NCBI RefSeq assembly: GCF_000350105.1
Contig: NZ_CAIY01000005.1
Span: forward strand, 1-64,000
Direction of reading: 5' to 3'
Origin: Richelia intracellularis HH01
GTDB lineage: Bacteria; Cyanobacteriota; Cyanobacteriia; Cyanobacteriales; Nostocaceae
DNA: 64,000 nt
Shown here: one piece after another, positions 1 through 64,000 of the stretch
How the letters are laid out: each line of letters opens with the position of its first letter
How positions within the stretch are numbered: position 1 is the stretch's first letter
The notes under the pieces: generated by a model
Databases searched by the model: none
Seen by the model: the letters and a program-made list of their open reading frames with translations, nothing else
What the model was told of the DNA's origin: nothing
Program-made: the position numbers and the translations under genes

Positions 1-2824
1 ATCCTATAAGCATTTTATTTTCCTAGGATTTTCATACTATTACTAATAAAATTTTTATTGGTAAAATTCCCTAAACATAATAAGTTAAATTAGTTTAAAT
101 CTACTAAATTTAAATATTTTAAAGTCATATAAAAAATATATCCTCGCTCTCTATCTGCAAATATAGTAACCTATGGTTAAATCTGATTATGAGTATATTT
201 AATTGTTATATTCAGTGCAGTAATTAAAGTTTGTAAAAACAACCTAAATAAGGGTTAATATAGTTGGTATTTCTAAAAAAGTAGAAAACAACTAATATAT
301 TTTTTTGTATACAGTATACATTTTTAACTAAAATAGAGACTCAGATAAAAATCTGAAGTAATAATTTCTAGTCATTAATATATTAGTGATTGATTATGCT
401 AATTTTCTGTTGAAAACGACTGCCCATTATAACCGATAATTTTGAAGTTAATCATCTTAACTACCTTGCTATTATGCACTTTCATTACATAATAGTCTAT
501 TGGAATACTTCTATTAGATCTCTGAAAGAGATTAGCAGATTCTAAATTAAATAAATTAATTTTGTGTTTTTAGTAACTACCTACTTAGTTTTTTATATAT
601 AGAGTTGCCATAAGGTAGTAAGGTTAAATTAACCTATACTTAATTAATTCACGGTATGATTTGAATCTTACTACCCATATTAGACAATATATATTTCAGA
701 AGTAATTGATACTTATGGTTACCAATTAATCATAAAACTAAAAAGAATAGAGAGAAAATTATCTATGTAAGTTTAAGTCTAAAAGTAATTTTATCCTGTA
801 AGGGAAGACTTTGGATAATAAAATCTACTGTCCATTTTGCTCTTTCATAATTGTCCACTTGAATAGATTAAGTTTAATTGCTACGGAAAATTTTATTTTA
901 ATTAGTGGTATTTACCCAATTGGAAGTTCTGATAATGGAAATTAATTTTTGCTTGTTAAGCTAACATGAGTATAAATAACACTCCCTATACAAGAAATTC
1001 TATTTGGAATGATAATTTATATCTTCGCTTCAATCTCTACTTGGATCTTGGTTTATGATCAGTAAGTCTTTATATGAGTTTATGATGACTTGAGGTTTAG
1101 AAGTCAAGCTGCTGACAATTTACACTCTACTCTAATATATACTTCGGAAGTGTCATCTCATATACCAGGTAATGAGTCGGAAATAACTAATCCTACTTGT
1201 CTTCTTATTGCTACTCTACGATTAAATATGATCACCACTAATCTTATTTTCCAGATCAAGCAATAGTTGATCAAATAATCACCATCGCGTTCGGGTAACA
1301 ATCCGGATGCTTAGTGGGAAATTATGTATATCCCCACTTATCAAATTATTGGGGTGTAACTTTTAACTAGAAAATCAGGGACTATACAGTAACTATTTCT
1401 CCAGTATTTATGTCAAATTAAACAGTATTAGTTCAATCCATAACTAAAAATTTGTCTAGAACAAAGTTTATTATTGTAAGTTCCCCATCCTTAGTTATAC
1501 GTATTAAACATTCTGTTTCATAGTTTTGGTAATATCACACATGGGTATTTGTTTTTGTCAGAGAATCTGAAATAACAAAGTAGATTCAAGTATTTCTAGA
1601 CTCTCTGATAAGACAATCTACTAATAACAAGGATTTAAAGGAATTAGACAGGTTACAAAATCTAGAAAAATTACTAAATTCGGGATATTCCCAAAAACTT
1701 GGGATAGGCTTAGCTAAGTCATAACCTGTAGGGGATAAAAAAATAATATCAAGAATAATCATTACAACCTGCACAAAAAATTAAGGACAAAACGGCAAAC
1801 AAGGGTAATTGCGAAGGAAATTGAGCAATTACATGGTCAACAGGCTCGTTCTCAAGTATTGGTAGTAAAATATAATAATCTTGGCACCTTATGCATACAT
1901 AAATCAGGCATAGATATACTTATACTACCCCTGACAATTTCATGGTGGTAATCATATATTATTAAAAATTAAAAAGCCATCTTTCATGAATAACGCTCAC
2001 CCCATATATCCAACGCTTTAAGTGACCTGGATGGGTTTTATAATACCTTGTATGATATGTTTCTGAATAGAAAATAGTTCAACAATCTATAAAACTGGAA
2101 ATCTAATTTTACTAATTGTTACTAGAATTAGTTTCTTCTGAAACCCCTAATAATAGATATTATACAATTGTATGACTAAAATTATTCACATTTTTCACTA
2201 CACACTAGGTATATAAGGACAAAACCTATCTTTGTCAAAAGTCTCCGGGAAAATATTAATATGAAGTCATATCCAGTTTGCAGTGCTAGTACAGAAATTA
2301 TATAATAACCTAGAAATAGGGCTTTGCAAAAAGCTAAAAGTAAACAAGGCAGATAATCCTATATCAATAGCTGATAAAAGTGTTCATTTGATTAAGAACT
2401 AAATTCACAGATAAATCCAGCACCCCCAAAATCATTTCTGGAGGATTTATTGATGATCCCTATTAGAATCACAATAATATGATATTCCTAGAGTGAAAAA
2501 TTATGAAGTTAAACAGGGAAATTAGACATATCAAAGATACTTTTTTAAAGTAATATTCTAGGAGTAATCATATTAGATAAATTATCCTTATTACTTAGTA
2601 AAATTGACTACCATGGGCAGAATCTGAAAATTCACCAATGTGTTAGTAAGAACTAATCAATGATAACAACAACTCAAATATGCTCACATAATACTTCAAT
2701 TTTGTTTAACATTAACTTTACAGCTTGGGGGTAAACGGGAAATTAATTAAGTATTGTACACATATAAACACATACTGTATTTTACCTGTAATTATAGCTG
2801 CAGTTATGTTTTTACCACTAACTA
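1..2824. other. Gene-poor AT-rich spacer
   Basis: No intact gene was found on either strand. The longest coding-looking stretch is an open plus-strand frame at about 1772-1951 that lacks a start. Its translation is rich in K, R and Q and contains the string RVIAKEIEQLHGQQARSQVL, which reads like decayed protein rather than random AT-rich DNA, but I could not assign it. A minus-strand frame at 1586-1774 overlaps this region and has no support. I take the whole stretch as degenerate intergenic DNA. Confidence 0.5.
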
Positions 2825-3304
2825 TCAATTATCGAAGATGTCGAAGAAGACATCATCCAATTCATATCCCAAAAGTTTTGCCATAGAATGGATTCGGGGA
2901 CGGAAAGGTATTTCCTGTTGACCCAACCAATTGGTAAGTACAAATGACTTATTCATTAAAAATATCTCTAGTGCCTCCGCATTATACTCAATGCCTTCTT
3001 GTGAGCTAAACTGGTGAGGGACAAGCATAGCAGTGTAACGAATAAATTCTCCCATCTTCCAGTCCAGTAAAAATGGTAACCAAGGATATAGAGAATCAAG
3101 ACGGATAAACCATAATCGCACTTCAGGTATTTGTGATAATTCTCTAGGATCACCTAACTCCTTTTCATAGTCGAAAATAAATTTTAGTTTTTGTTCATAC
3201 GATGCAATTTCCCCTTTTGCAAGTATATTTTCAATTACTTTTGTTGCTGGGGATAAATCTAAACTATTAATACATTCATTATTTAAGGTGATCGTAGCTG
3301 TCAT
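2825..3304 (-). CDS. crr6: CRR6-family NdhI maturation factor (DUF1817)
   Basis: A 159-aa soluble protein with no signal or membrane segment. The central block (residues about 45-110) with IPEVRLWFIRLDSLYPWLPF, LLDWKMGEFIRYTAMLVPHQ and YNAEALEIFLMNK matches what I remember of the CRR6 (chlororespiratory reduction 6) family. Family members help assemble the NdhI-containing part of the NDH-1/NDH complex that drives cyclic electron flow. Length is typical of cyanobacterial members. The ATG start is followed by MTATITLNNECINSLDLSP, a usual N-terminus for the family. It stands alone in an AT-rich region. The family call is from memory of conserved blocks, not a search. Confidence 0.7.
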   Translation of the reverse strand: MTATITLNNECINSLDLSPATKVIENILAKGEIASYEQKLKFIFDYEKELGDPRELSQIPEVRLWFIRLDSLYPWLPFLLDWKMGEFIRYTAMLVPHQFSSQEGIEYNAEALEIFLMNKSFVLTNWLGQQEIPFRPRIHSMAKLLGYELDDVFFDIFDN

Positions 3305-3460
3305 TGATTCGGAATATAATAATACTTTGGTTTTAATAATTCACATCCTAACTTGAAAATAGAGAAAAGATTCTATTTTTAGTTTAATAGTAAAATATGG
3401 TATGATGAAAAATATAATAGCAGCTAATATTAGTGTCGTTATAGCTGTTGATAATCAAAG

Positions 3461-3593
3461 CCTATATGATTTTGCAGGCTAGAGAATATAGGCTTGGGCT
3501 AAGGAATATCTTTCTCGACTTTTCAAACTTGTCTAAAACTTGCAACTCAACATTTCCTAAGAAGAAATTCTCTCGCTCCCAAAATCATATAGG
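3461..3593. repeat. MITE-like 133-bp inverted-repeat element
   Basis: The outer 14 bp (CCTATATGATTTTG at 3461-3474) recurs as a perfect inverted copy at 3580-3593. The similarity continues inward imperfectly: left AGGCTAGAGAAT matches the inverted right end GAGCGAGAGAAT, and left CTAAGGAA pairs with right TTCCTAAG. The unit therefore has imperfect terminal inverted repeats of about 45 bp around a short core with no coding capacity. This is the architecture of a miniature inverted-repeat element or a collapsed insertion sequence. No second copy was noticed in this window and no clear target-site duplication was confirmed. Confidence 0.55.
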
Positions 3594-3758
3594 TTAAAGC
3601 CTTCCTTCTTTCATGAGGTCTAGAAATTAGTGATGGAAAAATAAACTCATTTAGGCTTGACTAATAATTCCATATATATATTTTAATAACTAAAGATTTA
3701 TGATATACAGTACTGTCTGTACTAAGTATAAATTATATAGGCTATTATCTAGTGGCAG

Positions 3759-4130
3759 ATGAGCAGTTCTCAACTAGTTTTCTCTGAGTTTGCCATTCTG
3801 GTGATTGGGATTATATTATACAAATTTAGGTTTCAGACTAAATACACTATTTACCTAAATTTTAGGAGGCTTTTATTAAAATTATTGATGGTACTCTTGA
3901 GAGCATTTTTAGTCTATGAATCAGGAAAAGAGATCTTAACTTGTTTCAATAATGTGATAAAATTAGTACCCATATCAGCAGTAACTAATGTATTATTATT
4001 ATTATTAATGATCAACCCTAAGGTTATTAATAAGACAATATCTGAATTTATCATAAGCTCAAGATACTGCAACCTGACTAAGTCTAATCAAAAAAATATT
4101 TATCTTCATCTGCATCACTTATTATTGTGA
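3759..4130 (+). CDS. Doubtful 123-aa membrane ORF
   Basis: An open frame of 123 codons starting ATG, without an obvious ribosome-binding site. It has a hydrophobic N-terminal segment (residues about 8-22), another around 35-55 and a leucine-rich stretch near 78-88. I do not recognise any family. Long hydrophobic frames arise by chance in DNA this AT-rich, and there is no neighbour that would support a function. It could be a decayed membrane protein or not a gene at all. Confidence 0.22.
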   Translation: MSSSQLVFSEFAILVIGIILYKFRFQTKYTIYLNFRRLLLKLLMVLLRAFLVYESGKEILTCFNNVIKLVPISAVTNVLLLLLMINPKVINKTISEFIISSRYCNLTKSNQKNIYLHLHHLLL

Positions 4131-4701
4131 ATGGATATTTATTATAAACTCAAGTATTTTTATCTAAACTTATATTAATTTTGGCATTTATTTTAAGTAA
4201 AAACTTCACCACAGGTTTCAGAAGCAAATAACACTATGATAAATGTTTGAATTTTTTTTTAATAAACCTGTTGGTAACTATATCAAATATTGATGTTAAG
4301 CATCTAATCAATTCAGCATACTTGAATCCATCAGTAAAACATTTAGACGTTATTAGAATATAGTACCAGTTTATAACTCGCCCCCCATAGCCATTCCTAC
4401 ACATATCCGCAGCATAAATACCACCATATTTTTTCAGGCACTGCCTTAAGTTCTTTAACTATCTATATATCTAATAATTATATTAGGTAAATATCAGGGG
4501 TTTGATCTCAAAGAAAACTATTAAAAGAAACCATGCAGTTGTTCTACCATTTTTAATTCCGATGATAATCCCTTTGCCTTTGCGACTAGCAAACTAACAT
4601 TGATTTCTCCTCAAATTGGCTATACCTTTTATATATATCTCTCTTTAAATTTTTTGATACATAATTGCAAGTAATAATAAAAAAATTATTCTTTTCTATT
4701 T
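4131..4701. other. Intergenic spacer
   Basis: No intact gene. On the minus strand at about 4535-4620 there is a short open stretch reading LLVAKAKGLSSELKMVEQLH with a stop on each side. It could be a remnant of a gene downstream of the 4702-5163 gene but cannot be identified. Confidence 0.4.
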
Positions 4702-5163
4702 CTAGAGGTTATTTCTTTTCTCCAAAGACATAGCTTCAAAAGGTTTAATAGTAGCATCTTTATAGACTTTCATCACATCAGGTCTTGCTTCTAGTTGGGG
4801 TATTTTACTTTCTTCTATAATCCCACGTACAACTACGATTTGTTGTTGTCCGACCTCCAGATTTTGTGCTTGTCCTAATTTTTTTGGAATGGCAATTGGT
4901 TCGTAGCTGGTATCCAATTGAAAGCCATATACATACATCCTAGCAATTACCTGAGTTGCCCCCAATATGCCTATATTTCTAGGGACACGTAACTCTACTA
5001 ATACCCTTTGTAGATTAGCTTTGCCGATTTCACCCGCATCACTTGCAGGCATATTTCCCTGAAAAACTAGGGAGTCCTTCATATGTTCTGGTTTTATCCC
5101 ATTTAAATTATTTTTGGGCTGGTTGTTGGAATGGATATCATAGATATTCTTATTACTTTCCAT
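4702..5163 (-). CDS. Conserved-looking hypothetical protein, 153 aa
   Basis: The start is well supported: AAAGGAAC lies just upstream of the ATG on the minus strand. The first 45 residues are polar and Asn/Gly-rich. A compact domain follows at about 48-145, with RVLVELRVPRNIGILGATQV early and QQIVVVRGIIEESKIPQLEA late. This beta-alpha-beta pattern is reminiscent of the inhibitor-I9-like propeptide of subtilisin-family proteases, where a strand, 'VELRVP'-type, opens the domain. No protease catalytic domain follows, since the frame ends at residue 153 and only AT-rich spacer lies downstream. It may be a freestanding propeptide-like inhibitor or an unrelated family. I do not assign a function. 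Confidence 0.6.
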   Translation of the reverse strand: MESNKNIYDIHSNNQPKNNLNGIKPEHMKDSLVFQGNMPASDAGEIGKANLQRVLVELRVPRNIGILGATQVIARMYVYGFQLDTSYEPIAIPKKLGQAQNLEVGQQQIVVVRGIIEESKIPQLEARPDVMKVYKDATIKPFEAMSLEKRNNL

Positions 5164-6094
5164 TTTCTGTTCCTTTGTAAATATTATTGAGTGAAATTAG
5201 CTAATAGGGTTAAATTTAGGTAATCTAAAATTTATACTCATAAACAGATTAGATATATGATTTCACGTATACTCAGAACTAACTTGAAAAATGACTCGAA
5301 CCAAGCTGATATTATGTGTAGTAAGTTGACAATATGTAAATAAGTAAATATACTGAAAAGTCAAAAATAAGTATTGATTCTGGCATGAATAACAAATATC
5401 AGAAGAGTTAGGTTTTTTTATTTAAGAGTAAAATATTAATTTGATACAAGATTATACTTGTATGATAAAAGTGTAATTATATTAGAAATTCATCATAACT
5501 TATAGTCTTAGAAGTACAAATTAAATGGGCAATTCTTATAGATTAGGATTATGAATTGGAAAATTAATAAGTAATTCTTTTCCTTTCATATTTATTAGAT
5601 TTGCTGTTACTAATGCTGGTAAAGTTGTCAGTTTAATTTACAAATAGCAGAATTAAAAATAATTGCTTGACATTACTTTAAATCCTATAAGCTTAAATGA
5701 GTATTATAAAATTTATACTTTTGTAGCTGATTAACAAAATTATCACCATTTAAATCTATATAATTCTAATAATAATAAACATTGCTAGTTAGCCTAAATA
5801 TTCTGCTCTTAAACTAATTTAATTGAATACTAATAGAAACTTAATATGCAAAAGTTTAGCTGTTATTCAACGATCTTAAATGAATACTATCTTAGTATTT
5901 TCCTTAACTGAAATATAGTTCTTTGGTTAATTTATATGAGCTAACATACATAATTATAAGGCTTTTTGAAACACTTTATTCATCATAAAAGTGCTCAAAC
6001 TTATCTTAATTTAAAGATATGATCAATCCTAAATTAAAAATCACTCTTGAATTAAATTTATTTTAACTAATTTGCCATTTAATTATTTTCTATA
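5164..6094. other. Intergenic spacer
   Basis: About 930 bp of very AT-rich DNA. I see no gene, RNA or clear repeat in it. It must hold the promoter of the minus-strand gene ending at 4702 near its left edge. Confidence 0.5.
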
Positions 6095-6565
6095 CTACAG
6101 GAATCTAATAGTAAGTGGATAGCGGTAATATTTTCCTTTATACGCTTTTAAAGCAGCGAAGGGAACCAAAATAGCTTGTAAAATAGCAATCATAAAAATC
6201 AATCCGAATAAGATTGAAGAAAGCATACCAAATACATTATCTACATCTACATGATGATCAGAGTGACTAATAATTAGATTAATTACACAGGTTAGGATAA
6301 CTAACAATAAAGATATAAATATTATAATCAGGCTATAAATTACCAGAGATAATTGGAAATTCAAAGACTCCCTACCTTGTAAGTCAACCCAAGGAGAATT
6401 GGATCTTTTCCATAGCCAAATAATTAAAGGACCAAGAATATTAAAAAATGGCAAATACAATGGAATACCAAGAAATATCAACCCAGCTAGAGGTATCCAT
6501 AGAAGAGCCAGGAGATGACACAGTATAGCCCAGATATGCATTTGTCTTGAGCTTTTTTTTCTCAT
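6095..6565 (-). CDS. DUF4870-family membrane protein
   Basis: I place the start at the ATG at 6565, giving 156 aa; a TTG at 6604 would add 13 residues but is less typical for the family. The protein begins with a basic stretch and then QMHIWAILCHLLALLWIP, as in DUF4870 proteins ('W-A-xLCHLxAL'). There are about four hydrophobic helices. The middle segment DLQGRESLNFQLSL and the C-terminal signature AALKAYKGKYYRYPLTIRFL are both diagnostic of the family. It is an integral membrane protein of unknown role. An A8 run lies in codons 2-5 after this start (MRKKSS) and could affect the frame of the first residues. Confidence 0.8.
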   Translation of the reverse strand: MRKKSSRQMHIWAILCHLLALLWIPLAGLIFLGIPLYLPFFNILGPLIIWLWKRSNSPWVDLQGRESLNFQLSLVIYSLIIIFISLLLVILTCVINLIISHSDHHVDVDNVFGMLSSILFGLIFMIAILQAILVPFAALKAYKGKYYRYPLTIRFL

Positions 6566-6604
6566 AGCCTTTTTATTTGTAAGGATATAAGTGTACACGA
6601 ACAA

Positions 6605-8476
6605 TTTTCTCTCTTTATTGTTTACTACAAACCAAATAAAATCTTAAAATTATGGACTTTCCTGATATGGATTTTTATTTGAATGTTTGACTCCAATCTT
6701 CTGAAATTAGCTCTATTTTTATCCTCAAAGGTATTATAATATTTCTATATTAAAAATAATTATAATAATATTTATTTCTATAAGAGACTCTCCCAGTAAA
6801 GTTTTAAGTCCAATTAGACAGGATTAGTCTGTGAATATATTAGTTTCTTTGGAAGAGTATATAATTCTATATTACAAATTTATTTTTGATTTTTAGCAAG
6901 GGTAATCTTGACGAGTTTCCAGAGGAGTTGTCAACGTGTAAGTAACTACTAAAATTGTATTTTTATATTATATAATTATTCTAAGATTAGAATTCAGAGG
7001 AATATTTCATCTAAAGTAAAAGGGTATTTATAATTAGTGTTTCATACTAACCGTAATAATTTCCCAATTTTCAATTTAGCCCTTATGGCTTGGTGTAAAC
7101 ATTCCAATGGAAAAGAGAAAACAGTTTTTTATCGTATCTTTTTCCCATTATGGTTTTTGGGTCATTTAATTAGTAATATTAATGTGGTGATGGAAGTTCC
7201 ATAATTGTAAGTTATTCTGCGAGAAAATTTCCATTAACAATCTCCACAGTTTTGGTTTTTCTAATTCTATTATTTTTGTACTTTAACCCAGGTATATTAA
7301 TTTAGTTTGGAAGTTAAAATTAATCATTGCAGATTCATAATCTATCTTTATTTATCAATCTATTTTGCTTATAATGTTGACAAAAGTGAATTTGACTATG
7401 AACGTATAACTTAATCAACTTTTATGTTCGCTATTTTAATTTTAAATCGAGTATGTCTACATTTAATACCCGAATGCAAAATAATCTATATATCCTAGGT
7501 AGTACATCACTATTTCGTGTTATTGTGTCCCCCTACTTATTGGGTTTTCAGCTTGCTGGTAAACAGCATTAACTATAAAAATATTATTAGGCCTAATATT
7601 AGTAGGTTATTAACTGGTATATAGATCCATTTAATTTTGATAGTCATTTCATAGATACTTGAACATTTATAGTAAAGTATTGGGTATTATACGCCCGTTA
7701 TTATATTGATAAGTTTGAATATAACTCCTTATTATACTTGCCAATTCATCTTATAACATGTAAGTTCACCTCTTAGTAGAGGGATTTAAGTTTTAGTGCA
7801 ATTTTCATAAAGAAAGTTGAAATTTACTTGTATTTTTACAATCTTTGTATTTTATAGATTATGCTTTTGAAGCAGATATATCTCCATTTTTAGTGTGGTT
7901 GCCTTACCTAAAATCATAACTATGGCTAGTCACTTCGTAATTTTGTGTAAAACACATATTTTTGAATGCTTAATTCCTTAATAATTGATTGTTAAGTCTA
8001 GCTCTTGAGTTGGCTAGAAAAATTAGAAAAGCTCTTAGGATTTTAGTTTTTATTGATTTTTGTTAACTGCTATAACTGAGTTGGTTTATAATTACTGAAT
8101 AATTCCCATTTTTTCTTATTCTCTATTAAATTAGTGATATTAAAATTTTACTAGTGTGGAATGAAGTTATTGATCTTTTGCAGACTTCGATCAATATGGG
8201 TATTTAATTAGCATGTCAATATAATCAACATCACGAGACAATAACCTACAGATAAGTTGGACATAAATTAACAACTACTTTTCCAGAGTTTGATATTATT
8301 CCAAGAATTTGGTTTGAGCCTTTTTAAAACAGTTATCCAGGTTGAAATTAACTAGCTGCACAGTATAACTCTCAACATTTTATAGGTAAATATGGCATAT
8401 AATTATTTAGCCTTTTTTAGCTATTTTGTTGATAATAATTCTAAGGGATGAAGCAATATCTAGATAAAATAAGGCT
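6605..8476. other. Spacer with probable decayed membrane-protein gene
   Basis: No intact gene. On the plus strand, 7034-7204 reads open and includes ATG at 7085 followed by MAWCKHSNGKEKTVFYRIFF and a hydrophobic tail. After the stop the same frame continues at about 7205-7310 with another hydrophobic run (KFPLTISTVLVFLILLFLYF) to a TAG. A further open stretch begins at ATG 7453 (MSTFNTRMQNNLYILGSTSL) and stops at 7572. Together these look like pieces of one or two decayed membrane proteins. I cannot name the family. Confidence 0.35.
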
Positions 8477-11410
8477 ATGTCCCAAACAAAACGTATAAAT
8501 TCATTGAATCTCTATTCTTCCACTATAACCCATCCTCTTTTTATTCTTGTAGATGGACATTCTTTAGCATTTCGCTCTTACTACGGTTTTTCTAAGGGAA
8601 AAAATGGTGGATTGCGAACTACCTCAGGAATTCCCACAAGTGTCTGTTTTGGTTTCCTCAAATGTCTGTTTGATGTAATTTCCAGCCAGCAACCCCAAGC
8701 AATAACTGTAGCCTTTGATATGGGTTTACCTACTTTTCGTCATGAGGCTGAAGTTAATTACAAAGCAGATAGGAAAGAGACACCGGAGGATTTTATTCAA
8801 GATTTGGAAAACTTAAGAGAATTACTAGCTGGGTTAAATATACAAACACTCACTGCACCTGGCTATGAGGCAGATGATATATTGGGCACACTGGCACAAC
8901 AAGCAGCAGCTGCTGGTTATCAAGTCAAAATTCTTACTGGAGACAGAGATTTATTTCAACTTGTGGATGTAGATACGAATATCAGCATTTTGTATTTTAG
9001 CCCTGAAGGTTTCAAGCGTTCCACTCATGGAACTGGGATTAGTGAGTTTTTCACCGAACAAGTAAAAGCTAAATTAGGGGTTTTACCTTCCCAAGTAGTT
9101 GATTATAAGGCTTTGTGTGGAGATAAGTCTGATAATATTCCTGGTGTCAAAGGTATTGGTGAGAAAACTGCAGTTAGGCTACTTAATACTTATGGCTCCC
9201 TGGAAAATATATATAAGTCATTGGATGAAATTAAAGGTGCTGTTAAAACTAAATTAGTTAGTGGTAAGGAAAATGCAAATAAGTCTCGTTACTTAGCAAC
9301 CATTGTTTTAGATGTTCCCATTAAAGTTGATTTGGATAGTTGCAAACTCCAAGGTTTTGATTCAACTCTTCTTATACCAATTTTAGAAAAATTGGAATTT
9401 AAGTCTTTTCAAGAACAAGTTAATTATATTCAACACAAACTTGGTGGAGCAGTTATAGAAACTTCCCAATCTTCTCCAGATAATAAAAACGATGACTTGC
9501 GGTTTTTTCCGAATGAGGATACTGTTGCCAACTCGGAACAAACATATGCTCCTATCCAACCACAGATAATTGATACGGAAACCAAGTTAAATGATTTGGT
9601 AGAAAAATTACTGCTATTTAATAGCCATGATGCACCAGTAGCTTGGGATACGGAAACTAGCGATTTGGAACCGCGAGATTCAAAATTGATTGGGATTGGC
9701 TGTTGTTGGGGAACAGGAATATATGATACTGCATATATTCCAATAGGACATGAAACAGGTGATAATTTGCCACTTTATAAGGTATTAAAAGCACTACGTC
9801 ATATCCTTGAGAGTTCATATTATCCGAAAACATTCCAAAATGTAAAATTTGATCGTTTAGTCTTTCGTGCACAAGGTATTAAGTTGAATGGAGTAGTATT
9901 TGACCCCATGTTAGCAAGTTATGTCCTAAATCCTGATAGCAGTCATAATTTAAGCGATTTATCTCTACGGTATTTAGGTTTAACTATGCAAAGCTACAGT
10001 GACTTGGTACCTAAAAATAAAACTATTGGTGATCTAAGCATTATTAGCGTTGCAAATTATTGTTGTTTGCAAGTTCATAGCACATTTCAATTAGTAGGCA
10101 AATTACGGGAAGAATTAGTCAAAATCCCAACTTTGCATAAACTACTCTTAAAAATTGAACAACCTCTTGAACCAGTATTAGCAGAAGCAGAATACCAAGG
10201 AATTAGCATAGACAATAAATATTTACAAGAACTGTCTCAACAGTTAGTCATAGACTTAGGAAAGTTAGAAAAACGAGTACATGAAATTGCTGAGGAAGAT
10301 TTTAATCTGGGCTCTCCTAAACAATTGAACCTAATTTTATTTGAAAAGTTGGGTTTAAGTACGAAATACTCGCGGAAAAACAAAACTGGATATTCTACAG
10401 ATGCAGCAACCTTGGAAAAAATGCGTGATGATGATAAAACTGGGATTATTAATGCCATTATTGAGTACCGTGCCCTGGCAAAACTAAAGTCTACTTATGT
10501 TGATGCATTGCCTAACTTAGTACGCTCAGATACCCAGAGAATACATACCAATTTTAATCAAACCATCACATCTACAGGTCGATTGTCCTCTTCAAATCCC
10601 AATTTGCAAAATATTCCCATTCGTACCATATTTAGTCGTCAAGTTCGAAAAGCGTTTTTACCTGAGTCCGGCTGGTTAATAGTAGCTGCTGACTACTCAC
10701 AAATTGAATTGAGAATACTGGCCCATCTCAGTCAAGAACCTGTACTACTGGAAGCTTACCGTAATAACCAAGATATTCATACTGTGACGGCGCAATTGAT
10801 GTTTGAAAAAGACAAAGTGACAGTAGAGGATCGTCGAATTGCTAAGACTATAAACTTTGGTGTGATATATGGTATGGGCTCCTTGAAATTTTCGCGCTCC
10901 ATAGGTATAGATAGAAAACTAGCCGGTGAGTTTATTCGTAAGTTTTATACCCGATATCCCAGAGTGTTTAAGTATCTAGAACAAGTAAAAAAGCAAGCTA
11001 TCACGCAGGGATTTGTAGAGACTATCATGGGACGAAGACGCTACTTTTCATTTGCGAGCAGTCGGTTGCAAAAATTTAAAGGAAGCCGTATAGATGATAT
11101 TGACTTCGATGACATCAAAAAAATAGATGCTTATGATTCTGGATTATTGCGTTCTGCAGCCAACGCACCTATACAGGGCTCGAGTGCTGATATTATTAAA
11201 GTTGCTATGATTAAAATGCATAATGTCCTTCAGGATTATAAGGCAAGATTATTATTACAAGTTCATGATGAATTGGTGCTGGAATTACCCCCCAATGAGT
11301 GGGAAGAGTTAAAAATCAGAATTAAATTGGTGATGGAAAATGCTATAAACTTGGATGTTCCCTTAGTAGTAGATGTACACCAAGGTGAAAATTGGATGAA
11401 AGCCAAGTAA
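8477..11410 (+). CDS. polA: DNA polymerase I
   Basis: A full-length 977-aa family A polymerase for gap filling, primer removal and repair. Residues about 20-320 form the 5'-3' exonuclease (LVDGHSLAFRSYYGF, GDRDLFQLV, GDKSDNIPGVKGIGEKTA helix-hairpin-helix). About 375-560 is the Klenow-type 3'-5' exonuclease, with motif I D391-T-E393 (WDTETSD) and motif II D459 (NVKFD). In motif III, Tyr528 is present, but the position expected to hold the catalytic Asp (E. coli D501) is Gln532 (YCCLQVH). The polymerase domain is complete, with motif A AADYSQIELRILAHLS, motif B RRIAKTINFGVIYGMG and motif C LLLQVHDELVLELP. It starts at ATG and no operon partner is seen; the next gene is 1.7 kb away. Polymerase function should be intact and proofreading may be weakened. 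Confidence 0.97.
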   Translation: MSQTKRINSLNLYSSTITHPLFILVDGHSLAFRSYYGFSKGKNGGLRTTSGIPTSVCFGFLKCLFDVISSQQPQAITVAFDMGLPTFRHEAEVNYKADRKETPEDFIQDLENLRELLAGLNIQTLTAPGYEADDILGTLAQQAAAAGYQVKILTGDRDLFQLVDVDTNISILYFSPEGFKRSTHGTGISEFFTEQVKAKLGVLPSQVVDYKALCGDKSDNIPGVKGIGEKTAVRLLNTYGSLENIYKSLDEIKGAVKTKLVSGKENANKSRYLATIVLDVPIKVDLDSCKLQGFDSTLLIPILEKLEFKSFQEQVNYIQHKLGGAVIETSQSSPDNKNDDLRFFPNEDTVANSEQTYAPIQPQIIDTETKLNDLVEKLLLFNSHDAPVAWDTETSDLEPRDSKLIGIGCCWGTGIYDTAYIPIGHETGDNLPLYKVLKALRHILESSYYPKTFQNVKFDRLVFRAQGIKLNGVVFDPMLASYVLNPDSSHNLSDLSLRYLGLTMQSYSDLVPKNKTIGDLSIISVANYCCLQVHSTFQLVGKLREELVKIPTLHKLLLKIEQPLEPVLAEAEYQGISIDNKYLQELSQQLVIDLGKLEKRVHEIAEEDFNLGSPKQLNLILFEKLGLSTKYSRKNKTGYSTDAATLEKMRDDDKTGIINAIIEYRALAKLKSTYVDALPNLVRSDTQRIHTNFNQTITSTGRLSSSNPNLQNIPIRTIFSRQVRKAFLPESGWLIVAADYSQIELRILAHLSQEPVLLEAYRNNQDIHTVTAQLMFEKDKVTVEDRRIAKTINFGVIYGMGSLKFSRSIGIDRKLAGEFIRKFYTRYPRVFKYLEQVKKQAITQGFVETIMGRRRYFSFASSRLQKFKGSRIDDIDFDDIKKIDAYDSGLLRSAANAPIQGSSADIIKVAMIKMHNVLQDYKARLLLQVHDELVLELPPNEWEELKIRIKLVMENAINLDVPLVVDVHQGENWMKAK

Positions 11411-13127
11411 TTACAATTAAAAATAATGGGAATCAATATTGCACACGTGTAGAAGGTAAAAAGTTATGATAAGAAACTTTCTATGCAATCAGAATAAGAC
11501 ATGCTGATTTGGAGTCAGAGCTAAGATTGGTATTTGTCACCTCAATTTTTTTGAGCATAATTACTAACAAATATCCATCTAAGAATATAGAATGTTACCA
11601 AATCAGGAGTGTTTTATCCGTTATGATCATACTGATTACGATTAGAGTTTATAGTCATCTACTTCACAGCAAATAAGAGAATGCTCATAGTAATGCAGAT
11701 CCAGATGCCTTTTTAAAATAAAGAAGACTTGCTAATATTTCCATGTCTGCACAATCTTGTAAAGCCAGATTCGTGCTCACTAACTTTTTGTGTCCTTGAG
11801 ACCGGTGTATTGGTCCTCATGATGCAGTAATTTAAGACTACTGGGAAAAGTTAATTTGGAAATAAGATTATTTGTTTCCATATGAAAAACTCTACTACTC
11901 TTTTAACAAAGTGAAGATAATTCAAGCTTTTAATCATCAAAATTAGAGTATCCCCTTAAGTTAGAAACAAATACCTCCTAAAGCCACCATCTAAGAAACT
12001 TCTTGCCAGTTAATAATCTCAAAGGATATTTGTGGGATTGAGTGTATTGTAGAAAAGCCTCGCTAGTAAAGACCGTGAATAAGTTAACAGCATATTTATG
12101 AACGATATAAGTTAAGCGTATCCCTAATATATACAATGCAAAAAATCGGTGGTCTGATTCTACAAAGCTAAAGCAGATGACTGCAACAAGAAAATTGATA
12201 TATTCCCATTAATAATTACAATTTCTCATATTGAAGTTGTTGGGAAATTGTCCGTAGTCTTATCTGGGGTTTTATACCCAATTTATTTATGGAAATTATT
12301 TTGTAAAATTATCAAATCAAAATTCCATAATTGATGTTTATTAGCTAATTAATCTTATTTAAAGACTTTAGCTAAATGAGGGTTAGGATAAACTATACTT
12401 CATACATTATAGGGTTTCACCATAATAGAAACATGTCTATAAAGTAATATGACTTTGGCTAAGTTAACTCTCTATTCTTAACCCTTTTACTTTTGAGTAA
12501 ATTCATAACCTTTAACCCTACTATAGCAAAAATATTATCGTTACATTTTTAGACTTTAGGAAATCCCCAACCTCTATTTGTTGTAATATTAGCAGGCATT
12601 TTTTACTATGATATCCTAAGATACTTAGAAATTTTTATTGTGAACTTTTTCCAAGTTCACCTTGCTTAAAACTAAAATCTATTATAACGACCCCAAAATA
12701 TTGATAGTAATTTGTTTCTATTGCCTACTGTTTCTACAATAATTGTAAGTGTTTATACTCCCTATAATAAAATCAGCTCTTCTATATAAACTTTCTCATT
12801 TCTCTCATTTTAGCAAAATATAAGAAGTTTCGTTCATAATTGAACATATTGTTTATTTCGGGTTTCTAATGATCAATTATAGCTTAATGAAACATATAGC
12901 AGAACTTTCCAGAATCTCCTATTAAATATTTGATAGAGAATCTAAAGTACCTTTGAGGTGATAATCGTAGGATAGTTTGCCAGCAATAAAATTCAGGTGG
13001 GTAATCTTAATCAAAAGTGCTTGATTTACCGTAAGATTGTAAATTAGTATTTTAATATTAATGGTTAATAGCGGTAGAATTAGTCTTAATGTCAGGGTTT
13101 ATTTTTTGTTAATGATAATTATGTGCT
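11411..13127. other. Spacer with possible decayed coding remnants
   Basis: About 1.7 kb with no intact gene. On the minus strand around 12230-12300 one frame reads NKLGIKPQIRLRTISQQLQY before a stop, and at about 11640-11840 several short open pieces follow each other in shifting frames. These look like worn-out coding sequence that I cannot assign. No strong terminator was found directly after polA. Confidence 0.35.
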
Positions 13128-13388
13128 ATGTCAGACTCATTAAGTTACCAACAAGAGTATTTTGTGGTTCTGGAAACTAATCAACCAGAGCAGTTTCTCA
13201 CGAAATATGAGCTACGGCAAAAACTTCAGACTGTTTTAGAAAAAATATCTCTTCAAGATTTACCAGTAGACTTACAAAAGTTTGATTGTGTACTTACCCG
13301 ATCCCAGAATTTAATTGATACAAGTTGTGAGTTGGATATTGGGGAAGGTGAATATTTACAATGGTATGCTGTACGTCTAGAAAAGTAA
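13128..13388 (+). CDS. crr7: Chlororespiratory reduction protein 7 (Crr7)
   Basis: An 86-aa soluble protein that matches the Crr7 family along its full length. The N-terminal SYQQEYFVVLETNQPEQFLT, the middle DLPVDLQKFD and the C-terminal IDTSCELDIGEGEYLQWYAV are conserved blocks as I know the family. Crr7 is needed for accumulation or assembly of the plant chloroplast NDH complex, and cyanobacterial homologues are associated with NDH-1. The length is standard. It is convergent with the DUF2854 gene, with an inverted repeat between the two. With crr6 about 10 kb away, the window holds two NDH-1 maturation genes, not in one operon. Confidence 0.85.
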   Translation: MSDSLSYQQEYFVVLETNQPEQFLTKYELRQKLQTVLEKISLQDLPVDLQKFDCVLTRSQNLIDTSCELDIGEGEYLQWYAVRLEK

Positions 13389-13401
13389 CTTTCATGAGAT
13401 A

Positions 13402-13456
13402 TTTAAAGTAAAGTGAAGGTAGGGAGTAAGCATGAAAAGCCACGTGTTACTTTAAA
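13402..13456. terminator. Possible bidirectional hairpin between convergent genes
   Basis: TTTAAAGTAA at 13402-13411 is repeated inverted as TTACTTTAAA at 13447-13456, just after crr7 and before the end of the convergent DUF2854 gene. Inner AGGGAG and CTCCCT can also pair, giving a longer imperfect hairpin. No T-tract follows, so this is a weak terminator candidate. Confidence 0.35.
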
Positions 13457-13489
13457 TTCCTCCCTGTCATGCTCCCCTTCATGAATTAT

Positions 13490-14038
13490 CTATTCTGGTA
13501 AGGTCATTAAAATTAAATCTATTCGCTCTTTACTTGGTTGTGTTACTTCTACTTCTATACCTGGGCCAAAAAATTTCGTCATTTTCTCCTGTTTTTGCAA
13601 CCAGGTTTCAATTGGAATAAAAGGAGAGTCAAATTCTAAGATAAGAGCATAAGAACCATTATGATTTATTTCTCGCAAACTATTAATTTTTGTTTTTCCC
13701 TGGTCTGTAACACTTAAACCCAGGTAATTTAAGGTACTCTCCAAATGAGCATTTTGACCGTAACAATAACGGGTGATATCTTGAAGGATTTTAACTTGAG
13801 TGGTAGTTGCTTGTTGCTGACGCAACTTAGATATTGCCGGAGTAGTAGGTTGACTGAATGGAATAGGTTTGAGTTCGTTGGTTTTCAGTGCCAGTCCACC
13901 CAACAACATGGGAATACCGTAAAGAAAACCTACTAAGTTTAGGGTCGCATTCCCTTGGCCATAGGCAATAAAGCCAATGATAGTTAAGGTGGTGCCTACA
14001 ATTAAACCTATTGTACCTAAAGAAAATCGGCGAAACAT
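13490..14038 (-). CDS. DUF2854 membrane protein
   Basis: A 182-aa protein typical in length for DUF2854, a family of cyanobacteria and plastids. Two hydrophobic helices at about 8-27 and 32-50 (GTIGLIVGTTLTIIGFIAYG, LVGFLYGIPMLLGGLALK) anchor it. The remaining 130 residues are a soluble domain with RQQQATTTQVKILQDITRYC, LESTLNYLGL and a C-terminal WLQKQEKMTKFFGPGIEVEV block. The family's biochemical role is unknown. It is convergent with crr7. Confidence 0.82.
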   Translation of the reverse strand: MFRRFSLGTIGLIVGTTLTIIGFIAYGQGNATLNLVGFLYGIPMLLGGLALKTNELKPIPFSQPTTPAISKLRQQQATTTQVKILQDITRYCYGQNAHLESTLNYLGLSVTDQGKTKINSLREINHNGSYALILEFDSPFIPIETWLQKQEKMTKFFGPGIEVEVTQPSKERIDLILMTLPE

Positions 14039-14216
14039 AATTTAAATGGTATATATTTTTGTAATACAGTTTTCCTATCGTTAGTGATTGATAACTAATT
14101 GGGAAAGACTAATTCGTCATTGAAAATACCGCCAATAATTTTGCATATCCCAAACTTCAGCACCATTTTTTGAGTTAAGTTTAGAAATAATGATACTTAA
14201 GTATGGATAATAAGCC

Positions 14217-14387
14217 ATGGACATCAAAACTATTAAACAAAGGATCGAAACAGTTGCAAGCAAGAGAGAATATTTGTTGAGTTTACTAGAACAAGCGAAT
14301 TTGGGCAACTTGAGAATAGATGTAAATCAAGCTTTAGAAGAAATGGATGAATTGCTAGATGAATTTCAACGTACCTTTTACCAATAG
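14217..14387 (+). CDS. Small helical protein, 56 aa
   Basis: ATG at 14217 is the first Met after an in-frame stop and gives 56 residues to TAG at 14387. The product is charged and strongly alpha-helical, with heptad-like leucines: it starts MDIKTIKQRIETVASKREYL, continues SLLEQANLGNLRIDVNQALE and ends in an acidic helix with EEMDELLDEFQRTF. Codon use and composition look like a real protein, much more so than the opposite-strand frame covering 14117-14308. It resembles short conserved cyanobacterial proteins of unknown role that I have seen, but no function is assigned. Confidence 0.7.
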   Translation: MDIKTIKQRIETVASKREYLLSLLEQANLGNLRIDVNQALEEMDELLDEFQRTFYQ

Positions 14388-14565
14388 GAAAATAACTAAT
14401 ACTTGATACACAATAAGTAGTAATTACAAATCATAGCCGGCAGTAAACCTAGGAATAGGTTCTGCTGGCAATTTATCTATTGATTCGATATATATTGCAC
14501 CCAATGCTTTTTTTATGATTTAGAAGTTATTCTCTCTTTGACAGCCTCTCAGAGTGATTTTTAGT

Positions 14566-14595
14566 TATTTGTACATTGTTTATTTGTACATTGTT
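14566..14595. repeat. Tandem 15-bp direct repeat
   Basis: TATTTGTACATTGTT occurs twice head to tail at 14566-14580 and 14581-14595. It abuts the 3' end of the response-regulator gene and looks like a simple slippage duplication. Confidence 0.8.
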
Positions 14596-14596
14596 A

Positions 14597-15037
14597 TTAA
14601 TATATTTTGCAACAACTTATATAGTGCGTTAAATTAATTCCTAGCTTCTTAACCAGATTAATTAAATCCCCAGTAGGCACATCTTTTTGACAATAAGCGT
14701 CCCACTGCCCTATAAGTTTTGTCTCTGGAGTTTTTTTGCTTTCTAGGGAGGAATAGGCAATAATCTGTGTTTGAGGTGCAATAGCTTTAATTTGGCAGGA
14801 AGCGTCCCAACCATCCATAACAGGCATTTGCAAGTCAAGGATAATCACATCTGGATGTAATTCTTGAACCATTTGTATAGCTTCCTTACCATTAGCTCCC
14901 AAACCAACTAACTGTATATCAGTTCGATGAGAAAAAGCCAGTTTGAGAGTCAAACGAGTGAGTTCGTGGTCGTCAACTATAAGTACTCGTATTGTAGAAA
15001 TTGGACGACATAACATTAAATTAGTAGGTAAAGACAT
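14597..15037 (-). CDS. Single-domain response regulator (CheY-like receiver)
   Basis: I use the ATG at 15037, giving 146 aa; a frame extends upstream to 15127, but that part is AT-rich and not receiver-like. The receiver domain starts with VLIVDDHELT (acidic pair), has the phosphorylation Asp in DVIILDLQMPVMDGW, the conserved Ser/Thr in QIIAYSS and the Lys in YCQKDVPTGDL. All catalytic positions are therefore present. There is no C-terminal DNA-binding or enzymatic domain, so it probably acts by protein contact in a phosphorelay. No partner histidine kinase lies nearby. Confidence 0.85.
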   Translation of the reverse strand: MSLPTNLMLCRPISTIRVLIVDDHELTRLTLKLAFSHRTDIQLVGLGANGKEAIQMVQELHPDVIILDLQMPVMDGWDASCQIKAIAPQTQIIAYSSLESKKTPETKLIGQWDAYCQKDVPTGDLINLVKKLGINLTHYISCCKIY

Positions 15038-15590
15038 AAAAGTAAGATTAACAATATTTATATAGTTTATTGGAAAAAGTACTTTCAGCGGCTCTATCTT
15101 ATGGGTGAATAAATAGTGATTAATCACAATAAAAAATATATTTTTATTTATGTATTTCAGTAAAATTACGGAAAAGCTTAAATCTGCTCATATGTATATT
15201 TTTTTCAATAGTTATTACCCATAAAGAAAAATAATTTACAGATATAGTTATTAGCTTAATTAATATGAATTATAAGCAAGTTTTCCCTAGTTTTATCAAC
15301 ACGTTATTTTTAGATTTTCAGTGATGAACTTTGTAAAGTAAATAGTACATAAATTAAAATAATAATCTTTCCAGCTCTATAATACTTATAGGATAAAGAA
15401 GCTAATGAATAATCTTTGCAAAAGAAATAAAAAAATATTAGTTGTGTATCTATTGGAATTTAGACTGGGTTTTAGGTCTAAAAATACTTCACAGTAATTA
15501 ATGATTATAACCCATACCTAAAGTCAATTATAAATTGACTTTTAATATGTAAATCTAGCCATGAGATAAAGCATTATCTATGATAAATAA

Positions 15591-15632
15591 AAATCTCATT
15601 GATAAATTTTATAAAATTTATCAATGAGATTT
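15591..15632. repeat. Perfect 42-bp palindrome
   Basis: The 21-base left arm (15591-15611) is exactly the reverse complement of the right arm (15612-15632); the outer part is AAATCTCATTGATAAATTTT. It forms a hairpin with a minimal loop, or a cruciform. It lies in the long spacer between the ferrochelatase-like gene and the response regulator, about 860 bp after the former. It may be the terminator of a lost gene or a protein-binding palindrome. Confidence 0.85.
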
Positions 15633-16235
15633 AAATGCAAAAAAATGCTGTATGGATGGCAGAAATTATTTTTGTGCTCTATTTCACAAGTATGCTGTTT
15701 AATAATACCAAACACTTGTTGCTTATTATAGAATTTCGATAAAGTCACTAATCAAATTTCAAAGGAATTACTTGTAAATATGTTATTTTATTATATGTGT
15801 TAGGTACCCTCAATTAGAGGTATCCTAAATGTTTATTAGTTTCTCTATAGGTCTGCTAGCCTTCCGATATATAGCTTTTACTAATAATCTTACATATAGT
15901 AGACTGCATAGATTTATGCCTATTTACAGATACATCCACCTGAAAAATCAATATAAGTGAAGAGCTACTGTCTAAATTTATAAATAATTACTCCCATATT
16001 CAACTATATCTTTTCCCATTAATATATACCAATGATTTTCAATACTTTGATATATATTAATATAATTTACATTGTATAATTCATGATTTCCCATATAGTT
16101 GCTTAAACACATAAGTTTCAATAACTATGAAACTTATCTTTAATTCACTGCCTAGCATTTATCACAAAAGTGAGAATTGCCAACTGTCAATTCTGTCATA
16201 AAAAAGAAGGAGACAAATATACTGGTAGTATGTTT

Positions 16236-16246
16236 CCCCCCCCCCC
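16236..16246. repeat. Poly-C tract (C11)
   Basis: Eleven consecutive C residues in otherwise AT-rich spacer DNA, about 250 bp downstream of the ferrochelatase-like gene. Such tracts are unstable in length. No gene covers it. Confidence 0.9.
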
Positions 16247-16495
16247 ATAAATTAAATCCCATCAATTTTGACTTCATTCAAAGTTAACTACTTGCTTGTT
16301 CACAAAGATAAAACTCTGGCTTTTTGGAAAAATATCTTTAGATTTCACTGATTGACATTAGTATTTAAAACATCAACCCAATGTCTTAAAGATTTTTCAT
16401 TAGTAGTCTTTGCATAGCTAGAAAGTGTATAAAGCCTAGAAGTACTAAATATTGCTCCGAAAAATCAAGAGTGTACTTGTCTTCAGGACTTTTTT

Positions 16496-17611
16496 TTAGT
16501 GATCATGTTTATGGTAGTGGTTGTTATTGCTTGCATTGACTGTAATCCCCTTTGTTGAAAACAATGCTTCAATATGATTTTCAGTCCATCTTGTAGCCAT
16601 AGCTAAAAATTTTGAGTTGTCATTCACACAAGACATCTGAATATAATTGACTTCAGTGTATTGTTTTTCCAAGTAGTGAATAATATGGTCCACATCCAAG
16701 AGGGTTTCATGATTTTCTGTAGCAAAACCAATGGGCATAAAAATAATCACTTTTGCACCCAACTGGATTAAATTTCTAGCTGCTTGGGTTACATTAGGTT
16801 GAGTCCATTCAATTAAAGGGGTGTCATGATTGAGCCAACCTATAGAAATTAAAGGGTAACGATTGATTAATTTCTCCCTTACTGAGTCGTACAGTACCTG
16901 ACTTTCCGTTATCCCAGAGGTAAATCCTTTAGCTTTATGGGGACAACCATGATTCATAAGGATGATGCCAATTTCTGAGGGTATATAGTTATTGACTAGG
17001 CTAGAGTTAATTTTCTCCTCTACTAACTGCGCTATTAAATTGATATAATCTGGTTCATTGAAGAAAGAAGGAATATAGCGCAGACTTTTAACCCAATGGC
17101 ATTCACCATCATTTATATTGACCAGAGCCTGATTGACTTGCTCAATGGCAATACCACTAGTGAAAATGGAATCCACTACCAATAATGGATAAATCAACAA
17201 TTTTTCAAAACCTTGTGCTTTGATTTCTGCTAATACCTGCGAGGGAAGAAAGGGTGCACAGAAGTTAAAAGCCTTAAAGACTTTAACTTTATTACCCCAT
17301 TTGGCTTGTAGGTTTTCCTCTATCCCTGCCCGTTGCCGTTCAAAAATAGCATTATGAGGGGAAATAAAATCATGATGGGTATGTCCCCATTCATGTCGAT
17401 CAAATAGTGCCAACAATTTTGCTAGTGGGGGATAAACCCAAGCAGGCACAGGGGCAAATTTTGCCGTTAGCAGATTCAAAGCCTGTTCATTGTAACTAGC
17501 AAAATCATTATAGCTTTCTACTTCTCCGTATCCCATAAGTAATACAGCTACATTATCCTGATTAGACAAATGCTCTGAGCCTTTTTCTACTGTTTTTGAA
17601 ATAGCAACCAC
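16496..17611 (-). CDS. Ferrochelatase-like protein with His-rich tail
   Basis: The start is GTG at 17611, well supported by GAGGAA seven bases upstream. The 371-aa product has the two-lobed class II chelatase layout: an N-terminal lobe opening AVLLMGYGEVESYNDFASYN, and a second lobe with GIILMNHGCPHKAKGF and IFMPIGFATENHETLLDVDH. The His in NHG and the Glu in NHETL align with the catalytic His and Glu of ferrochelatase, but the surroundings differ from canonical HemH and there is no C-terminal chlorophyll-binding helix. The last residues form a His-rich tail (NNNHYHKHDH), possibly metal binding. Family-level ferrochelatase is likely; the true metal and porphyrin substrate is unknown, so I give no gene symbol. 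Confidence 0.75.
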   Translation of the reverse strand: MVAISKTVEKGSEHLSNQDNVAVLLMGYGEVESYNDFASYNEQALNLLTAKFAPVPAWVYPPLAKLLALFDRHEWGHTHHDFISPHNAIFERQRAGIEENLQAKWGNKVKVFKAFNFCAPFLPSQVLAEIKAQGFEKLLIYPLLVVDSIFTSGIAIEQVNQALVNINDGECHWVKSLRYIPSFFNEPDYINLIAQLVEEKINSSLVNNYIPSEIGIILMNHGCPHKAKGFTSGITESQVLYDSVREKLINRYPLISIGWLNHDTPLIEWTQPNVTQAARNLIQLGAKVIIFMPIGFATENHETLLDVDHIIHYLEKQYTEVNYIQMSCVNDNSKFLAMATRWTENHIEALFSTKGITVNASNNNHYHKHDH

Positions 17612-17982
17612 GGTTAATTCCTCAATACAATCTAGTTTGGAGAGATAAACAAGAGCTTTGTGTTTTCCTTTACTACATTATTATCTCTCTCCAGTAGATA
17701 CAACATGAAAAAAGATAAACGAAATAAGAAGATTTATATCTTCTAATGATTTCTACATTGTATTTAGTAAGAGCTCAAAACTTCATTCCATCAATATTGC
17801 ATGATGGAATGCAGCTAGGAAAAAATTAACAGCATAAATAATTTTGCATAGGTAAAATAATATTTATAATTACCTAATCTAATAGGAAGATATTGACCAA
17901 AAAATTAGTAGAAGAAAACATCACTAATCAAAAATTCATAGGTTTGCAGCAGGGGCTTTTCACAAGAGTAATCTAAAATAAA
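17612..17982. other. Divergent promoter region
   Basis: A 371-bp spacer between two divergent genes (ferrochelatase-like on minus, hydrolase-like on plus), so it must carry both promoters. The only clear structure is the hairpin listed at 17784-17811. Confidence 0.5.
17784..17811. promoter_or_regulatory. 10-bp inverted repeat in divergent region
   Basis: CATTCCATCA (17784-17793) and TGATGGAATG (17802-17811) are perfect inverted copies around an 8-base spacer. Located between divergent genes and without a following T-tract, it fits an operator-like site better than a terminator. No known regulator motif is recognised. Confidence 0.4.
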
Positions 17983-18591
17983 ATGAGTATTATTATTTGT
18001 CCTGGAATTCATTCTCCACAATTGACTGATAATTTTGTGTCTCAATGCATCAAGCCCATTATGGAGGAGCTTGGTTGCCATAATTCAGTAGAATTGCTGG
18101 TTTTTCCTAACCGAGGAATGTTAAATTTATCGGGCGTACATATCTTCAAGTTTTTATACGAACGGCTAAATGCCGATTTTTCATTTTCTTTGAGAAATCA
18201 ACACACTACTCCATTAATCTTTATTAGCTTTAGTGCAGGGGTTTTAGGAGCAATTATTGCGGCATTTAATTGGCAAATTTCGGGAGGTAAAATTAAAGCC
18301 TTTATTGCCATGGATGGATGGGGAGTTCCTTTGATTACATCATGTGTCAATTTTCCCATTCATCGTATTAGCCATGATTATTTTACTCATTGGAGTTCAA
18401 GAATGCTTGGTATTGGTAACAATAACTTCTATGCAGACCCATTTGTGGAACATTTAGAAATGTGGCGATCACCACAAGTTGTTAAAGGCTGGTGGGTGGA
18501 TTCACCCATGAATGAGTCTAACTACAATAAAAGCTTGGGTCTAATTGAGTTTTTATACTTACTCCTGCAAGAATACACAAAAAATAGTTAG
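17983..18591 (+). CDS. Alpha/beta-hydrolase-like hypothetical protein
   Basis: A 202-aa protein starting at ATG with MSIIICPGIHSPQLTDNFVS, typical of the first strand and oxyanion turn of alpha/beta hydrolases. The likely nucleophile elbow is FISFSAGVLGAI (Ser-Phe-Ser-Ala-Gly, a variant of GxSxG), and a candidate catalytic His lies in DPFVEHLEMW. It has no signal peptide. The conserved-looking stretch KAFIAMDGWGVPL sits between these. Substrate is unknown. It is followed 148 bp later by an MFS transporter on the same strand. Confidence 0.65.
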   Translation: MSIIICPGIHSPQLTDNFVSQCIKPIMEELGCHNSVELLVFPNRGMLNLSGVHIFKFLYERLNADFSFSLRNQHTTPLIFISFSAGVLGAIIAAFNWQISGGKIKAFIAMDGWGVPLITSCVNFPIHRISHDYFTHWSSRMLGIGNNNFYADPFVEHLEMWRSPQVVKGWWVDSPMNESNYNKSLGLIEFLYLLLQEYTKNS

Positions 18592-18739
18592 GAAAATTGA
18601 CTAAAAAATTTGGGAGTAAGAAAACAGGACTGCGATTATTTCCGTTATAAATCGACAAATTATGTATCGCAAAACCTATAAACTAATAACACTTAGATTT
18701 ACTTTATTCATTACCCCTGACCTCTATCTTAATGTTTAG

Positions 18740-19999
18740 ATGTTTTCTATTGAACCTGCTGCTGTGAATAATGGGTTTTCCATATTGCTTAAAAACCGCA
18801 ACTTCCTGCTGTTGTGGATTGGGCAACTCATATCCCAACTAGGGGATAAAATCTTCTTTGTCTTAATGGTTGCTTTGTTAGAGAATTACTCCCCTCCAGC
18901 GGGTTTAGCAGCAAAACCAAACGACATTCTATTAATGGCATTTACTATACCAGCTATACTTTTTGGTTCTGCAGGAGGTGTATTTGTTGATCGTTTCCCC
19001 AAAAAAATGATCATGGTAGGTTCTGATTTTATTAGGGGTTTATTAATATTATTTTTACCGTTTTTACCACAAGAATTCATTGTTCTACTTCTTCTTGTCT
19101 TTGCTATTTCCACAATTACCCAATTTTTTGCTCCCGCAGAACATGCAGCTTTGCCGTTAATTGTCCGTAAAGAAGGTCTGATGGCAGCTAATGCTTTATT
19201 TAGCAGCACTATGATGACAGCGATGATTGTAGGGTTTGCTATAGGTGTACCTATTTTAAACTGGGCAAGGAACTGGATAGCAACAGATTTCGGTCGGGAA
19301 TTAGTAGTTGCTTTCTTTTACCTAACATCAGCATTTACAATGCTACCTATTAGATTTAAAGAACCTAAAAAGCTTCTGGACAGCCAGGCATTAATTCACC
19401 CTTGGGTAGATTTTAAGGAAGGATTAAGCTACTTGAAACAAAATATATTAATCTTGAATGCCATGTTGCAAATAATCACCCTTTATTGTGTGTTCGCAGC
19501 TTTAATTTCACTAACTATAAGGTTAGCAGCAGAATTTGGTTTAAAACAAGAAGAATTTAGCTTTTTTCTTGCAGCAGCAGGTATAGGTATGGTAACAGGG
19601 GCAGGAATCTTAGGGCAATTTGGCAACAGTTTACATCACAAACCTTTACCACTAGTTGGCTTTTTGTTTATGGCTTTAGTTTTAGGATTATTTACCTTTA
19701 CCCATAATCTGATATTAGCTTTGGGTTTATGTATCTTTTTAGGGATTGGGGCTGCTTTTATTTATGTGCCCATGCAAACTTTAATACAACAATGTACCCC
19801 CTATTCCATGCATGGGAAAGTTTTCGGCTTTCAAAATCATGCCGTTAATATTGCTTTATCTGCTCCTCTAGCAATTACTGGTCCTTTAACTGATGCTTTC
19901 GATTTACGTAGCGTTTTGATCAGTATGAGCCTAATCGTAGCAGGTGTAGGATTCTGGGCTTGGCAAAATACCAGGCGAGTCTTGAAAAATATGTTATAG
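18740..19999 (+). CDS. MFS transporter
   Basis: A 419-aa polytopic membrane protein with about 12 hydrophobic segments. The N-terminal half carries FLLLWIGQLISQLGDKIFFV and the loop 2-3 signature GGVFVDRFPKKMIM, and the acidic and basic residues fit the MFS_3 or LplT-like branch. The C-terminal half includes LGIGAAFIYVPMQTLIQQCT. Substrate cannot be read from sequence. It lies between a hydrolase-like gene and ilvB, with about 130 bp to ilvB, so cotranscription is possible but not shown. Confidence 0.85.
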   Translation: MFSIEPAAVNNGFSILLKNRNFLLLWIGQLISQLGDKIFFVLMVALLENYSPPAGLAAKPNDILLMAFTIPAILFGSAGGVFVDRFPKKMIMVGSDFIRGLLILFLPFLPQEFIVLLLLVFAISTITQFFAPAEHAALPLIVRKEGLMAANALFSSTMMTAMIVGFAIGVPILNWARNWIATDFGRELVVAFFYLTSAFTMLPIRFKEPKKLLDSQALIHPWVDFKEGLSYLKQNILILNAMLQIITLYCVFAALISLTIRLAAEFGLKQEEFSFFLAAAGIGMVTGAGILGQFGNSLHHKPLPLVGFLFMALVLGLFTFTHNLILALGLCIFLGIGAAFIYVPMQTLIQQCTPYSMHGKVFGFQNHAVNIALSAPLAITGPLTDAFDLRSVLISMSLIVAGVGFWAWQNTRRVLKNML

Positions 20000-20128
20000 C
20001 CTTGGTAGGGTAATTCATTGAATACACCACTCAAGGATATTAGCAAATTAATTATTAAGAACTAATTTAAGCTTTTCTATTAAAATGAAATCCTGATCAT
20101 CTTAAACTTAAGACGTGAGGTTCGGACT

Positions 20129-21967
20129 GTGCATTCACGAAGTGTCTCTCCAAGAGAAACAGGTTATTCTATCGGTGCTTCATCTGCTGAGCATCAAAGC
20201 CAAACCCTAGTGTCTTCATCGTCAATTATGACACCAAAACGTGTATCCGGTGGTTTTGCCCTAATGGATAGCCTTAAACGGCATGGGGTGGAATGTATAT
20301 TCGGTTATCCTGGCGGTGCGATTTTACCTGTTTATGATGAATTATATTCATTTGAGGCAACTGGAAGTATCAAACACATTTTGGTAAGACATGAACAAGG
20401 CGCTTCCCATGCAGCAGATGGTTATGCCCGCGCCACAGGTAAAGTAGGAGTGTGTTTTGGTACCTCTGGCCCAGGGGCCACTAATCTAGTTACAGGTATT
20501 GCTACAGCTTATATGGATTCTATCCCCATTGTTGTCGTTACTGGACAGGTTCCAAGGGCTGCAATTGGTACGGATGCATTTCAAGAAACAGATATTTATG
20601 GTATAACGCTTCCTATTGTTAAGCATTCCTATGTTGTACGGAATTCACAAGATATAGCAAATATTGTAGCTGAAGCTTTCCATATTGCTAGCACAGGCCG
20701 CCCAGGTCCAGTATTAATTGATATACCTAAGGATGTTGCTTTGGAGGAATTTGACTACATACCTGTGGAACCTGGTTTGGTGAAATTACCAGGGTATCAC
20801 TTTATAGTCAAAGGAAATCCCAAACAAATAAGTGCAGCCTTACATTTAATCAAAGAGAGCCATCGACCACTATTATATGTTGGAGGTGGTGTGATTACGG
20901 CTAATGCTCATGAAGAAATCAAAGCGCTGGCAGAGCTGTTTAATATTCCTGTCACTACAACTTTGATGGGTCTTGGTGCTTTTGAAGAACTTCATCCCCT
21001 ATCCCTAGGTATGTTGGGTATGCATGGTACGGCATATGCAAATTTTGCTGTTAGCGATTGTGATCTACTAATTTGTGTAGGTGCAAGGTTTGATGATCGT
21101 GTTACAGGGAAGTTAGATGAATTTGCTTCCTTTGCTAAAGTTATCCATATTGACATTGATCCGGCAGAAGTAGGTAAAAACCGCGTTCCAGATGTGCCTA
21201 TTGTGGGTGATGTTAAAAATGTTCTAACAGATATGTTAAACTGCTGCCAAGAAACAGAATTCCTTGCTAATCCTAATCAGACTCAAGAGTGGTTAGCTTC
21301 AATTCACTCCTGGAAAAAAGATTACCCCCTAATTATACCACAAAAGCATGATACAATTTCCCCCCAAGAGGTAATTGCAGAAGTTGGACTTCAAGCTCCT
21401 CACGCCTACTACACTACAGATGTGGGTCAGCATCAAATGTGGGCAGCTCAGTTCTTAAAAAATGGTCCCCGGCGCTGGATTTCTAGTGCAGGCTTGGGTA
21501 CTATGGGCTTTGGCTTACCCGCTGCCATGGGTGTGAAGGTAGCACGTCCTGAGGATGAAGTTATTTGTATTAGTGGGGATGCTAGTTTCCAAATGTGTCT
21601 GCAAGAATTGGGGACTTTGGCACAGTATAGTATTAATGTAAAAACTGTCATTATTAATAATGGTTGGCAGGGGATGGTGCGTCAATGGCAACAAGCATTT
21701 TATGGTAAACGTTATTCTTGTTCTAATATGGAATTAGGAATGCCAGATATTGAACTGTTGACCAGAGCTTACGGTATTAAAGGCATAGTAGTTAAATTGC
21801 GGGAAGAATTATCTGACGCAATTACGCAAATGCTGACTTCTGATTGCCCTGTAATTTTGAATGTTTATGTCACAAGGGATGAGAATTGCTATCCTATGGT
21901 AGCTCCTGGTAAAAGTAATTCTCAAATGTTGGGTTTAGCCAAGAAAGAACATAAGGCAAATACATGA
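20129..21967 (+). CDS. ilvB: Acetolactate synthase large subunit
   Basis: This TPP-dependent enzyme joins two pyruvates (or pyruvate and 2-oxobutyrate) in valine, leucine and isoleucine synthesis. The start is GTG at 20129 with TGAGG about ten bases upstream, giving 612 aa; the first 35 residues are a poorly conserved extension common in cyanobacteria. The catalytic Glu is in [18 protein letters not shown], following [16 protein letters not shown]. The TPP/Mg site is [15 protein letters not shown] with the Asn in [13 protein letters not shown]. The full three-domain length is present. The regulatory small subunit is not in this window. Confidence 0.97.
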
Positions 21968-22051
21968 CTTTTACATTATAGTAACTGTGATGCAAAAAAC
22001 TCTCATCGCAATAGTTCTGATCCGGAGTGCGGTGCTAAGTTATAGTAAGAA

Positions 22052-22085
22052 CTTAAAACCCATGGTGATAACCATGGGTTTTAAG
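22052..22085. terminator. Bidirectional terminator hairpin
   Basis: A perfect 15-bp stem (CTTAAAACCCATGGT and its inverse) encloses a 4-base loop GATA. It lies 85 bp after ilvB and just beyond the 3' end of the convergent envelope-protein gene, so it can end transcription in both directions. The arms carry an A4 and a T4 run but no long T-tail. Confidence 0.75.
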
Positions 22086-22117
22086 GGATAAAAGAAAGAA
22101 ATCTATTAGCAACTTTT

Positions 22118-23422
22118 CTATCTAGAGGCTACTTGTGAGACTCTCCAAATATCTTGATTATGATCGCCAAAAACCACAGGTCTGTCTGCATTTATTGCAG
22201 CTACTGTTTTGCCATTATCAGAAACGGTAACTAAAGGCCATTCCTCTTGACCTAATTCTCCTGCACGAAACATTACTTTTGTGGGTTGAGCTTTGCTCCA
22301 ACCTAATAATACTGCCATCTTATGGTGTTCATCTTCCTTTTGGCTTGGAGCAATAGTATTAATACTATTGTTTTCTTTGTCCCAAATTACAGCACTATCA
22401 GTGGCATCAGATGTATTCATAAGCCCTTGAAATTGTCTGGTCAAAAAACGACAACCATCTTTTGACCAACTAACAGGTACAAATATCTCAATTGTGCCTT
22501 TAGGTATATAGTCGGCTGTGGTTGTGTTAACTTTTAGCAAGGGTTCCTTAATCTTGGAAGTAGATTTGAGTACTTTTAATGTTTTTTTCTGTCTATCTTC
22601 AATGAATAACACGCTGGTGACACGAGTATTATTCATTTTTGGCTCTACTAGTAACTGTATGCGGCTATACACTGCATAGCGAACATCAGGTGAAATGACC
22701 GGCGTACTTCTATAATAAAACATACCTGAATTACCCTTTGAGGAAATAGCCTCTTGGGTAGAGAGAATCCATTTCCAAGGAATAGGATGAGGGCTAGCAA
22801 TAGGATCTTCTTGGTTTTCTAATTGAGTCTCATTTAATTCCTTTACCACTTTCATCTTTTGAGCTTTGGGTAAGGGTTTACCTTCAGCTGATGCTATTGA
22901 TAAATTAATAGCTTTTTTATTATAATCTCTCAACCATTTTTGTACTAATTTATCTTGTACTTTTGCATATTGACTAGATGGTGCTGTAAATATAGGTAAT
23001 AAGTCTGAAGTAAAAGAATGTCCTGTATGATTCCTGCTCAAGGGCCTTGATTGGCTTGCTAAAAAATCAACGGCATATGCTTGTATTGATGGTGTTTGAC
23101 GTAATGCAGCTATTGCCATGTTCTCAGCCAGTTCTAATCTTTGCAGTTGAATTTTTCTCAAAGCTGCTGATGAAGATAGTGAGTAGTTCAATCCCCTTGT
23201 AACTTTTGCCTCAACAATGAAGTCAAATTTTAATTCCCCAGCAGTTGACACAACTACTGAGTTAGATAATCCCTCTGCTAAAGCATTTTTTTTCGCTTTT
23301 GACTGTCCCATATGAGTGAAGCCTGAAACTAATAACAAGGGTGCTAAAAGTAGCATGATCACAGAGTAATCAAAGAATGATTGCACCCTGAACCATCCTG
23401 AAAATAAAGGGGATTTAGACAT
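22118..23422 (-). CDS. Anchored envelope protein of unknown function
   Basis: I place the start at the ATG at 23422 (434 aa), because AGAGGG stands seven bases upstream; the frame runs 36 codons further but the extra part lacks such support. A hydrophobic helix at about 16-36 (YSVIMLLLAPLLLVSGFTHM) acts as signal anchor. The rest is a large extracytoplasmic domain. Its C-terminal half has repeating W/D patterns such as YRSTPVISPDVRYAVYSRIQ, PVSWSKDGCRFLTRQFQG and VTVSDNGKTVAAINADRPVV, suggesting a beta-propeller of TolB/WD40-like type. No catalytic motif is visible. It is convergent with ilvB. Confidence 0.65.
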   Translation of the reverse strand: MSKSPLFSGWFRVQSFFDYSVIMLLLAPLLLVSGFTHMGQSKAKKNALAEGLSNSVVVSTAGELKFDFIVEAKVTRGLNYSLSSSAALRKIQLQRLELAENMAIAALRQTPSIQAYAVDFLASQSRPLSRNHTGHSFTSDLLPIFTAPSSQYAKVQDKLVQKWLRDYNKKAINLSIASAEGKPLPKAQKMKVVKELNETQLENQEDPIASPHPIPWKWILSTQEAISSKGNSGMFYYRSTPVISPDVRYAVYSRIQLLVEPKMNNTRVTSVLFIEDRQKKTLKVLKSTSKIKEPLLKVNTTTADYIPKGTIEIFVPVSWSKDGCRFLTRQFQGLMNTSDATDSAVIWDKENNSINTIAPSQKEDEHHKMAVLLGWSKAQPTKVMFRAGELGQEEWPLVTVSDNGKTVAAINADRPVVFGDHNQDIWRVSQVASR

Positions 23423-25039
23423 TGTTTGACCCTCTAGAAAGCCGTGAGTGTAAGGAGGTGCGTCTATGAGAAAGCAAAAGCAGGCAATGAATAATATGTA
23501 TAATAGGTAACTATAACTACTGATTGACAAATATAGTGCTCTTTTATAAAAATGACGTGATTCTTAAGATACCTATCATTGGCCAATAGTTATAATGAAA
23601 ACCCCTAATCATCTTGTTTCATCGAATCCTAAGGAGACTACTACTCTATAGTTGATTAGTATTAGACATATTAACTTGTGTATGAGTTTTATATTTCGAT
23701 TTAACTAAGAGTACTACAGACTAATTGGAGTACTTCCAACAAATATAAAATTAGTAGAAACAAGAGCAAGATTTGAATTTAACTGTTTAGTTACCAGATT
23801 ATGGTACATTAGTTGACTTGTTTACTTCCTTCAAACAAATACTAACGCTATAAATAATGTCAGAAGGAATCACCATGTTAATAATGTAGCTACTCAATTA
23901 CTGGAATTTAGTTAACCATGATAAATACTTATACTTGGAACAACCTGAATCCCACTTACTTTACCGACCATAACAGTTAGCCCCTGAATTTTGACCTACC
24001 AGAATAAGAGTCGCAAGCATTCTATTGGTTTTGTGTGAGTAGTTATATAATTTATCTCATACCCCATGAAGATCTAAATAAGAATCACTATGGCAATACG
24101 AAAATAATAGTAATTAAAACAACTGAATTTCAACAACAGTCTTGACTAACATTAACTGTTAACCTACTATTAACATCGCATTATAACTTGATGAGTTGCA
24201 TTTTTCACTTTCTTATACAAAAGAAATAGTTATGTGCTTTTGAGGTGTTGAGTAGAGCTGACATTTAGTATACTACCAATATTATTACTTTTAAGGAAAA
24301 AATAGAGAAGTATATTTAATTAGACCCACTAATGAAAGATCTTGTACATTTTTTATTTGCAGCTTGTTTCTCCCGATAAGTTAGGGTTTCTATCTAAGTA
24401 GAGTGATAAGATAGCCAGGAAACAGAGATTCGGGTGGAAGTCTCCAAAAAAAAAGCCAGATAACTGATTATGATGTGAATTTTTTACATGTTTTTTTGAC
24501 CTAAAAACATGTAAAAAAGAGGTATATATGGACTATCTTCAACTGCGTTGAGAGTAATTTACTTGACTAAACAAGTCCAAAATAAATAGAGATGATTTCA
24601 TAAGGAATAAATGAGACCTGGAATTTAGGCTAAAATTTCAGTTTACTCCCAACCTGCTCATAATTACTTGGAGCTTGAAAACTAGATGTAAAATATCGGA
24701 GATAATCAATAATATTTGACATATACTTAATTTTTATGTTTTTATTAAACTTAATTGTAATGAAAACTAAAATAAACAATTCAAAAATTTTTATTGTTAA
24801 CATTATTACCTCATCATTAATTATACTACAGGATGTTGTAATATACATATGAAAAATGGTTTTAACAAACTCTAATAATACAAGTAACTACTCGTGAATT
24901 TTTGACAAAACTGAATTAGTTTTAATACTAGTAGAGATAGATATATTGATATATCCAAATCCTCAATTTGAAGTGATTTCTCCACCACAATAATAGTGGC
25001 TGTAATATTCGTGGTTTATTCTGTAAATCCATCCAGTCT
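23423..25039. other. Intergenic spacer
   Basis: About 1.6 kb with no supported gene. The plus strand at about 23935-24120 has short coding-looking pieces (for example TWNNLNPTYFTDHNS) broken by stops, perhaps a remnant. A 72-codon minus-strand frame at 24630-24848 is not convincing. A strong hairpin at 24480-24518 is listed separately. Confidence 0.4.
24480..24518. repeat. Strong 16-bp hairpin
   Basis: TTTTTTACATGTTTTT (24480-24495) pairs perfectly with AAAAACATGTAAAAAA (24503-24518) around a 7-base loop. The stem begins with T6 and ends with A6, so it could serve as a terminator in either direction. No gene now ends next to it: the nearest plus-strand gene end is more than 2 kb away. Confidence 0.75.
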
Positions 25040-26035
25040 ATGAAAGTTGTATTTTTCGGTACTCCTAAGTTTGCTGTTCCTACTTTAGATAAATTACTGA
25101 GTCATCCAAAATTTGAGGTAGTAGCAGTTATAACTCAACCAGACAAACCCAAGGGAAGAGGAAAACAATTAATTTCTCCACCTGTAAAAAGCTTTGCCAT
25201 GAGTCATAATTTGCCTGTATTACAACCCCAAAGACTAAAAAAAGATACAGATATCTTAATTCAACTACAAGCCAGTAGTGCAGATGTATTTGTTGTAGTA
25301 GCCTATGGGCAAATTCTATCTTCGCAGATTTTAGATATACCCATATTAGGATGTATTAATATTCATGGCTCAATTTTACCTCAGTATCGTGGAGCAGCAC
25401 CAATTCAATGGAGTATTTGTGATGGCAAACAGGAAACAGGCATTACTACCATGTTAATGGATGCAGGCATGGATACAGGGGCAATACTATTAATGGAAAA
25501 AACAACTATTGGTTTATTGGATAATGCCCATGATGTGGCTGAAAGGCTAGCAAGCCTTGGTGCAGACTTGTTGATAGAAACATTAGTAAGGTTAGAACAA
25601 GGGAAAATTAAAGCCATAACCCAAGATGATACAGCTGCAACCTATGCATCTTTAATTAAGAAAGAAGATTACCAATTAGATTGGTCACAAACTGCTATTA
25701 CTATTCATAATAGAATTCGTGGGTTCTATCCTAGCTGTGTTACTGGTTTTCGTCATCAAAGCTTGAAAGTAATGTCTACAGTTCCAATTGGCTCCAGCTA
25801 TTGGAACCTTTTACCACCAAGGTTACAAGGGCTTGAACGCAAAATTCCAGATTTATCAATCTTGTCTGGTACTACAGGAGAAATAGTCAAAATTGTCAAG
25901 GGTGTTGGTGCAATTGTTCAGACTGGTGAGGGCTTACTATTGCTTCAACAATTACAAGTAGCTGGAAAACGTCCTCTATCAGGATGGGATTTTGTAAATG
26001 GTATGCGGCTACAAGTAGGAGAAATTTTAGGGTAA
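25040..26035 (+). CDS. fmt: Methionyl-tRNA formyltransferase
   Basis: A 331-aa enzyme that formylates initiator Met-tRNA with 10-formyl-tetrahydrofolate. The N-terminal Rossmann-like catalytic domain begins MKVVFFGTPKFAVPTLDKLL. The folate and catalytic site carries Asn and His in INIHGSILPQYRGAAPIQWS and the catalytic Asp in MDAGMDTGAILL. The C-terminal tRNA-binding domain (about 205-331) includes RIRGFYPSCVTGF. It has ATG start and usual length, and is intact. It stands alone; the deformylase gene often found beside fmt is not in the window. Confidence 0.96.
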   Translation: MKVVFFGTPKFAVPTLDKLLSHPKFEVVAVITQPDKPKGRGKQLISPPVKSFAMSHNLPVLQPQRLKKDTDILIQLQASSADVFVVVAYGQILSSQILDIPILGCINIHGSILPQYRGAAPIQWSICDGKQETGITTMLMDAGMDTGAILLMEKTTIGLLDNAHDVAERLASLGADLLIETLVRLEQGKIKAITQDDTAATYASLIKKEDYQLDWSQTAITIHNRIRGFYPSCVTGFRHQSLKVMSTVPIGSSYWNLLPPRLQGLERKIPDLSILSGTTGEIVKIVKGVGAIVQTGEGLLLLQQLQVAGKRPLSGWDFVNGMRLQVGEILG

Positions 26036-26057
26036 AATGCACATGCACTAGTACAAC

Positions 26058-26084
26058 ATAGTAAACATAAGACTACTATTTTTT
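26058..26084 (+). terminator. Weak Rho-independent terminator after fmt
   Basis: ATAGTA and TACTAT form a 6-bp AT-rich stem with a 10-base loop, followed directly by TTTTTT. It starts 23 bp after the fmt stop codon. The stem is weak, so the call is tentative. Confidence 0.45.
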
Positions 26085-27119
26085 CTTTCTTTGATAAACA
26101 AGGGTAAATTCCTCTATTATTTGTCACTTGTTCAGAGTAACTAATGCAGTAACCACCGCCTCAAGTGTTTTATATTCTAGTGATAAATTCTTGTGGAAGT
26201 ATAGTACCAATAAAGTAGGGGATGGTAAGTGTAAAGGTAAAAGCTAATATAGTTTTTATCAATATATAAAGCTTAGTCAACGGCCCATCATTATCAGCTA
26301 TAGCTATACTATTTTGTATATCTAATTGTTATTTAACAATTGACTGATTGAAATGAAACCTTATATTCAAAATACACTAATTCTTGAATCTGTTAATGGG
26401 TAAAGACATTATAAGTTTTCTTTTAATATCTTTTGCTGATGATATAGCACTACCATCACTTCACTTAAAAAGTATATTGTTTTATAATTTACTACATATT
26501 TTTACGGGATGGTATAGATCATAATTATTAGAATTAAATATCATTTTTATTACCGTAAAAATCAGAAAAGTAATACTTAAATAGTATTTTTAGATAGCTG
26601 AGATATTATAATAGCTTTTCAGTATTTTTAAATAAAGGTTTATAAATTTTTAAGTAAGATGAATTTAGAAAATATCCATAATAAAATTTGCTACTGTTAT
26701 GAACAAGTATTAGCAAATACACTGGATAATATTTGTGGTATGCAAATAGATATTTAAGTTAGCTACTTAATAGATTAAAAAAAATACCATAGTTAATTCA
26801 TAATTCCGAGATAGACTTGGTTGATGATAATCGAACTAATAGTTTTGATAAGTATTATCCTTGCTGTTTTTATTTGATTAAAGCAGTAAGTATGACAAGC
26901 TATATAAATAAATATAGCCACAGAATTTAAACTTGATCAACTAAATGATTTAATAAGAACTTAATTAGAAGACTAATTGACTTGAATTAATACCAAAATG
27001 ATAGATATAAGATTATTTTCTGTGAGTTAATTCTTGCAGCCTAATTCCTTAATTAGAATCTCCCTAGCCTAGGATTATTAATATAGTTAAGTTTCAATTA
27101 AATAGGTTATTAATTACTC

Positions 27120-27159
27120 AAAAGCAAGGCATAGTTTTAGAATACCATGCCTTGCTTTT
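27120..27159. terminator. Orphan terminator-like hairpin
   Basis: AAAAGCAAGGCAT (27120-27132) pairs perfectly with ATGCCTTGCTTTT (27147-27159). The 13-bp stem has a GC-rich middle and ends in four T, the form of a Rho-independent terminator usable both ways. No gene ends within 1 kb on either side, so it probably marks the end of a gene now lost. Confidence 0.7.
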
Positions 27160-27450
27160 ATTGATTGGAAGTCAAAGATAGGCTAAAATAATTAATTTCA
27201 TATCAAACGTAAAATTAATTCTGATTATATTAGAATTGATTTTACTGAAAATAAGCTGTTAAAAGCTAGAATATGTTGCAGATAATTCAGATACAAACGG
27301 AATAACAAAAATCCTTTTAGTAATTATATCTAATCGTAACAAGCAGCTCTAATAGAATAGATCTACTTAAATATAAATATTGTCAAAGCTAATGTAAAAA
27401 CTAATAGCCTTATAAAGCATTACACTCAAATTATTAACTTAACTGAATAG

Positions 27451-27501
27451 AAAATTAAATAATAATTAGCTAATTTATTCAGATAATTATTATTTAATTT
27501 T
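27451..27501. repeat. 18-bp AT-only inverted repeat
   Basis: AAAATTAAATAATAATTA (27451-27468) and its perfect inverse at 27484-27501 flank a 15-base spacer. The arms are wholly A/T, which lowers the significance, but an 18-bp perfect match is still notable. There is no associated gene. Confidence 0.6.
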
Positions 27502-28849
27502 AAGTAGGAAGTCTGCCTACAAAAGTTTTTACTATTAATATATATATTTTCATTTCATCATTAAACATATAATTCTAATTATATGTTTTTTCTACCGTTA
27601 TAGGTAATCTTTAGGAAAAACTTGAAATTCAGCATCAAAATAATTCAAACTTATACCACTTTTGCTTAATCAAATTGTTGAGTATGTACCACCAATATTT
27701 TATCTTGTTCGCTTAAGAGGAATTTAACTGGAATATACCAGATTTAACATCTTACTTATCACATTATTTTAATTATTAGTCTTAAGCATAATCTGAAGTA
27801 GTAGTTAACAAGATTAACAATTATAAAATTGAGCTTTCAATTACTTCTACCTCCTAAAATAATAATTAAAAAATAGGTAATAGATATTATAATTATGTAC
27901 CGATAACCGTTATTATAAATTCTAATATTAATAATTTTCACTAGTATAATATAGCAAATGTTAATTTTTAGATAAGTATACTGATGTTGAAATGTTATAA
28001 ATATATAGAAATCAAAGGTTCAGAGCTCACCCACTTGAAAATTAACCTGCTTAATTTATTCTCCATTACATCTTATATCAATATTACAAGTCAAGCACTT
28101 AAAACCAGATAAGAATACAATAATAGAACTAATATGGTTAGCTTCAATGTGATAATAAACATATGGGGCTTTCACTATCTTACTGATAAAGATTTAGTAT
28201 TTATTATTGTTATTGTAAAAAGTAATTTCTCAATTGGATACTCCAGGATTAGCTGATAAATAGAATACACCTGTATAATTTAACTGATAATTATTTTTAG
28301 TATGGGATGCTGTTAGAGATAAGTAATATTTTACCTGGGAATAATATAGCCCCAATTTCAACTTCTAGGAGTAGTCTCCAATCTGCGATTACTCTTTTGT
28401 GTACAGGCCTACATCTTTATGACGTTCTCAAAGCTATCAGAAAAATTTCTTGACTGAAAATCAGGAATATAGTGTCAGCATTGAATCTAACATCCTTTAG
28501 TGATAAAAGAAACACAATGTATAGAAAATAGTGAATCAAGCCAGCTTAAACACTTGATTAATTTAATTTTTCCTGAGACATATCAAGCTCTTACCGTTAT
28601 AGTATCTTATACTTGCTTATTAGTTTAAATTGGACTTAACACCGTGTAACAATGATAAACAGTTCAAAAAAATACTTACAAATATAATACATGCTGAGAA
28701 AGTTCAATGTTTCTATTTAAATCACACCCTGATATTGATGTATGGCAGGGGAGTATATAATTTTATATATTTGTCTAGGCCAAAGTTGATTTTAAAAACT
28801 TATAAACTAAAGTCTGACAGTAACTTTTGACTTGACACTGATGATACTA

Positions 28850-29069
28850 GCTCTGAACGGCAATATCATAGTCTTCTCCCTGTATTTGCAAGGTATTCTA
28901 TGCATCTAGGCCCAGTCCATTTCAAAAAGGAAAAATACAGTGCCCAGGACAGCCCCTCTTCGCCCATCAAATCTATAGTCAGTAAAACTCCATTAATGAT
29001 TACATAATTGACTAAATGCTTTTTAAGTCTTTCCAAACCATAGGTATTAAATTCCTGGCATTTTTGCAT
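28850..29069 (-). pseudogene. 2TM-domain protein, frameshifted remnant
   Basis: The minus strand from ATG 29069 reads a helix, LERLKKHLVNYVIINGVLLT, and DLMGEEGLSWALYFSFLKW, the typical 2TM-domain layout of two hydrophobic helices. After this Trp the family motif continues only in another frame: GLGLDA, then a TAG where Trp is expected, then NTLQIQGEDYDIAVQS, matching the usual 'WGxGLxxHAWNT' ending. So there is one frameshift and one nonsense mutation near the C-terminus. The protein family is a small membrane protein of unknown role. I consider this a pseudogene. Confidence 0.6.
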
Positions 29070-30585
29070 TTACCCTTTTTGTTCCAGCTATTCCTATTGA
29101 GCTATTTGTAAAGACCCTGGAGAAATATTCAACTACGATTTGATTTTTAATAACTGCTGATATGAAAAGTCCTTGTCTGTAACATCAATTTGGTATGTAG
29201 TTGCTAGTTGCAAAATTTGTTAGATATCTTATTGATGATAAGAATAGATTGTATTATTTGCCAGATTATTTGACCTTCCTATATTCTACTATCTAGAGAA
29301 TAAAATTAAAAGAAGATCAAATTAATTTCTAAGATTAATATACTAACAAATACATTATATATGAATAAATTTTTACTAATGGAATATACATAACAAATTA
29401 TACATTACTTAATAATAAACTTATCTTAATACACATTTATAAGTTATTGTTTTATATATGCAGTGTAGATTGCATTACAATTCTGTTATAGATATTTTTT
29501 TAGTCTACCTTAGCTATTAATTCATACTTAACTTGAATATAATTAGTTGATTAAGCAGCAATATAAGTTGCTTTCAATTATTGATATTACTTGCCAAACT
29601 ATCAAAAAATGTATGCAAGTCTGGAAATAAATAAGGCATATTTTTCTTTTGTCACATTGCTCATATAAATCTAACTATAACTCCTTCAAAAGATATGGAT
29701 ATAATATGTTTAAAAAGTAATTAGAGGTGCTAAGTTATTTTAACCATCTCGCTCTGACAGGATTTGTAGTAGAGGAAATATCTCTAGTATTTAGGTTAGT
29801 AACTCATATTCTCGGAAAAATACATTGAGGTAGTTTTTGAATAAGCCCCCTATGAAATTATCTACTCAAATACTTATTAAGCAAGGTTATTTCTGAGAAT
29901 TCTTAACTCGCATGATAAGTGATTGATCTCCAGAATAATATCCCAAATTATCTGATACAGCTAAAAAATATAACTTAAATTTTCAGGTATCAATCTTAGT
30001 AAACCTTTTATGGTCTTTAACTTCCTTACCATAATTAAAATACAAATGTTGACTGACTACTGCTGCATTTTTATTTTTTACTGTTGATAATTATCTTGAA
30101 TATATTCTCATGTAGTTTCATTTCTTTTTCAATTATGCCTAAGTCTAAAGCCTAAGAGTAAAATGATAAATTTTGGATACAGGAAAACTTTTCGCTAAGT
30201 AAGCAACATTAATTATTTTGGGAAGGTATGGAAGTTTGGGCTGATCAATCAAAAATTATCTAATTTATAATTACTTTTATCTGGTTAAGTTCCAATAATA
30301 TGACTAGCAATTGATTCACAGTGTTAATATTTCATATGATTCGTATAAGTTCAACCTAAACTACTTATGATTATACTGCACTATTTACTATCTCTTGGCA
30401 GTATATTTTTCTTATAAAGTTTTAGAAAAATGGGATTTTGAGAAAAGAAAACTTATCTTTCAGATAACATTATTCTTAGATATTTTTAATAGTATAAATA
30501 GTTATCACTTATGGTGTTATCAAACGTTTGTTTGTAATCGCTATAGAATTTTTTATATTTTCATATTATTAAATACCATAATAAA
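29070..30585. other. Intergenic spacer
   Basis: About 1.5 kb of AT-rich DNA between the 2TM remnant and the end of the polysaccharide cluster. I see no supported gene. A 74-codon plus-strand frame overlapping the end of the polymerase gene looks like chance. Confidence 0.45.
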
Positions 30586-32028
30586 TCACATCAGTTTTTC
30601 TTGCTCTTTAACAAGGTAAAACTGTTGATGCTTATGATACTTCTTTGCAGCCATTCCCATACCCAGAAAACTCCAAAATACTAAACCGGCCAGAGAAATC
30701 ATCAAACTGCTAAAAACTAATTGAAAAATAATTGCTATACTAATTGAGAGGGAAGCGCTAGCGAAGGGATCACTACGCTTTTCCTCTCCTTGTAGTAATT
30801 CATATATTATCAATAAAATTGAGCCGAGATAAGGAATTGCACCAAACCATCCCAGAGCAAAAAAGGTATCGAGAATGCCACTATCTAAGACAATCTGAAT
30901 TAACTTCCCATTTCTATCAATAGTCCAAGTGCCACCAATTCCATTCCCAAAAACTTTAGATAAAGCAATATTGATGTTCTTCTCATAATTATTCAAACGA
31001 TCACTAAAGCTTTGGTCTTGTTCAATATTAGTGAAAGTTCGAAAGCGATTGCTAATACCTTCAGAGAATGGTTTGGTATTTGCTAAAGGTATTACACACA
31101 AAACCATAACTAAAATAGTCACCATCAACCTCATTTGCAGTTTGGGTTTAAGATTAGTTAATAAACAAACTACTCCCACTAACCAGCCACCCCAGGCAGC
31201 ACGTGCCATACTTAGCAAAAAGGCTAAATAACCTGCCACAGAAGCAAATATTCGCAGAAAATTTTGCCTGCTGAACAAAAGTATTAATCCTGCCATTATT
31301 ACTAAGGCAAAAGGACCAGGGGAATTCATAGTACTCCACACTCTAATCCCCAATGGTTCAGGATATCCAAAAGTGTTAAGCCTAGTTTGTATTAACCAAA
31401 ATTTATCCCATTCTGGTGCAATCAAATACTGAAAGATACCGTATATTCCTGTTATTAATACAGCCCAAGTAAATACATTTTGAATGTTGCACCGATATTG
31501 AAGATAATTACGCCAATTGACAAAAAGATGGAAGCCGAACAAAATTGGCGTTAGCCAATCGAGTATAGTTCGAATAACTAAAATCTTATCAAAATAAATT
31601 AGCCCTACTAAAAAACCATAAAATACACTAAAAATTGCTATTACGAAGGGAAAACCACCCATATGGTAGGACCTAGGTAGGTACTTAATAAAGGTAATAC
31701 CAGTAATTAAAGTGACTAAAAAGGGAGCAAGGAGAATAATGTTCGGGTCTACCCAACCACTTCGATAATCCACAAGACGACGAACCAAAGGAGTTAGGAA
31801 CCAAATCCACCAAGTGAAGCCTAAATATAAAAGTGGATAACGCCAATATAAAAATACGCCTACAATAAATGCTACTAAAGGGAAGGCTGGACGAATAATA
31901 TTCCCAACCCCAATAATAATACAAGTAGTAGTAAACAGAATTAAAGCACCAATAGCTAACCATCCTAAAGTCGATGGTTTTTCTTGCTGGTCAGTATTTG
32001 CATTCGGGCGACTTAGAAAAATGGCCAT
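30586..32028 (-). CDS. O-antigen polymerase/ligase-like membrane protein (HEP cluster)
   Basis: A 480-aa polytopic protein with about ten hydrophobic helices, starting WLAIGALILFTTTCIIIGVG. The large periplasmic loop between the later helices holds RFRTFTNIEQDQSFSDRLNN and FGNGIGGTWTIDRNGKL, the pattern of Wzy/WaaL-type polymerases ('R-x-D' and 'GxGxG' regions). In a Wzy-dependent pathway it would polymerise repeat units at the outer face of the inner membrane. It is the last gene of the minus-strand polysaccharide cluster. The frame appears intact. Confidence 0.75.
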   Translation of the reverse strand: MAIFLSRPNANTDQQEKPSTLGWLAIGALILFTTTCIIIGVGNIIRPAFPLVAFIVGVFLYWRYPLLYLGFTWWIWFLTPLVRRLVDYRSGWVDPNIILLAPFLVTLITGITFIKYLPRSYHMGGFPFVIAIFSVFYGFLVGLIYFDKILVIRTILDWLTPILFGFHLFVNWRNYLQYRCNIQNVFTWAVLITGIYGIFQYLIAPEWDKFWLIQTRLNTFGYPEPLGIRVWSTMNSPGPFALVIMAGLILLFSRQNFLRIFASVAGYLAFLLSMARAAWGGWLVGVVCLLTNLKPKLQMRLMVTILVMVLCVIPLANTKPFSEGISNRFRTFTNIEQDQSFSDRLNNYEKNINIALSKVFGNGIGGTWTIDRNGKLIQIVLDSGILDTFFALGWFGAIPYLGSILLIIYELLQGEEKRSDPFASASLSISIAIIFQLVFSSLMISLAGLVFWSFLGMGMAAKKYHKHQQFYLVKEQEKLM

Positions 32029-32098
32029 TAGAGTAAAATAATATCTGTTAATTAAAGTGAATAATAAATGGAGTAGTAAAGATCATATTTGGGTCTAT

Positions 32099-32383
32099 TC
32101 AACCTACAGTTTGAACTTTTATATTGTTAGCTTTATGGCCTAATGGCACTAAATTAAAATACAGTTTTTGCCAACGATAATTTCTAGACAGTACTGAAAA
32201 GATACTGGACATCACTACTTTCAAAAAAACAATAAGGAGGAGAATCTCAAAAAGTAACTTTCTAAACTTAAAACTAAAAGTAATACTACGTAATAATGAG
32301 TAAAATTTAACTTTTGACTTATATCTCTTAGCCTTTTCATAAAGTAAATATACTGATGATTCTAACCAGTGAATTTCTCCTAC
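32099..32383 (-). other. Startless open frame between two cluster genes
   Basis: The spacer between the GT2 gene and the polymerase contains a minus-strand frame open for about 95 codons, ending TGA at 32099. It includes HWLESSVYLLYEKAKRYKSK and a hydrophobic run KLLFEILLLIVFLKVVMSS. It has no ATG or GTG before that hydrophobic run. It could be the displaced C-terminus of the preceding GT2 or a degenerate small gene, but frames this long are expected by chance a few times in a window this AT-rich. Confidence 0.2.
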
Positions 32384-33384
32384 TCATTTATGTTTACCTT
32401 ATGGGAAGATAATGCCTTTCTAGTAGGTATTTGAACAACATTAAATATTTTCTGATGTTTATCCCATTGTTTCCAAGTACAATACCCCAACCAACGCCCT
32501 TCAATCGAAGCAAACCACTTTCTTGTGGCCAAAGTTCCTTGGCTGGGGAGTAAACGCAACCATTGAATTAAACCCAAAGCATCCCGAGTTCCTACGAATA
32601 CAGCCCAAGTAATAAACACGATATTTTGTACAGGAGAGAAATACTCTAATAGGCCTAGAGTTTCATTGTGAACAGCGTTGATAAAAGCTAATTGATGGAA
32701 TTGCTGTCTTTTATCTTCGTCAAAACGTTTTGCCGGATAGTGATTTACTTTGATTTGAGGATCATAAACTAACTTCCAACCTGATTTTTTTAATGCCAAA
32801 CAAAATGCTAACTCAAAATGCACCTGAGCTCCCGTGCCATGCATTCTCTTATCAAAACGTAAATCAGAAATGGCACTACTACGAAAACTCATATTGACTC
32901 CTTTAAGAACATCTACTTCTCTAATTCCTCCCACACCTAAGTGGTGATTTCCAATTACCCGTCCAAACCATTGCACTTTTCCTACTATGTTACTGGAACC
33001 ATCTTCCAACTGATTATTTTGGTAAATGCAGTCCCTTCCCCCTACAGCAACAATGGAATTATTATTATCAAAGCGATGGCTAATTTTAGCTAACCAAGTT
33101 GGATGAGGTGCAGCATCATCATCAGTGATAGAAACAATATCACCACGAACCACTGATAATCCTGTATTGAGAGCAGCAACTACTCCTGGAACGAATACTG
33201 TAACAATTTCTAATGGTAAATTACCGGGGTCAAATTCTTGCAAAAATTTCCAGGTTTCTTGGTCGGTATTCCTAACTACTACAATGACTTGAGTTGCTGG
33301 TTTTGTTTGAGCTTGGATTGCTAACAAGCAGCAGGATAAATCTATAGGACGTCGATAAGTTGGAATAAGAACAGTATTTCTCAT
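32380..33384 (-). CDS. Family 2 glycosyltransferase (HEP cluster)
   Basis: A 334-aa GT-A enzyme beginning RNTVLIPTYRRPIDLSCCLL. The sugar-nucleotide metal-binding motif is VSITDDDAAPHPTWLAKI (DDD), and GVNMSFRSSAI plus GAQVHFELAFCLALKKSG fit the acceptor side. There is no membrane-spanning anchor; a hydrophobic stretch near 250-270 may bind the membrane surface. It overlaps the upstream GT4 by four bases (ATGA), indicating translational coupling. It probably adds one sugar of the envelope polysaccharide repeat; the linkage is unknown. Confidence 0.85.
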   Translation of the reverse strand: MRNTVLIPTYRRPIDLSCCLLAIQAQTKPATQVIVVVRNTDQETWKFLQEFDPGNLPLEIVTVFVPGVVAALNTGLSVVRGDIVSITDDDAAPHPTWLAKISHRFDNNNSIVAVGGRDCIYQNNQLEDGSSNIVGKVQWFGRVIGNHHLGVGGIREVDVLKGVNMSFRSSAISDLRFDKRMHGTGAQVHFELAFCLALKKSGWKLVYDPQIKVNHYPAKRFDEDKRQQFHQLAFINAVHNETLGLLEYFSPVQNIVFITWAVFVGTRDALGLIQWLRLLPSQGTLATRKWFASIEGRWLGYCTWKQWDKHQKIFNVVQIPTRKALSSHKVNINE

Positions 33385-34504
33385 TGATGACTCAACTCTT
33401 CAAATAAATTTAAATAGGCTTGTGACATATTTTTCCAGCTGTGTTCTTCAGCTATAATTCGTGCGATTTTTCCCATACTTTTCATTTGAGAGGGATGATT
33501 TACTAGGAATGAAATTGCTAAACTTAGACTTTGAATATTATTACAATCTTGTAAAACTATGCCTGATTCGGGAGTCACTAATTCTGCACCCCCGGTAGTA
33601 TCCGCTGTGATCACGGGTAGCCCTGAAGCCATGGCTTCTAATAAAACTAGGGTACAAGCTTCATAACGGGAAGGAAAAACAAATATATCAGCTGCACGCA
33701 TGATTGCTGCCATATCCTGACGATAGCCCAAAAAATGTACCCGTTTTTCTAAACCTAGGGAGGTTGCTAACCCAGGAAAAGGACTTGTTTCCACATCGCC
33801 AACCACTGCTAAATGGATATTAGGAACTTGAAGTAAAGCATAGAGAATAGTATCTAAGTTTTTTCTGGATGTGCGAATATCTCCTGCAAATAGAGCCAAA
33901 GTTACATTTACTGGTAAACCTAATTGAGTACGAGGAGTTTTACCCGGGGTAAATTCTTGTAAATCCACTCCATTAGTAATAGTGCGTATTTTTTGTACTG
34001 GTATGCTAAGTTTTACCAATTCTTGTTTAACTTTTTCTGATACAGCTACAATTAATCGTGCTTTTTGAAAAGATTGTTGTTCCAAAATTGAATTTACGGC
34101 AGTATATACCCATTGGTAAGCACTATATAGATTACAGCGTGTGCGAAAAATGTGAGCAGGTGATTTTAACCAAGAACTATGGACAAAATGAACTGCATTT
34201 ACATCTGCTTTAGCATTTGTGATAGCACCATTAACTTGAATCACATCAAATTTTTTTCTATTATGGTAAAGCCAGATAGTACTTATTTGGGCAAAAAAAA
34301 GTTTCTTAGTAATTCTGTAGGAAGAAACTTAACTGGTATATAGATAAATTCTAACCCTGGATAATCCCTGATTTCTGATGCAACTTCACTAGCTATCAAA
34401 GTAATTTGATGACCTTGATTAGCAGATGCTTTGACTATTTCGTAATTGACTCTTCCTTGCCCGTCACCTTTTTTAATTTTATGATTTACAATACATATTT
34501 TCAT
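33381..34504 (-). pseudogene. Family 4 glycosyltransferase split by a T8 frameshift (HEP cluster)
   Basis: Start is ATG 34504 (MKICIVNHKIKKGDGQGRVN). The first frame ends after LLRNFFLPK, but changing the T8 run of the coding strand (34293-34300) to nine T restores the frame: AQISTIWLYHNRKKFDVIQV leads directly into the second segment (from about 34244). The restored protein has 374 aa. The GT-B C-terminal domain is well preserved: ALFAGDIRTSRKNLDTIL, FVFPSRYEACTLVLLEAMAS (the E-x7-E region) and GLPVITADTTGGAELV. It ends overlapping the next GT2 by ATGA. Either a fresh pseudogene, a sequencing error, or a gene read through slippage. Confidence 0.85.
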
Positions 34505-34550
34505 ATTGAATTTTAAGATTTTTTTGATGAACAAAAAGTAATATTATTAC

Positions 34551-35542
34551 TTATCGATAAGATTTTAGTAATTGGTTAGTAATTTTTTGGGGTATATAGC
34601 TAAGAATTAAAGTTGACAAGTTTCGAAAGCTAAAATTATGTGATTTAATTACTTTCCAAATATAGGTTCTAGCCGCCTTCAATTGTTCTATTTTTAGTAA
34701 ACCAATAGCTAAAGTTGTATGAGCATCTAGATATTTTTTTTGGAAATAAGGATAAAAACTTTTAGTTTTTTATCCTCCATAAATTGTTGATAACAAAAAA
34801 TTTCACTTTTAGCTTTGCGTATTTTAGCTTCAGCATTTCGCCTACCACTCTGCATTGTGTCTGTATATAAATGTTCTCTATACTTAGCTAGTCTTTGTGG
34901 AAGATAAAAAGCTCCATAATCATCAATACAACATAAATAGGTTAAATATAAATCCCACATTCCTCCTACTTCTGTAGGAATTTTATCCCAATCAATAAAA
35001 TCTCGACGAATAACACAAGCCGCAGCAGTAGGAATAGATTTATTAATTAATCCAAGCTCAATGAAGGGTTTATAAGTTGCTTCTTCCAGGAGAGATCTCT
35101 GATATATCCTACTATATCTTTCCGTGGCAATGGTATCAATAATACCTTCACTATTAATTATTAATTGATCACAAAATGCTATAACCAAATTATCATCTTT
35201 TTCTAAAATGGGAACTAATTTTGCTAAAAAATCACATTCCCAAATATCATCATCATGTAAACTGGCAACATATTTACCTCTTGCCATTTTTAGTGCATGA
35301 AGTTGATTGGCAATCATACCAATATTTTCGTTGTGTTGCCAATACTTGATTCTGGGGTCAGGGAATGATTCCACTATTTCCTGAGTGTCGTCAATACTAC
35401 AATTATCAGAAACAATTATTTCAATATTTTGATAGGTTTGCTTGATTGCACTATCAATTGCTTGTTTTAGATAATAACATCGATTATATGTAGGAATAAC
35501 AACACTAACTAAAGATTGATATTTTCCTGTATTGATTAGCAT
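34551..35542 (-). pseudogene. Family 2 glycosyltransferase with late frameshift (HEP cluster)
   Basis: ATG at 35542 opens SLVSVVIPTYNRCYYLKQAI, a classic GT2 N-terminus; SLHDDDIWECDFLAKL carries the DxD-like metal site. The open frame stops at 34727 after 271 residues, but its last ten are out of character. One missing base at about 34754-34763 explains this: in the other frame the protein continues FYPYFQKKYLDAHTTLAIGL, then LKIEQLKAARTYIWKVIKSH, to TAA at 34551. The restored length is 330 aa. The catalytic domain is intact in either case, so the truncated enzyme might still work. Confidence 0.85.
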
Positions 35543-36570
35543 ATTTCTTAGTTTAACCGAAGATAAATTAACTCAATCAACTAAATTGACTGAATTGTTA
35601 GATGAGTTTGTAAATAAGAGACAATAGAATATTAGTCTCTAGGTAAGAAGACTTTTAATACTAGATTAGCATTATAAAAATACCTGTCAGCATGGCCGAT
35701 TTTAGAATTAATAAAAAGATATTGTGCTCTATCTGATATTTATTTACTATCTATTAAACGATTATTTTATCTTTCATATCAACATATTTATCGATTAGTA
35801 TACAAAATTCAATTACACAATCATCAGCATAGATTGTTTGATAGAATATTCCAGTTAAAAAATACTCAATATATAATTAAGTGATATTTTAGTTTGATAT
35901 ATAATGTTATTTCTAAAAGAAAATAGCATTGCTATAAAGTAATTTAAATTAATGTAGTATAGAAGATACATATATTATTGCAATTGGATTAATCTAAGGA
36001 CTCTAATTGATGGGATATAATATCCTATTTAAAGCTTATAACATTCAGAGAAATAAAAGTTGAATTCTCTTAGTCAAAAGTAAGTATTTGTAAGTATCGA
36101 ATACAAATAATAAGATATTAGTGTTAAAGATAAAACCCACCATTTTATCTTTAACATTCCTACAACTCTAAATAAATTGCAAAAAGTATACTTTATAAAC
36201 TCCAACTGGAATAAATAAAGAGTATTTTAAGTTCTAAAAAAACTACGATAATGTTATAATAGCCCATACTAAGTATAAAAGTGTTAGATTTAAGCAAAAG
36301 CAAAAATTAAAATCTAGAATCATATAAATCAAGCGTAGTTGTTAAAAATACTTTTGTTAGAGTAAAACAAAAAAAGATGAAGTAAGCATAGTTTTTTGTA
36401 ATTAAATTGAAAATTATGACAACGATTTAATATTAGCTTGAATTAAAATTCATGAATAAATAAATATAGCTATGGAATTGAAGTTATTTTCAACAAAATG
36501 ATTAAACTTAATTAATGATTTCAGTGAATTCTGATCCAGAAGTTATAAGGCTGGAGTTATTTCTCAACTT
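35543..36570. other. Spacer inside the polysaccharide cluster
   Basis: About 1 kb between hepA and the GT2. I find no intact gene. On the minus strand at about 35620-35740, RAQYLFINSKIGHADRYFYN appears in an open stretch without a start; it may be chance or a remnant. Confidence 0.4.
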
Positions 36571-38409
36571 TTACTGCATTTCATACTGGGTTTTGTGATA
36601 TTGCCAAAGCTTGCCTCGTAATTTGAGTAATTCCTGATAATTGCCTTGTTCAATGATTTTTCCATGTTCTAAAACAATCACTTTATCAGCTTTAGCAATA
36701 GTAGATAAACGGTGAGCAATCACAATTACTGTTTTACCCACAGCTAGTGTTTCCAAAGATTCCTGAATTAACTTCTCTGTGACAGAATCTAATGCACTGG
36801 TAGCTTCATCTAAAATCAGAATTTCAGGATTCCTGAGTAGAGCACGAGCAATCGCAATTCTTTGTCTTTGTCCACCAGATAAACGCACGCCACGATCACC
36901 TAAAATACTATCAAAGCCTTCTGGCATATCTTGAATAAAATCAATAGCATTAGCTAATATTGCAACTTGTTTTATTTCCGCTTGAGTTGCCTCTTTTCTT
37001 CCATATGCAATATTATTCCAAACTGAGTCATTAAAGATAAATGTATCCTGGCTAACTACAGCCATTTTGTTGCGTAGGGAGTTTACTTCTAGTTGCTTAA
37101 TATCTATACCATCTATAGATATTATTCCATCAGTAACATCATAAAAACGCGGGATTAGATCTGCTAAAGTTGTTTTTCCAGCACCAGTCCCTCCTACAAG
37201 TGCAGTCATTTTACCCCGTTCAATACTTAAGGTGATATTCTGTAAAACTAAATGTTTTTTATCATAACCAAAGTCAACAGAAATTAAATCTATACCTTTT
37301 TTTAAGCCAGGAAAAAGTATTGAACCATTTTGAAAATAATTTTTGTTATCTCTTCTTAATAGTTCTTGGATATTGTTAATTGAGCCTTGGAGAGTACTGA
37401 TAAAAGCCATAGTGGCATTAACATCCTGCATAATTGGAACCAGACGGAATAAAACAAAGAAAAATGTCAATAGTGAGGCTACTTGTAAGCTACCAATTAC
37501 TACATATCGACTAAAAGCCAATATAATCATGCTCACAATTATGGTAGTTGCTATTCCTTCCGCAAATGGCTTAATTAATGTCCATGTAAGAGCAACTTTC
37601 TTAGAAGCGTGGATCACATTTTCACTGGCTTGATAATAACGCTGGCGTTCAAAATCTTGGGTTGTAAATGCATGTACTGTACGAATACCTTGAATAAACT
37701 CCATAGCAGTAGATGTGAACTTACCATTAGCAGTTGACATACCAAAACTTCTCTCTCTAATTTTGGCATTCAATGTTTTAAAACCTACACCTAACAAAGA
37801 AAACAACAGTACTGAAACTATAGTTAATTGCCAAGAGATAATCAACATAAATATCAGGTATACAATTGTAGTTAGCCCCCTAGTAAGTAAAAATGATGCC
37901 CCACTAAAACCCTGTTTGACACGTTCAATTTCAATAGTTAAGGTATTAACAATCTCACTGGAACTATTTTTGTTGAAATAAATAATAGGAAGAGATTGCA
38001 ATTGCTCAAATACCTGTTTACGTAAGCGATCACCAAGGTTTAGCTGAACTAATTCGGTATTCAACTGTGCTAAGTAGTTAAAACCTGCACGAATCCAGGT
38101 TGCAACCAAAATTAAGATTGATATCCGGTATAAACGACTGGTAACTGACGTATCAATACCTAAAATAAAAGTATCAAACCAATTGATACCTATTTGGAAT
38201 GGTTCTGCATTTGGGGTCGTTAGTTTTTGCAAAAAAGGCACAAGTAAGCCAATACTTACTCCCTCAAAAATTGCTGCAAGTATAGAAAAAACTAGGGCAA
38301 GGATTGCAATTATAAAAAAATATTTAAATTCTCTAAGTATAAGATAATTTCTTTTTAATATTTTTTGGATGATAAATTTCCAATTTTTATATTCATACTG
38401 TTTAACCAT
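36571..38409 (-). CDS. hepA: ABC exporter HepA (envelope polysaccharide)
   Basis: A 612-aa half-transporter: membrane domain with six helices (about 30-330) and nucleotide-binding domain (about 365-612). The latter has Walker A GGTGAGKTTLADLIPRFYD, Q-loop VVSQDTFIFNDSVWN, signature LSGGQRQRIAIARALL, Walker B EILILDEATSALD and the H-loop IAHRLSTI, all canonical. Position next to hepC within a polysaccharide cluster matches hepA of Anabaena/Nostoc, which is needed to form the heterocyst envelope polysaccharide layer that limits oxygen entry. It is intact. The name rests on gene order plus family; on sequence alone it is an MsbA-type exporter. Confidence 0.82.
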   Translation of the reverse strand: MVKQYEYKNWKFIIQKILKRNYLILREFKYFFIIAILALVFSILAAIFEGVSIGLLVPFLQKLTTPNAEPFQIGINWFDTFILGIDTSVTSRLYRISILILVATWIRAGFNYLAQLNTELVQLNLGDRLRKQVFEQLQSLPIIYFNKNSSSEIVNTLTIEIERVKQGFSGASFLLTRGLTTIVYLIFMLIISWQLTIVSVLLFSLLGVGFKTLNAKIRERSFGMSTANGKFTSTAMEFIQGIRTVHAFTTQDFERQRYYQASENVIHASKKVALTWTLIKPFAEGIATTIIVSMIILAFSRYVVIGSLQVASLLTFFFVLFRLVPIMQDVNATMAFISTLQGSINNIQELLRRDNKNYFQNGSILFPGLKKGIDLISVDFGYDKKHLVLQNITLSIERGKMTALVGGTGAGKTTLADLIPRFYDVTDGIISIDGIDIKQLEVNSLRNKMAVVSQDTFIFNDSVWNNIAYGRKEATQAEIKQVAILANAIDFIQDMPEGFDSILGDRGVRLSGGQRQRIAIARALLRNPEILILDEATSALDSVTEKLIQESLETLAVGKTVIVIAHRLSTIAKADKVIVLEHGKIIEQGNYQELLKLRGKLWQYHKTQYEMQ

Positions 38410-38551
38410 ATTTTTATTAACTCAATACATCAATATTTGTATTCTAATTACATATTTTTCAATATATGTAATTGATTATAATAATTGCCAGCTCTCTAAA
38501 CGCTAAATTATTTCATATTTTATTAGTCATTATTAATAGAATATCATGGGT

Positions 38552-39270
38552 TTACTTGAACAAATAACCAAATAATGATGGTATCTTATTTAGATATTTT
38601 TGATCTAGATAAGATAAATTAATTGCTTCTTTCAAACTATAAGATGTTGAACCGAACAAAGTCATTTTTCCTCGGATTACATTCAGTAATCCGGGAATGA
38701 TCTCAAAAGTATATTTGTAGATCATTTGGGTAATATCAACTTTATAATCCATGCGTGTATTAACAATACCATTATTAGTAGTTAATTTAATTAATTTGAA
38801 TAATCTCCCACGCTGTCCTACATACCATATATAAGTAGTCGTTAATTGATAGTAATTAAATTGCATCCATATTAATACAGTTATTGTTAATGGTATTAAA
38901 AGAGTGATTAAGATACAAGCTAACAAACTATTAATTAATAATTGTAATATATTTAGTAATTGGTTGTTAGTATACTGTTTAGGGATACATAAATATATCG
39001 GCTTATTAGCTTCCTGACAAGCATTTATCCAGAATAGTAATTGTTCTATACCTAATTGTGGATCAATGCGGATCAAATTAATATGAGAATTACGTAAACA
39101 ATTTATTAAATCTTGTTTTTCCTCCAATTCACAAATATATCCATTTTGTTTATTATAATCAGCAGCTTTTACTAATAACTGATTCCTCCGCCATAATAGA
39201 TAATATTTTTTTTCTTAACCTGAATATCACTCCTCTGTCCAGCTACACAATTCATAATTGATGTATTCAT
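38552..39270 (-). pseudogene. hepC: HepC-like sugar transferase with A8 frameshift
   Basis: Start ATG 39270 gives MNTSIMNCVAGQRSDIQVKK and then fails. Adding one A to the A8 run of the coding strand (39206-39213 on plus) gives KKYYLLWRRNQLLVKAADYN, leading into ELEEKQDLINCLRN and on to TAA at 38552; the restored product has 239 aa. A helix pair at about 118-135 is followed by YVGQRGRLFKLIKLTT and EIIPGLLNVIRGKMTLFGST, the undecaprenyl-phosphate sugar transferase (WbaP/WcaJ-type) signature regions. HepC is thought to start or modify the envelope polysaccharide repeat. It directly precedes hepA (142 bp). A TTG at 39127 gives a shorter frame that lacks the conserved N-terminus. Confidence 0.8.
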
Positions 39271-41164
39271 TTTCTCTATTTTATGAAGAGAACGTGGCTA
39301 AATTTTAATTAAAGTTTTCCATACTACACTAGTAAAATATTATTTTTTATAGTGTTGGAACTCATCAAAGTATATATCCTACTATGGGAATAATCAACTA
39401 TTAAATTATGATAATGTAAATCTTTACATACTCTTTAAAAAGACTAATTTGAATTAGTTAATAAGTTTTTATAAAACAAAGTATAATTTATATGAAATAA
39501 TACACACAACATAAAATTATATATGAGTAAGACTTTACTTATTTTTTTAATAAAAGTAGTAATACATACAATTACTGAGGTAATAGTATAGAAGTATAAG
39601 CAGCATAACTTATTAGATATAATAGTTATGAATAATATGTGTGTAATAATATATAGCATATCTAAAATTAGCTTGAATTTATTTTATTTCTTAAACTAAT
39701 AATTATGTTTATATTGAAATAGAATAAATTATAGTCTGAATCTATAAATATATAGGGAGATTATTTATGATAACTTTATATCCTATTAAAAACTATTCAT
39801 TTAATATTCCATAGAGATATTATATGGGTTAATATTATCATCTCAAAAAATCAATAAATTTTTCCTAATTAAAAGACCAAGAGATGAATTTAGTATTGTT
39901 AAGATTTTATATTAGAGCTGTTTAATAAATAAGAGATAATAAAAAATCAGCAGTCAGATATAGAATATGCTACATGTTAAGTGATTATTAAACTGAGCGT
40001 TACTAAAATGGACAATAGCTCGGATTAAATATGAGGACATTTGACTTACTATGATGATCATTAATCATAGTTATTTAATGCTAAAACAATGCAATTTTTG
40101 AGTAACGCGTAAAGATAATTTATATAAACCCGATAATAAATGATTTTATATTATTTTTTCTTCACTGTAACTTACTATTTAGTAGACCTTTTATTTAAAA
40201 TATCCTATGCTCATAAAAATTAATAAATAATTATATTTCAATAAACTCGAATAATAAGCTTTACATGGAAAAATATTGAAATAAGATGTATTAAATTTTA
40301 GTCCCTAGCAGAATATTGAAATAGGTTTTGGATGTCTTGAATTTCAGTGATAAAATAAGATAGTATAGTAAATACAAGTACAGTATATTGCAAAAATATA
40401 AATAATCATTAACAAATTTTTAGTATATGGTATCGACAGATTATGATTTTTTTTGATAAAATCAAATTTATATGTATATAGGTTTAAATAATGTAACTAT
40501 ATTTGTTTATAAATCTGGAGATAAATATTATAAAAGTTTTCATTCTTTATTAAGATATAGCAAAAAAATGGTATTTGTTATGGGTCTAGCAGGATAAACA
40601 GCATTATAGTTATCTAATCTAAGAAAAGTCACACATGCTATCATAGCATATGATGACATTTATCATTTAATATATAAGTGTTGAAACTCTTTAAAATTGT
40701 TGATTATTTAAGAATTTATAGTGAATAATAAGATTATGCTATTAAATCTCTTTATCAAAATATGTAAGGTGGTGTTTTAGTCTAATATCTGGATTGATTT
40801 TTAATTCTTAAAACTTTCGTCTAAATTTTTAAATTCATATAAATACCTCCATCTTCTTGCTCTTTTACGAATCTTTGCATTTATAAAAGAATTGCCCTTT
40901 GCCTAGAAATAAATACTTAGGCTGGGGCATTATTAATAACTTAAATCTTTTATCAATTAATATTGATGACTGGCATTAAGTATTATTATTATTATTAAGT
41001 TATAATAAAATATACTCTCATTATAATTTGGCCACAATACCTTATTAGCACTTAATATTTTAAGTATCGTGATCCTATATTATAAATGTAGAGTATATTG
41101 GTCTTATCAAAGATAATAAAATGCTTTTAAAATAAGGGTGTTTATATTATACATATACATTTTC
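39271..41164. other. Long spacer upstream of hepC
   Basis: About 1.9 kb between the Wzc-like gene and hepC, with no supported gene. Because hepC and hepA lie downstream, their promoter is expected here. A GTA-N8-TAC match to the NtcA consensus occurs at 40368-40381, but without a convincing -10 at the expected distance. Confidence 0.45.
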
Positions 41165-43393
41165 TTATTTTTCTACTACTGATTGTAATGCCAGGGGCTG
41201 ATGTTGAATATATGGAACATAATTATAATCCAAACCAGAATTTCTGTTGGCTACAACCCCAATTAGATTCAAACGACTTAACATCCCTGCAGCCTGGGTT
41301 AATTGGGTACGACTAACTTTACCTATACTAGCTACCATAACCACACTTTCACAAAAAGATGCTGTTAATATTGCATCTACTCGCCCCAATACAGGAGAAC
41401 TGTCAACTATTACTAAATCATAATTTTCCTTAAATTCTGCCATTAATTGCAACATGCGAGGTGAACTTAATAAATGGGCGGGATCTGTGGGAATAGGTCC
41501 CGCAGTTACAATATCAATGTAAGATGAGCTAGAAGAAGGAATACTAATTTGAATTGGCGATGTTACTTCTGCAGTTAATAAAGTTGACAGTCCTTTCTCA
41601 TTTGGTAACTCTAACTGTTTATGTAAACTAGGGAAACGCAGATTTGCATCAATGAGTAAAACCCTTTTATGTAAACGAGCTGCACTCATAGCTAATCCTA
41701 AAGCCATAGTTGATTTCCCTCTATCTTCAATGGCTGCAGTAATCATTAAAGATTTAGATTTGGAACTAAGGCTCATCATTTCAATATTTTTATAAAGCAA
41801 ATCCAATGACTCCCAATGGATGGTAGGTTGTAATACTTGAATTGCTTGCGATGATTTTTCTAAGGAGTTATTGTCAGTCAGCTGTGTCAATAAATTTTGA
41901 GATTGTTTAAGGCTTGTTTTGGGTATTGTTCCTAATACTGGGATAGAAATATTTGTTTCTATCTCCGCCGTGGTTCGCACGGCAGAATCAGATGCATCTC
42001 TAATAAAAGCAATTATGGTTCCTAGAACTAATCCTACAACTCCCCCTAATAATAAATTTTGTCTGAGATTGGGACCTATTTTTGACCCTACTAGTGGTTC
42101 TTCAACCACCTGCCAATCAAATCCTCCCTTAGAAAGTTCTTGTCTAAGTTCTTGCTCTGCCTGCAAAAGTTGTTTGAATCTATCTCGGCTTAATTTGACT
42201 TGTGGACTTAATCTACTATACTCAGCTAAAATGGCAGGAAACTGTTTAATTTGTTCTCGTAAAAACTTTTCTTTCTTGACTAAACTTTCATCTTTCACCC
42301 GCAAGGCTAGTATGTTGGTTTGTGTTTCTACCAATTCCTTTGCAAGGTTAAGATCAATTTCACTTAATTGTCCTTGCTGAAGGATATCACTCTTGGCATT
42401 TTTGGTAGTTGTACCTCCTAAAGTCCGAAAAACCTCTTTTTGTAATAGTTTTACCTGACTATTTCTTCGTTGAATTAGCTTAGTTATCTGAGGGGTATCG
42501 TCTGTAAAACGTAATCTTTCCTGAGCTAAAGATAATTCTGTTTTTTGGATTTCATTGAGTAATGCTTGGTAACGGTTAGACTGGCTTAAACGAGAAGAAA
42601 CCAGGGCATTTTGGGGTGTACGTTTCAACTGCTCTTGTAAAGAATTATAACGAGCAATTGCCTCTTCATATTGAGAGCGGGCATTTCTTCGTTCTTCCTG
42701 AATTTTATTTCGAGATTCTTCTAGAGCCTGTGCTTGGGATTCTGGATTTATTAAATTTTTACTTCTACGAAATTTTTGTAAGTTAGCTTCCGTAATTCTT
42801 ACCTCTTTACCAACTTTTTTTAATTGCTCTCTAATAACTTTTAAACCTTTTTTCAATCGTTGTTCTTGTTGCTCTTTATTATAGTTAATATAAACTTTAC
42901 GTAAAGCTTCTAGAACTTTCTGGGTTTTAATTGGATCATTAGCAGAATATTCTGCTAAAAAAATTTTTGTTGCTACCCTATCATCTTTATCCTTAATTTG
43001 AGTTAAAGAAAAAGAACGCTGCATTTCTTTTAAACTTAAATTAGGATAATCATCTTTTAAGTTTATAATTGCTTTTTGAATTAATTTGGAAGTCCGCATT
43101 AAATTCAATTGAGTAATAGTATCAACAATAAAGTAAGAGTCAGTAAACTCTTTTTGCTTGCCAAATCCTTCTAGCTGTCCTTTCCCTTGATAATTAGACT
43201 CTACTAATATTTGCATAGAGCTTTTATAGGTGGGTTTTGTGACTAAAGTCATGATGGCAGAAATTCCAATAGAAGTTATAAATACAACTAATAGCCAAGG
43301 TAATCTACGAATCAAAACATCAAATAGCTGTCCATAATTAGGCTCTTTTTCTGTTTCTATATTTATCTGAGAATTAAAATTTTGTGTCAGCAC
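41165..43393 (-). CDS. Wzc-like polysaccharide co-polymerase with kinase domain (HEP cluster)
   Basis: A 742-aa protein with GTG start. Residues about 15-90 form a Wzz domain beginning RRLPWLLVVFITSIGISAIM (first membrane helix). A long coiled coil (about 180-420) follows, then a second helix NLLLGGVVGLVLGTIIAFI and a C-terminal BY-kinase-like ATPase (about 530-742). Walker A is atypical: AAIEDRGKSTMALGLA, with Asp557 where the first Gly of GxGK is expected and Lys560 kept. Walker A' VLLIDANLRFP and Walker B DLVIVDSSPVL are present. The C-terminal Tyr cluster is poor (YNYVPY). It should set chain length and drive export. It follows the GT4 gene by 41 bp. Confidence 0.87.
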   Translation of the reverse strand: MLTQNFNSQINIETEKEPNYGQLFDVLIRRLPWLLVVFITSIGISAIMTLVTKPTYKSSMQILVESNYQGKGQLEGFGKQKEFTDSYFIVDTITQLNLMRTSKLIQKAIINLKDDYPNLSLKEMQRSFSLTQIKDKDDRVATKIFLAEYSANDPIKTQKVLEALRKVYINYNKEQQEQRLKKGLKVIREQLKKVGKEVRITEANLQKFRRSKNLINPESQAQALEESRNKIQEERRNARSQYEEAIARYNSLQEQLKRTPQNALVSSRLSQSNRYQALLNEIQKTELSLAQERLRFTDDTPQITKLIQRRNSQVKLLQKEVFRTLGGTTTKNAKSDILQQGQLSEIDLNLAKELVETQTNILALRVKDESLVKKEKFLREQIKQFPAILAEYSRLSPQVKLSRDRFKQLLQAEQELRQELSKGGFDWQVVEEPLVGSKIGPNLRQNLLLGGVVGLVLGTIIAFIRDASDSAVRTTAEIETNISIPVLGTIPKTSLKQSQNLLTQLTDNNSLEKSSQAIQVLQPTIHWESLDLLYKNIEMMSLSSKSKSLMITAAIEDRGKSTMALGLAMSAARLHKRVLLIDANLRFPSLHKQLELPNEKGLSTLLTAEVTSPIQISIPSSSSSYIDIVTAGPIPTDPAHLLSSPRMLQLMAEFKENYDLVIVDSSPVLGRVDAILTASFCESVVMVASIGKVSRTQLTQAAGMLSRLNLIGVVANRNSGLDYNYVPYIQHQPLALQSVVEK

Positions 43394-43434
43394 GTTCTTG
43401 TCTCTTAATGACTAATGATTTATGTTGAACTTAT

Positions 43435-44517
43435 CTACCTACAAGTACTTGTTACTACTTGTTCTACTGTTCGAAAAAATTTTTCCTCGGAGAAATTAGC
43501 TACAGCATGGTTACGAATTTGCTGGTAATCCCAGTTTATTGCTTTGCCTCTTAGCAAGGCATTTTGCAAAGAATCAGGGGTTTGTCTCGAAAATAGAACC
43601 CCTGTTTTATCTGGTATTTGAGTATCTAAAACACCACCTTTCCCATAAGCAATTACTGGTGTTCCACTCGCATTGGCTTCAATAGGAACTAGCCCATAAT
43701 CTTCTAAAGCTGTAACAATGATAGATTTTGCATGAGCAAATAATTGAGCACGTTTATCATCAGTCGTATGCCCTAAAAATTCAATATTTCCTAATGCCTT
43801 CGATTTTAATCTTTCCTTTTCTGGACCATTACCAGATATTAATAATCGCCATCCTAACCAATTAAAAGCTTCAACTATTATATCAAGCCTTTTATAACTA
43901 ATCATTCTTGCTGCAGCTAAGTAATATTCATCTTTCTTCTCAGAAAAGATGAATTTACTTGTATCAATAGGAAAGTTGATAACAATAGTTGGTTTACCAT
44001 AAATATTTTGAATTCTCTTAGAAACAACATGAGAATTTGCAATATATAAATCAGGTCCTTGGGAGTATTTTATATCTACTGCTCTCATGTATGCAAATAC
44101 TTTATTAATAAAAGGAGCAAATAATTTATAATCTTTATATTCTCTCAAGTAAGTTTCAGTATCCCATAAAAATCTGGTAACATTATGACAAAAACAAATA
44201 TGGCGTGCCCCATCTCTTTTCTGAACTGATTTTGCAAAGCTTGAACTACTACTAATAATTAAATCATAATCTTGTAAATTTAAGGCACGGAATGCAGGAA
44301 AATATAGTGGTGCTATTAATCTAAAAAATTTTATTGCTCCAGGAATGTTTTGTAAAAATGTAGTTTTAACTAACCTCTGATTCAAATTAATAGTATGTTG
44401 TGGAGCATATAAGGACGTAAAAATATCTGCTTGTGGATACCGCTTACAAAGCAATTCAAACACTCGCTCTGCCCCCCCTCGTTGCGTTAAGTAATCATGG
44501 ACTAGAGCTATTTTCAT
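43435..44517 (-). CDS. Family 4 glycosyltransferase (HEP cluster)
   Basis: An intact 360-aa GT-B enzyme with ATG start. The N-terminal domain opens MKIALVHDYLTQRGGAERVF, the glycine-rich acceptor-side motif; the C-terminal domain has YYLAAARMISYKRLDIIVEA, LLISGNGPEKERL and DYGLVPIEANASGTPVIAYG, including the conserved E-x7-E equivalent that binds the nucleotide sugar. There is no signal peptide. It lies 41 bp upstream of the Wzc-like gene on the same strand, so they probably share a transcript. Sugar specificity is unknown. Confidence 0.88.
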   Translation of the reverse strand: MKIALVHDYLTQRGGAERVFELLCKRYPQADIFTSLYAPQHTINLNQRLVKTTFLQNIPGAIKFFRLIAPLYFPAFRALNLQDYDLIISSSSSFAKSVQKRDGARHICFCHNVTRFLWDTETYLREYKDYKLFAPFINKVFAYMRAVDIKYSQGPDLYIANSHVVSKRIQNIYGKPTIVINFPIDTSKFIFSEKKDEYYLAAARMISYKRLDIIVEAFNWLGWRLLISGNGPEKERLKSKALGNIEFLGHTTDDKRAQLFAHAKSIIVTALEDYGLVPIEANASGTPVIAYGKGGVLDTQIPDKTGVLFSRQTPDSLQNALLRGKAINWDYQQIRNHAVANFSEEKFFRTVEQVVTSTCR

Positions 44518-44844
44518 GACATTTTCTTAGATTGGCCTGAAGTTTATAAAAAAATAAGTAGTTTTATTAAACAGATCACCTATATAGTAAAGATCTATTT
44601 ATCTGCCACATATTATTTGATAACCTAATAATTCATTGCGCTTACTAATAACTATTATGAATACAAATTAACCTATTTAACCCTAGAATTACATTTATGA
44701 ATTTAGCAAATGAATTAGAACTAATTTTTCTAAATGAGAATTTTACTAAACTGCTGATTAACTATATGTTCATAAATTACATTAATCTGAAAAACCAGAT
44801 GAACTTTCATTCTTAGTTATTAGTAAAACTTATAGATAAGAGCG

Positions 44845-44888
44845 AGTCGTGAACTGAGATGAGGATGCAACCACCTCTACTCACGACT
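44845..44888. repeat. Hairpin between two cluster genes
   Basis: AGTCGTGA (44845-44852) pairs with TCACGACT (44881-44888), and inner GATGAGG and CCTC can extend the pairing. It sits in the 406-bp spacer between the SAF-domain oxidoreductase and the GT4. On the transcribed minus strand the T-run precedes rather than follows the stem, so it is not a standard Rho-independent terminator for the upstream gene. A processing or regulatory hairpin is possible. Confidence 0.5.
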
Positions 44889-44923
44889 AAAAAATAGGGG
44901 TTAATAATTAAAAAATATTCTTT

Positions 44924-46240
44924 TTACTGTTTTGCTGCGACTAAAGTTTTGCTAGCATGGAAGTATGAACTTTGTTCATGACGTAAACGATCACAAACTC
45001 TACCTAAAGGTAATCTTACATCATCATAAGTAATAACACTATCTTTAGGAATATCACGTTTCAAGCAACACCCTGCTGCCAAACCCATAGGTAGTAAATT
45101 CTGTTTATAAACTATATCAGCATTTTCACATTGTCCATAAGTCATGTAATAGCCGATTGGGTCGATAGTTTCTCCAGCTTTCAGGTTAATTTTTGCTGTA
45201 GTTACAACATCAACCATAGGCGCATCTAAAGGTGCAAGTACATAATCTTTGAAGATAACTGCACGGGCTACAGATATGGGAACTTCAAAGTGACAAAGAT
45301 GATAAGGAGTATAAAAACTATAGAGAGGACCTTCACCTAATTTATATAATTTTAGATAATGACATTGCTGGGGATCGTCATGTGTAGCAAATATGAATAC
45401 TCCTGGACTGGGTTGAGCACCAACTACATAATCAACTATACCTCCCAATTCCTTAAGTTCATTTACATCATACATTTTTGTTAGTTCGTCAACATGACCC
45501 TTGAATTCATATCCCAACATCCCTCGTCTGGCAACTTTCATTCCTGTTCCGTTAGCAACAATTGCCTGCTCAAAGGAAATTTTTGTCCCATCGGCAAAAC
45601 TAGTCACCATATGAGCCTTCTGACCCCATTTTTGTGCAAAGTCAGCTTGGGTAGTAGGATTTCGATAAGGATCTTGTAATCCTTTGATATTGCCGCATAA
45701 TAAAGGTTTTAAACCAATACTTTTGACAAAGCGATAAAGATTCATCTGTACCCCTGGTTGATCACCATCACAGGCTGTCAGTACTACCCCTGCCTTATCT
45801 GCATAAATTTTCAAAATTGGTCCAATAGTTCCGTCAAGTTCCGCATTCATCATTACAATATGTTTGCGGTAGGCAATACCTTCCATAATAACTTGAGCTC
45901 CAAATTCTACCGCACCAGTAACTTCAATTAAGGCATCAATCTCAGCCACATGGCATAGTATCATTGGGTCTTCTGTTACTGCATATTTGCCAGTGGCGAT
46001 TGCGGTAGACAATTCGTTTTTTGTCTTAACGACCTGTACATCTTCTATACCTGCCCGTATATACGCTTGATGGGCAGCATTTATATGTCGGTTAGAAATA
46101 GCTACTAACTCCATTCCTGGGAATGAATTAATAATTTGATTAGCAATACCTTGACCCATAAATCCAGCACCGATCATTCCTACCTTAATAGTCTTACCAG
46201 ATGCAGCACGGGCTTCTAAAGCGCGATCAATAATAATCAT
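44924..46240 (-). CDS. NAD(P)-dependent oxidoreductase with SAF domain (HEP cluster)
   Basis: A 438-aa enzyme. The N-terminal Rossmann fold is VGMIGAGFMGQGIANQI (GxGxxG), followed by a homoserine-dehydrogenase-like region (ALIEVTGAVEFGAQVIMEGI, VVLTACDGDQPGVQMNLYRF). The C-terminal part (about 345-425) is a SAF domain, with ETIDPIGYYMTYGQCENADI and MGLAAGCCLKRDIPKDSVIT. Similar proteins occur in polysaccharide loci of cyanobacteria and probably process a sugar or acid precursor; true homoserine dehydrogenase activity is unlikely. It is 77 bp downstream of rfbC, consistent with an operon. Confidence 0.82.
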   Translation of the reverse strand: MIIIDRALEARAASGKTIKVGMIGAGFMGQGIANQIINSFPGMELVAISNRHINAAHQAYIRAGIEDVQVVKTKNELSTAIATGKYAVTEDPMILCHVAEIDALIEVTGAVEFGAQVIMEGIAYRKHIVMMNAELDGTIGPILKIYADKAGVVLTACDGDQPGVQMNLYRFVKSIGLKPLLCGNIKGLQDPYRNPTTQADFAQKWGQKAHMVTSFADGTKISFEQAIVANGTGMKVARRGMLGYEFKGHVDELTKMYDVNELKELGGIVDYVVGAQPSPGVFIFATHDDPQQCHYLKLYKLGEGPLYSFYTPYHLCHFEVPISVARAVIFKDYVLAPLDAPMVDVVTTAKINLKAGETIDPIGYYMTYGQCENADIVYKQNLLPMGLAAGCCLKRDIPKDSVITYDDVRLPLGRVCDRLRHEQSSYFHASKTLVAAKQ

Positions 46241-46317
46241 GACTTAATTCCCTACACATTCAGTTTTAGATTATGGATTAATATCTTTTCTTTTACCTTC
46301 CGGAGTTTTATAATTTT

Positions 46318-46875
46318 TTATCTAGGATAGCCACTACCTACACTCATCATTCTTAACAAAGGCCAATTACTATCTTTTTGAGAAATTTCTGTTACCTTTA
46401 ATGGCCAATTAATTTTAAAAAAAGGATCGTCATAACGTAAACCTCTTTCATATCCTGGCTGGTAAAATTCACTCACCTGGTAGATTACTTCACTATCATC
46501 AGTTAGTGCTTGATAACCATGAGCAAACATTTCTGGAATATATAAAGTACGGCTGTTATCGGCAGATAATTCTACTCCTATATGGGAAAGAAATGTAGGA
46601 GATTCAGAACGCATATCGATGATTACATCATATATAGCTCCGCGAATACAACGGACTAATTTAGTTTCTGCAACTGGAGGAATTTGATAATGCATACCCC
46701 GTAAAGTACCTTTTTTATGGTTATAAGATGTATTACATTGAGCAACCACAGGCTTTAAAGAATGTGCTTCAAACTCCTTACCACAGAAAGTCCGTGCAAA
46801 AAAGCCCCGATGATCGGGTCTTTTCTCTAAGTCAATAATGAACGCGCCTTGAAGAGTAGTTTCAGTGAATATCAT
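46318..46875 (-). CDS. rfbC: dTDP-4-dehydrorhamnose 3,5-epimerase family protein (HEP cluster)
   Basis: A 185-aa cupin-fold epimerase, near the usual length. Motifs include IDLEKRPDHRGFFARTFCGK, the catalytic-His block GTLRGMHYQIPPVAETKLVR, GAIYDVIIDMRSESPTFLSH and the C-terminal YQPGYERGLRYDDPFFKINW. It would provide a deoxy-hexose precursor such as dTDP-rhamnose or a related NDP-sugar for the polysaccharide repeat. The rmlA, B and D partners are not in the window. It is the first intact gene of the minus-strand cluster. Confidence 0.92.
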   Translation of the reverse strand: MIFTETTLQGAFIIDLEKRPDHRGFFARTFCGKEFEAHSLKPVVAQCNTSYNHKKGTLRGMHYQIPPVAETKLVRCIRGAIYDVIIDMRSESPTFLSHIGVELSADNSRTLYIPEMFAHGYQALTDDSEVIYQVSEFYQPGYERGLRYDDPFFKINWPLKVTEISQKDSNWPLLRMMSVGSGYPR

Positions 46876-48431
46876 GAATAATCAATTTTTTAAATCTTTA
46901 GGATGAGTTGGTTTAATCTACTCCTATAACAAGTAATTGATCACTGTTGGACAATGGTGTTTACATAGATACACTTTACTCTTTCATTACATAAACTTTA
47001 ATGATTCATTGGAATTTATACAATTCACCATATATTCACTTAGTTAAATTCTTGATAGAATTGAAGCCTGGGTTCTTTAAGTAGTAATTTGGGGTTAGCA
47101 TTGAAAATAATTCACCTCATTTACTTATGAAATCTCTTTTCCACTGCAATATGACAAAATTCCCATTGTTGTTAAGTATTAAATGATAAATGCTCTAAAT
47201 TCAATGATATTAAACTAACCATATTTGATTCAATTACGATGTTTATTCTTTTATTCTTAGGACAATAGAAGCACTTTGTGGTTTCAATAAGAGGTATTGA
47301 GGAGTTAATTTACTATTTTTTCAACTTTAAGAAGCTATAAATTATTTATCATTAGTATAATATCAGGTAAACTTAATTCAATAATTGTATATTGATATAA
47401 CCCTGTATTATAACTTTTCTCTTGATTTACCTTTGTTAAAACTGATATTTCTTTCCTTTGATTGAATCGAAGAAAATGCTTGTAATGATTCCTATTCTTT
47501 CATATAGAAGAGTCGAATTCTTATTTTTCTAGATATTTACTAAGTTGAGTAGAACTTCTAAATCTATCAATCATCACCTGCTTCGCTTTATAAGAATACT
47601 CATTCAATTATTCCGTACTATTTTATTTATCTTCTGGTAATATTACTTGTCTAAAGTATATTTTATAGCTCCTTGCAATTTGTTCATAAAATAGTAGACT
47701 GATTGAGCAAAACCTAGAACTAAAATAAAGGTTAGATAAAATGTGAATTAATATGGAATATTAAATAATTTTCACTTTAGGGATTTTATTATATAGTTTA
47801 TCTCTATTATATGAAGTATATTACTATGGTATAAAAAAATGTTGCTCATAGATAGTAGTACTCAATATTGCTAATATATTTCCTAATTAACTATTATCCG
47901 ATTACATAGCAGTGAAATAGTCATTATCCAAATCTAATATTTAACTAGAGAAATTTAATTTTTATAAAATAGGCTAATTACAAGCCAATACAGAAAAATT
48001 TTAACTTTTTCAGAGTATACGCTATGCCTTTTGGTTAAACATAAACCTACTCATCAATCAATGAATTGTGAAGTCAATGAGTCAACCTCACAAAGCATTT
48101 ACATATATTTAAGAAAGCCTTTCTCTATAATGTTTTTTGTCGAATTTGAGTAGGTTTTAAACTATGAAAATTTTAAAAAATCTTGTAAGCATATTATCAC
48201 CTTATGGCAATTACTGAAGATAATTATCTTGTATATATTCACAACATATATACAAAAATATTTGAAGTTTATTGGAGTAATATGGCAAATATACGTCAGC
48301 ACTACAAGTTTGTAACAATATTGAGCTAGTCTAAAGTTCAGATTTTGTAAGTGTAATCGTATTCTAGTAAATTTACTATTTATAATAGATATTTCCGTTT
48401 GATAATTAGTTGCTTGGAAGATTATCTCATT
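46876..48431. other. Spacer upstream of the cluster
   Basis: About 1.55 kb with divergent genes on both sides, so it should contain the promoters of rfbC and of the plus-strand glycosyltransferase. On the minus strand at about 47640-47715, GFAQSVYYFMNKLQGAIKYT reads like a coding remnant before a stop. Genes that would precede rfbC in a complete HEP island are not intact here. Confidence 0.4.
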
Positions 48432-49439
48432 ATGAGAAAATTATATTTTTTGATTCCTGGTACTGGTGATAAATTTGCTTGCGGTGGATTGTGGGCAGAA
48501 TTGAAAACTATAGAATTGGCAAAAAAGGTTTGTAGTACTGAGGTTGTTACTTATCGTAAAAGGGAAAAAGACAAACTATTTTTAGATGATTTACTTCAAA
48601 CAAAGCAACAGGATGATTGTGCATTCGTAATTAGTTGGGGATTTGATGCACCGAGACTTTCAGTAAAATTAAAAAGATTTAGACTCAACGTAATTTATCA
48701 TGCCCATACAACAGGTTATGGTTTTAGTTTGCCCACTAGTATTCCCATTATTACTGTTAGCCGTAACTCTATGGGATATTGGGGAAGCAAGTCACCCAAT
48801 TCGTTGATTTATTATTTACCTAATCAAATTTCTGATGATTTTTATAATTATCGACAGCCTAGAAATATTGATATTTTAGTTTTAGCCCGTAAGTCATCCA
48901 CATATTTAATCAAAAAATTGATCCCTGAATTACAACAACGTTTTAAGGTAGTTATAATTAACTCCTATGTTGATAATTTACCAAGATTGTTTAATCAAGC
49001 TAAAATCTATATTTATGATTCTGCTGAATATTGGGCACAAAGAGGTATAAGCGAAGGTTTTGGTTTGCAACCATTAGAAGCACTTGCTTGTGGATGTCAA
49101 GTATTTTCTAGTGTTAATGGTGGACTTGCAGATTATTTAGATCCGGGATTTAACTGTTATAAAATTGCTGCTCATTCTTGCCTATTTGATATTCAGCGAA
49201 TTACAGCAGTAATAGATAAATGGCAGTATTTAAATATTTCAGAAGGGTTATTTTCAGAATACCGAAAGCAAAATATTATTAAAAAAATGCAATCTATCTT
49301 AGAAGAAATTAACATTTTTTTTGACAATAATCAGGATGATGCAATATCAATTAGTGAGATAAATTATGCGAGACTAAAACAACTATATTTTAAGAGTAGG
49401 TTTAAAAAAATAATTAAAACATATCTTGCCAAGTTATAA
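48432..49439 (+). CDS. Glycosyltransferase-like protein (GT-B)
   Basis: Start ATG 48432 (335 aa); a TTG 33 bases upstream is less likely. The N-terminus MRKLYFLIPGTGDKFACGGL has the Gly-rich GT-B acceptor-side loop. The C-terminal donor-binding domain has the signature GISEGFGLQPLEALACGCQV (E-x7-E) and SSVNGGLADYLDPGFNCYKI. There is no signal peptide. It is divergent from the HEP-like cluster and could contribute to the same or another surface glycan. Acceptor and sugar are unknown. Confidence 0.78.
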   Translation: MRKLYFLIPGTGDKFACGGLWAELKTIELAKKVCSTEVVTYRKREKDKLFLDDLLQTKQQDDCAFVISWGFDAPRLSVKLKRFRLNVIYHAHTTGYGFSLPTSIPIITVSRNSMGYWGSKSPNSLIYYLPNQISDDFYNYRQPRNIDILVLARKSSTYLIKKLIPELQQRFKVVIINSYVDNLPRLFNQAKIYIYDSAEYWAQRGISEGFGLQPLEALACGCQVFSSVNGGLADYLDPGFNCYKIAAHSCLFDIQRITAVIDKWQYLNISEGLFSEYRKQNIIKKMQSILEEINIFFDNNQDDAISISEINYARLKQLYFKSRFKKIIKTYLAKL

Positions 49440-49509
49440 CTTCAGTATTTTATAACAAATACTATGAATGTCGGCTTCTTGTCATAGAGCTACTCCTCAG
49501 CACTTTATA

Positions 49510-49947
49510 CTAAGGTTTGCTAATTCTATTCGCTAATTCTTTGACTAGACCCATATCCCTAATCTTAGATTTTACTGCTTCTCTGAATGTTTTATTATCT
49601 GTCCAATATGATTTCAAGCTAGCAGATAAATCATCATAAGCTGCATCTAAGGTTTGTCCAATTTCATCACCATTCATCCAATCTACCCCCACCATGGCTT
49701 CGGCCAAACCCTGGAGATAGTCTTGATGTTGAAAATTAATATTACCCTCTTTTTCTTCTTCCCATAACTTTTCTGGTTGATTAATACCTAAAGCTGCTGC
49801 TATATGGTACATGTGTTCGACATTAAATTCATTAGGATACTCTTGTTTTAAAGAATCCACTTTAGATTTGAAATCCTCTTCTAAGTTCTGAGAACCTCTC
49901 AAATAACCTTTAATTTGCAGTAGAGCCAAAGAAAATTTTCTGTTCAT
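49510..49947 (-). CDS. Unknown acidic protein, 145 aa
   Basis: I do not recognise this protein. It is soluble, acidic and probably mostly helical, with no signal or membrane segment. Parts such as EYPNEFNVEHMYHIAAALGI and GVDWMNGDEIGQTLDAAYDD have protein-like composition well above the local background, and the ATG start is clear. It lies tail-to-tail with the glycosyltransferase on the plus strand. No catalytic motif is visible. Confidence 0.6.
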   Translation of the reverse strand: MNRKFSLALLQIKGYLRGSQNLEEDFKSKVDSLKQEYPNEFNVEHMYHIAAALGINQPEKLWEEEKEGNINFQHQDYLQGLAEAMVGVDWMNGDEIGQTLDAAYDDLSASLKSYWTDNKTFREAVKSKIRDMGLVKELANRISKP

Positions 49948-51399
49948 TATTCTTAAAATATTACATGATGTTAGAGATTAATTATAAAGCCAATACTCAG
50001 TCCACTGAGACATTAAACAACTTTTTTTACTAATGTCTTATAATCTCTAATTTTTCCTGCAGGCCACTAGAGGCTAGACTGTTCAAAATTTAAGGATAAC
50101 TTTATAGATATTGTAGGCATTTGTTTAACTTATTTGTTTGTTTCTTTATATCTTACAATCATTTTATTAATTGCAACCTATCATTTTATTGTTATTATTA
50201 ATCACTTAGCAGATAATTAACTCACATGTTTTTTAATATGGAATATGGCAGTTATTCTAATAGAGAGTAAAGCATTATTTAGTGTAAGTATTCAGCATAT
50301 TTTTATTGATAGTTTTGATGTTTAGCATTTATTCTGATATATCATATGTTTTCTTCAGTGTCTCATGATATTTATATGAGAATGAATATGCAAAAACCTG
50401 TATAATCATAACAAGTCAATCTATATGGTTATTTAATTAATAATCAACTCTAATATATAAAGAATGAACATTTTTGTGTTGATAAACTAAGATGTAAATG
50501 AAGTATAATAATATTTTTCTGGATTTAAACAAACAATAAATTAACTTTTTAGAAAATAGATAGTATAGTAGAATATTAAAGTAAGGCATTACTCGAACTA
50601 CCCTAGTAATTTTGAGTTATAAAATAGCTTATTATACAGATAATAATTTTCATGGATAATCAGCTGAATATCTAGATAATTTCTTGATATCCATAAGGAT
50701 TCATCATTAACAAACCTTGATTAGAAATCATGGCTCTTGAGTCTTAACTATGTATGCTCAAAATCTTGTATAGTGACATCTTCATAATTTTAGCTACTTG
50801 GATTTTAGCTGATATTATTATGCCAATTAAAATCCCCATTATTTTTAATGATTCCTGTAATATATTGCCAACCTAACATATAAAGCCTCAGAGTAATTAT
50901 TTTTTCTAAATAGTATTTTGATCAAGTTCTAATGCTTTATCACTAAACCATTTTTTTAAGGGATTTTATTATAGAACAATCAATGATTAACATCAACTAA
51001 ATACAATTATCTTACAATTTTTTATAATATCTATAGGAAAAATATTACAAAATCTATTATTCATATAGCACCCTCATTTTTTTAACTTTTTACCAAACCT
51101 TTTTATGACTTAAAGTCTAGGTTTCTAGTAGTATGTTTATATTATTGATATTGCTATTCGTAATCTTTTCTAATTACTCATGTATGCTGATGAGAATCAT
51201 ATCAAAGAAGCAGGATAAATCAGTTACTTATAATTTTTTTTAAATAGTTATTATTAACCAGATAATTTACTTGTAACTTAGATGAGTATCTTACGACAGC
51301 ATTAATTAGTTTCTTCTTTTCCATTCGGCCAATTTTTCAGGATTTTAGGAGCAAAATATATAACTTCTAACTTTTTGACTTTGCAATTTTTAATTGTTA
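49948..51399. other. Intergenic spacer
   Basis: About 1.45 kb of AT-rich DNA between the 145-aa gene and the LpxB-related pseudogene. I see no gene, RNA or strong repeat. Confidence 0.5.
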
Positions 51400-52600
51400 T
51401 TACAAAAATATTTTTTGTTTCAGATATTTAGCTATTTTCTTTGCTGCTCTTGTTTATCCCATTCTCTGCACTTCATTTTGGAAAATCAGGTGAAGCTTAT
51501 CAGGGCGATTGCATACATTTTCTGATCGTTGTACTAAAATTACAAAATATCCTAGATATAGGCTTGAAGCTTCCGCAAACCTAAAATTAAATTGTGGACC
51601 TTTACCAGGAATTATAATAGCTGGTTTGCCTGAACTTATAAATTGTTCTGTAGCAGTTCCTGCTATTGTGATGACAAAATCTACCAGGAGTAAACAATCA
51701 TTGTAGGCATGTTTAGTCAAAAATAGTTACTCTTTATTCTGTTTGAACATCAATATATAACCACTTATTTGTATAGGTTTATCAGTATTATGGTAGGAAC
51801 ACCAACCAGAACATCGTAAGTAATGACATAAAATATACAAGTTGAGATTGGACAAGATAGTTGATAAAAACATAATAGTGCGAGAATTATCCGGTCTCAT
51901 TTTTTGCCATTGCAAACTTTTCACTATAGAAGAAACAGTAACCATTATAGTTTCTCAATTGTTATATGCTTCCGGACAACGAGAGTCAGGAAGAAGGGTA
52001 ATAGTTAATAATCAAGGGATGGCCTTATTCTTCTTGTCCTCGGTGAATAAGGGTAAGGAACTTATTCAAAAAGGTTGGCTCTAGATGATCCACCATAGGA
52101 TTGCCTAAATCGAATGCAAGAACTGGCATTTTTGCAAAATTCTGCTTGTTAGAGAATCTATCTATGAGAAATACAGCTTTACCAAGAGGATGATTTATCA
52201 ACCAACGTTGCCGAGGATGATAAATAGAACCGGAAAAGTTTTCCCATCTTGTACCCTTGGTATTACGTTTCAATAGACCTTCCTCATCTCTTACATAGTA
52301 TTCTGATTTCGCTGTACTGATGAAGGTATAGCTGGCACAACTTATCCAGAGAAAAAAAAGGCAACCCGTATTACTAAATTGCTAAAACAGCATATTTTTA
52401 TTTGTTTCGTTTGCAAGCATTTGCCAAACTGTAAATGGCTTTAATTTGAGTTCAGGTGAGTTTTATTAAGCCTCTAAGTATATCCCGAAGGTATATTCTA
52501 CACTGGAGAGATTACAGGAATATCGAGCTCTTGATATTTAATGCATTATCCTACTATAGGTGGTAGTGCAAAGATTATAATTCCTGTAAAATTCGGAACG
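51400..52600 (-). pseudogene. Lipid-A-disaccharide-synthase-related protein, pseudogene
   Basis: Reading down the minus strand, pieces of one protein appear in order: IFALPPIVG-stop-CIKYQELDIPVISPV (about 52480-52580), SYTFISTAKSEYYVRDEEGL (near 52300), KGTRWENFSGSIYHPRQRWL and FDLGNPMVDHLEP (52025-52273), a degraded middle with AYNN and MVTVSSIVKSLQ (near 51930), TKHAYNDCLLLVDFVITIAG then TATEQFISSGKPAIIIPGKG (51570-51720), and FQNEVQRMG-stop-TRAAKKIA to TAA at 51400. This order matches the cyanobacterial LpxB-related glycosyltransferase family. Several frameshifts and stops show it is dead. The 5' boundary is approximate. Confidence 0.85.
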
Positions 52601-54657
52601 AGATCATATATTATCCGTAACTATTACTTAATAAAAGTAGTTGTATGAGAAAATTGATATTTTGTTTTGTGAGATTCTGCCTAAAACAAAATATATCCAT
52701 TGCAAGGGTACAGGTGGGAAGTGAAAAAGATGAGAGAAGAGGATAAATATTTATTTCTTATAATAACTAACCTATTATTGTTTGCATAAGTTTTCATAAC
52801 AATAAGTCATACTAACTATGACTTTTTACTACAAGGATTTAGAGCTAAATTTTAGTAATGAGCCAAGAGGTCTAGGCAAATTTGCTTATCACCCTTACAA
52901 TCATGTCAAGAGTATCAACTATACAAACTAATCTATTAGGACCGATTTTATAGCAGTCTTCAGCAGATTGACAACGTATACATAATTAAAAAGTAAGAAA
53001 ACAATAATTAATATGGGGTATTATCTATTTATTTAAACTTTAAATCTTATTACACAATAAAATTATGCGGCATTTTATAATTGCTATTTTCTAAAAAATC
53101 ATGAGCCTTTTAGTAATATCTCCCAGTAAAATAATTGATAAGAGTTGATAGTATATATAAGGGTAGGAAATAATGGCAAAAAAATCATGTCATTACATAT
53201 ATAAATTATGCTTAGTCAAGATGCAGCAGTACATTTCTGTATTAAGATATTTATGTGTTTATTCTTGGGAGAAATAACTGGAATCTAGATCATAGTTTTA
53301 TTAACTCAACAAAAAACTATTTATTTTCAATTAAAACACCGGCAATATACTTTCACAAAGTTACATTGTTAGAAATTTATGGTGTTAGGTTGTTTATCTG
53401 TACATTCCGAAAAAACATGATTATATAAATTTTTACTTGTCCTGATTTTATCTATTTTTTTGTTATTATATTACCCTGTTTATTAAATATTCTATGATTT
53501 TTGGCTATCCGATGATTATCTATATCAACCTAATTATCAATTTTTTTAGTCAATGTGTTGCAAAATAATAGTTAATATGAATTTATTAATCAGATGCTCA
53601 AAGTATTTACTTAATACTCAGTATTGAACTAAGAGTAACCTATACAAGTAATTAAGAATTTTACAGAAAGATCTTCAAGGCTATCAAAATAAATATCATA
53701 ATATATATATTATGAATTATAAGGAATTATTACAATATACCTGATATAGGAAGATAATTTTGTAAAAATATAAAGTAAAAAAAGTGAATAGCACAGCCTA
53801 TTGAGTATTGGTATATAATCATGAAATTTATTATTAATTGGAGTGAAATAGTTGGATATACTATTCCAAAATATAATCAAAGCAAAGAGATTTTGATTTT
53901 TAGTAAGGTTAACTTCAAAGAAGTTTATAACACAAGTCTCATAACCCTGAAAATATATGAGCAGATTCACTGAGTCCCATTCTGATTGAAAAAGGCTTGA
54001 GGTCTTTGTTAACCGGAAATTCCCACGGTAATATCCTCATAAATAATATTAAGTAAGAGCTAAAAGTACTAAATTTAATCAAGATAATATTAAAATAATA
54101 AGCATTCAATTTTGAATCAATTATGTATAGTTTCTTAAACCCTCATTACATTGAAATAATCAAGTTTTATAAGCGTACTTTATCATAGCCCATGTGGGTA
54201 TTATGATACTTGACTTTTTGAAATATCACTGCTAATAGCTTGTGGAACTCTCATTTATTGACGGTATAGAATATACTTCATAGGTAATGGAGTTTTCAGA
54301 ATTTTAACTTAACCCCTGAGTTATTTTTCAAGAAATAAATCATGCCGGTATTTACCATAAAATAGTTAATAAAGTATTTAGAGATACTTGTAAATATCTG
54401 CCACAAATATGCTTTCATTTCACGCTGGAAAACTTCGTCAAATATGGGGTAGGTATTTTAGTTATTGTGATTTTATAACTAATATTGTGTAGTTACTGTG
54501 GACTTAATTTTGTAAGTTTTAGTAGCTTCAATTGGTAATTAATATAATAACTAGTGTTTGGTTATACAGTATGGTAACCATGATTTTTACTCTATCTCAT
54601 GTCTTAAGAGTCAATAATATATAATTATATGTTAAGCTCTGATATAAAAACTATACT
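52601..54657. other. Intergenic spacer
   Basis: About 2 kb without a supported gene. A plus-strand stretch at about 52840-52935 reads DLELNFSNEPRGLGKFAYHP before a stop, perhaps a remnant. A perfect but wholly AT-type 20-bp palindrome lies at 53696-53715. An 86-codon minus-strand frame at 53710-53970 looks like chance. No glycine-riboswitch-like structure was recognised before gcvT. Confidence 0.4.
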
Positions 54658-55794
54658 GTGGCACATTTAGTAGAAACTACCCAATCTCTTACGCGTACGC
54701 CATTGTTTCCTCTTGCTCAAGAGTTAAAGGCTCGATTTACTTGCTTTGGCACTTGGGAAATGCCTGTGCGATTTGGCAGTATTATCAAAGAACATGAGGC
54801 TGTAAGAAATCATGCAGGAATGTTTGATATTTCACACATGGGTAAGTTTGTATTTCAAGGAAAAAATGTAGTAGATCAGCTGCAGAGATTAGTTCCATCA
54901 GATTTCAGCCGTCTTCAACCAGGAGAATCACAATATAGTGTTTTACTAAATGAGAATGGTGGCATCATTGATGATATTATTTTTTACTACCAAGGCACAA
55001 ATAATAATGGTGATCAGGGAGGGGTATTAATTGTAAACGCTGCCACTACTACCAAGGATCGTACATGGATACTGAAATATATAGGCACTAGTAAAATCGA
55101 GTTTCAAGACATTTCCCAGGATAAGGTATTAATAGCTATTCAAGGGCCAAAAGCCACTGGTATCCTACAGAAATTTGTTTCTGTAGATTTAAACTCTATT
55201 AAGGCCTTTGGACACTTGGGAGCCAGTATATTTAATCAGCCAGCTTTTCTTGCTCGTACTGGTTATACTGGAGAAGATGGTTTTGAAGTTATGATAAATC
55301 CCGAGGCAGGAGTAGAGCTATGGCAAAAGTTGCTCAGCGTGGGAGTAGTTCCCTGTGGACTAGGCGCTAGGGATATTCTGCGCTTGGAAGCATCCATGGC
55401 ACTATATGGGCAAGATATTAATGATAGCACCACCCCATTTGAAGCAGGATTAGGGTGGCTAATTCATCTAGATACTAAAGGTGATTTTATTGGGCGTGAA
55501 GTTTTAGAACAGCAAAAATCTCAGGGTATTACCCATAAATTGGTAGGCCTACAAATGCAAGGACGTAGTATTGCTCGTCATGGATATCCAGTATTATCCT
55601 CAGGAGAAGTTGTTGGAAAAATTACTAGCGGAAATATTTCTCTTACTCTTGGGTATCCTGTAGCTTTAGCCTATTTACCCAAAGATATAGCCCAAGTGGG
55701 GCAGCAGTTAGAGGTGGAAATCCGCAGTAAATACTATCCAGCAGTAGTTGTCAAAAAGCCATTCTATCGATCTACAAGCCGCCTGACTAGCTAA
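54658..55794 (+). CDS. gcvT: Glycine cleavage system T protein (aminomethyltransferase)
   Basis: A 378-aa folate-dependent aminomethyltransferase that releases ammonia and forms 5,10-methylene-THF from the aminomethyl group on the H protein. Start is GTG 54658. The N-terminal CFGTWEMPVRFGSIIKEHEA and HAGMFDISHMGKFVFQG, then PSDFSRLQPGESQYSVLLNE and the folate-site GYTGEDGFEVMI and GARDILRLEASMALYGQDI, are standard. It is the first gene of gcvT-gcvH-gcvP, all on plus. It is intact, and in cyanobacteria the system works in photorespiratory glycine turnover and one-carbon supply. Confidence 0.96.
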   Translation: MAHLVETTQSLTRTPLFPLAQELKARFTCFGTWEMPVRFGSIIKEHEAVRNHAGMFDISHMGKFVFQGKNVVDQLQRLVPSDFSRLQPGESQYSVLLNENGGIIDDIIFYYQGTNNNGDQGGVLIVNAATTTKDRTWILKYIGTSKIEFQDISQDKVLIAIQGPKATGILQKFVSVDLNSIKAFGHLGASIFNQPAFLARTGYTGEDGFEVMINPEAGVELWQKLLSVGVVPCGLGARDILRLEASMALYGQDINDSTTPFEAGLGWLIHLDTKGDFIGREVLEQQKSQGITHKLVGLQMQGRSIARHGYPVLSSGEVVGKITSGNISLTLGYPVALAYLPKDIAQVGQQLEVEIRSKYYPAVVVKKPFYRSTSRLTS

Positions 55795-55899
55795 TAATAT
55801 CTAAAACTTCTACAGAAATCTACCGGTTTAGCATCATTTTGATCTCCTTCACCTAGGAGATATTTAAATTAATTGTTTTGTCTTGAAAAGGTAAGTAAT

Positions 55900-56286
55900 A
55901 TGTCAAATTATCCTCAATATTTAAAATATCTGGACACTCATGAATATATACGTTTAGATGGGGACATTGCTACTATTGGTGTTACTGCTTTTGCAGTGGA
56001 GCAATTGGGAGATATTGTCTTTTTAGAATTACCAGAAGTTAATGTTTCTGTGAGTAATAAGGAAAGTTTTGGTTCTATCGAATCGGTTAAAGCTGTGGAA
56101 GATTTGAAATCTCCTGTAACTGGTGTTGTGGTTGAACGCAATGATGCCTTAATGAATTCACCAGAGAAAATTGCAGAAGATCCTTATGGAGAAGGATGGT
56201 TGATTAAGGTGAAGGTGAGTGACCTCAGTGAAATAAATGATGCTATGAATGCAGCAGATTATAGCGCTAAGGTTGAGGGAGAGTGA
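55900..56286 (+). CDS. gcvH: Glycine cleavage system H protein
   Basis: Start at ATG 55900, preceded by AAAAGGTAAG; an upstream TTG frame from 55873 is not needed. The 128-aa lipoyl carrier shuttles the aminomethyl intermediate between P, T and L proteins. The lipoylated Lys is in [20 protein letters not shown] (ESVKA), and [20 protein letters not shown] and [15 protein letters not shown] are the usual flanks. It lies 105 bp after gcvT and about 170 bp before gcvP. Confidence 0.96.
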
Positions 56287-56456
56287 AAGAAGAGACAAAT
56301 TCAACTGAATGGATATGGACAAAAAGTTTGCCTTCTTGTATTAAGCACTTATTAATTCCTCTCTAAATAAAAAGGACATGGACAAATCATCGTATAGGAA
56401 AACCCCAAATTTATTTGTTGCAAAATATTAAATAGTCGTATTTGGAGAGTAACTTA

Positions 56457-59363
56457 GTGGCATCGCAAGCTCTTTATCCTGAGTGCAGCAGTAGTCAGTC
56501 TACAGATGGTAATTTTAGTGCACAAAGTTTGACCTTTAAACAACGTCATATTGGCCCTGATTCCCATTATGTTAAGAAAATGCTGGGTGTTTTGGAGGTG
56601 AAAACTTTGGATGACTTGATCGACAAAGTTATACCGCCAAACATTCGGTTGAATCGTTTTTTACAATTACCCACAGCGTTAAGTGAGTATGCAGCATTAG
56701 GAAATTTAAAAAATATAGCTGCCCAGAATCAGGTATTTCGTTCATTTATTGGGATGGGATATTACCAATGTATTATCCCCGCAGTTATTCAGCGTAATAT
56801 TTTGGAAAATCCTGGTTGGTATACTGCATATACACCCTATCAACCAGAGATTGCCCAAGGCAGACTAGAGGCTTTATTGAATTTCCAAACTATGATTATT
56901 GATTTAACTGGTTTGGAAATTGCTAATGCTTCCTTACTAGATGAAGGGACAGCAGCAGCAGAAGCTATGAACATGAGTTATGGTGCAACTAAACATAAAA
57001 CTCATAATTTCTTTGTCTCCCAAGATTGTCATCCCCAAACTATTGACGTATTACAAACTCGTGCCAGACCTTTAGGGATTAACATTATAATTGGCAATCA
57101 TATTACTTTTGATTTTTCACAGCCGATATTTGGTGCAGTCTTACAATATCCCGCCAGTGATGGCTCTATTTATAAGTACCATGTTTTTATTGAGCAAGCC
57201 CATGCTGAAGGTGCATTAGTAACGGTAGCAGCCGACCCTCTGAGTTTAACTTTGTTGGAGCCTCCTGGTGAATTCGGTGCAGATATTGCTGTGGGAAGTA
57301 CCCAACGTTTTGGTTCTCCTATGGGCTATGGTGGACCCCATGCTGGTTATTTTGCTACCAAGGAAAAGTATAAACGTCAGGTTCCAGGGAGGGTCGTGGG
57401 GGTATCAAAAGATACTCATGGGAATATCGCATATCGCCTATCGTTACAAACACGAGAACAACACATTCGCCGAGAGAAAGCCACCAGTAACATTTGTACA
57501 GCTCAAGTACTATTGGCAGTTATTGCAAGCATGTATGCTGTATATCATGGTGCTGCTGGATTAAAAGTGATCGCATTAGAAATTCACCAACATACTGTTA
57601 CCCTGGCAGAAGGTTTAAAGCAACTTGGTTACAATATAACCAACAAGTACTTTTTTGATACTCTGAGAGTAGATTTAGGACCCCGTAGTGTAAAAGATAT
57701 TCTGGCAGCTTGCAAACTCAAGAAAATTAACCTCCGACTTTTTAGTGATAGTAGTGTGGGTATTTCTTTGGATGAAACCACTACTATCAAGGATATAGAA
57801 GACTTGCTTGGTATTTTTGCTGGTAATTCTCACACTCCTAGCAGAAAACTTTTACCCCCACAATTACCATTAGAGATATCCCGTACCAGTAACTATCTTA
57901 CCCACCCTGTATTTAATAGTTACCATTCGGAAACTGAGTTGCTACGCTACTTGCATAAACTAGAATTAAAAGACTTGTCCCTGACAACATCTATGATTCC
58001 CTTGGGTTCCTGCACTATGAAACTCAACGCCACATCGGAAATGATGCCTGTAACCTGGCCAGAATTCAGTAATATTCACCCCTTTGCACCCCAATCCCAA
58101 ACTAAGGGCTATCAAGTCATTTTCCAGCAGCTGGAAAACTGGTTGGCAGAAATTACGGGACTTGCCGGAGTTTCTTTGCAACCCAATGCTGGTTCCCAAG
58201 GAGAATACGCCGGATTACTTGTGATTCGGAAATATAATGAGAGTAGAAGAGAAGGACACCGTAATATATGTTTGATACCCACTTCTGCCCATGGAACCAA
58301 CCCTGCTAGTGCAGTCATGTGTGGTATGAAGGTGGTTCCTGTTGCATGTGATAATGGAGGAAATATTGATATAGACGACTTGAAAGCCAAAGCAGAAAAG
58401 CATAGCAGGGAGCTTGCAGCGTTGATGGTAACTTATCCTTCGACCCATGGTGTATTTGAAGTAGCCATTCAAGAGATATGTGGCGTTATTCACGATCATG
58501 GTGGACAAGTCTACATGGATGGGGCAAATATGAATGCCCAAGTGGGACTTTGCCGTCCGGGGGATATTGGTGCTGATGTATGTCATCTGAACTTACATAA
58601 AACCTTTTGTATCCCCCATGGTGGAGGTGGTCCGGGAATGGGACCAATTGGGGTTGCAATTCACCTTAAGCCATTCCTACCCGGACATTCTATAGTGGAG
58701 ATAGGTGATGAACTTAGTATGGGTACAGTATCTTCTGCACCTTGGGGTAGTTCTAGTATCCTATTAATTTCCTGGATGTATATTGTTATGATGGGTGCAG
58801 ATGGCTTGACTGATGCAACAAAAGTTGCAATTCTTAATGCTAACTATATTGCGAAGCGTCTAGAAAGCTACTACCCCGTTTTATATAAAGGTACTAATGG
58901 TCTAGTGGCTCATGAATGTATCTTAGATCTTAGAAGCTTTAAAAAATCTGCTGGAGTAGAAATTGATGATGTTGCAAAAAGATTAATGGATTTTGGGTTT
59001 CATGCTCCCACTGTTTCCTGGCCGGTAGCAGGTACCATAATGGTAGAACCAACAGAAAGCGAATCCTTGCCAGAGTTAGAGCGTTTCTGTGAAGCAATGA
59101 TTACTATTCGCAAAGAAATATCTGAAATTGAATCTGGCAAAGTTGATGTTGAAGATAATTTACTCAAGAATGCACCTCATACTGCAACTAATTTGTTAAC
59201 GGCAAAGTGGAATCACCCATATTCCCGTGAACAAGCAGCATATCCTCTGCCTTGGGTTAAGAATAATAAATTTTGGCCTGCTGTGGGAAGGGTAAATGCA
59301 GCTTTTGGGGATAGGAACTTTATTTGTTCTTGCATACCGATGGAAACATATTCTCAGGAATAA
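56457..59363 (+). CDS. gcvP: Glycine dehydrogenase (decarboxylating), P protein
   Basis: I choose GTG 56457, because GGAGAG lies about eight bases upstream; this gives 968 aa, whereas a TTG at 56442 would add five residues and overlap that site. The PLP enzyme decarboxylates glycine and passes the aminomethyl group to GcvH. The PLP-Lys is in [20 protein letters not shown]. Other blocks are [37 protein letters not shown] and [20 protein letters not shown]. It is full-length single-chain type, as in cyanobacteria. A terminator follows at 59415. Confidence 0.96.
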
Positions 59364-59414
59364 ATTATCAAGTATAAATTACTAATAGGAAGCAGTTGAG
59401 TAATATACAACTAC

Positions 59415-59447
59415 AAATGCACGTTGGTAATATCGGCGTGTATTTTT
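59415..59447 (+). terminator. Rho-independent terminator after gcvP
   Basis: AAATGCACG (59415-59423) pairs with CGTGTATTT (59437-59445) with one G-T pair, followed by T-rich sequence. It lies 51 bp beyond the gcvP stop codon and ends the gcv group. Confidence 0.7.
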
Positions 59448-59529
59448 GTTATTGTCCTTAGCTTGCGTTGGTAATTTTTCATCAGGCTATAAAATACTAT
59501 ACAAAATTTGGTATGCAATTTCAATCAGG

Positions 59530-59573
59530 TTTTTATCTCAACATTAATATGATTATTAATGTTGAGATAAAAA
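59530..59573. terminator. Second hairpin downstream of gcvP
   Basis: A perfect 19-bp stem (TTTTTATCTCAACATTAAT at 59530-59548 and its inverse at 59555-59573) with a 6-base loop. It could be a backup terminator for gcvP or a bidirectional terminator. The ends are T5 and A5. Confidence 0.65.
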
Positions 59574-59835
59574 GTAAGAATTTATGAAATCTTATATTTT
59601 TATATTATTAAACAGGGCTGAAAAAAATATATATATCAATAAAGTTGCTATAATTTTCAGCGGATATTTAACTATGAGAAATAAGTCTCATATTGATATT
59701 CTCATCAGTATAGTTTTGAGAAATCAGGGAAAACATAAAGTTACTTAACAGATAGAAACAGTGCCAAGTCTAAAACGAATGATGTGTTTATAGGGTAACA
59801 TCCTAACTGTGCAAACTTTCTTGAGGATTATAATT

Positions 59836-60579
59836 ATGGGTGCAACACTCAAAATTAAACATTATTTTCTATGTATCAATTTTTCATGATTGGCTTATAG
59901 TATTATCCTGGCCTTTTCACAGCTATTTTTATTTTTGACTTCATCTAATCTGGCAGTGGGTATTGCTGCCAGATTAGATGATTGGCATTTCTCTCCTGAC
60001 AGGTTACAATTAAAACTTAATTTATTAGGAGATACTCAACCTCGGCACTTTTCTTTAAAAAAAACCAAATAGGATTGTTATTGATTTACCTAATACCAAA
60101 TTGGGTTGTGTTCCTAATAAACAGGAATTCTCTGGAGCTATCAAAAGCATACGTCTCTCTCAATTTAATGCAGATGTCACTCGTGTTGTTTTAGATATCA
60201 AGCCGGGCAATATATTAAATGCAAATCAATTGCAATTACAATCCTTTACCTGGAAAGGTGAAAATATTTGGGTATTACATCCTAGCAAGAGTTTAGATTA
60301 TAACAAGGGTTCTGCTGACTTTTATGCTCAGGTAGGAAATAATAAAATAATCAAGATGAAGGAATTACAAATTCCCACATCGTATCTATACTCAAATGAT
60401 AATAGTATTTATCCTAATAATCAATCAATACTTTGAATCGTTCAACTAATAGTTATCTTCCTATTCCCATCAATCTTAAAAGACCAGACCAGTTAGTTGT
60501 GCTACCCTTGAATAGTAATAATGAAATCCAACTTTTATTCCCCTTTAATTCGATTAAACCTCCATCAGTGATTAGATAA
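59836..60579 (+). pseudogene. AMIN-domain envelope protein, pseudogene
   Basis: From ATG 59836 the frame reads MGATLKIKHYFLCINFS, an in-frame TGA at 59887, then a signal-like helix AYSIILAFSQLFLFLTSS and LDDWHFSPDRLQLKLNLLGD. At an A8 run (60057-60064) the frame is lost; deleting one A gives KKPNRIVIDLPNTKLGCVPN, joining the second part with IKSIRLSQFNADVTRVVLDI. A further one-base shift near 60420 leads to STNSYLPIPINLKRPDQLVV and TAA at 60579. AMIN domains (here about 40-140) bind peptidoglycan and are found in AmiC amidases and secretins. No amidase domain follows. With one stop and two shifts it is very likely dead. Confidence 0.8.
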
Positions 60580-61682
60580 TTAGTCAGGTGTTGTTAAAAT
60601 ATTCTACTTAATTAATAAATTGGTTTTTTCTGAACCTAATTAACCTCAGTATCAACAGAAAATTCTTTATTAGTAAATGATTATTTTGTAATCTACTTAT
60701 ACCAGTACTCTTGGCTTTTATTGATGCAGGTATTGACTTTATCTCAATAATTAAGGCATTTGGTTACTTGCTTTAACTTACCTTAACCAAAAACTAATTA
60801 TTAGAAAGTAATTGATAGTAATAAGTTTTTACTTTTATAAATAAATTATTACCCTCTTTAAAAATACCCCATTGATTGAAAACTGCCACTGACTTTTATA
60901 TATATGATTGATTTAATCATTATTAGCTTTAGACTATGGGTAATTAATAATCAATCATGTTTAGATTTACCTAATAAGAAGGTGCTTAAAACCCGGATAT
61001 TTTATGAAAAAGTACTCTCATTGTAGCAAGCAAACACTAGTTTAGTGTTATGAACTATATGGGCAAGTATTATAGCTCACAAGACTAAACACATTATATT
61101 TCATGAACCAATTTTTACATCTCGCCATAACATAGATTTTACCTTAAGACTATCTGCAATTATAGGTTATATAAATAGGCATAGCAAAACTTGATTGTCT
61201 CATTTATAATAGTTGAATTATTAAAGTATGTTGATGGAAATTCAGGATATTAATTTGAGTGATGGTAATAATATCAAATAATATAAATAACTTATAACTG
61301 TAACAAACTCAGGTATTTATACTACAAATTATACTTGGTCATATCAGGTGATATGGGAATTACTTAGGAAAGAAGTAAACTATCAAACCAATTAGAATAT
61401 CTTAGCAATAACCTTACTTAACAACCATTAGAGTTGATAACAAATTGGGTGGAATAACTTTCATACAATGAGTAGAAGATTTATGCTGTTGTATAATCTA
61501 AGTAATTTTGACTATTTTTTTTGTTATTTTATGAAATATTAGCAATTAGTCTCGGAATGTTAATCTAGACTGTGATACTCTATGCAGTAAGAAACTTTTA
61601 TTAGTATAAAATAACCTCAACATTTTACAGAAAAAGAGTTCTAAGCTACTCATCAACAACTACTCAAAACTCTTTCTATAAA
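60580..61682. other. Intergenic spacer
   Basis: About 1.1 kb of AT-rich DNA between the AMIN pseudogene and the DUF3172 gene. Nothing supported was found. Confidence 0.5.
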
Positions 61683-62225
61683 TTAGAATCTTTCTGTTTC
61701 TGTTGGTGGAGTAACTGCACCCTCTGGGGTACTAAATAAGTTTTTAGCAGCATCATTTTGGTAAATACAACTGATATTTACATCTTTGCTATCTAAACTT
61801 CCTGTAAATCCAAAAGTATTGAGACGATTTTTGCAGTTTCTTACCTGGGTTGATGTAACTAAATTTTTATTCTCTAATATCTGCCAGTTGTTAGTCCGGA
61901 GAACACATCCAGGGCGCATAGTCGATTGGGAAACATAGACATTAAAAGGGTTAAAAGTAAGAAAAACCCTAGTATCCATAACTACTGCACTGGCTCCATA
62001 TTGCACACATATTTCCGGATTAGGTGCTTTTGTATCAATATATTCGCGAGAAGCTACATTTGATGGTGAAAAAGTAGTGTTAGAATTTAAAGCAATACCA
62101 ATCCCAACACCCAAAATCAATACTCCAGCTAAAAGCGCTATAGTTGTTATATTGAATTTAGGGGACTGATTACCAAAAGACTTACGGAAATTAGCTGTCA
62201 TGCTATCAGGGGGTTTGCGTCTCAT
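61683..62225 (-). CDS. DUF3172 membrane-anchored protein
   Basis: A 180-aa protein of a cyanobacterial family of unknown function. One membrane helix (about 27-46, ITTIALLAGVLILGVGIGIA) anchors it. The soluble part has ASREYIDTKAPNPEICVQYG, SAVVMDTRVFLTFNPFNVYV, SQSTMRPGCVLRTNNWQILE and the C-terminal GAVTPPTETERF, all strongly conserved in the family as I know it. Four Cys are present and may be structural. The ATG start is clear. Confidence 0.88.
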   Translation of the reverse strand: MRRKPPDSMTANFRKSFGNQSPKFNITTIALLAGVLILGVGIGIALNSNTTFSPSNVASREYIDTKAPNPEICVQYGASAVVMDTRVFLTFNPFNVYVSQSTMRPGCVLRTNNWQILENKNLVTSTQVRNCKNRLNTFGFTGSLDSKDVNISCIYQNDAAKNLFSTPEGAVTPPTETERF

Positions 62226-62489
62226 AATCTCTGTGCAAATGTTTGCAGTAGTAATAATAAAATTTTTGTACTTTTGTTACTATGTTATGCCGATTTCTGA
62301 ACAGAATAATTTGGAATATATAAATGACGTGATTTGGCTGAAGGTAAAGCTGAAGGTAAATAATAATGGTTGAATCAGCATCACCAATTATATTAGATTT
62401 ATTTAGCAATGACCTAGAATTACAGTTAAAATCCTGCTGCTTTATCTGTCTGATTAAGTTTTTTATATGATGCCATCAAAGAAAAGTAC

Positions 62490-62507
62490 TATCACCCTGT
62501 GGTGATA
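62490..62507. repeat. Short hairpin
   Basis: TATCACC-CTGT-GGTGATA, a 7-bp perfect stem with a 4-base loop, immediately before the broken small gene at 62509. It could be a leader hairpin. Confidence 0.45.
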
Positions 62508-62508
62508 A

Positions 62509-62765
62509 ATATGGAGTACCTCCTTTTGGGAATTCGCTCCTAAATTTTATGCCCTTTTAAAAAAAACTTTGGTGTGGAAAATAATGTACAGGTTTTTTGG
62601 ATAGTAATAGAAGATCACCAAAAAGACTCGGGCTTATTACCTATATCGGCCGTACTTCTCCCAAAGCCTGATAGGTATTTTACATTATTTTCATTTAAAG
62701 ACCAACATACCAACTTTATCGAGTCTTTAGTAAACTCAATTAATAAAATTCATTCTAATAAATAG
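62509..62765 (+). pseudogene. Broken small gene with A8 frameshift, unknown family
   Basis: Plus-strand text WSTSFWEFAPKFYALLKK runs to an A8 tract (62559-62566). Adding one A gives KKNFGVENNVQVFWIVIEDH, then KDSGLLPISAVLLPKPDRYF and FSFKDQHTNFIESLVNSINK to TAG at 62765. The sequence is protein-like throughout. No start codon is seen in the first frame; ATG at 62511 lies in another frame, so an additional lesion may be present. A GTG at 62574 would allow a 63-aa product from the second part. I do not recognise the family. Confidence 0.5.
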
Positions 62766-62991
62766 GGAGTTCCTTAGAAAATATTTTCAACCAAAACCAT
62801 TATGTGAGTGCCTGTTGCTGTAGATTAATGAACGAGACTAATGGGTTGAACCACAGATACTATTATTGATAGTCTTAATAGTCAGAAACTAATATGCAAA
62901 TGCTATTACTGGGTAATATCGCCATGGCTAAGAACAAACCTATCACTGATTCCAGACTAAGGAGTGAAAAGGTGTTATTCAATAACAAAAA

Positions 62992-63065
62992 TCGGAGCGG
63001 CGGGATTTGAACCCACGACCTCCACTACCCCAAAGTGGCGCGCTACCAAGCTGCGCTACGCCCCG
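62992..63065 (-). tRNA. tRNA-Pro (GGG)
   Basis: The minus strand folds into a complete cloverleaf of 74 nt. The acceptor pairs CGGGGCG with CGCTCCG (one G-U pair) and ends in discriminator A; the D arm is GCGCAGCTTGGTAGCGC; the T arm carries GTGGGTTCAAATCC. The anticodon stem CCACT/AGTGG encloses the loop TTGGGGT, so the anticodon is GGG, decoding CCC and CCU. CCA is not encoded. Confidence 0.95.
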
Positions 63066-63155
63066 CTAATGTAAATTTAATTTCTTGGGAAATCTGAATT
63101 TAAATTTACAACTATTTTATGTTAACATGATTCAGGCATTTGATAAGCACAAAAT

Positions 63156-63524
63156 CTAAAAAACTCTCAGAATTTTAGCCGCTTGGCATAAATCCGCAAC
63201 GACGGAAGCATCATCCCACTCACCTTCTGCACGACGTCCGGAATTGAGAATGAACCTTAAACTGTATGCTTGGGGATAGCCTGTTACTTCCATCCACAAC
63301 AAGTTGCTCTCTGCTTTACAGGTAATTTTTTCCTCATCCATAGTTTCTGCAGCCATTTGGTTCATTATGTCTGATAATTGGGAAAGTAAGCGACAAAAAT
63401 CATGTAACTCACCTTCTGTTAACTCGACTGCCCAACTGTCTGTACCAATTAAACCCTTGAATTCTGATGCTTCAGGATCCCAGCCAATTCGCCAGCCCGC
63501 ATCACTCTTGATAAAACGCTGCAT
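63156..63524 (-). CDS. DUF1818 protein
   Basis: A 122-aa soluble protein of a cyanobacterial family of unknown role. Conserved parts are SDAGWRIGWDPEASEFKGLI, DSWAVELTEGELHDFCRLLS, MDEEKITCKAESNLLWMEVT and GYPQAYSLRFILNSGRRAEG. Start ATG and length are as expected. It lies downstream of rpoZ on the same strand with a 292-bp gap; I recall the same neighbourhood in other cyanobacteria. Confidence 0.88.
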   Translation of the reverse strand: MQRFIKSDAGWRIGWDPEASEFKGLIGTDSWAVELTEGELHDFCRLLSQLSDIMNQMAAETMDEEKITCKAESNLLWMEVTGYPQAYSLRFILNSGRRAEGEWDDASVVADLCQAAKILRVF

Positions 63525-63816
63525 TTGTTTAGAAAATACGAAAACTGAAATTTTGACTGATTTAATACTGCTAGGAATTGATTAGGTAAAAATTCTTCTG
63601 TTGATTCAACATAGGGATTATAACAGTCTGTAAGAAAATCGTCTTGAGTCAATCTTATTAGTTAATGTTTCGTTGTAGAAATCTTTTCATGGGGCTGAGT
63701 AATAAGCTACTAAACCCTATGAAAAATTCATCATAAAATTCAAGTATTTGGTTTAGTATGCCCCTAAACTAAATTATTAGGCTTTTTACTTCTTGTTATA
63801 ACCCAAAATGTTCTTA

Positions 63817-64000
63817 TCATTCTCCTATAATTTCTGGCTGAGTCAACTCATCGGACATTTCAATAATTGCCCTGAGTACAGGCTTCATTAACATATCCTC
63901 CCCACTGTCAAAGTCTTCATAACGACGACGTTTTGCCCGATGTGCGACTTGAACTGTAATTCGATAACGGTTAGATGCAGCGTTAACTAAATCTTCAGAA
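63817..64000 (-). CDS. rpoZ: RNA polymerase omega subunit, 3' part
   Basis: The minus strand from the window edge reads [40 protein letters not shown] and [19 protein letters not shown], stopping TGA at 63817. This is the cyanobacterial omega subunit, which helps assemble the beta' subunit of RNA polymerase. About the first 15-20 residues lie outside the window. The visible part is intact. Confidence 0.95.

Follow-up and report, generated by a model that had tools for sequence, protein, structure and literature searches.

In the window analysed here, a 64,000-nucleotide stretch at the start of contig NZ_CAIY01000005.1 of Richelia intracellularis HH01 (source genome 3,240,816 bases in 90 contigs), the gene identified below as hepC is not one continuous reading frame, being broken at a run of eight A on its coding strand. 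This break is probably due to homopolymer miscalls in the assembly. The initial annotation had treated the lesion as isolated, but three genes of the same polysaccharide island and at least four genes elsewhere in the sampled genome, including the sole full-family match to valS, are broken at runs of 7-9 bases, which moves the weight towards an artefact. We infer that the missing base is absent from the data and not from the organism.

The hepC gene, its frames and its relatives

From its ATG, the start frame runs for 32 residues (MNTSIMNCVAGQRSDIQVKKKNIIYYGGGISY) and then meets two stops. The second frame is closed on its 5' side by a TAA that immediately precedes the A8 run and reaches its stop at 38552, so that a single frame change, which has to be of -1, is possible only at or just after the run. 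It had been proposed that the N-terminus and the remainder of the gene lie in different frames meeting at the eight A, that the remainder is open to its stop and that one extra base at the run gives a protein of 239 residues; all of this was confirmed, coordinates and length included, the second frame being free of stops over 219 codons (Table 1).

Table 1. Coordinates of the hepC locus and of genes split at homopolymer runs (window positions unless a locus is named)
Feature	Position	Strand	Basis or remark
hepC as assembled, in two frames	38552..39270	-	PF02397 match of downstream part; position upstream of hepA
A8 run (T8 on the + strand), frame change by -1	39206..39213	-	sequence
Conserved N-terminal piece (MNTSIM...), start frame	39214..39270	-	aligned with N-termini of 30 relatives
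Rest of hepC, second frame, open to stop	38552..39205	-	
TTG, first codon of longest mechanical ORF in second frame; not natural start	39125..39127	-	
HepC site aligned with Asp-Glu pair (Glu lacking), two codons before LPQL-equivalent	38699-38704		sequence alignment
hepA, ABC transporter, intact neighbour, rate control	36571..38409	-	86% identical to same-genus G001
A8 (coding strand) in GT2 gene (34554-35572), shift by -1	34734-34741	-	
T8 (coding strand) in GT4 gene (33384-34543), shift by -1	34293-34300	-	
A8 in AMIN-domain gene, probably split, one base too many	60057-60064		only downstream half with Pfam match
C9 splitting valS, only full-family match in genome	L074 17994-18002 (own genome C47)		
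A8 splitting sufS-like gene	L080 8753-8760		halves match consecutive parts of one Pfam profile
A8 splitting manC-like gene	L076 330-337		halves match consecutive parts of one Pfam profile
A7 splitting heme oxygenase gene	L075 17167-17173		halves match consecutive parts of one Pfam profile

The downstream part of the gene matches PF02397 (E 6.6e-07, 29.5 bits, cut-off 27), and a homologue was found in 39 of the 60 genomes searched, including all 35 other genomes of the same family. In the window and in all 20 loci of relatives examined, this gene precedes hepA and has the same orientation, with more than 1 kb between the two genes in three of the 20. As judged from this shared position and from homology, the gene is hepC, the PF02397-type gene upstream of hepA that belongs to the heterocyst envelope polysaccharide island and resembles sugar transferases. 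An exact search with the flanking pattern of the locus gave no match in viral and genome contig collections, which may omit records of the genome itself, and a protein scan of the genome contig collection for a second copy of the locus confirmed no relative, although the genome search had found relatives.

Thirty relatives, out of the 39 genomes with a match, were aligned. In all 30, a single frame covers the stretch from the N-terminal Met to the end of the WRRGQLLVK motif, and none has a run of at least 7 bases in this stretch, the A run thus being private to the window genome. The window gene shares with the HepC of these relatives the position upstream of hepA, the N-terminal start, WRRGQLLVK and the sugar-transferase domain, and differs from it by the frame broken at A8 and by a linker 13 nt below the usual length. 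HepC matches with internal stops were seen in L025 (genome G035) and in G047, where hepC may have been lost.

The alignment also bears on where translation begins. An ORF from TTG 39127 does exist, and the initial annotation had raised the possibility that this is the natural start, which would make a 191-residue HepC the ordinary product. Such a start was ruled out by the homologues and is of practically negligible probability, as the product would lose both the conserved N-terminus and the WRRGQLLVK region, which lie upstream of the TTG in every one of the 30 relatives aligned. Most of these relatives have 30 residues (90 nt) between the start and the W of WRR, where the window has 77 nt. 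In one relative (L026) the linker has 26 residues and is in frame, which indicates that a shorter linker is tolerated. The proposal that hepC was broken by a single base therefore stands as one possible history and not as the only one, since the shorter linker is equally compatible with one deletion of 13 nt, or with an in-frame loss of 12 nt together with one base.

Regarding the activity of the protein, the aligned solved enzymes (WbaP/PglC-type comparison) read DELPQL at the site where the catalytic Asp-Glu pair of monotopic phosphoglycosyl transferases of the WbaP/PglC kind precedes LPQL. The Glu is absent from all 31 HepC rows (N in 21, K in four, R in two, and Y, G, H and I in one each), that is, HepC does not show the catalytic pair expected of an active enzyme of this kind; going by this alignment, it may be no active transferase.

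After trimming, window and G001, a genome of the same genus, share about 50% identity in HepC and 84% in HepA (the searches gave 51% and 86%). The corresponding values for the pair G001 and G024 are 43.7% and 84.3%; HepC thus diverges fast among all relatives compared, the low identity between window and G001 is not special to the window, and a strong relaxation of constraint on hepC was rejected. In trees with 20 relatives, the HepC terminal branch measures 0.641 for the window and 0.413 for G001 (ratio 1.55), and that of HepA 0.134 and 0.099 (ratio 1.35), which amounts at most to a slight acceleration of hepC. In a neutral simulation, the 219-codon frame had a 5% chance of staying free of stops once divergence reached 5%, and a 0.5% chance at 10%. 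The idea of a pseudogene long in decay was discarded, as so long an open frame is unlikely beyond a few per cent of neutral divergence; these low odds of survival mean that constraint on hepC persisted until very recently or acts still.

Genes split at homopolymer runs in the island and elsewhere

When nine genes of the HEP island were compared with the G001 proteins as reference, six were found in one frame, and GT2, GT4 and hepC showed one split apiece, always by -1 and at an A/T run of 8 bases. GT2 and GT4 are unbroken in G001 and G024, and the halves of the window GT4 correspond to consecutive Pfam parts. The island has three coding 8-mers, every one of them a break point, and eight coding 7-mers, which are intact; a fourth 8-mer, at 40447, is intergenic.

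Beyond the island, a sample of 449 kb, made up of the window and 20 further stretches (385 kb, about 12% of the genome), was scanned without reference for frame switches. The scan returned 26 switches flanked on either side by 80 or more open codons, five of them containing a run of at least 7 bases against 0.38 expected, and a looser scan gave 18 switch records at such runs, some of which are duplicates or spurious frames. Besides the genes of Table 1, a HAD-like gene is probably split at an A7 run, only one of its halves having a Pfam match. A cell without ValS is not viable, and valS is a single open frame in G001. The breaks at long runs hit genes regardless of essentiality (valS, sufS-like, heme oxygenase, manC-like, GT2, GT4 and hepC). 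They also go in both directions, with one base too many in valS and probably in the AMIN-domain gene, and one too few in the other split genes. The sample also contains 19 intact coding 8-mers, and no A/T run of 9 was found intact inside a long ORF of the sampled genome.

The control DNA comprised 618 kb (170 kb of G001, 240 kb of G014, and 208 kb of hep loci from 19 other genomes). There too, the raw counts show an excess of runs at switches (at 60 codons, 11 against 2.9 expected in G001 and 6 against 1.9 in G014), largely owing to spurious frames and transposases; this excess was consequently dropped as a genome-specific signal, and the argument for an artefact rests on the kind of gene hit. 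Only two of the 16 control switches at runs of at least 7 bases split one gene, in both cases an IS630-type transposase (HTH plus DDE). No non-transposase gene split at a run was seen in the 618 kb of controls, with 30 of 32 pieces checked against Pfam, the other two being the frames that encode hepA in L044 and L045. Non-transposase splits and intact runs of at least 7 bases in long ORFs number 7 and 96 in the sample against 0 and 100 in the controls (Fisher p 0.014, or 0.029 without hepC), and for runs of at least 8 bases they number 6 and 19 against 0 and 25 (p 0.022), in tests that are small and with genes sorted by Pfam and partly by eye. A/T runs of at least 9 and of 8 bases number 6 and 65 in the sample against 13 and 21 in G001 (p 0.0007), a shortage expected if long runs are recorded short, but not a specific one, as G014 (2 and 12) and other relatives (1 and 15) also have few.

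Origin of the break

The initial annotation had considered a lesion that was very recent, an artefact or tolerated; its reading of the sequence was correct, and the splits in other genes, valS among them, shift the weight to the second option. In this explanation, the assembly would record the A run of hepC one base short, as it apparently does at other 8-base runs, and hepC would probably be intact in the living cell and would encode a normal HepC, a membrane protein that resembles sugar transferases and serves the heterocyst polysaccharide layer. Miscounted runs are the simplest common cause of errors that occur in both directions, include essential genes and go with few A/T runs of at least 9 bases. 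Length errors at homopolymers in draft assemblies likewise add or drop single bases at runs of 7-9 bases, regardless of the importance of the gene. On the other side, a single genuine 13-nt deletion would account for the hepC linker with no sequencing error, and genuine replication slippage strikes the same runs. HH01 may have been pyrosequenced; the sequencing platform of the assembly is not given in the consulted passages of PMC10299089, PMC8776783, PMC12596568, PMC11804610, PMC12903740 and PMC4390886.

It is unlikely, by comparison, that hepC suffered a genuine and very recent inactivation, by loss of a base from the A run or by a 13-nt deletion ending there, as an early stage in the decay of the polysaccharide island of a shrinking endosymbiont genome. 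For Richelia (eu)intracellularis HH01, which lives inside Hemiaulus hauckii, the part of PMC8776783 consulted gives a genome of 3.24 Mbp; the congener G001 has about 5.5 Mb. This difference, the linker 13 nt under its usual length and the HepC terminal branch of 1.55-fold that of G001 (1.35-fold for HepA) would suit such a decay. There is also real erosion in this genome. The same part of PMC8776783 describes an HH01 SulP gene fragmented in four, attributed to 'incomplete sequencing or gene erosion', which is probably the SulP-like gene found here in several frames on contig C66 (L138) of the genome, at about 2574-4279. Between 2900 and 4400 of C66 no run of at least 7 bases was found, the only T6 (3004-3009) does not coincide with a SulP break, and this fragmentation, from the distribution of its breaks, looks like genuine erosion, different in look from the single breaks at runs. 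Against a recent lesion of hepC stand the low neutral odds of its 219-codon open frame, by which any loss must have happened very recently, and the set of genes affected: the selective loss of a dispensable pathway matches poorly with three island genes hit only at 8-mers and with the breaks in valS, the sufS-like gene and the heme oxygenase gene.

Finally, the frameshift could be genuine but tolerated, with RNA polymerase slipping on the A run, or the ribosome by -1 on A_AAA_AAT, so that a fraction of the product is full-length HepC; this is quite improbable. IS630-type transposases undergo programmed -1 frameshifting at an A run; hepC shares with them the -1 change at such a run, but it is no transposase and its intact relatives have no such run. 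Poly(A)-tract frameshifts have reportedly been described in Blochmannia and Buchnera (Tamas 2008, Wernegreen 2010). The required direction, one A added, agrees with slippage, the heptamer A_AAA_AAT is present in the hepC start frame, and the RNA just downstream of the run folds slightly better than shuffles (z -2.15, 6/200), a mildly unusual value from a single test made without homologues. However, the loss of one base from any A run leaves a slippery sequence, and the presence of the heptamer is therefore not evidence. Nor is the frameshift kept across species among the 30 relatives, none of which has the run. The junction of the two frames at A8 and the open remainder of the gene are what an indel in an A/T run would leave, a picture that the 13-nt deletion fits as well, and the branch ratios to G001 are those given above. 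Frameshift rescue by slippage has been proposed for insect endosymbionts, and in Blochmannia vafer eight genes have such frameshifts, the four unique ones showing no unusual acceleration (PMC3017870, in part). In Buchnera, transcription insertions fall almost wholly in A/T runs and rise exponentially with run length; the part of PMC5574713 consulted reports no insertions in G/C runs, while valS needs one C fewer, and no transcription error restoring a frame.

The window gene resembles the Blochmannia and Buchnera cases in its apparent single -1 break in an A run, its AT-rich endosymbiont genome, the open remainder and perhaps the little acceleration. It differs in belonging to a cyanobacterium and in its run of 8 bases, against the at least 9 counted there (PMC3017870, in part); besides, the C9 break and the probable one-base excesses in this genome could not be mended by slippage of the insertion type. 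Extending the same idea to the whole genome, so that the run breaks are all real and many genes, essential ones included, are decoded through slippage of polymerase or ribosome at 7-9-base runs, is a very doubtful proposition.

Implications for the HH01 gene inventory

The HH01 assembly serves arguments about the functions lost by a diatom endosymbiont. Should the recorded lengths of its long runs be wrong, some of the 'pseudogenes' and short ORFs, three heterocyst polysaccharide island genes among them, would be intact, and counts of gene loss would be inflated. If the runs are correct, essential genes would be decoded across frameshifts, and true breaks at runs would bring a phenomenon of insect endosymbionts to a photosynthetic, nitrogen-fixing symbiont of diatoms. 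The literature searched, itself only a part of the whole, contained no report of a frameshift in Richelia hepC. The published 'gene erosion' of HH01 is open to the same doubt about run lengths, although the fragmented SulP gene is not broken at runs.

A separate observation in the window concerns a C11 run at 16236-16246, located upstream of an ORF in AT-rich surroundings, whose length is perhaps also unreliable.
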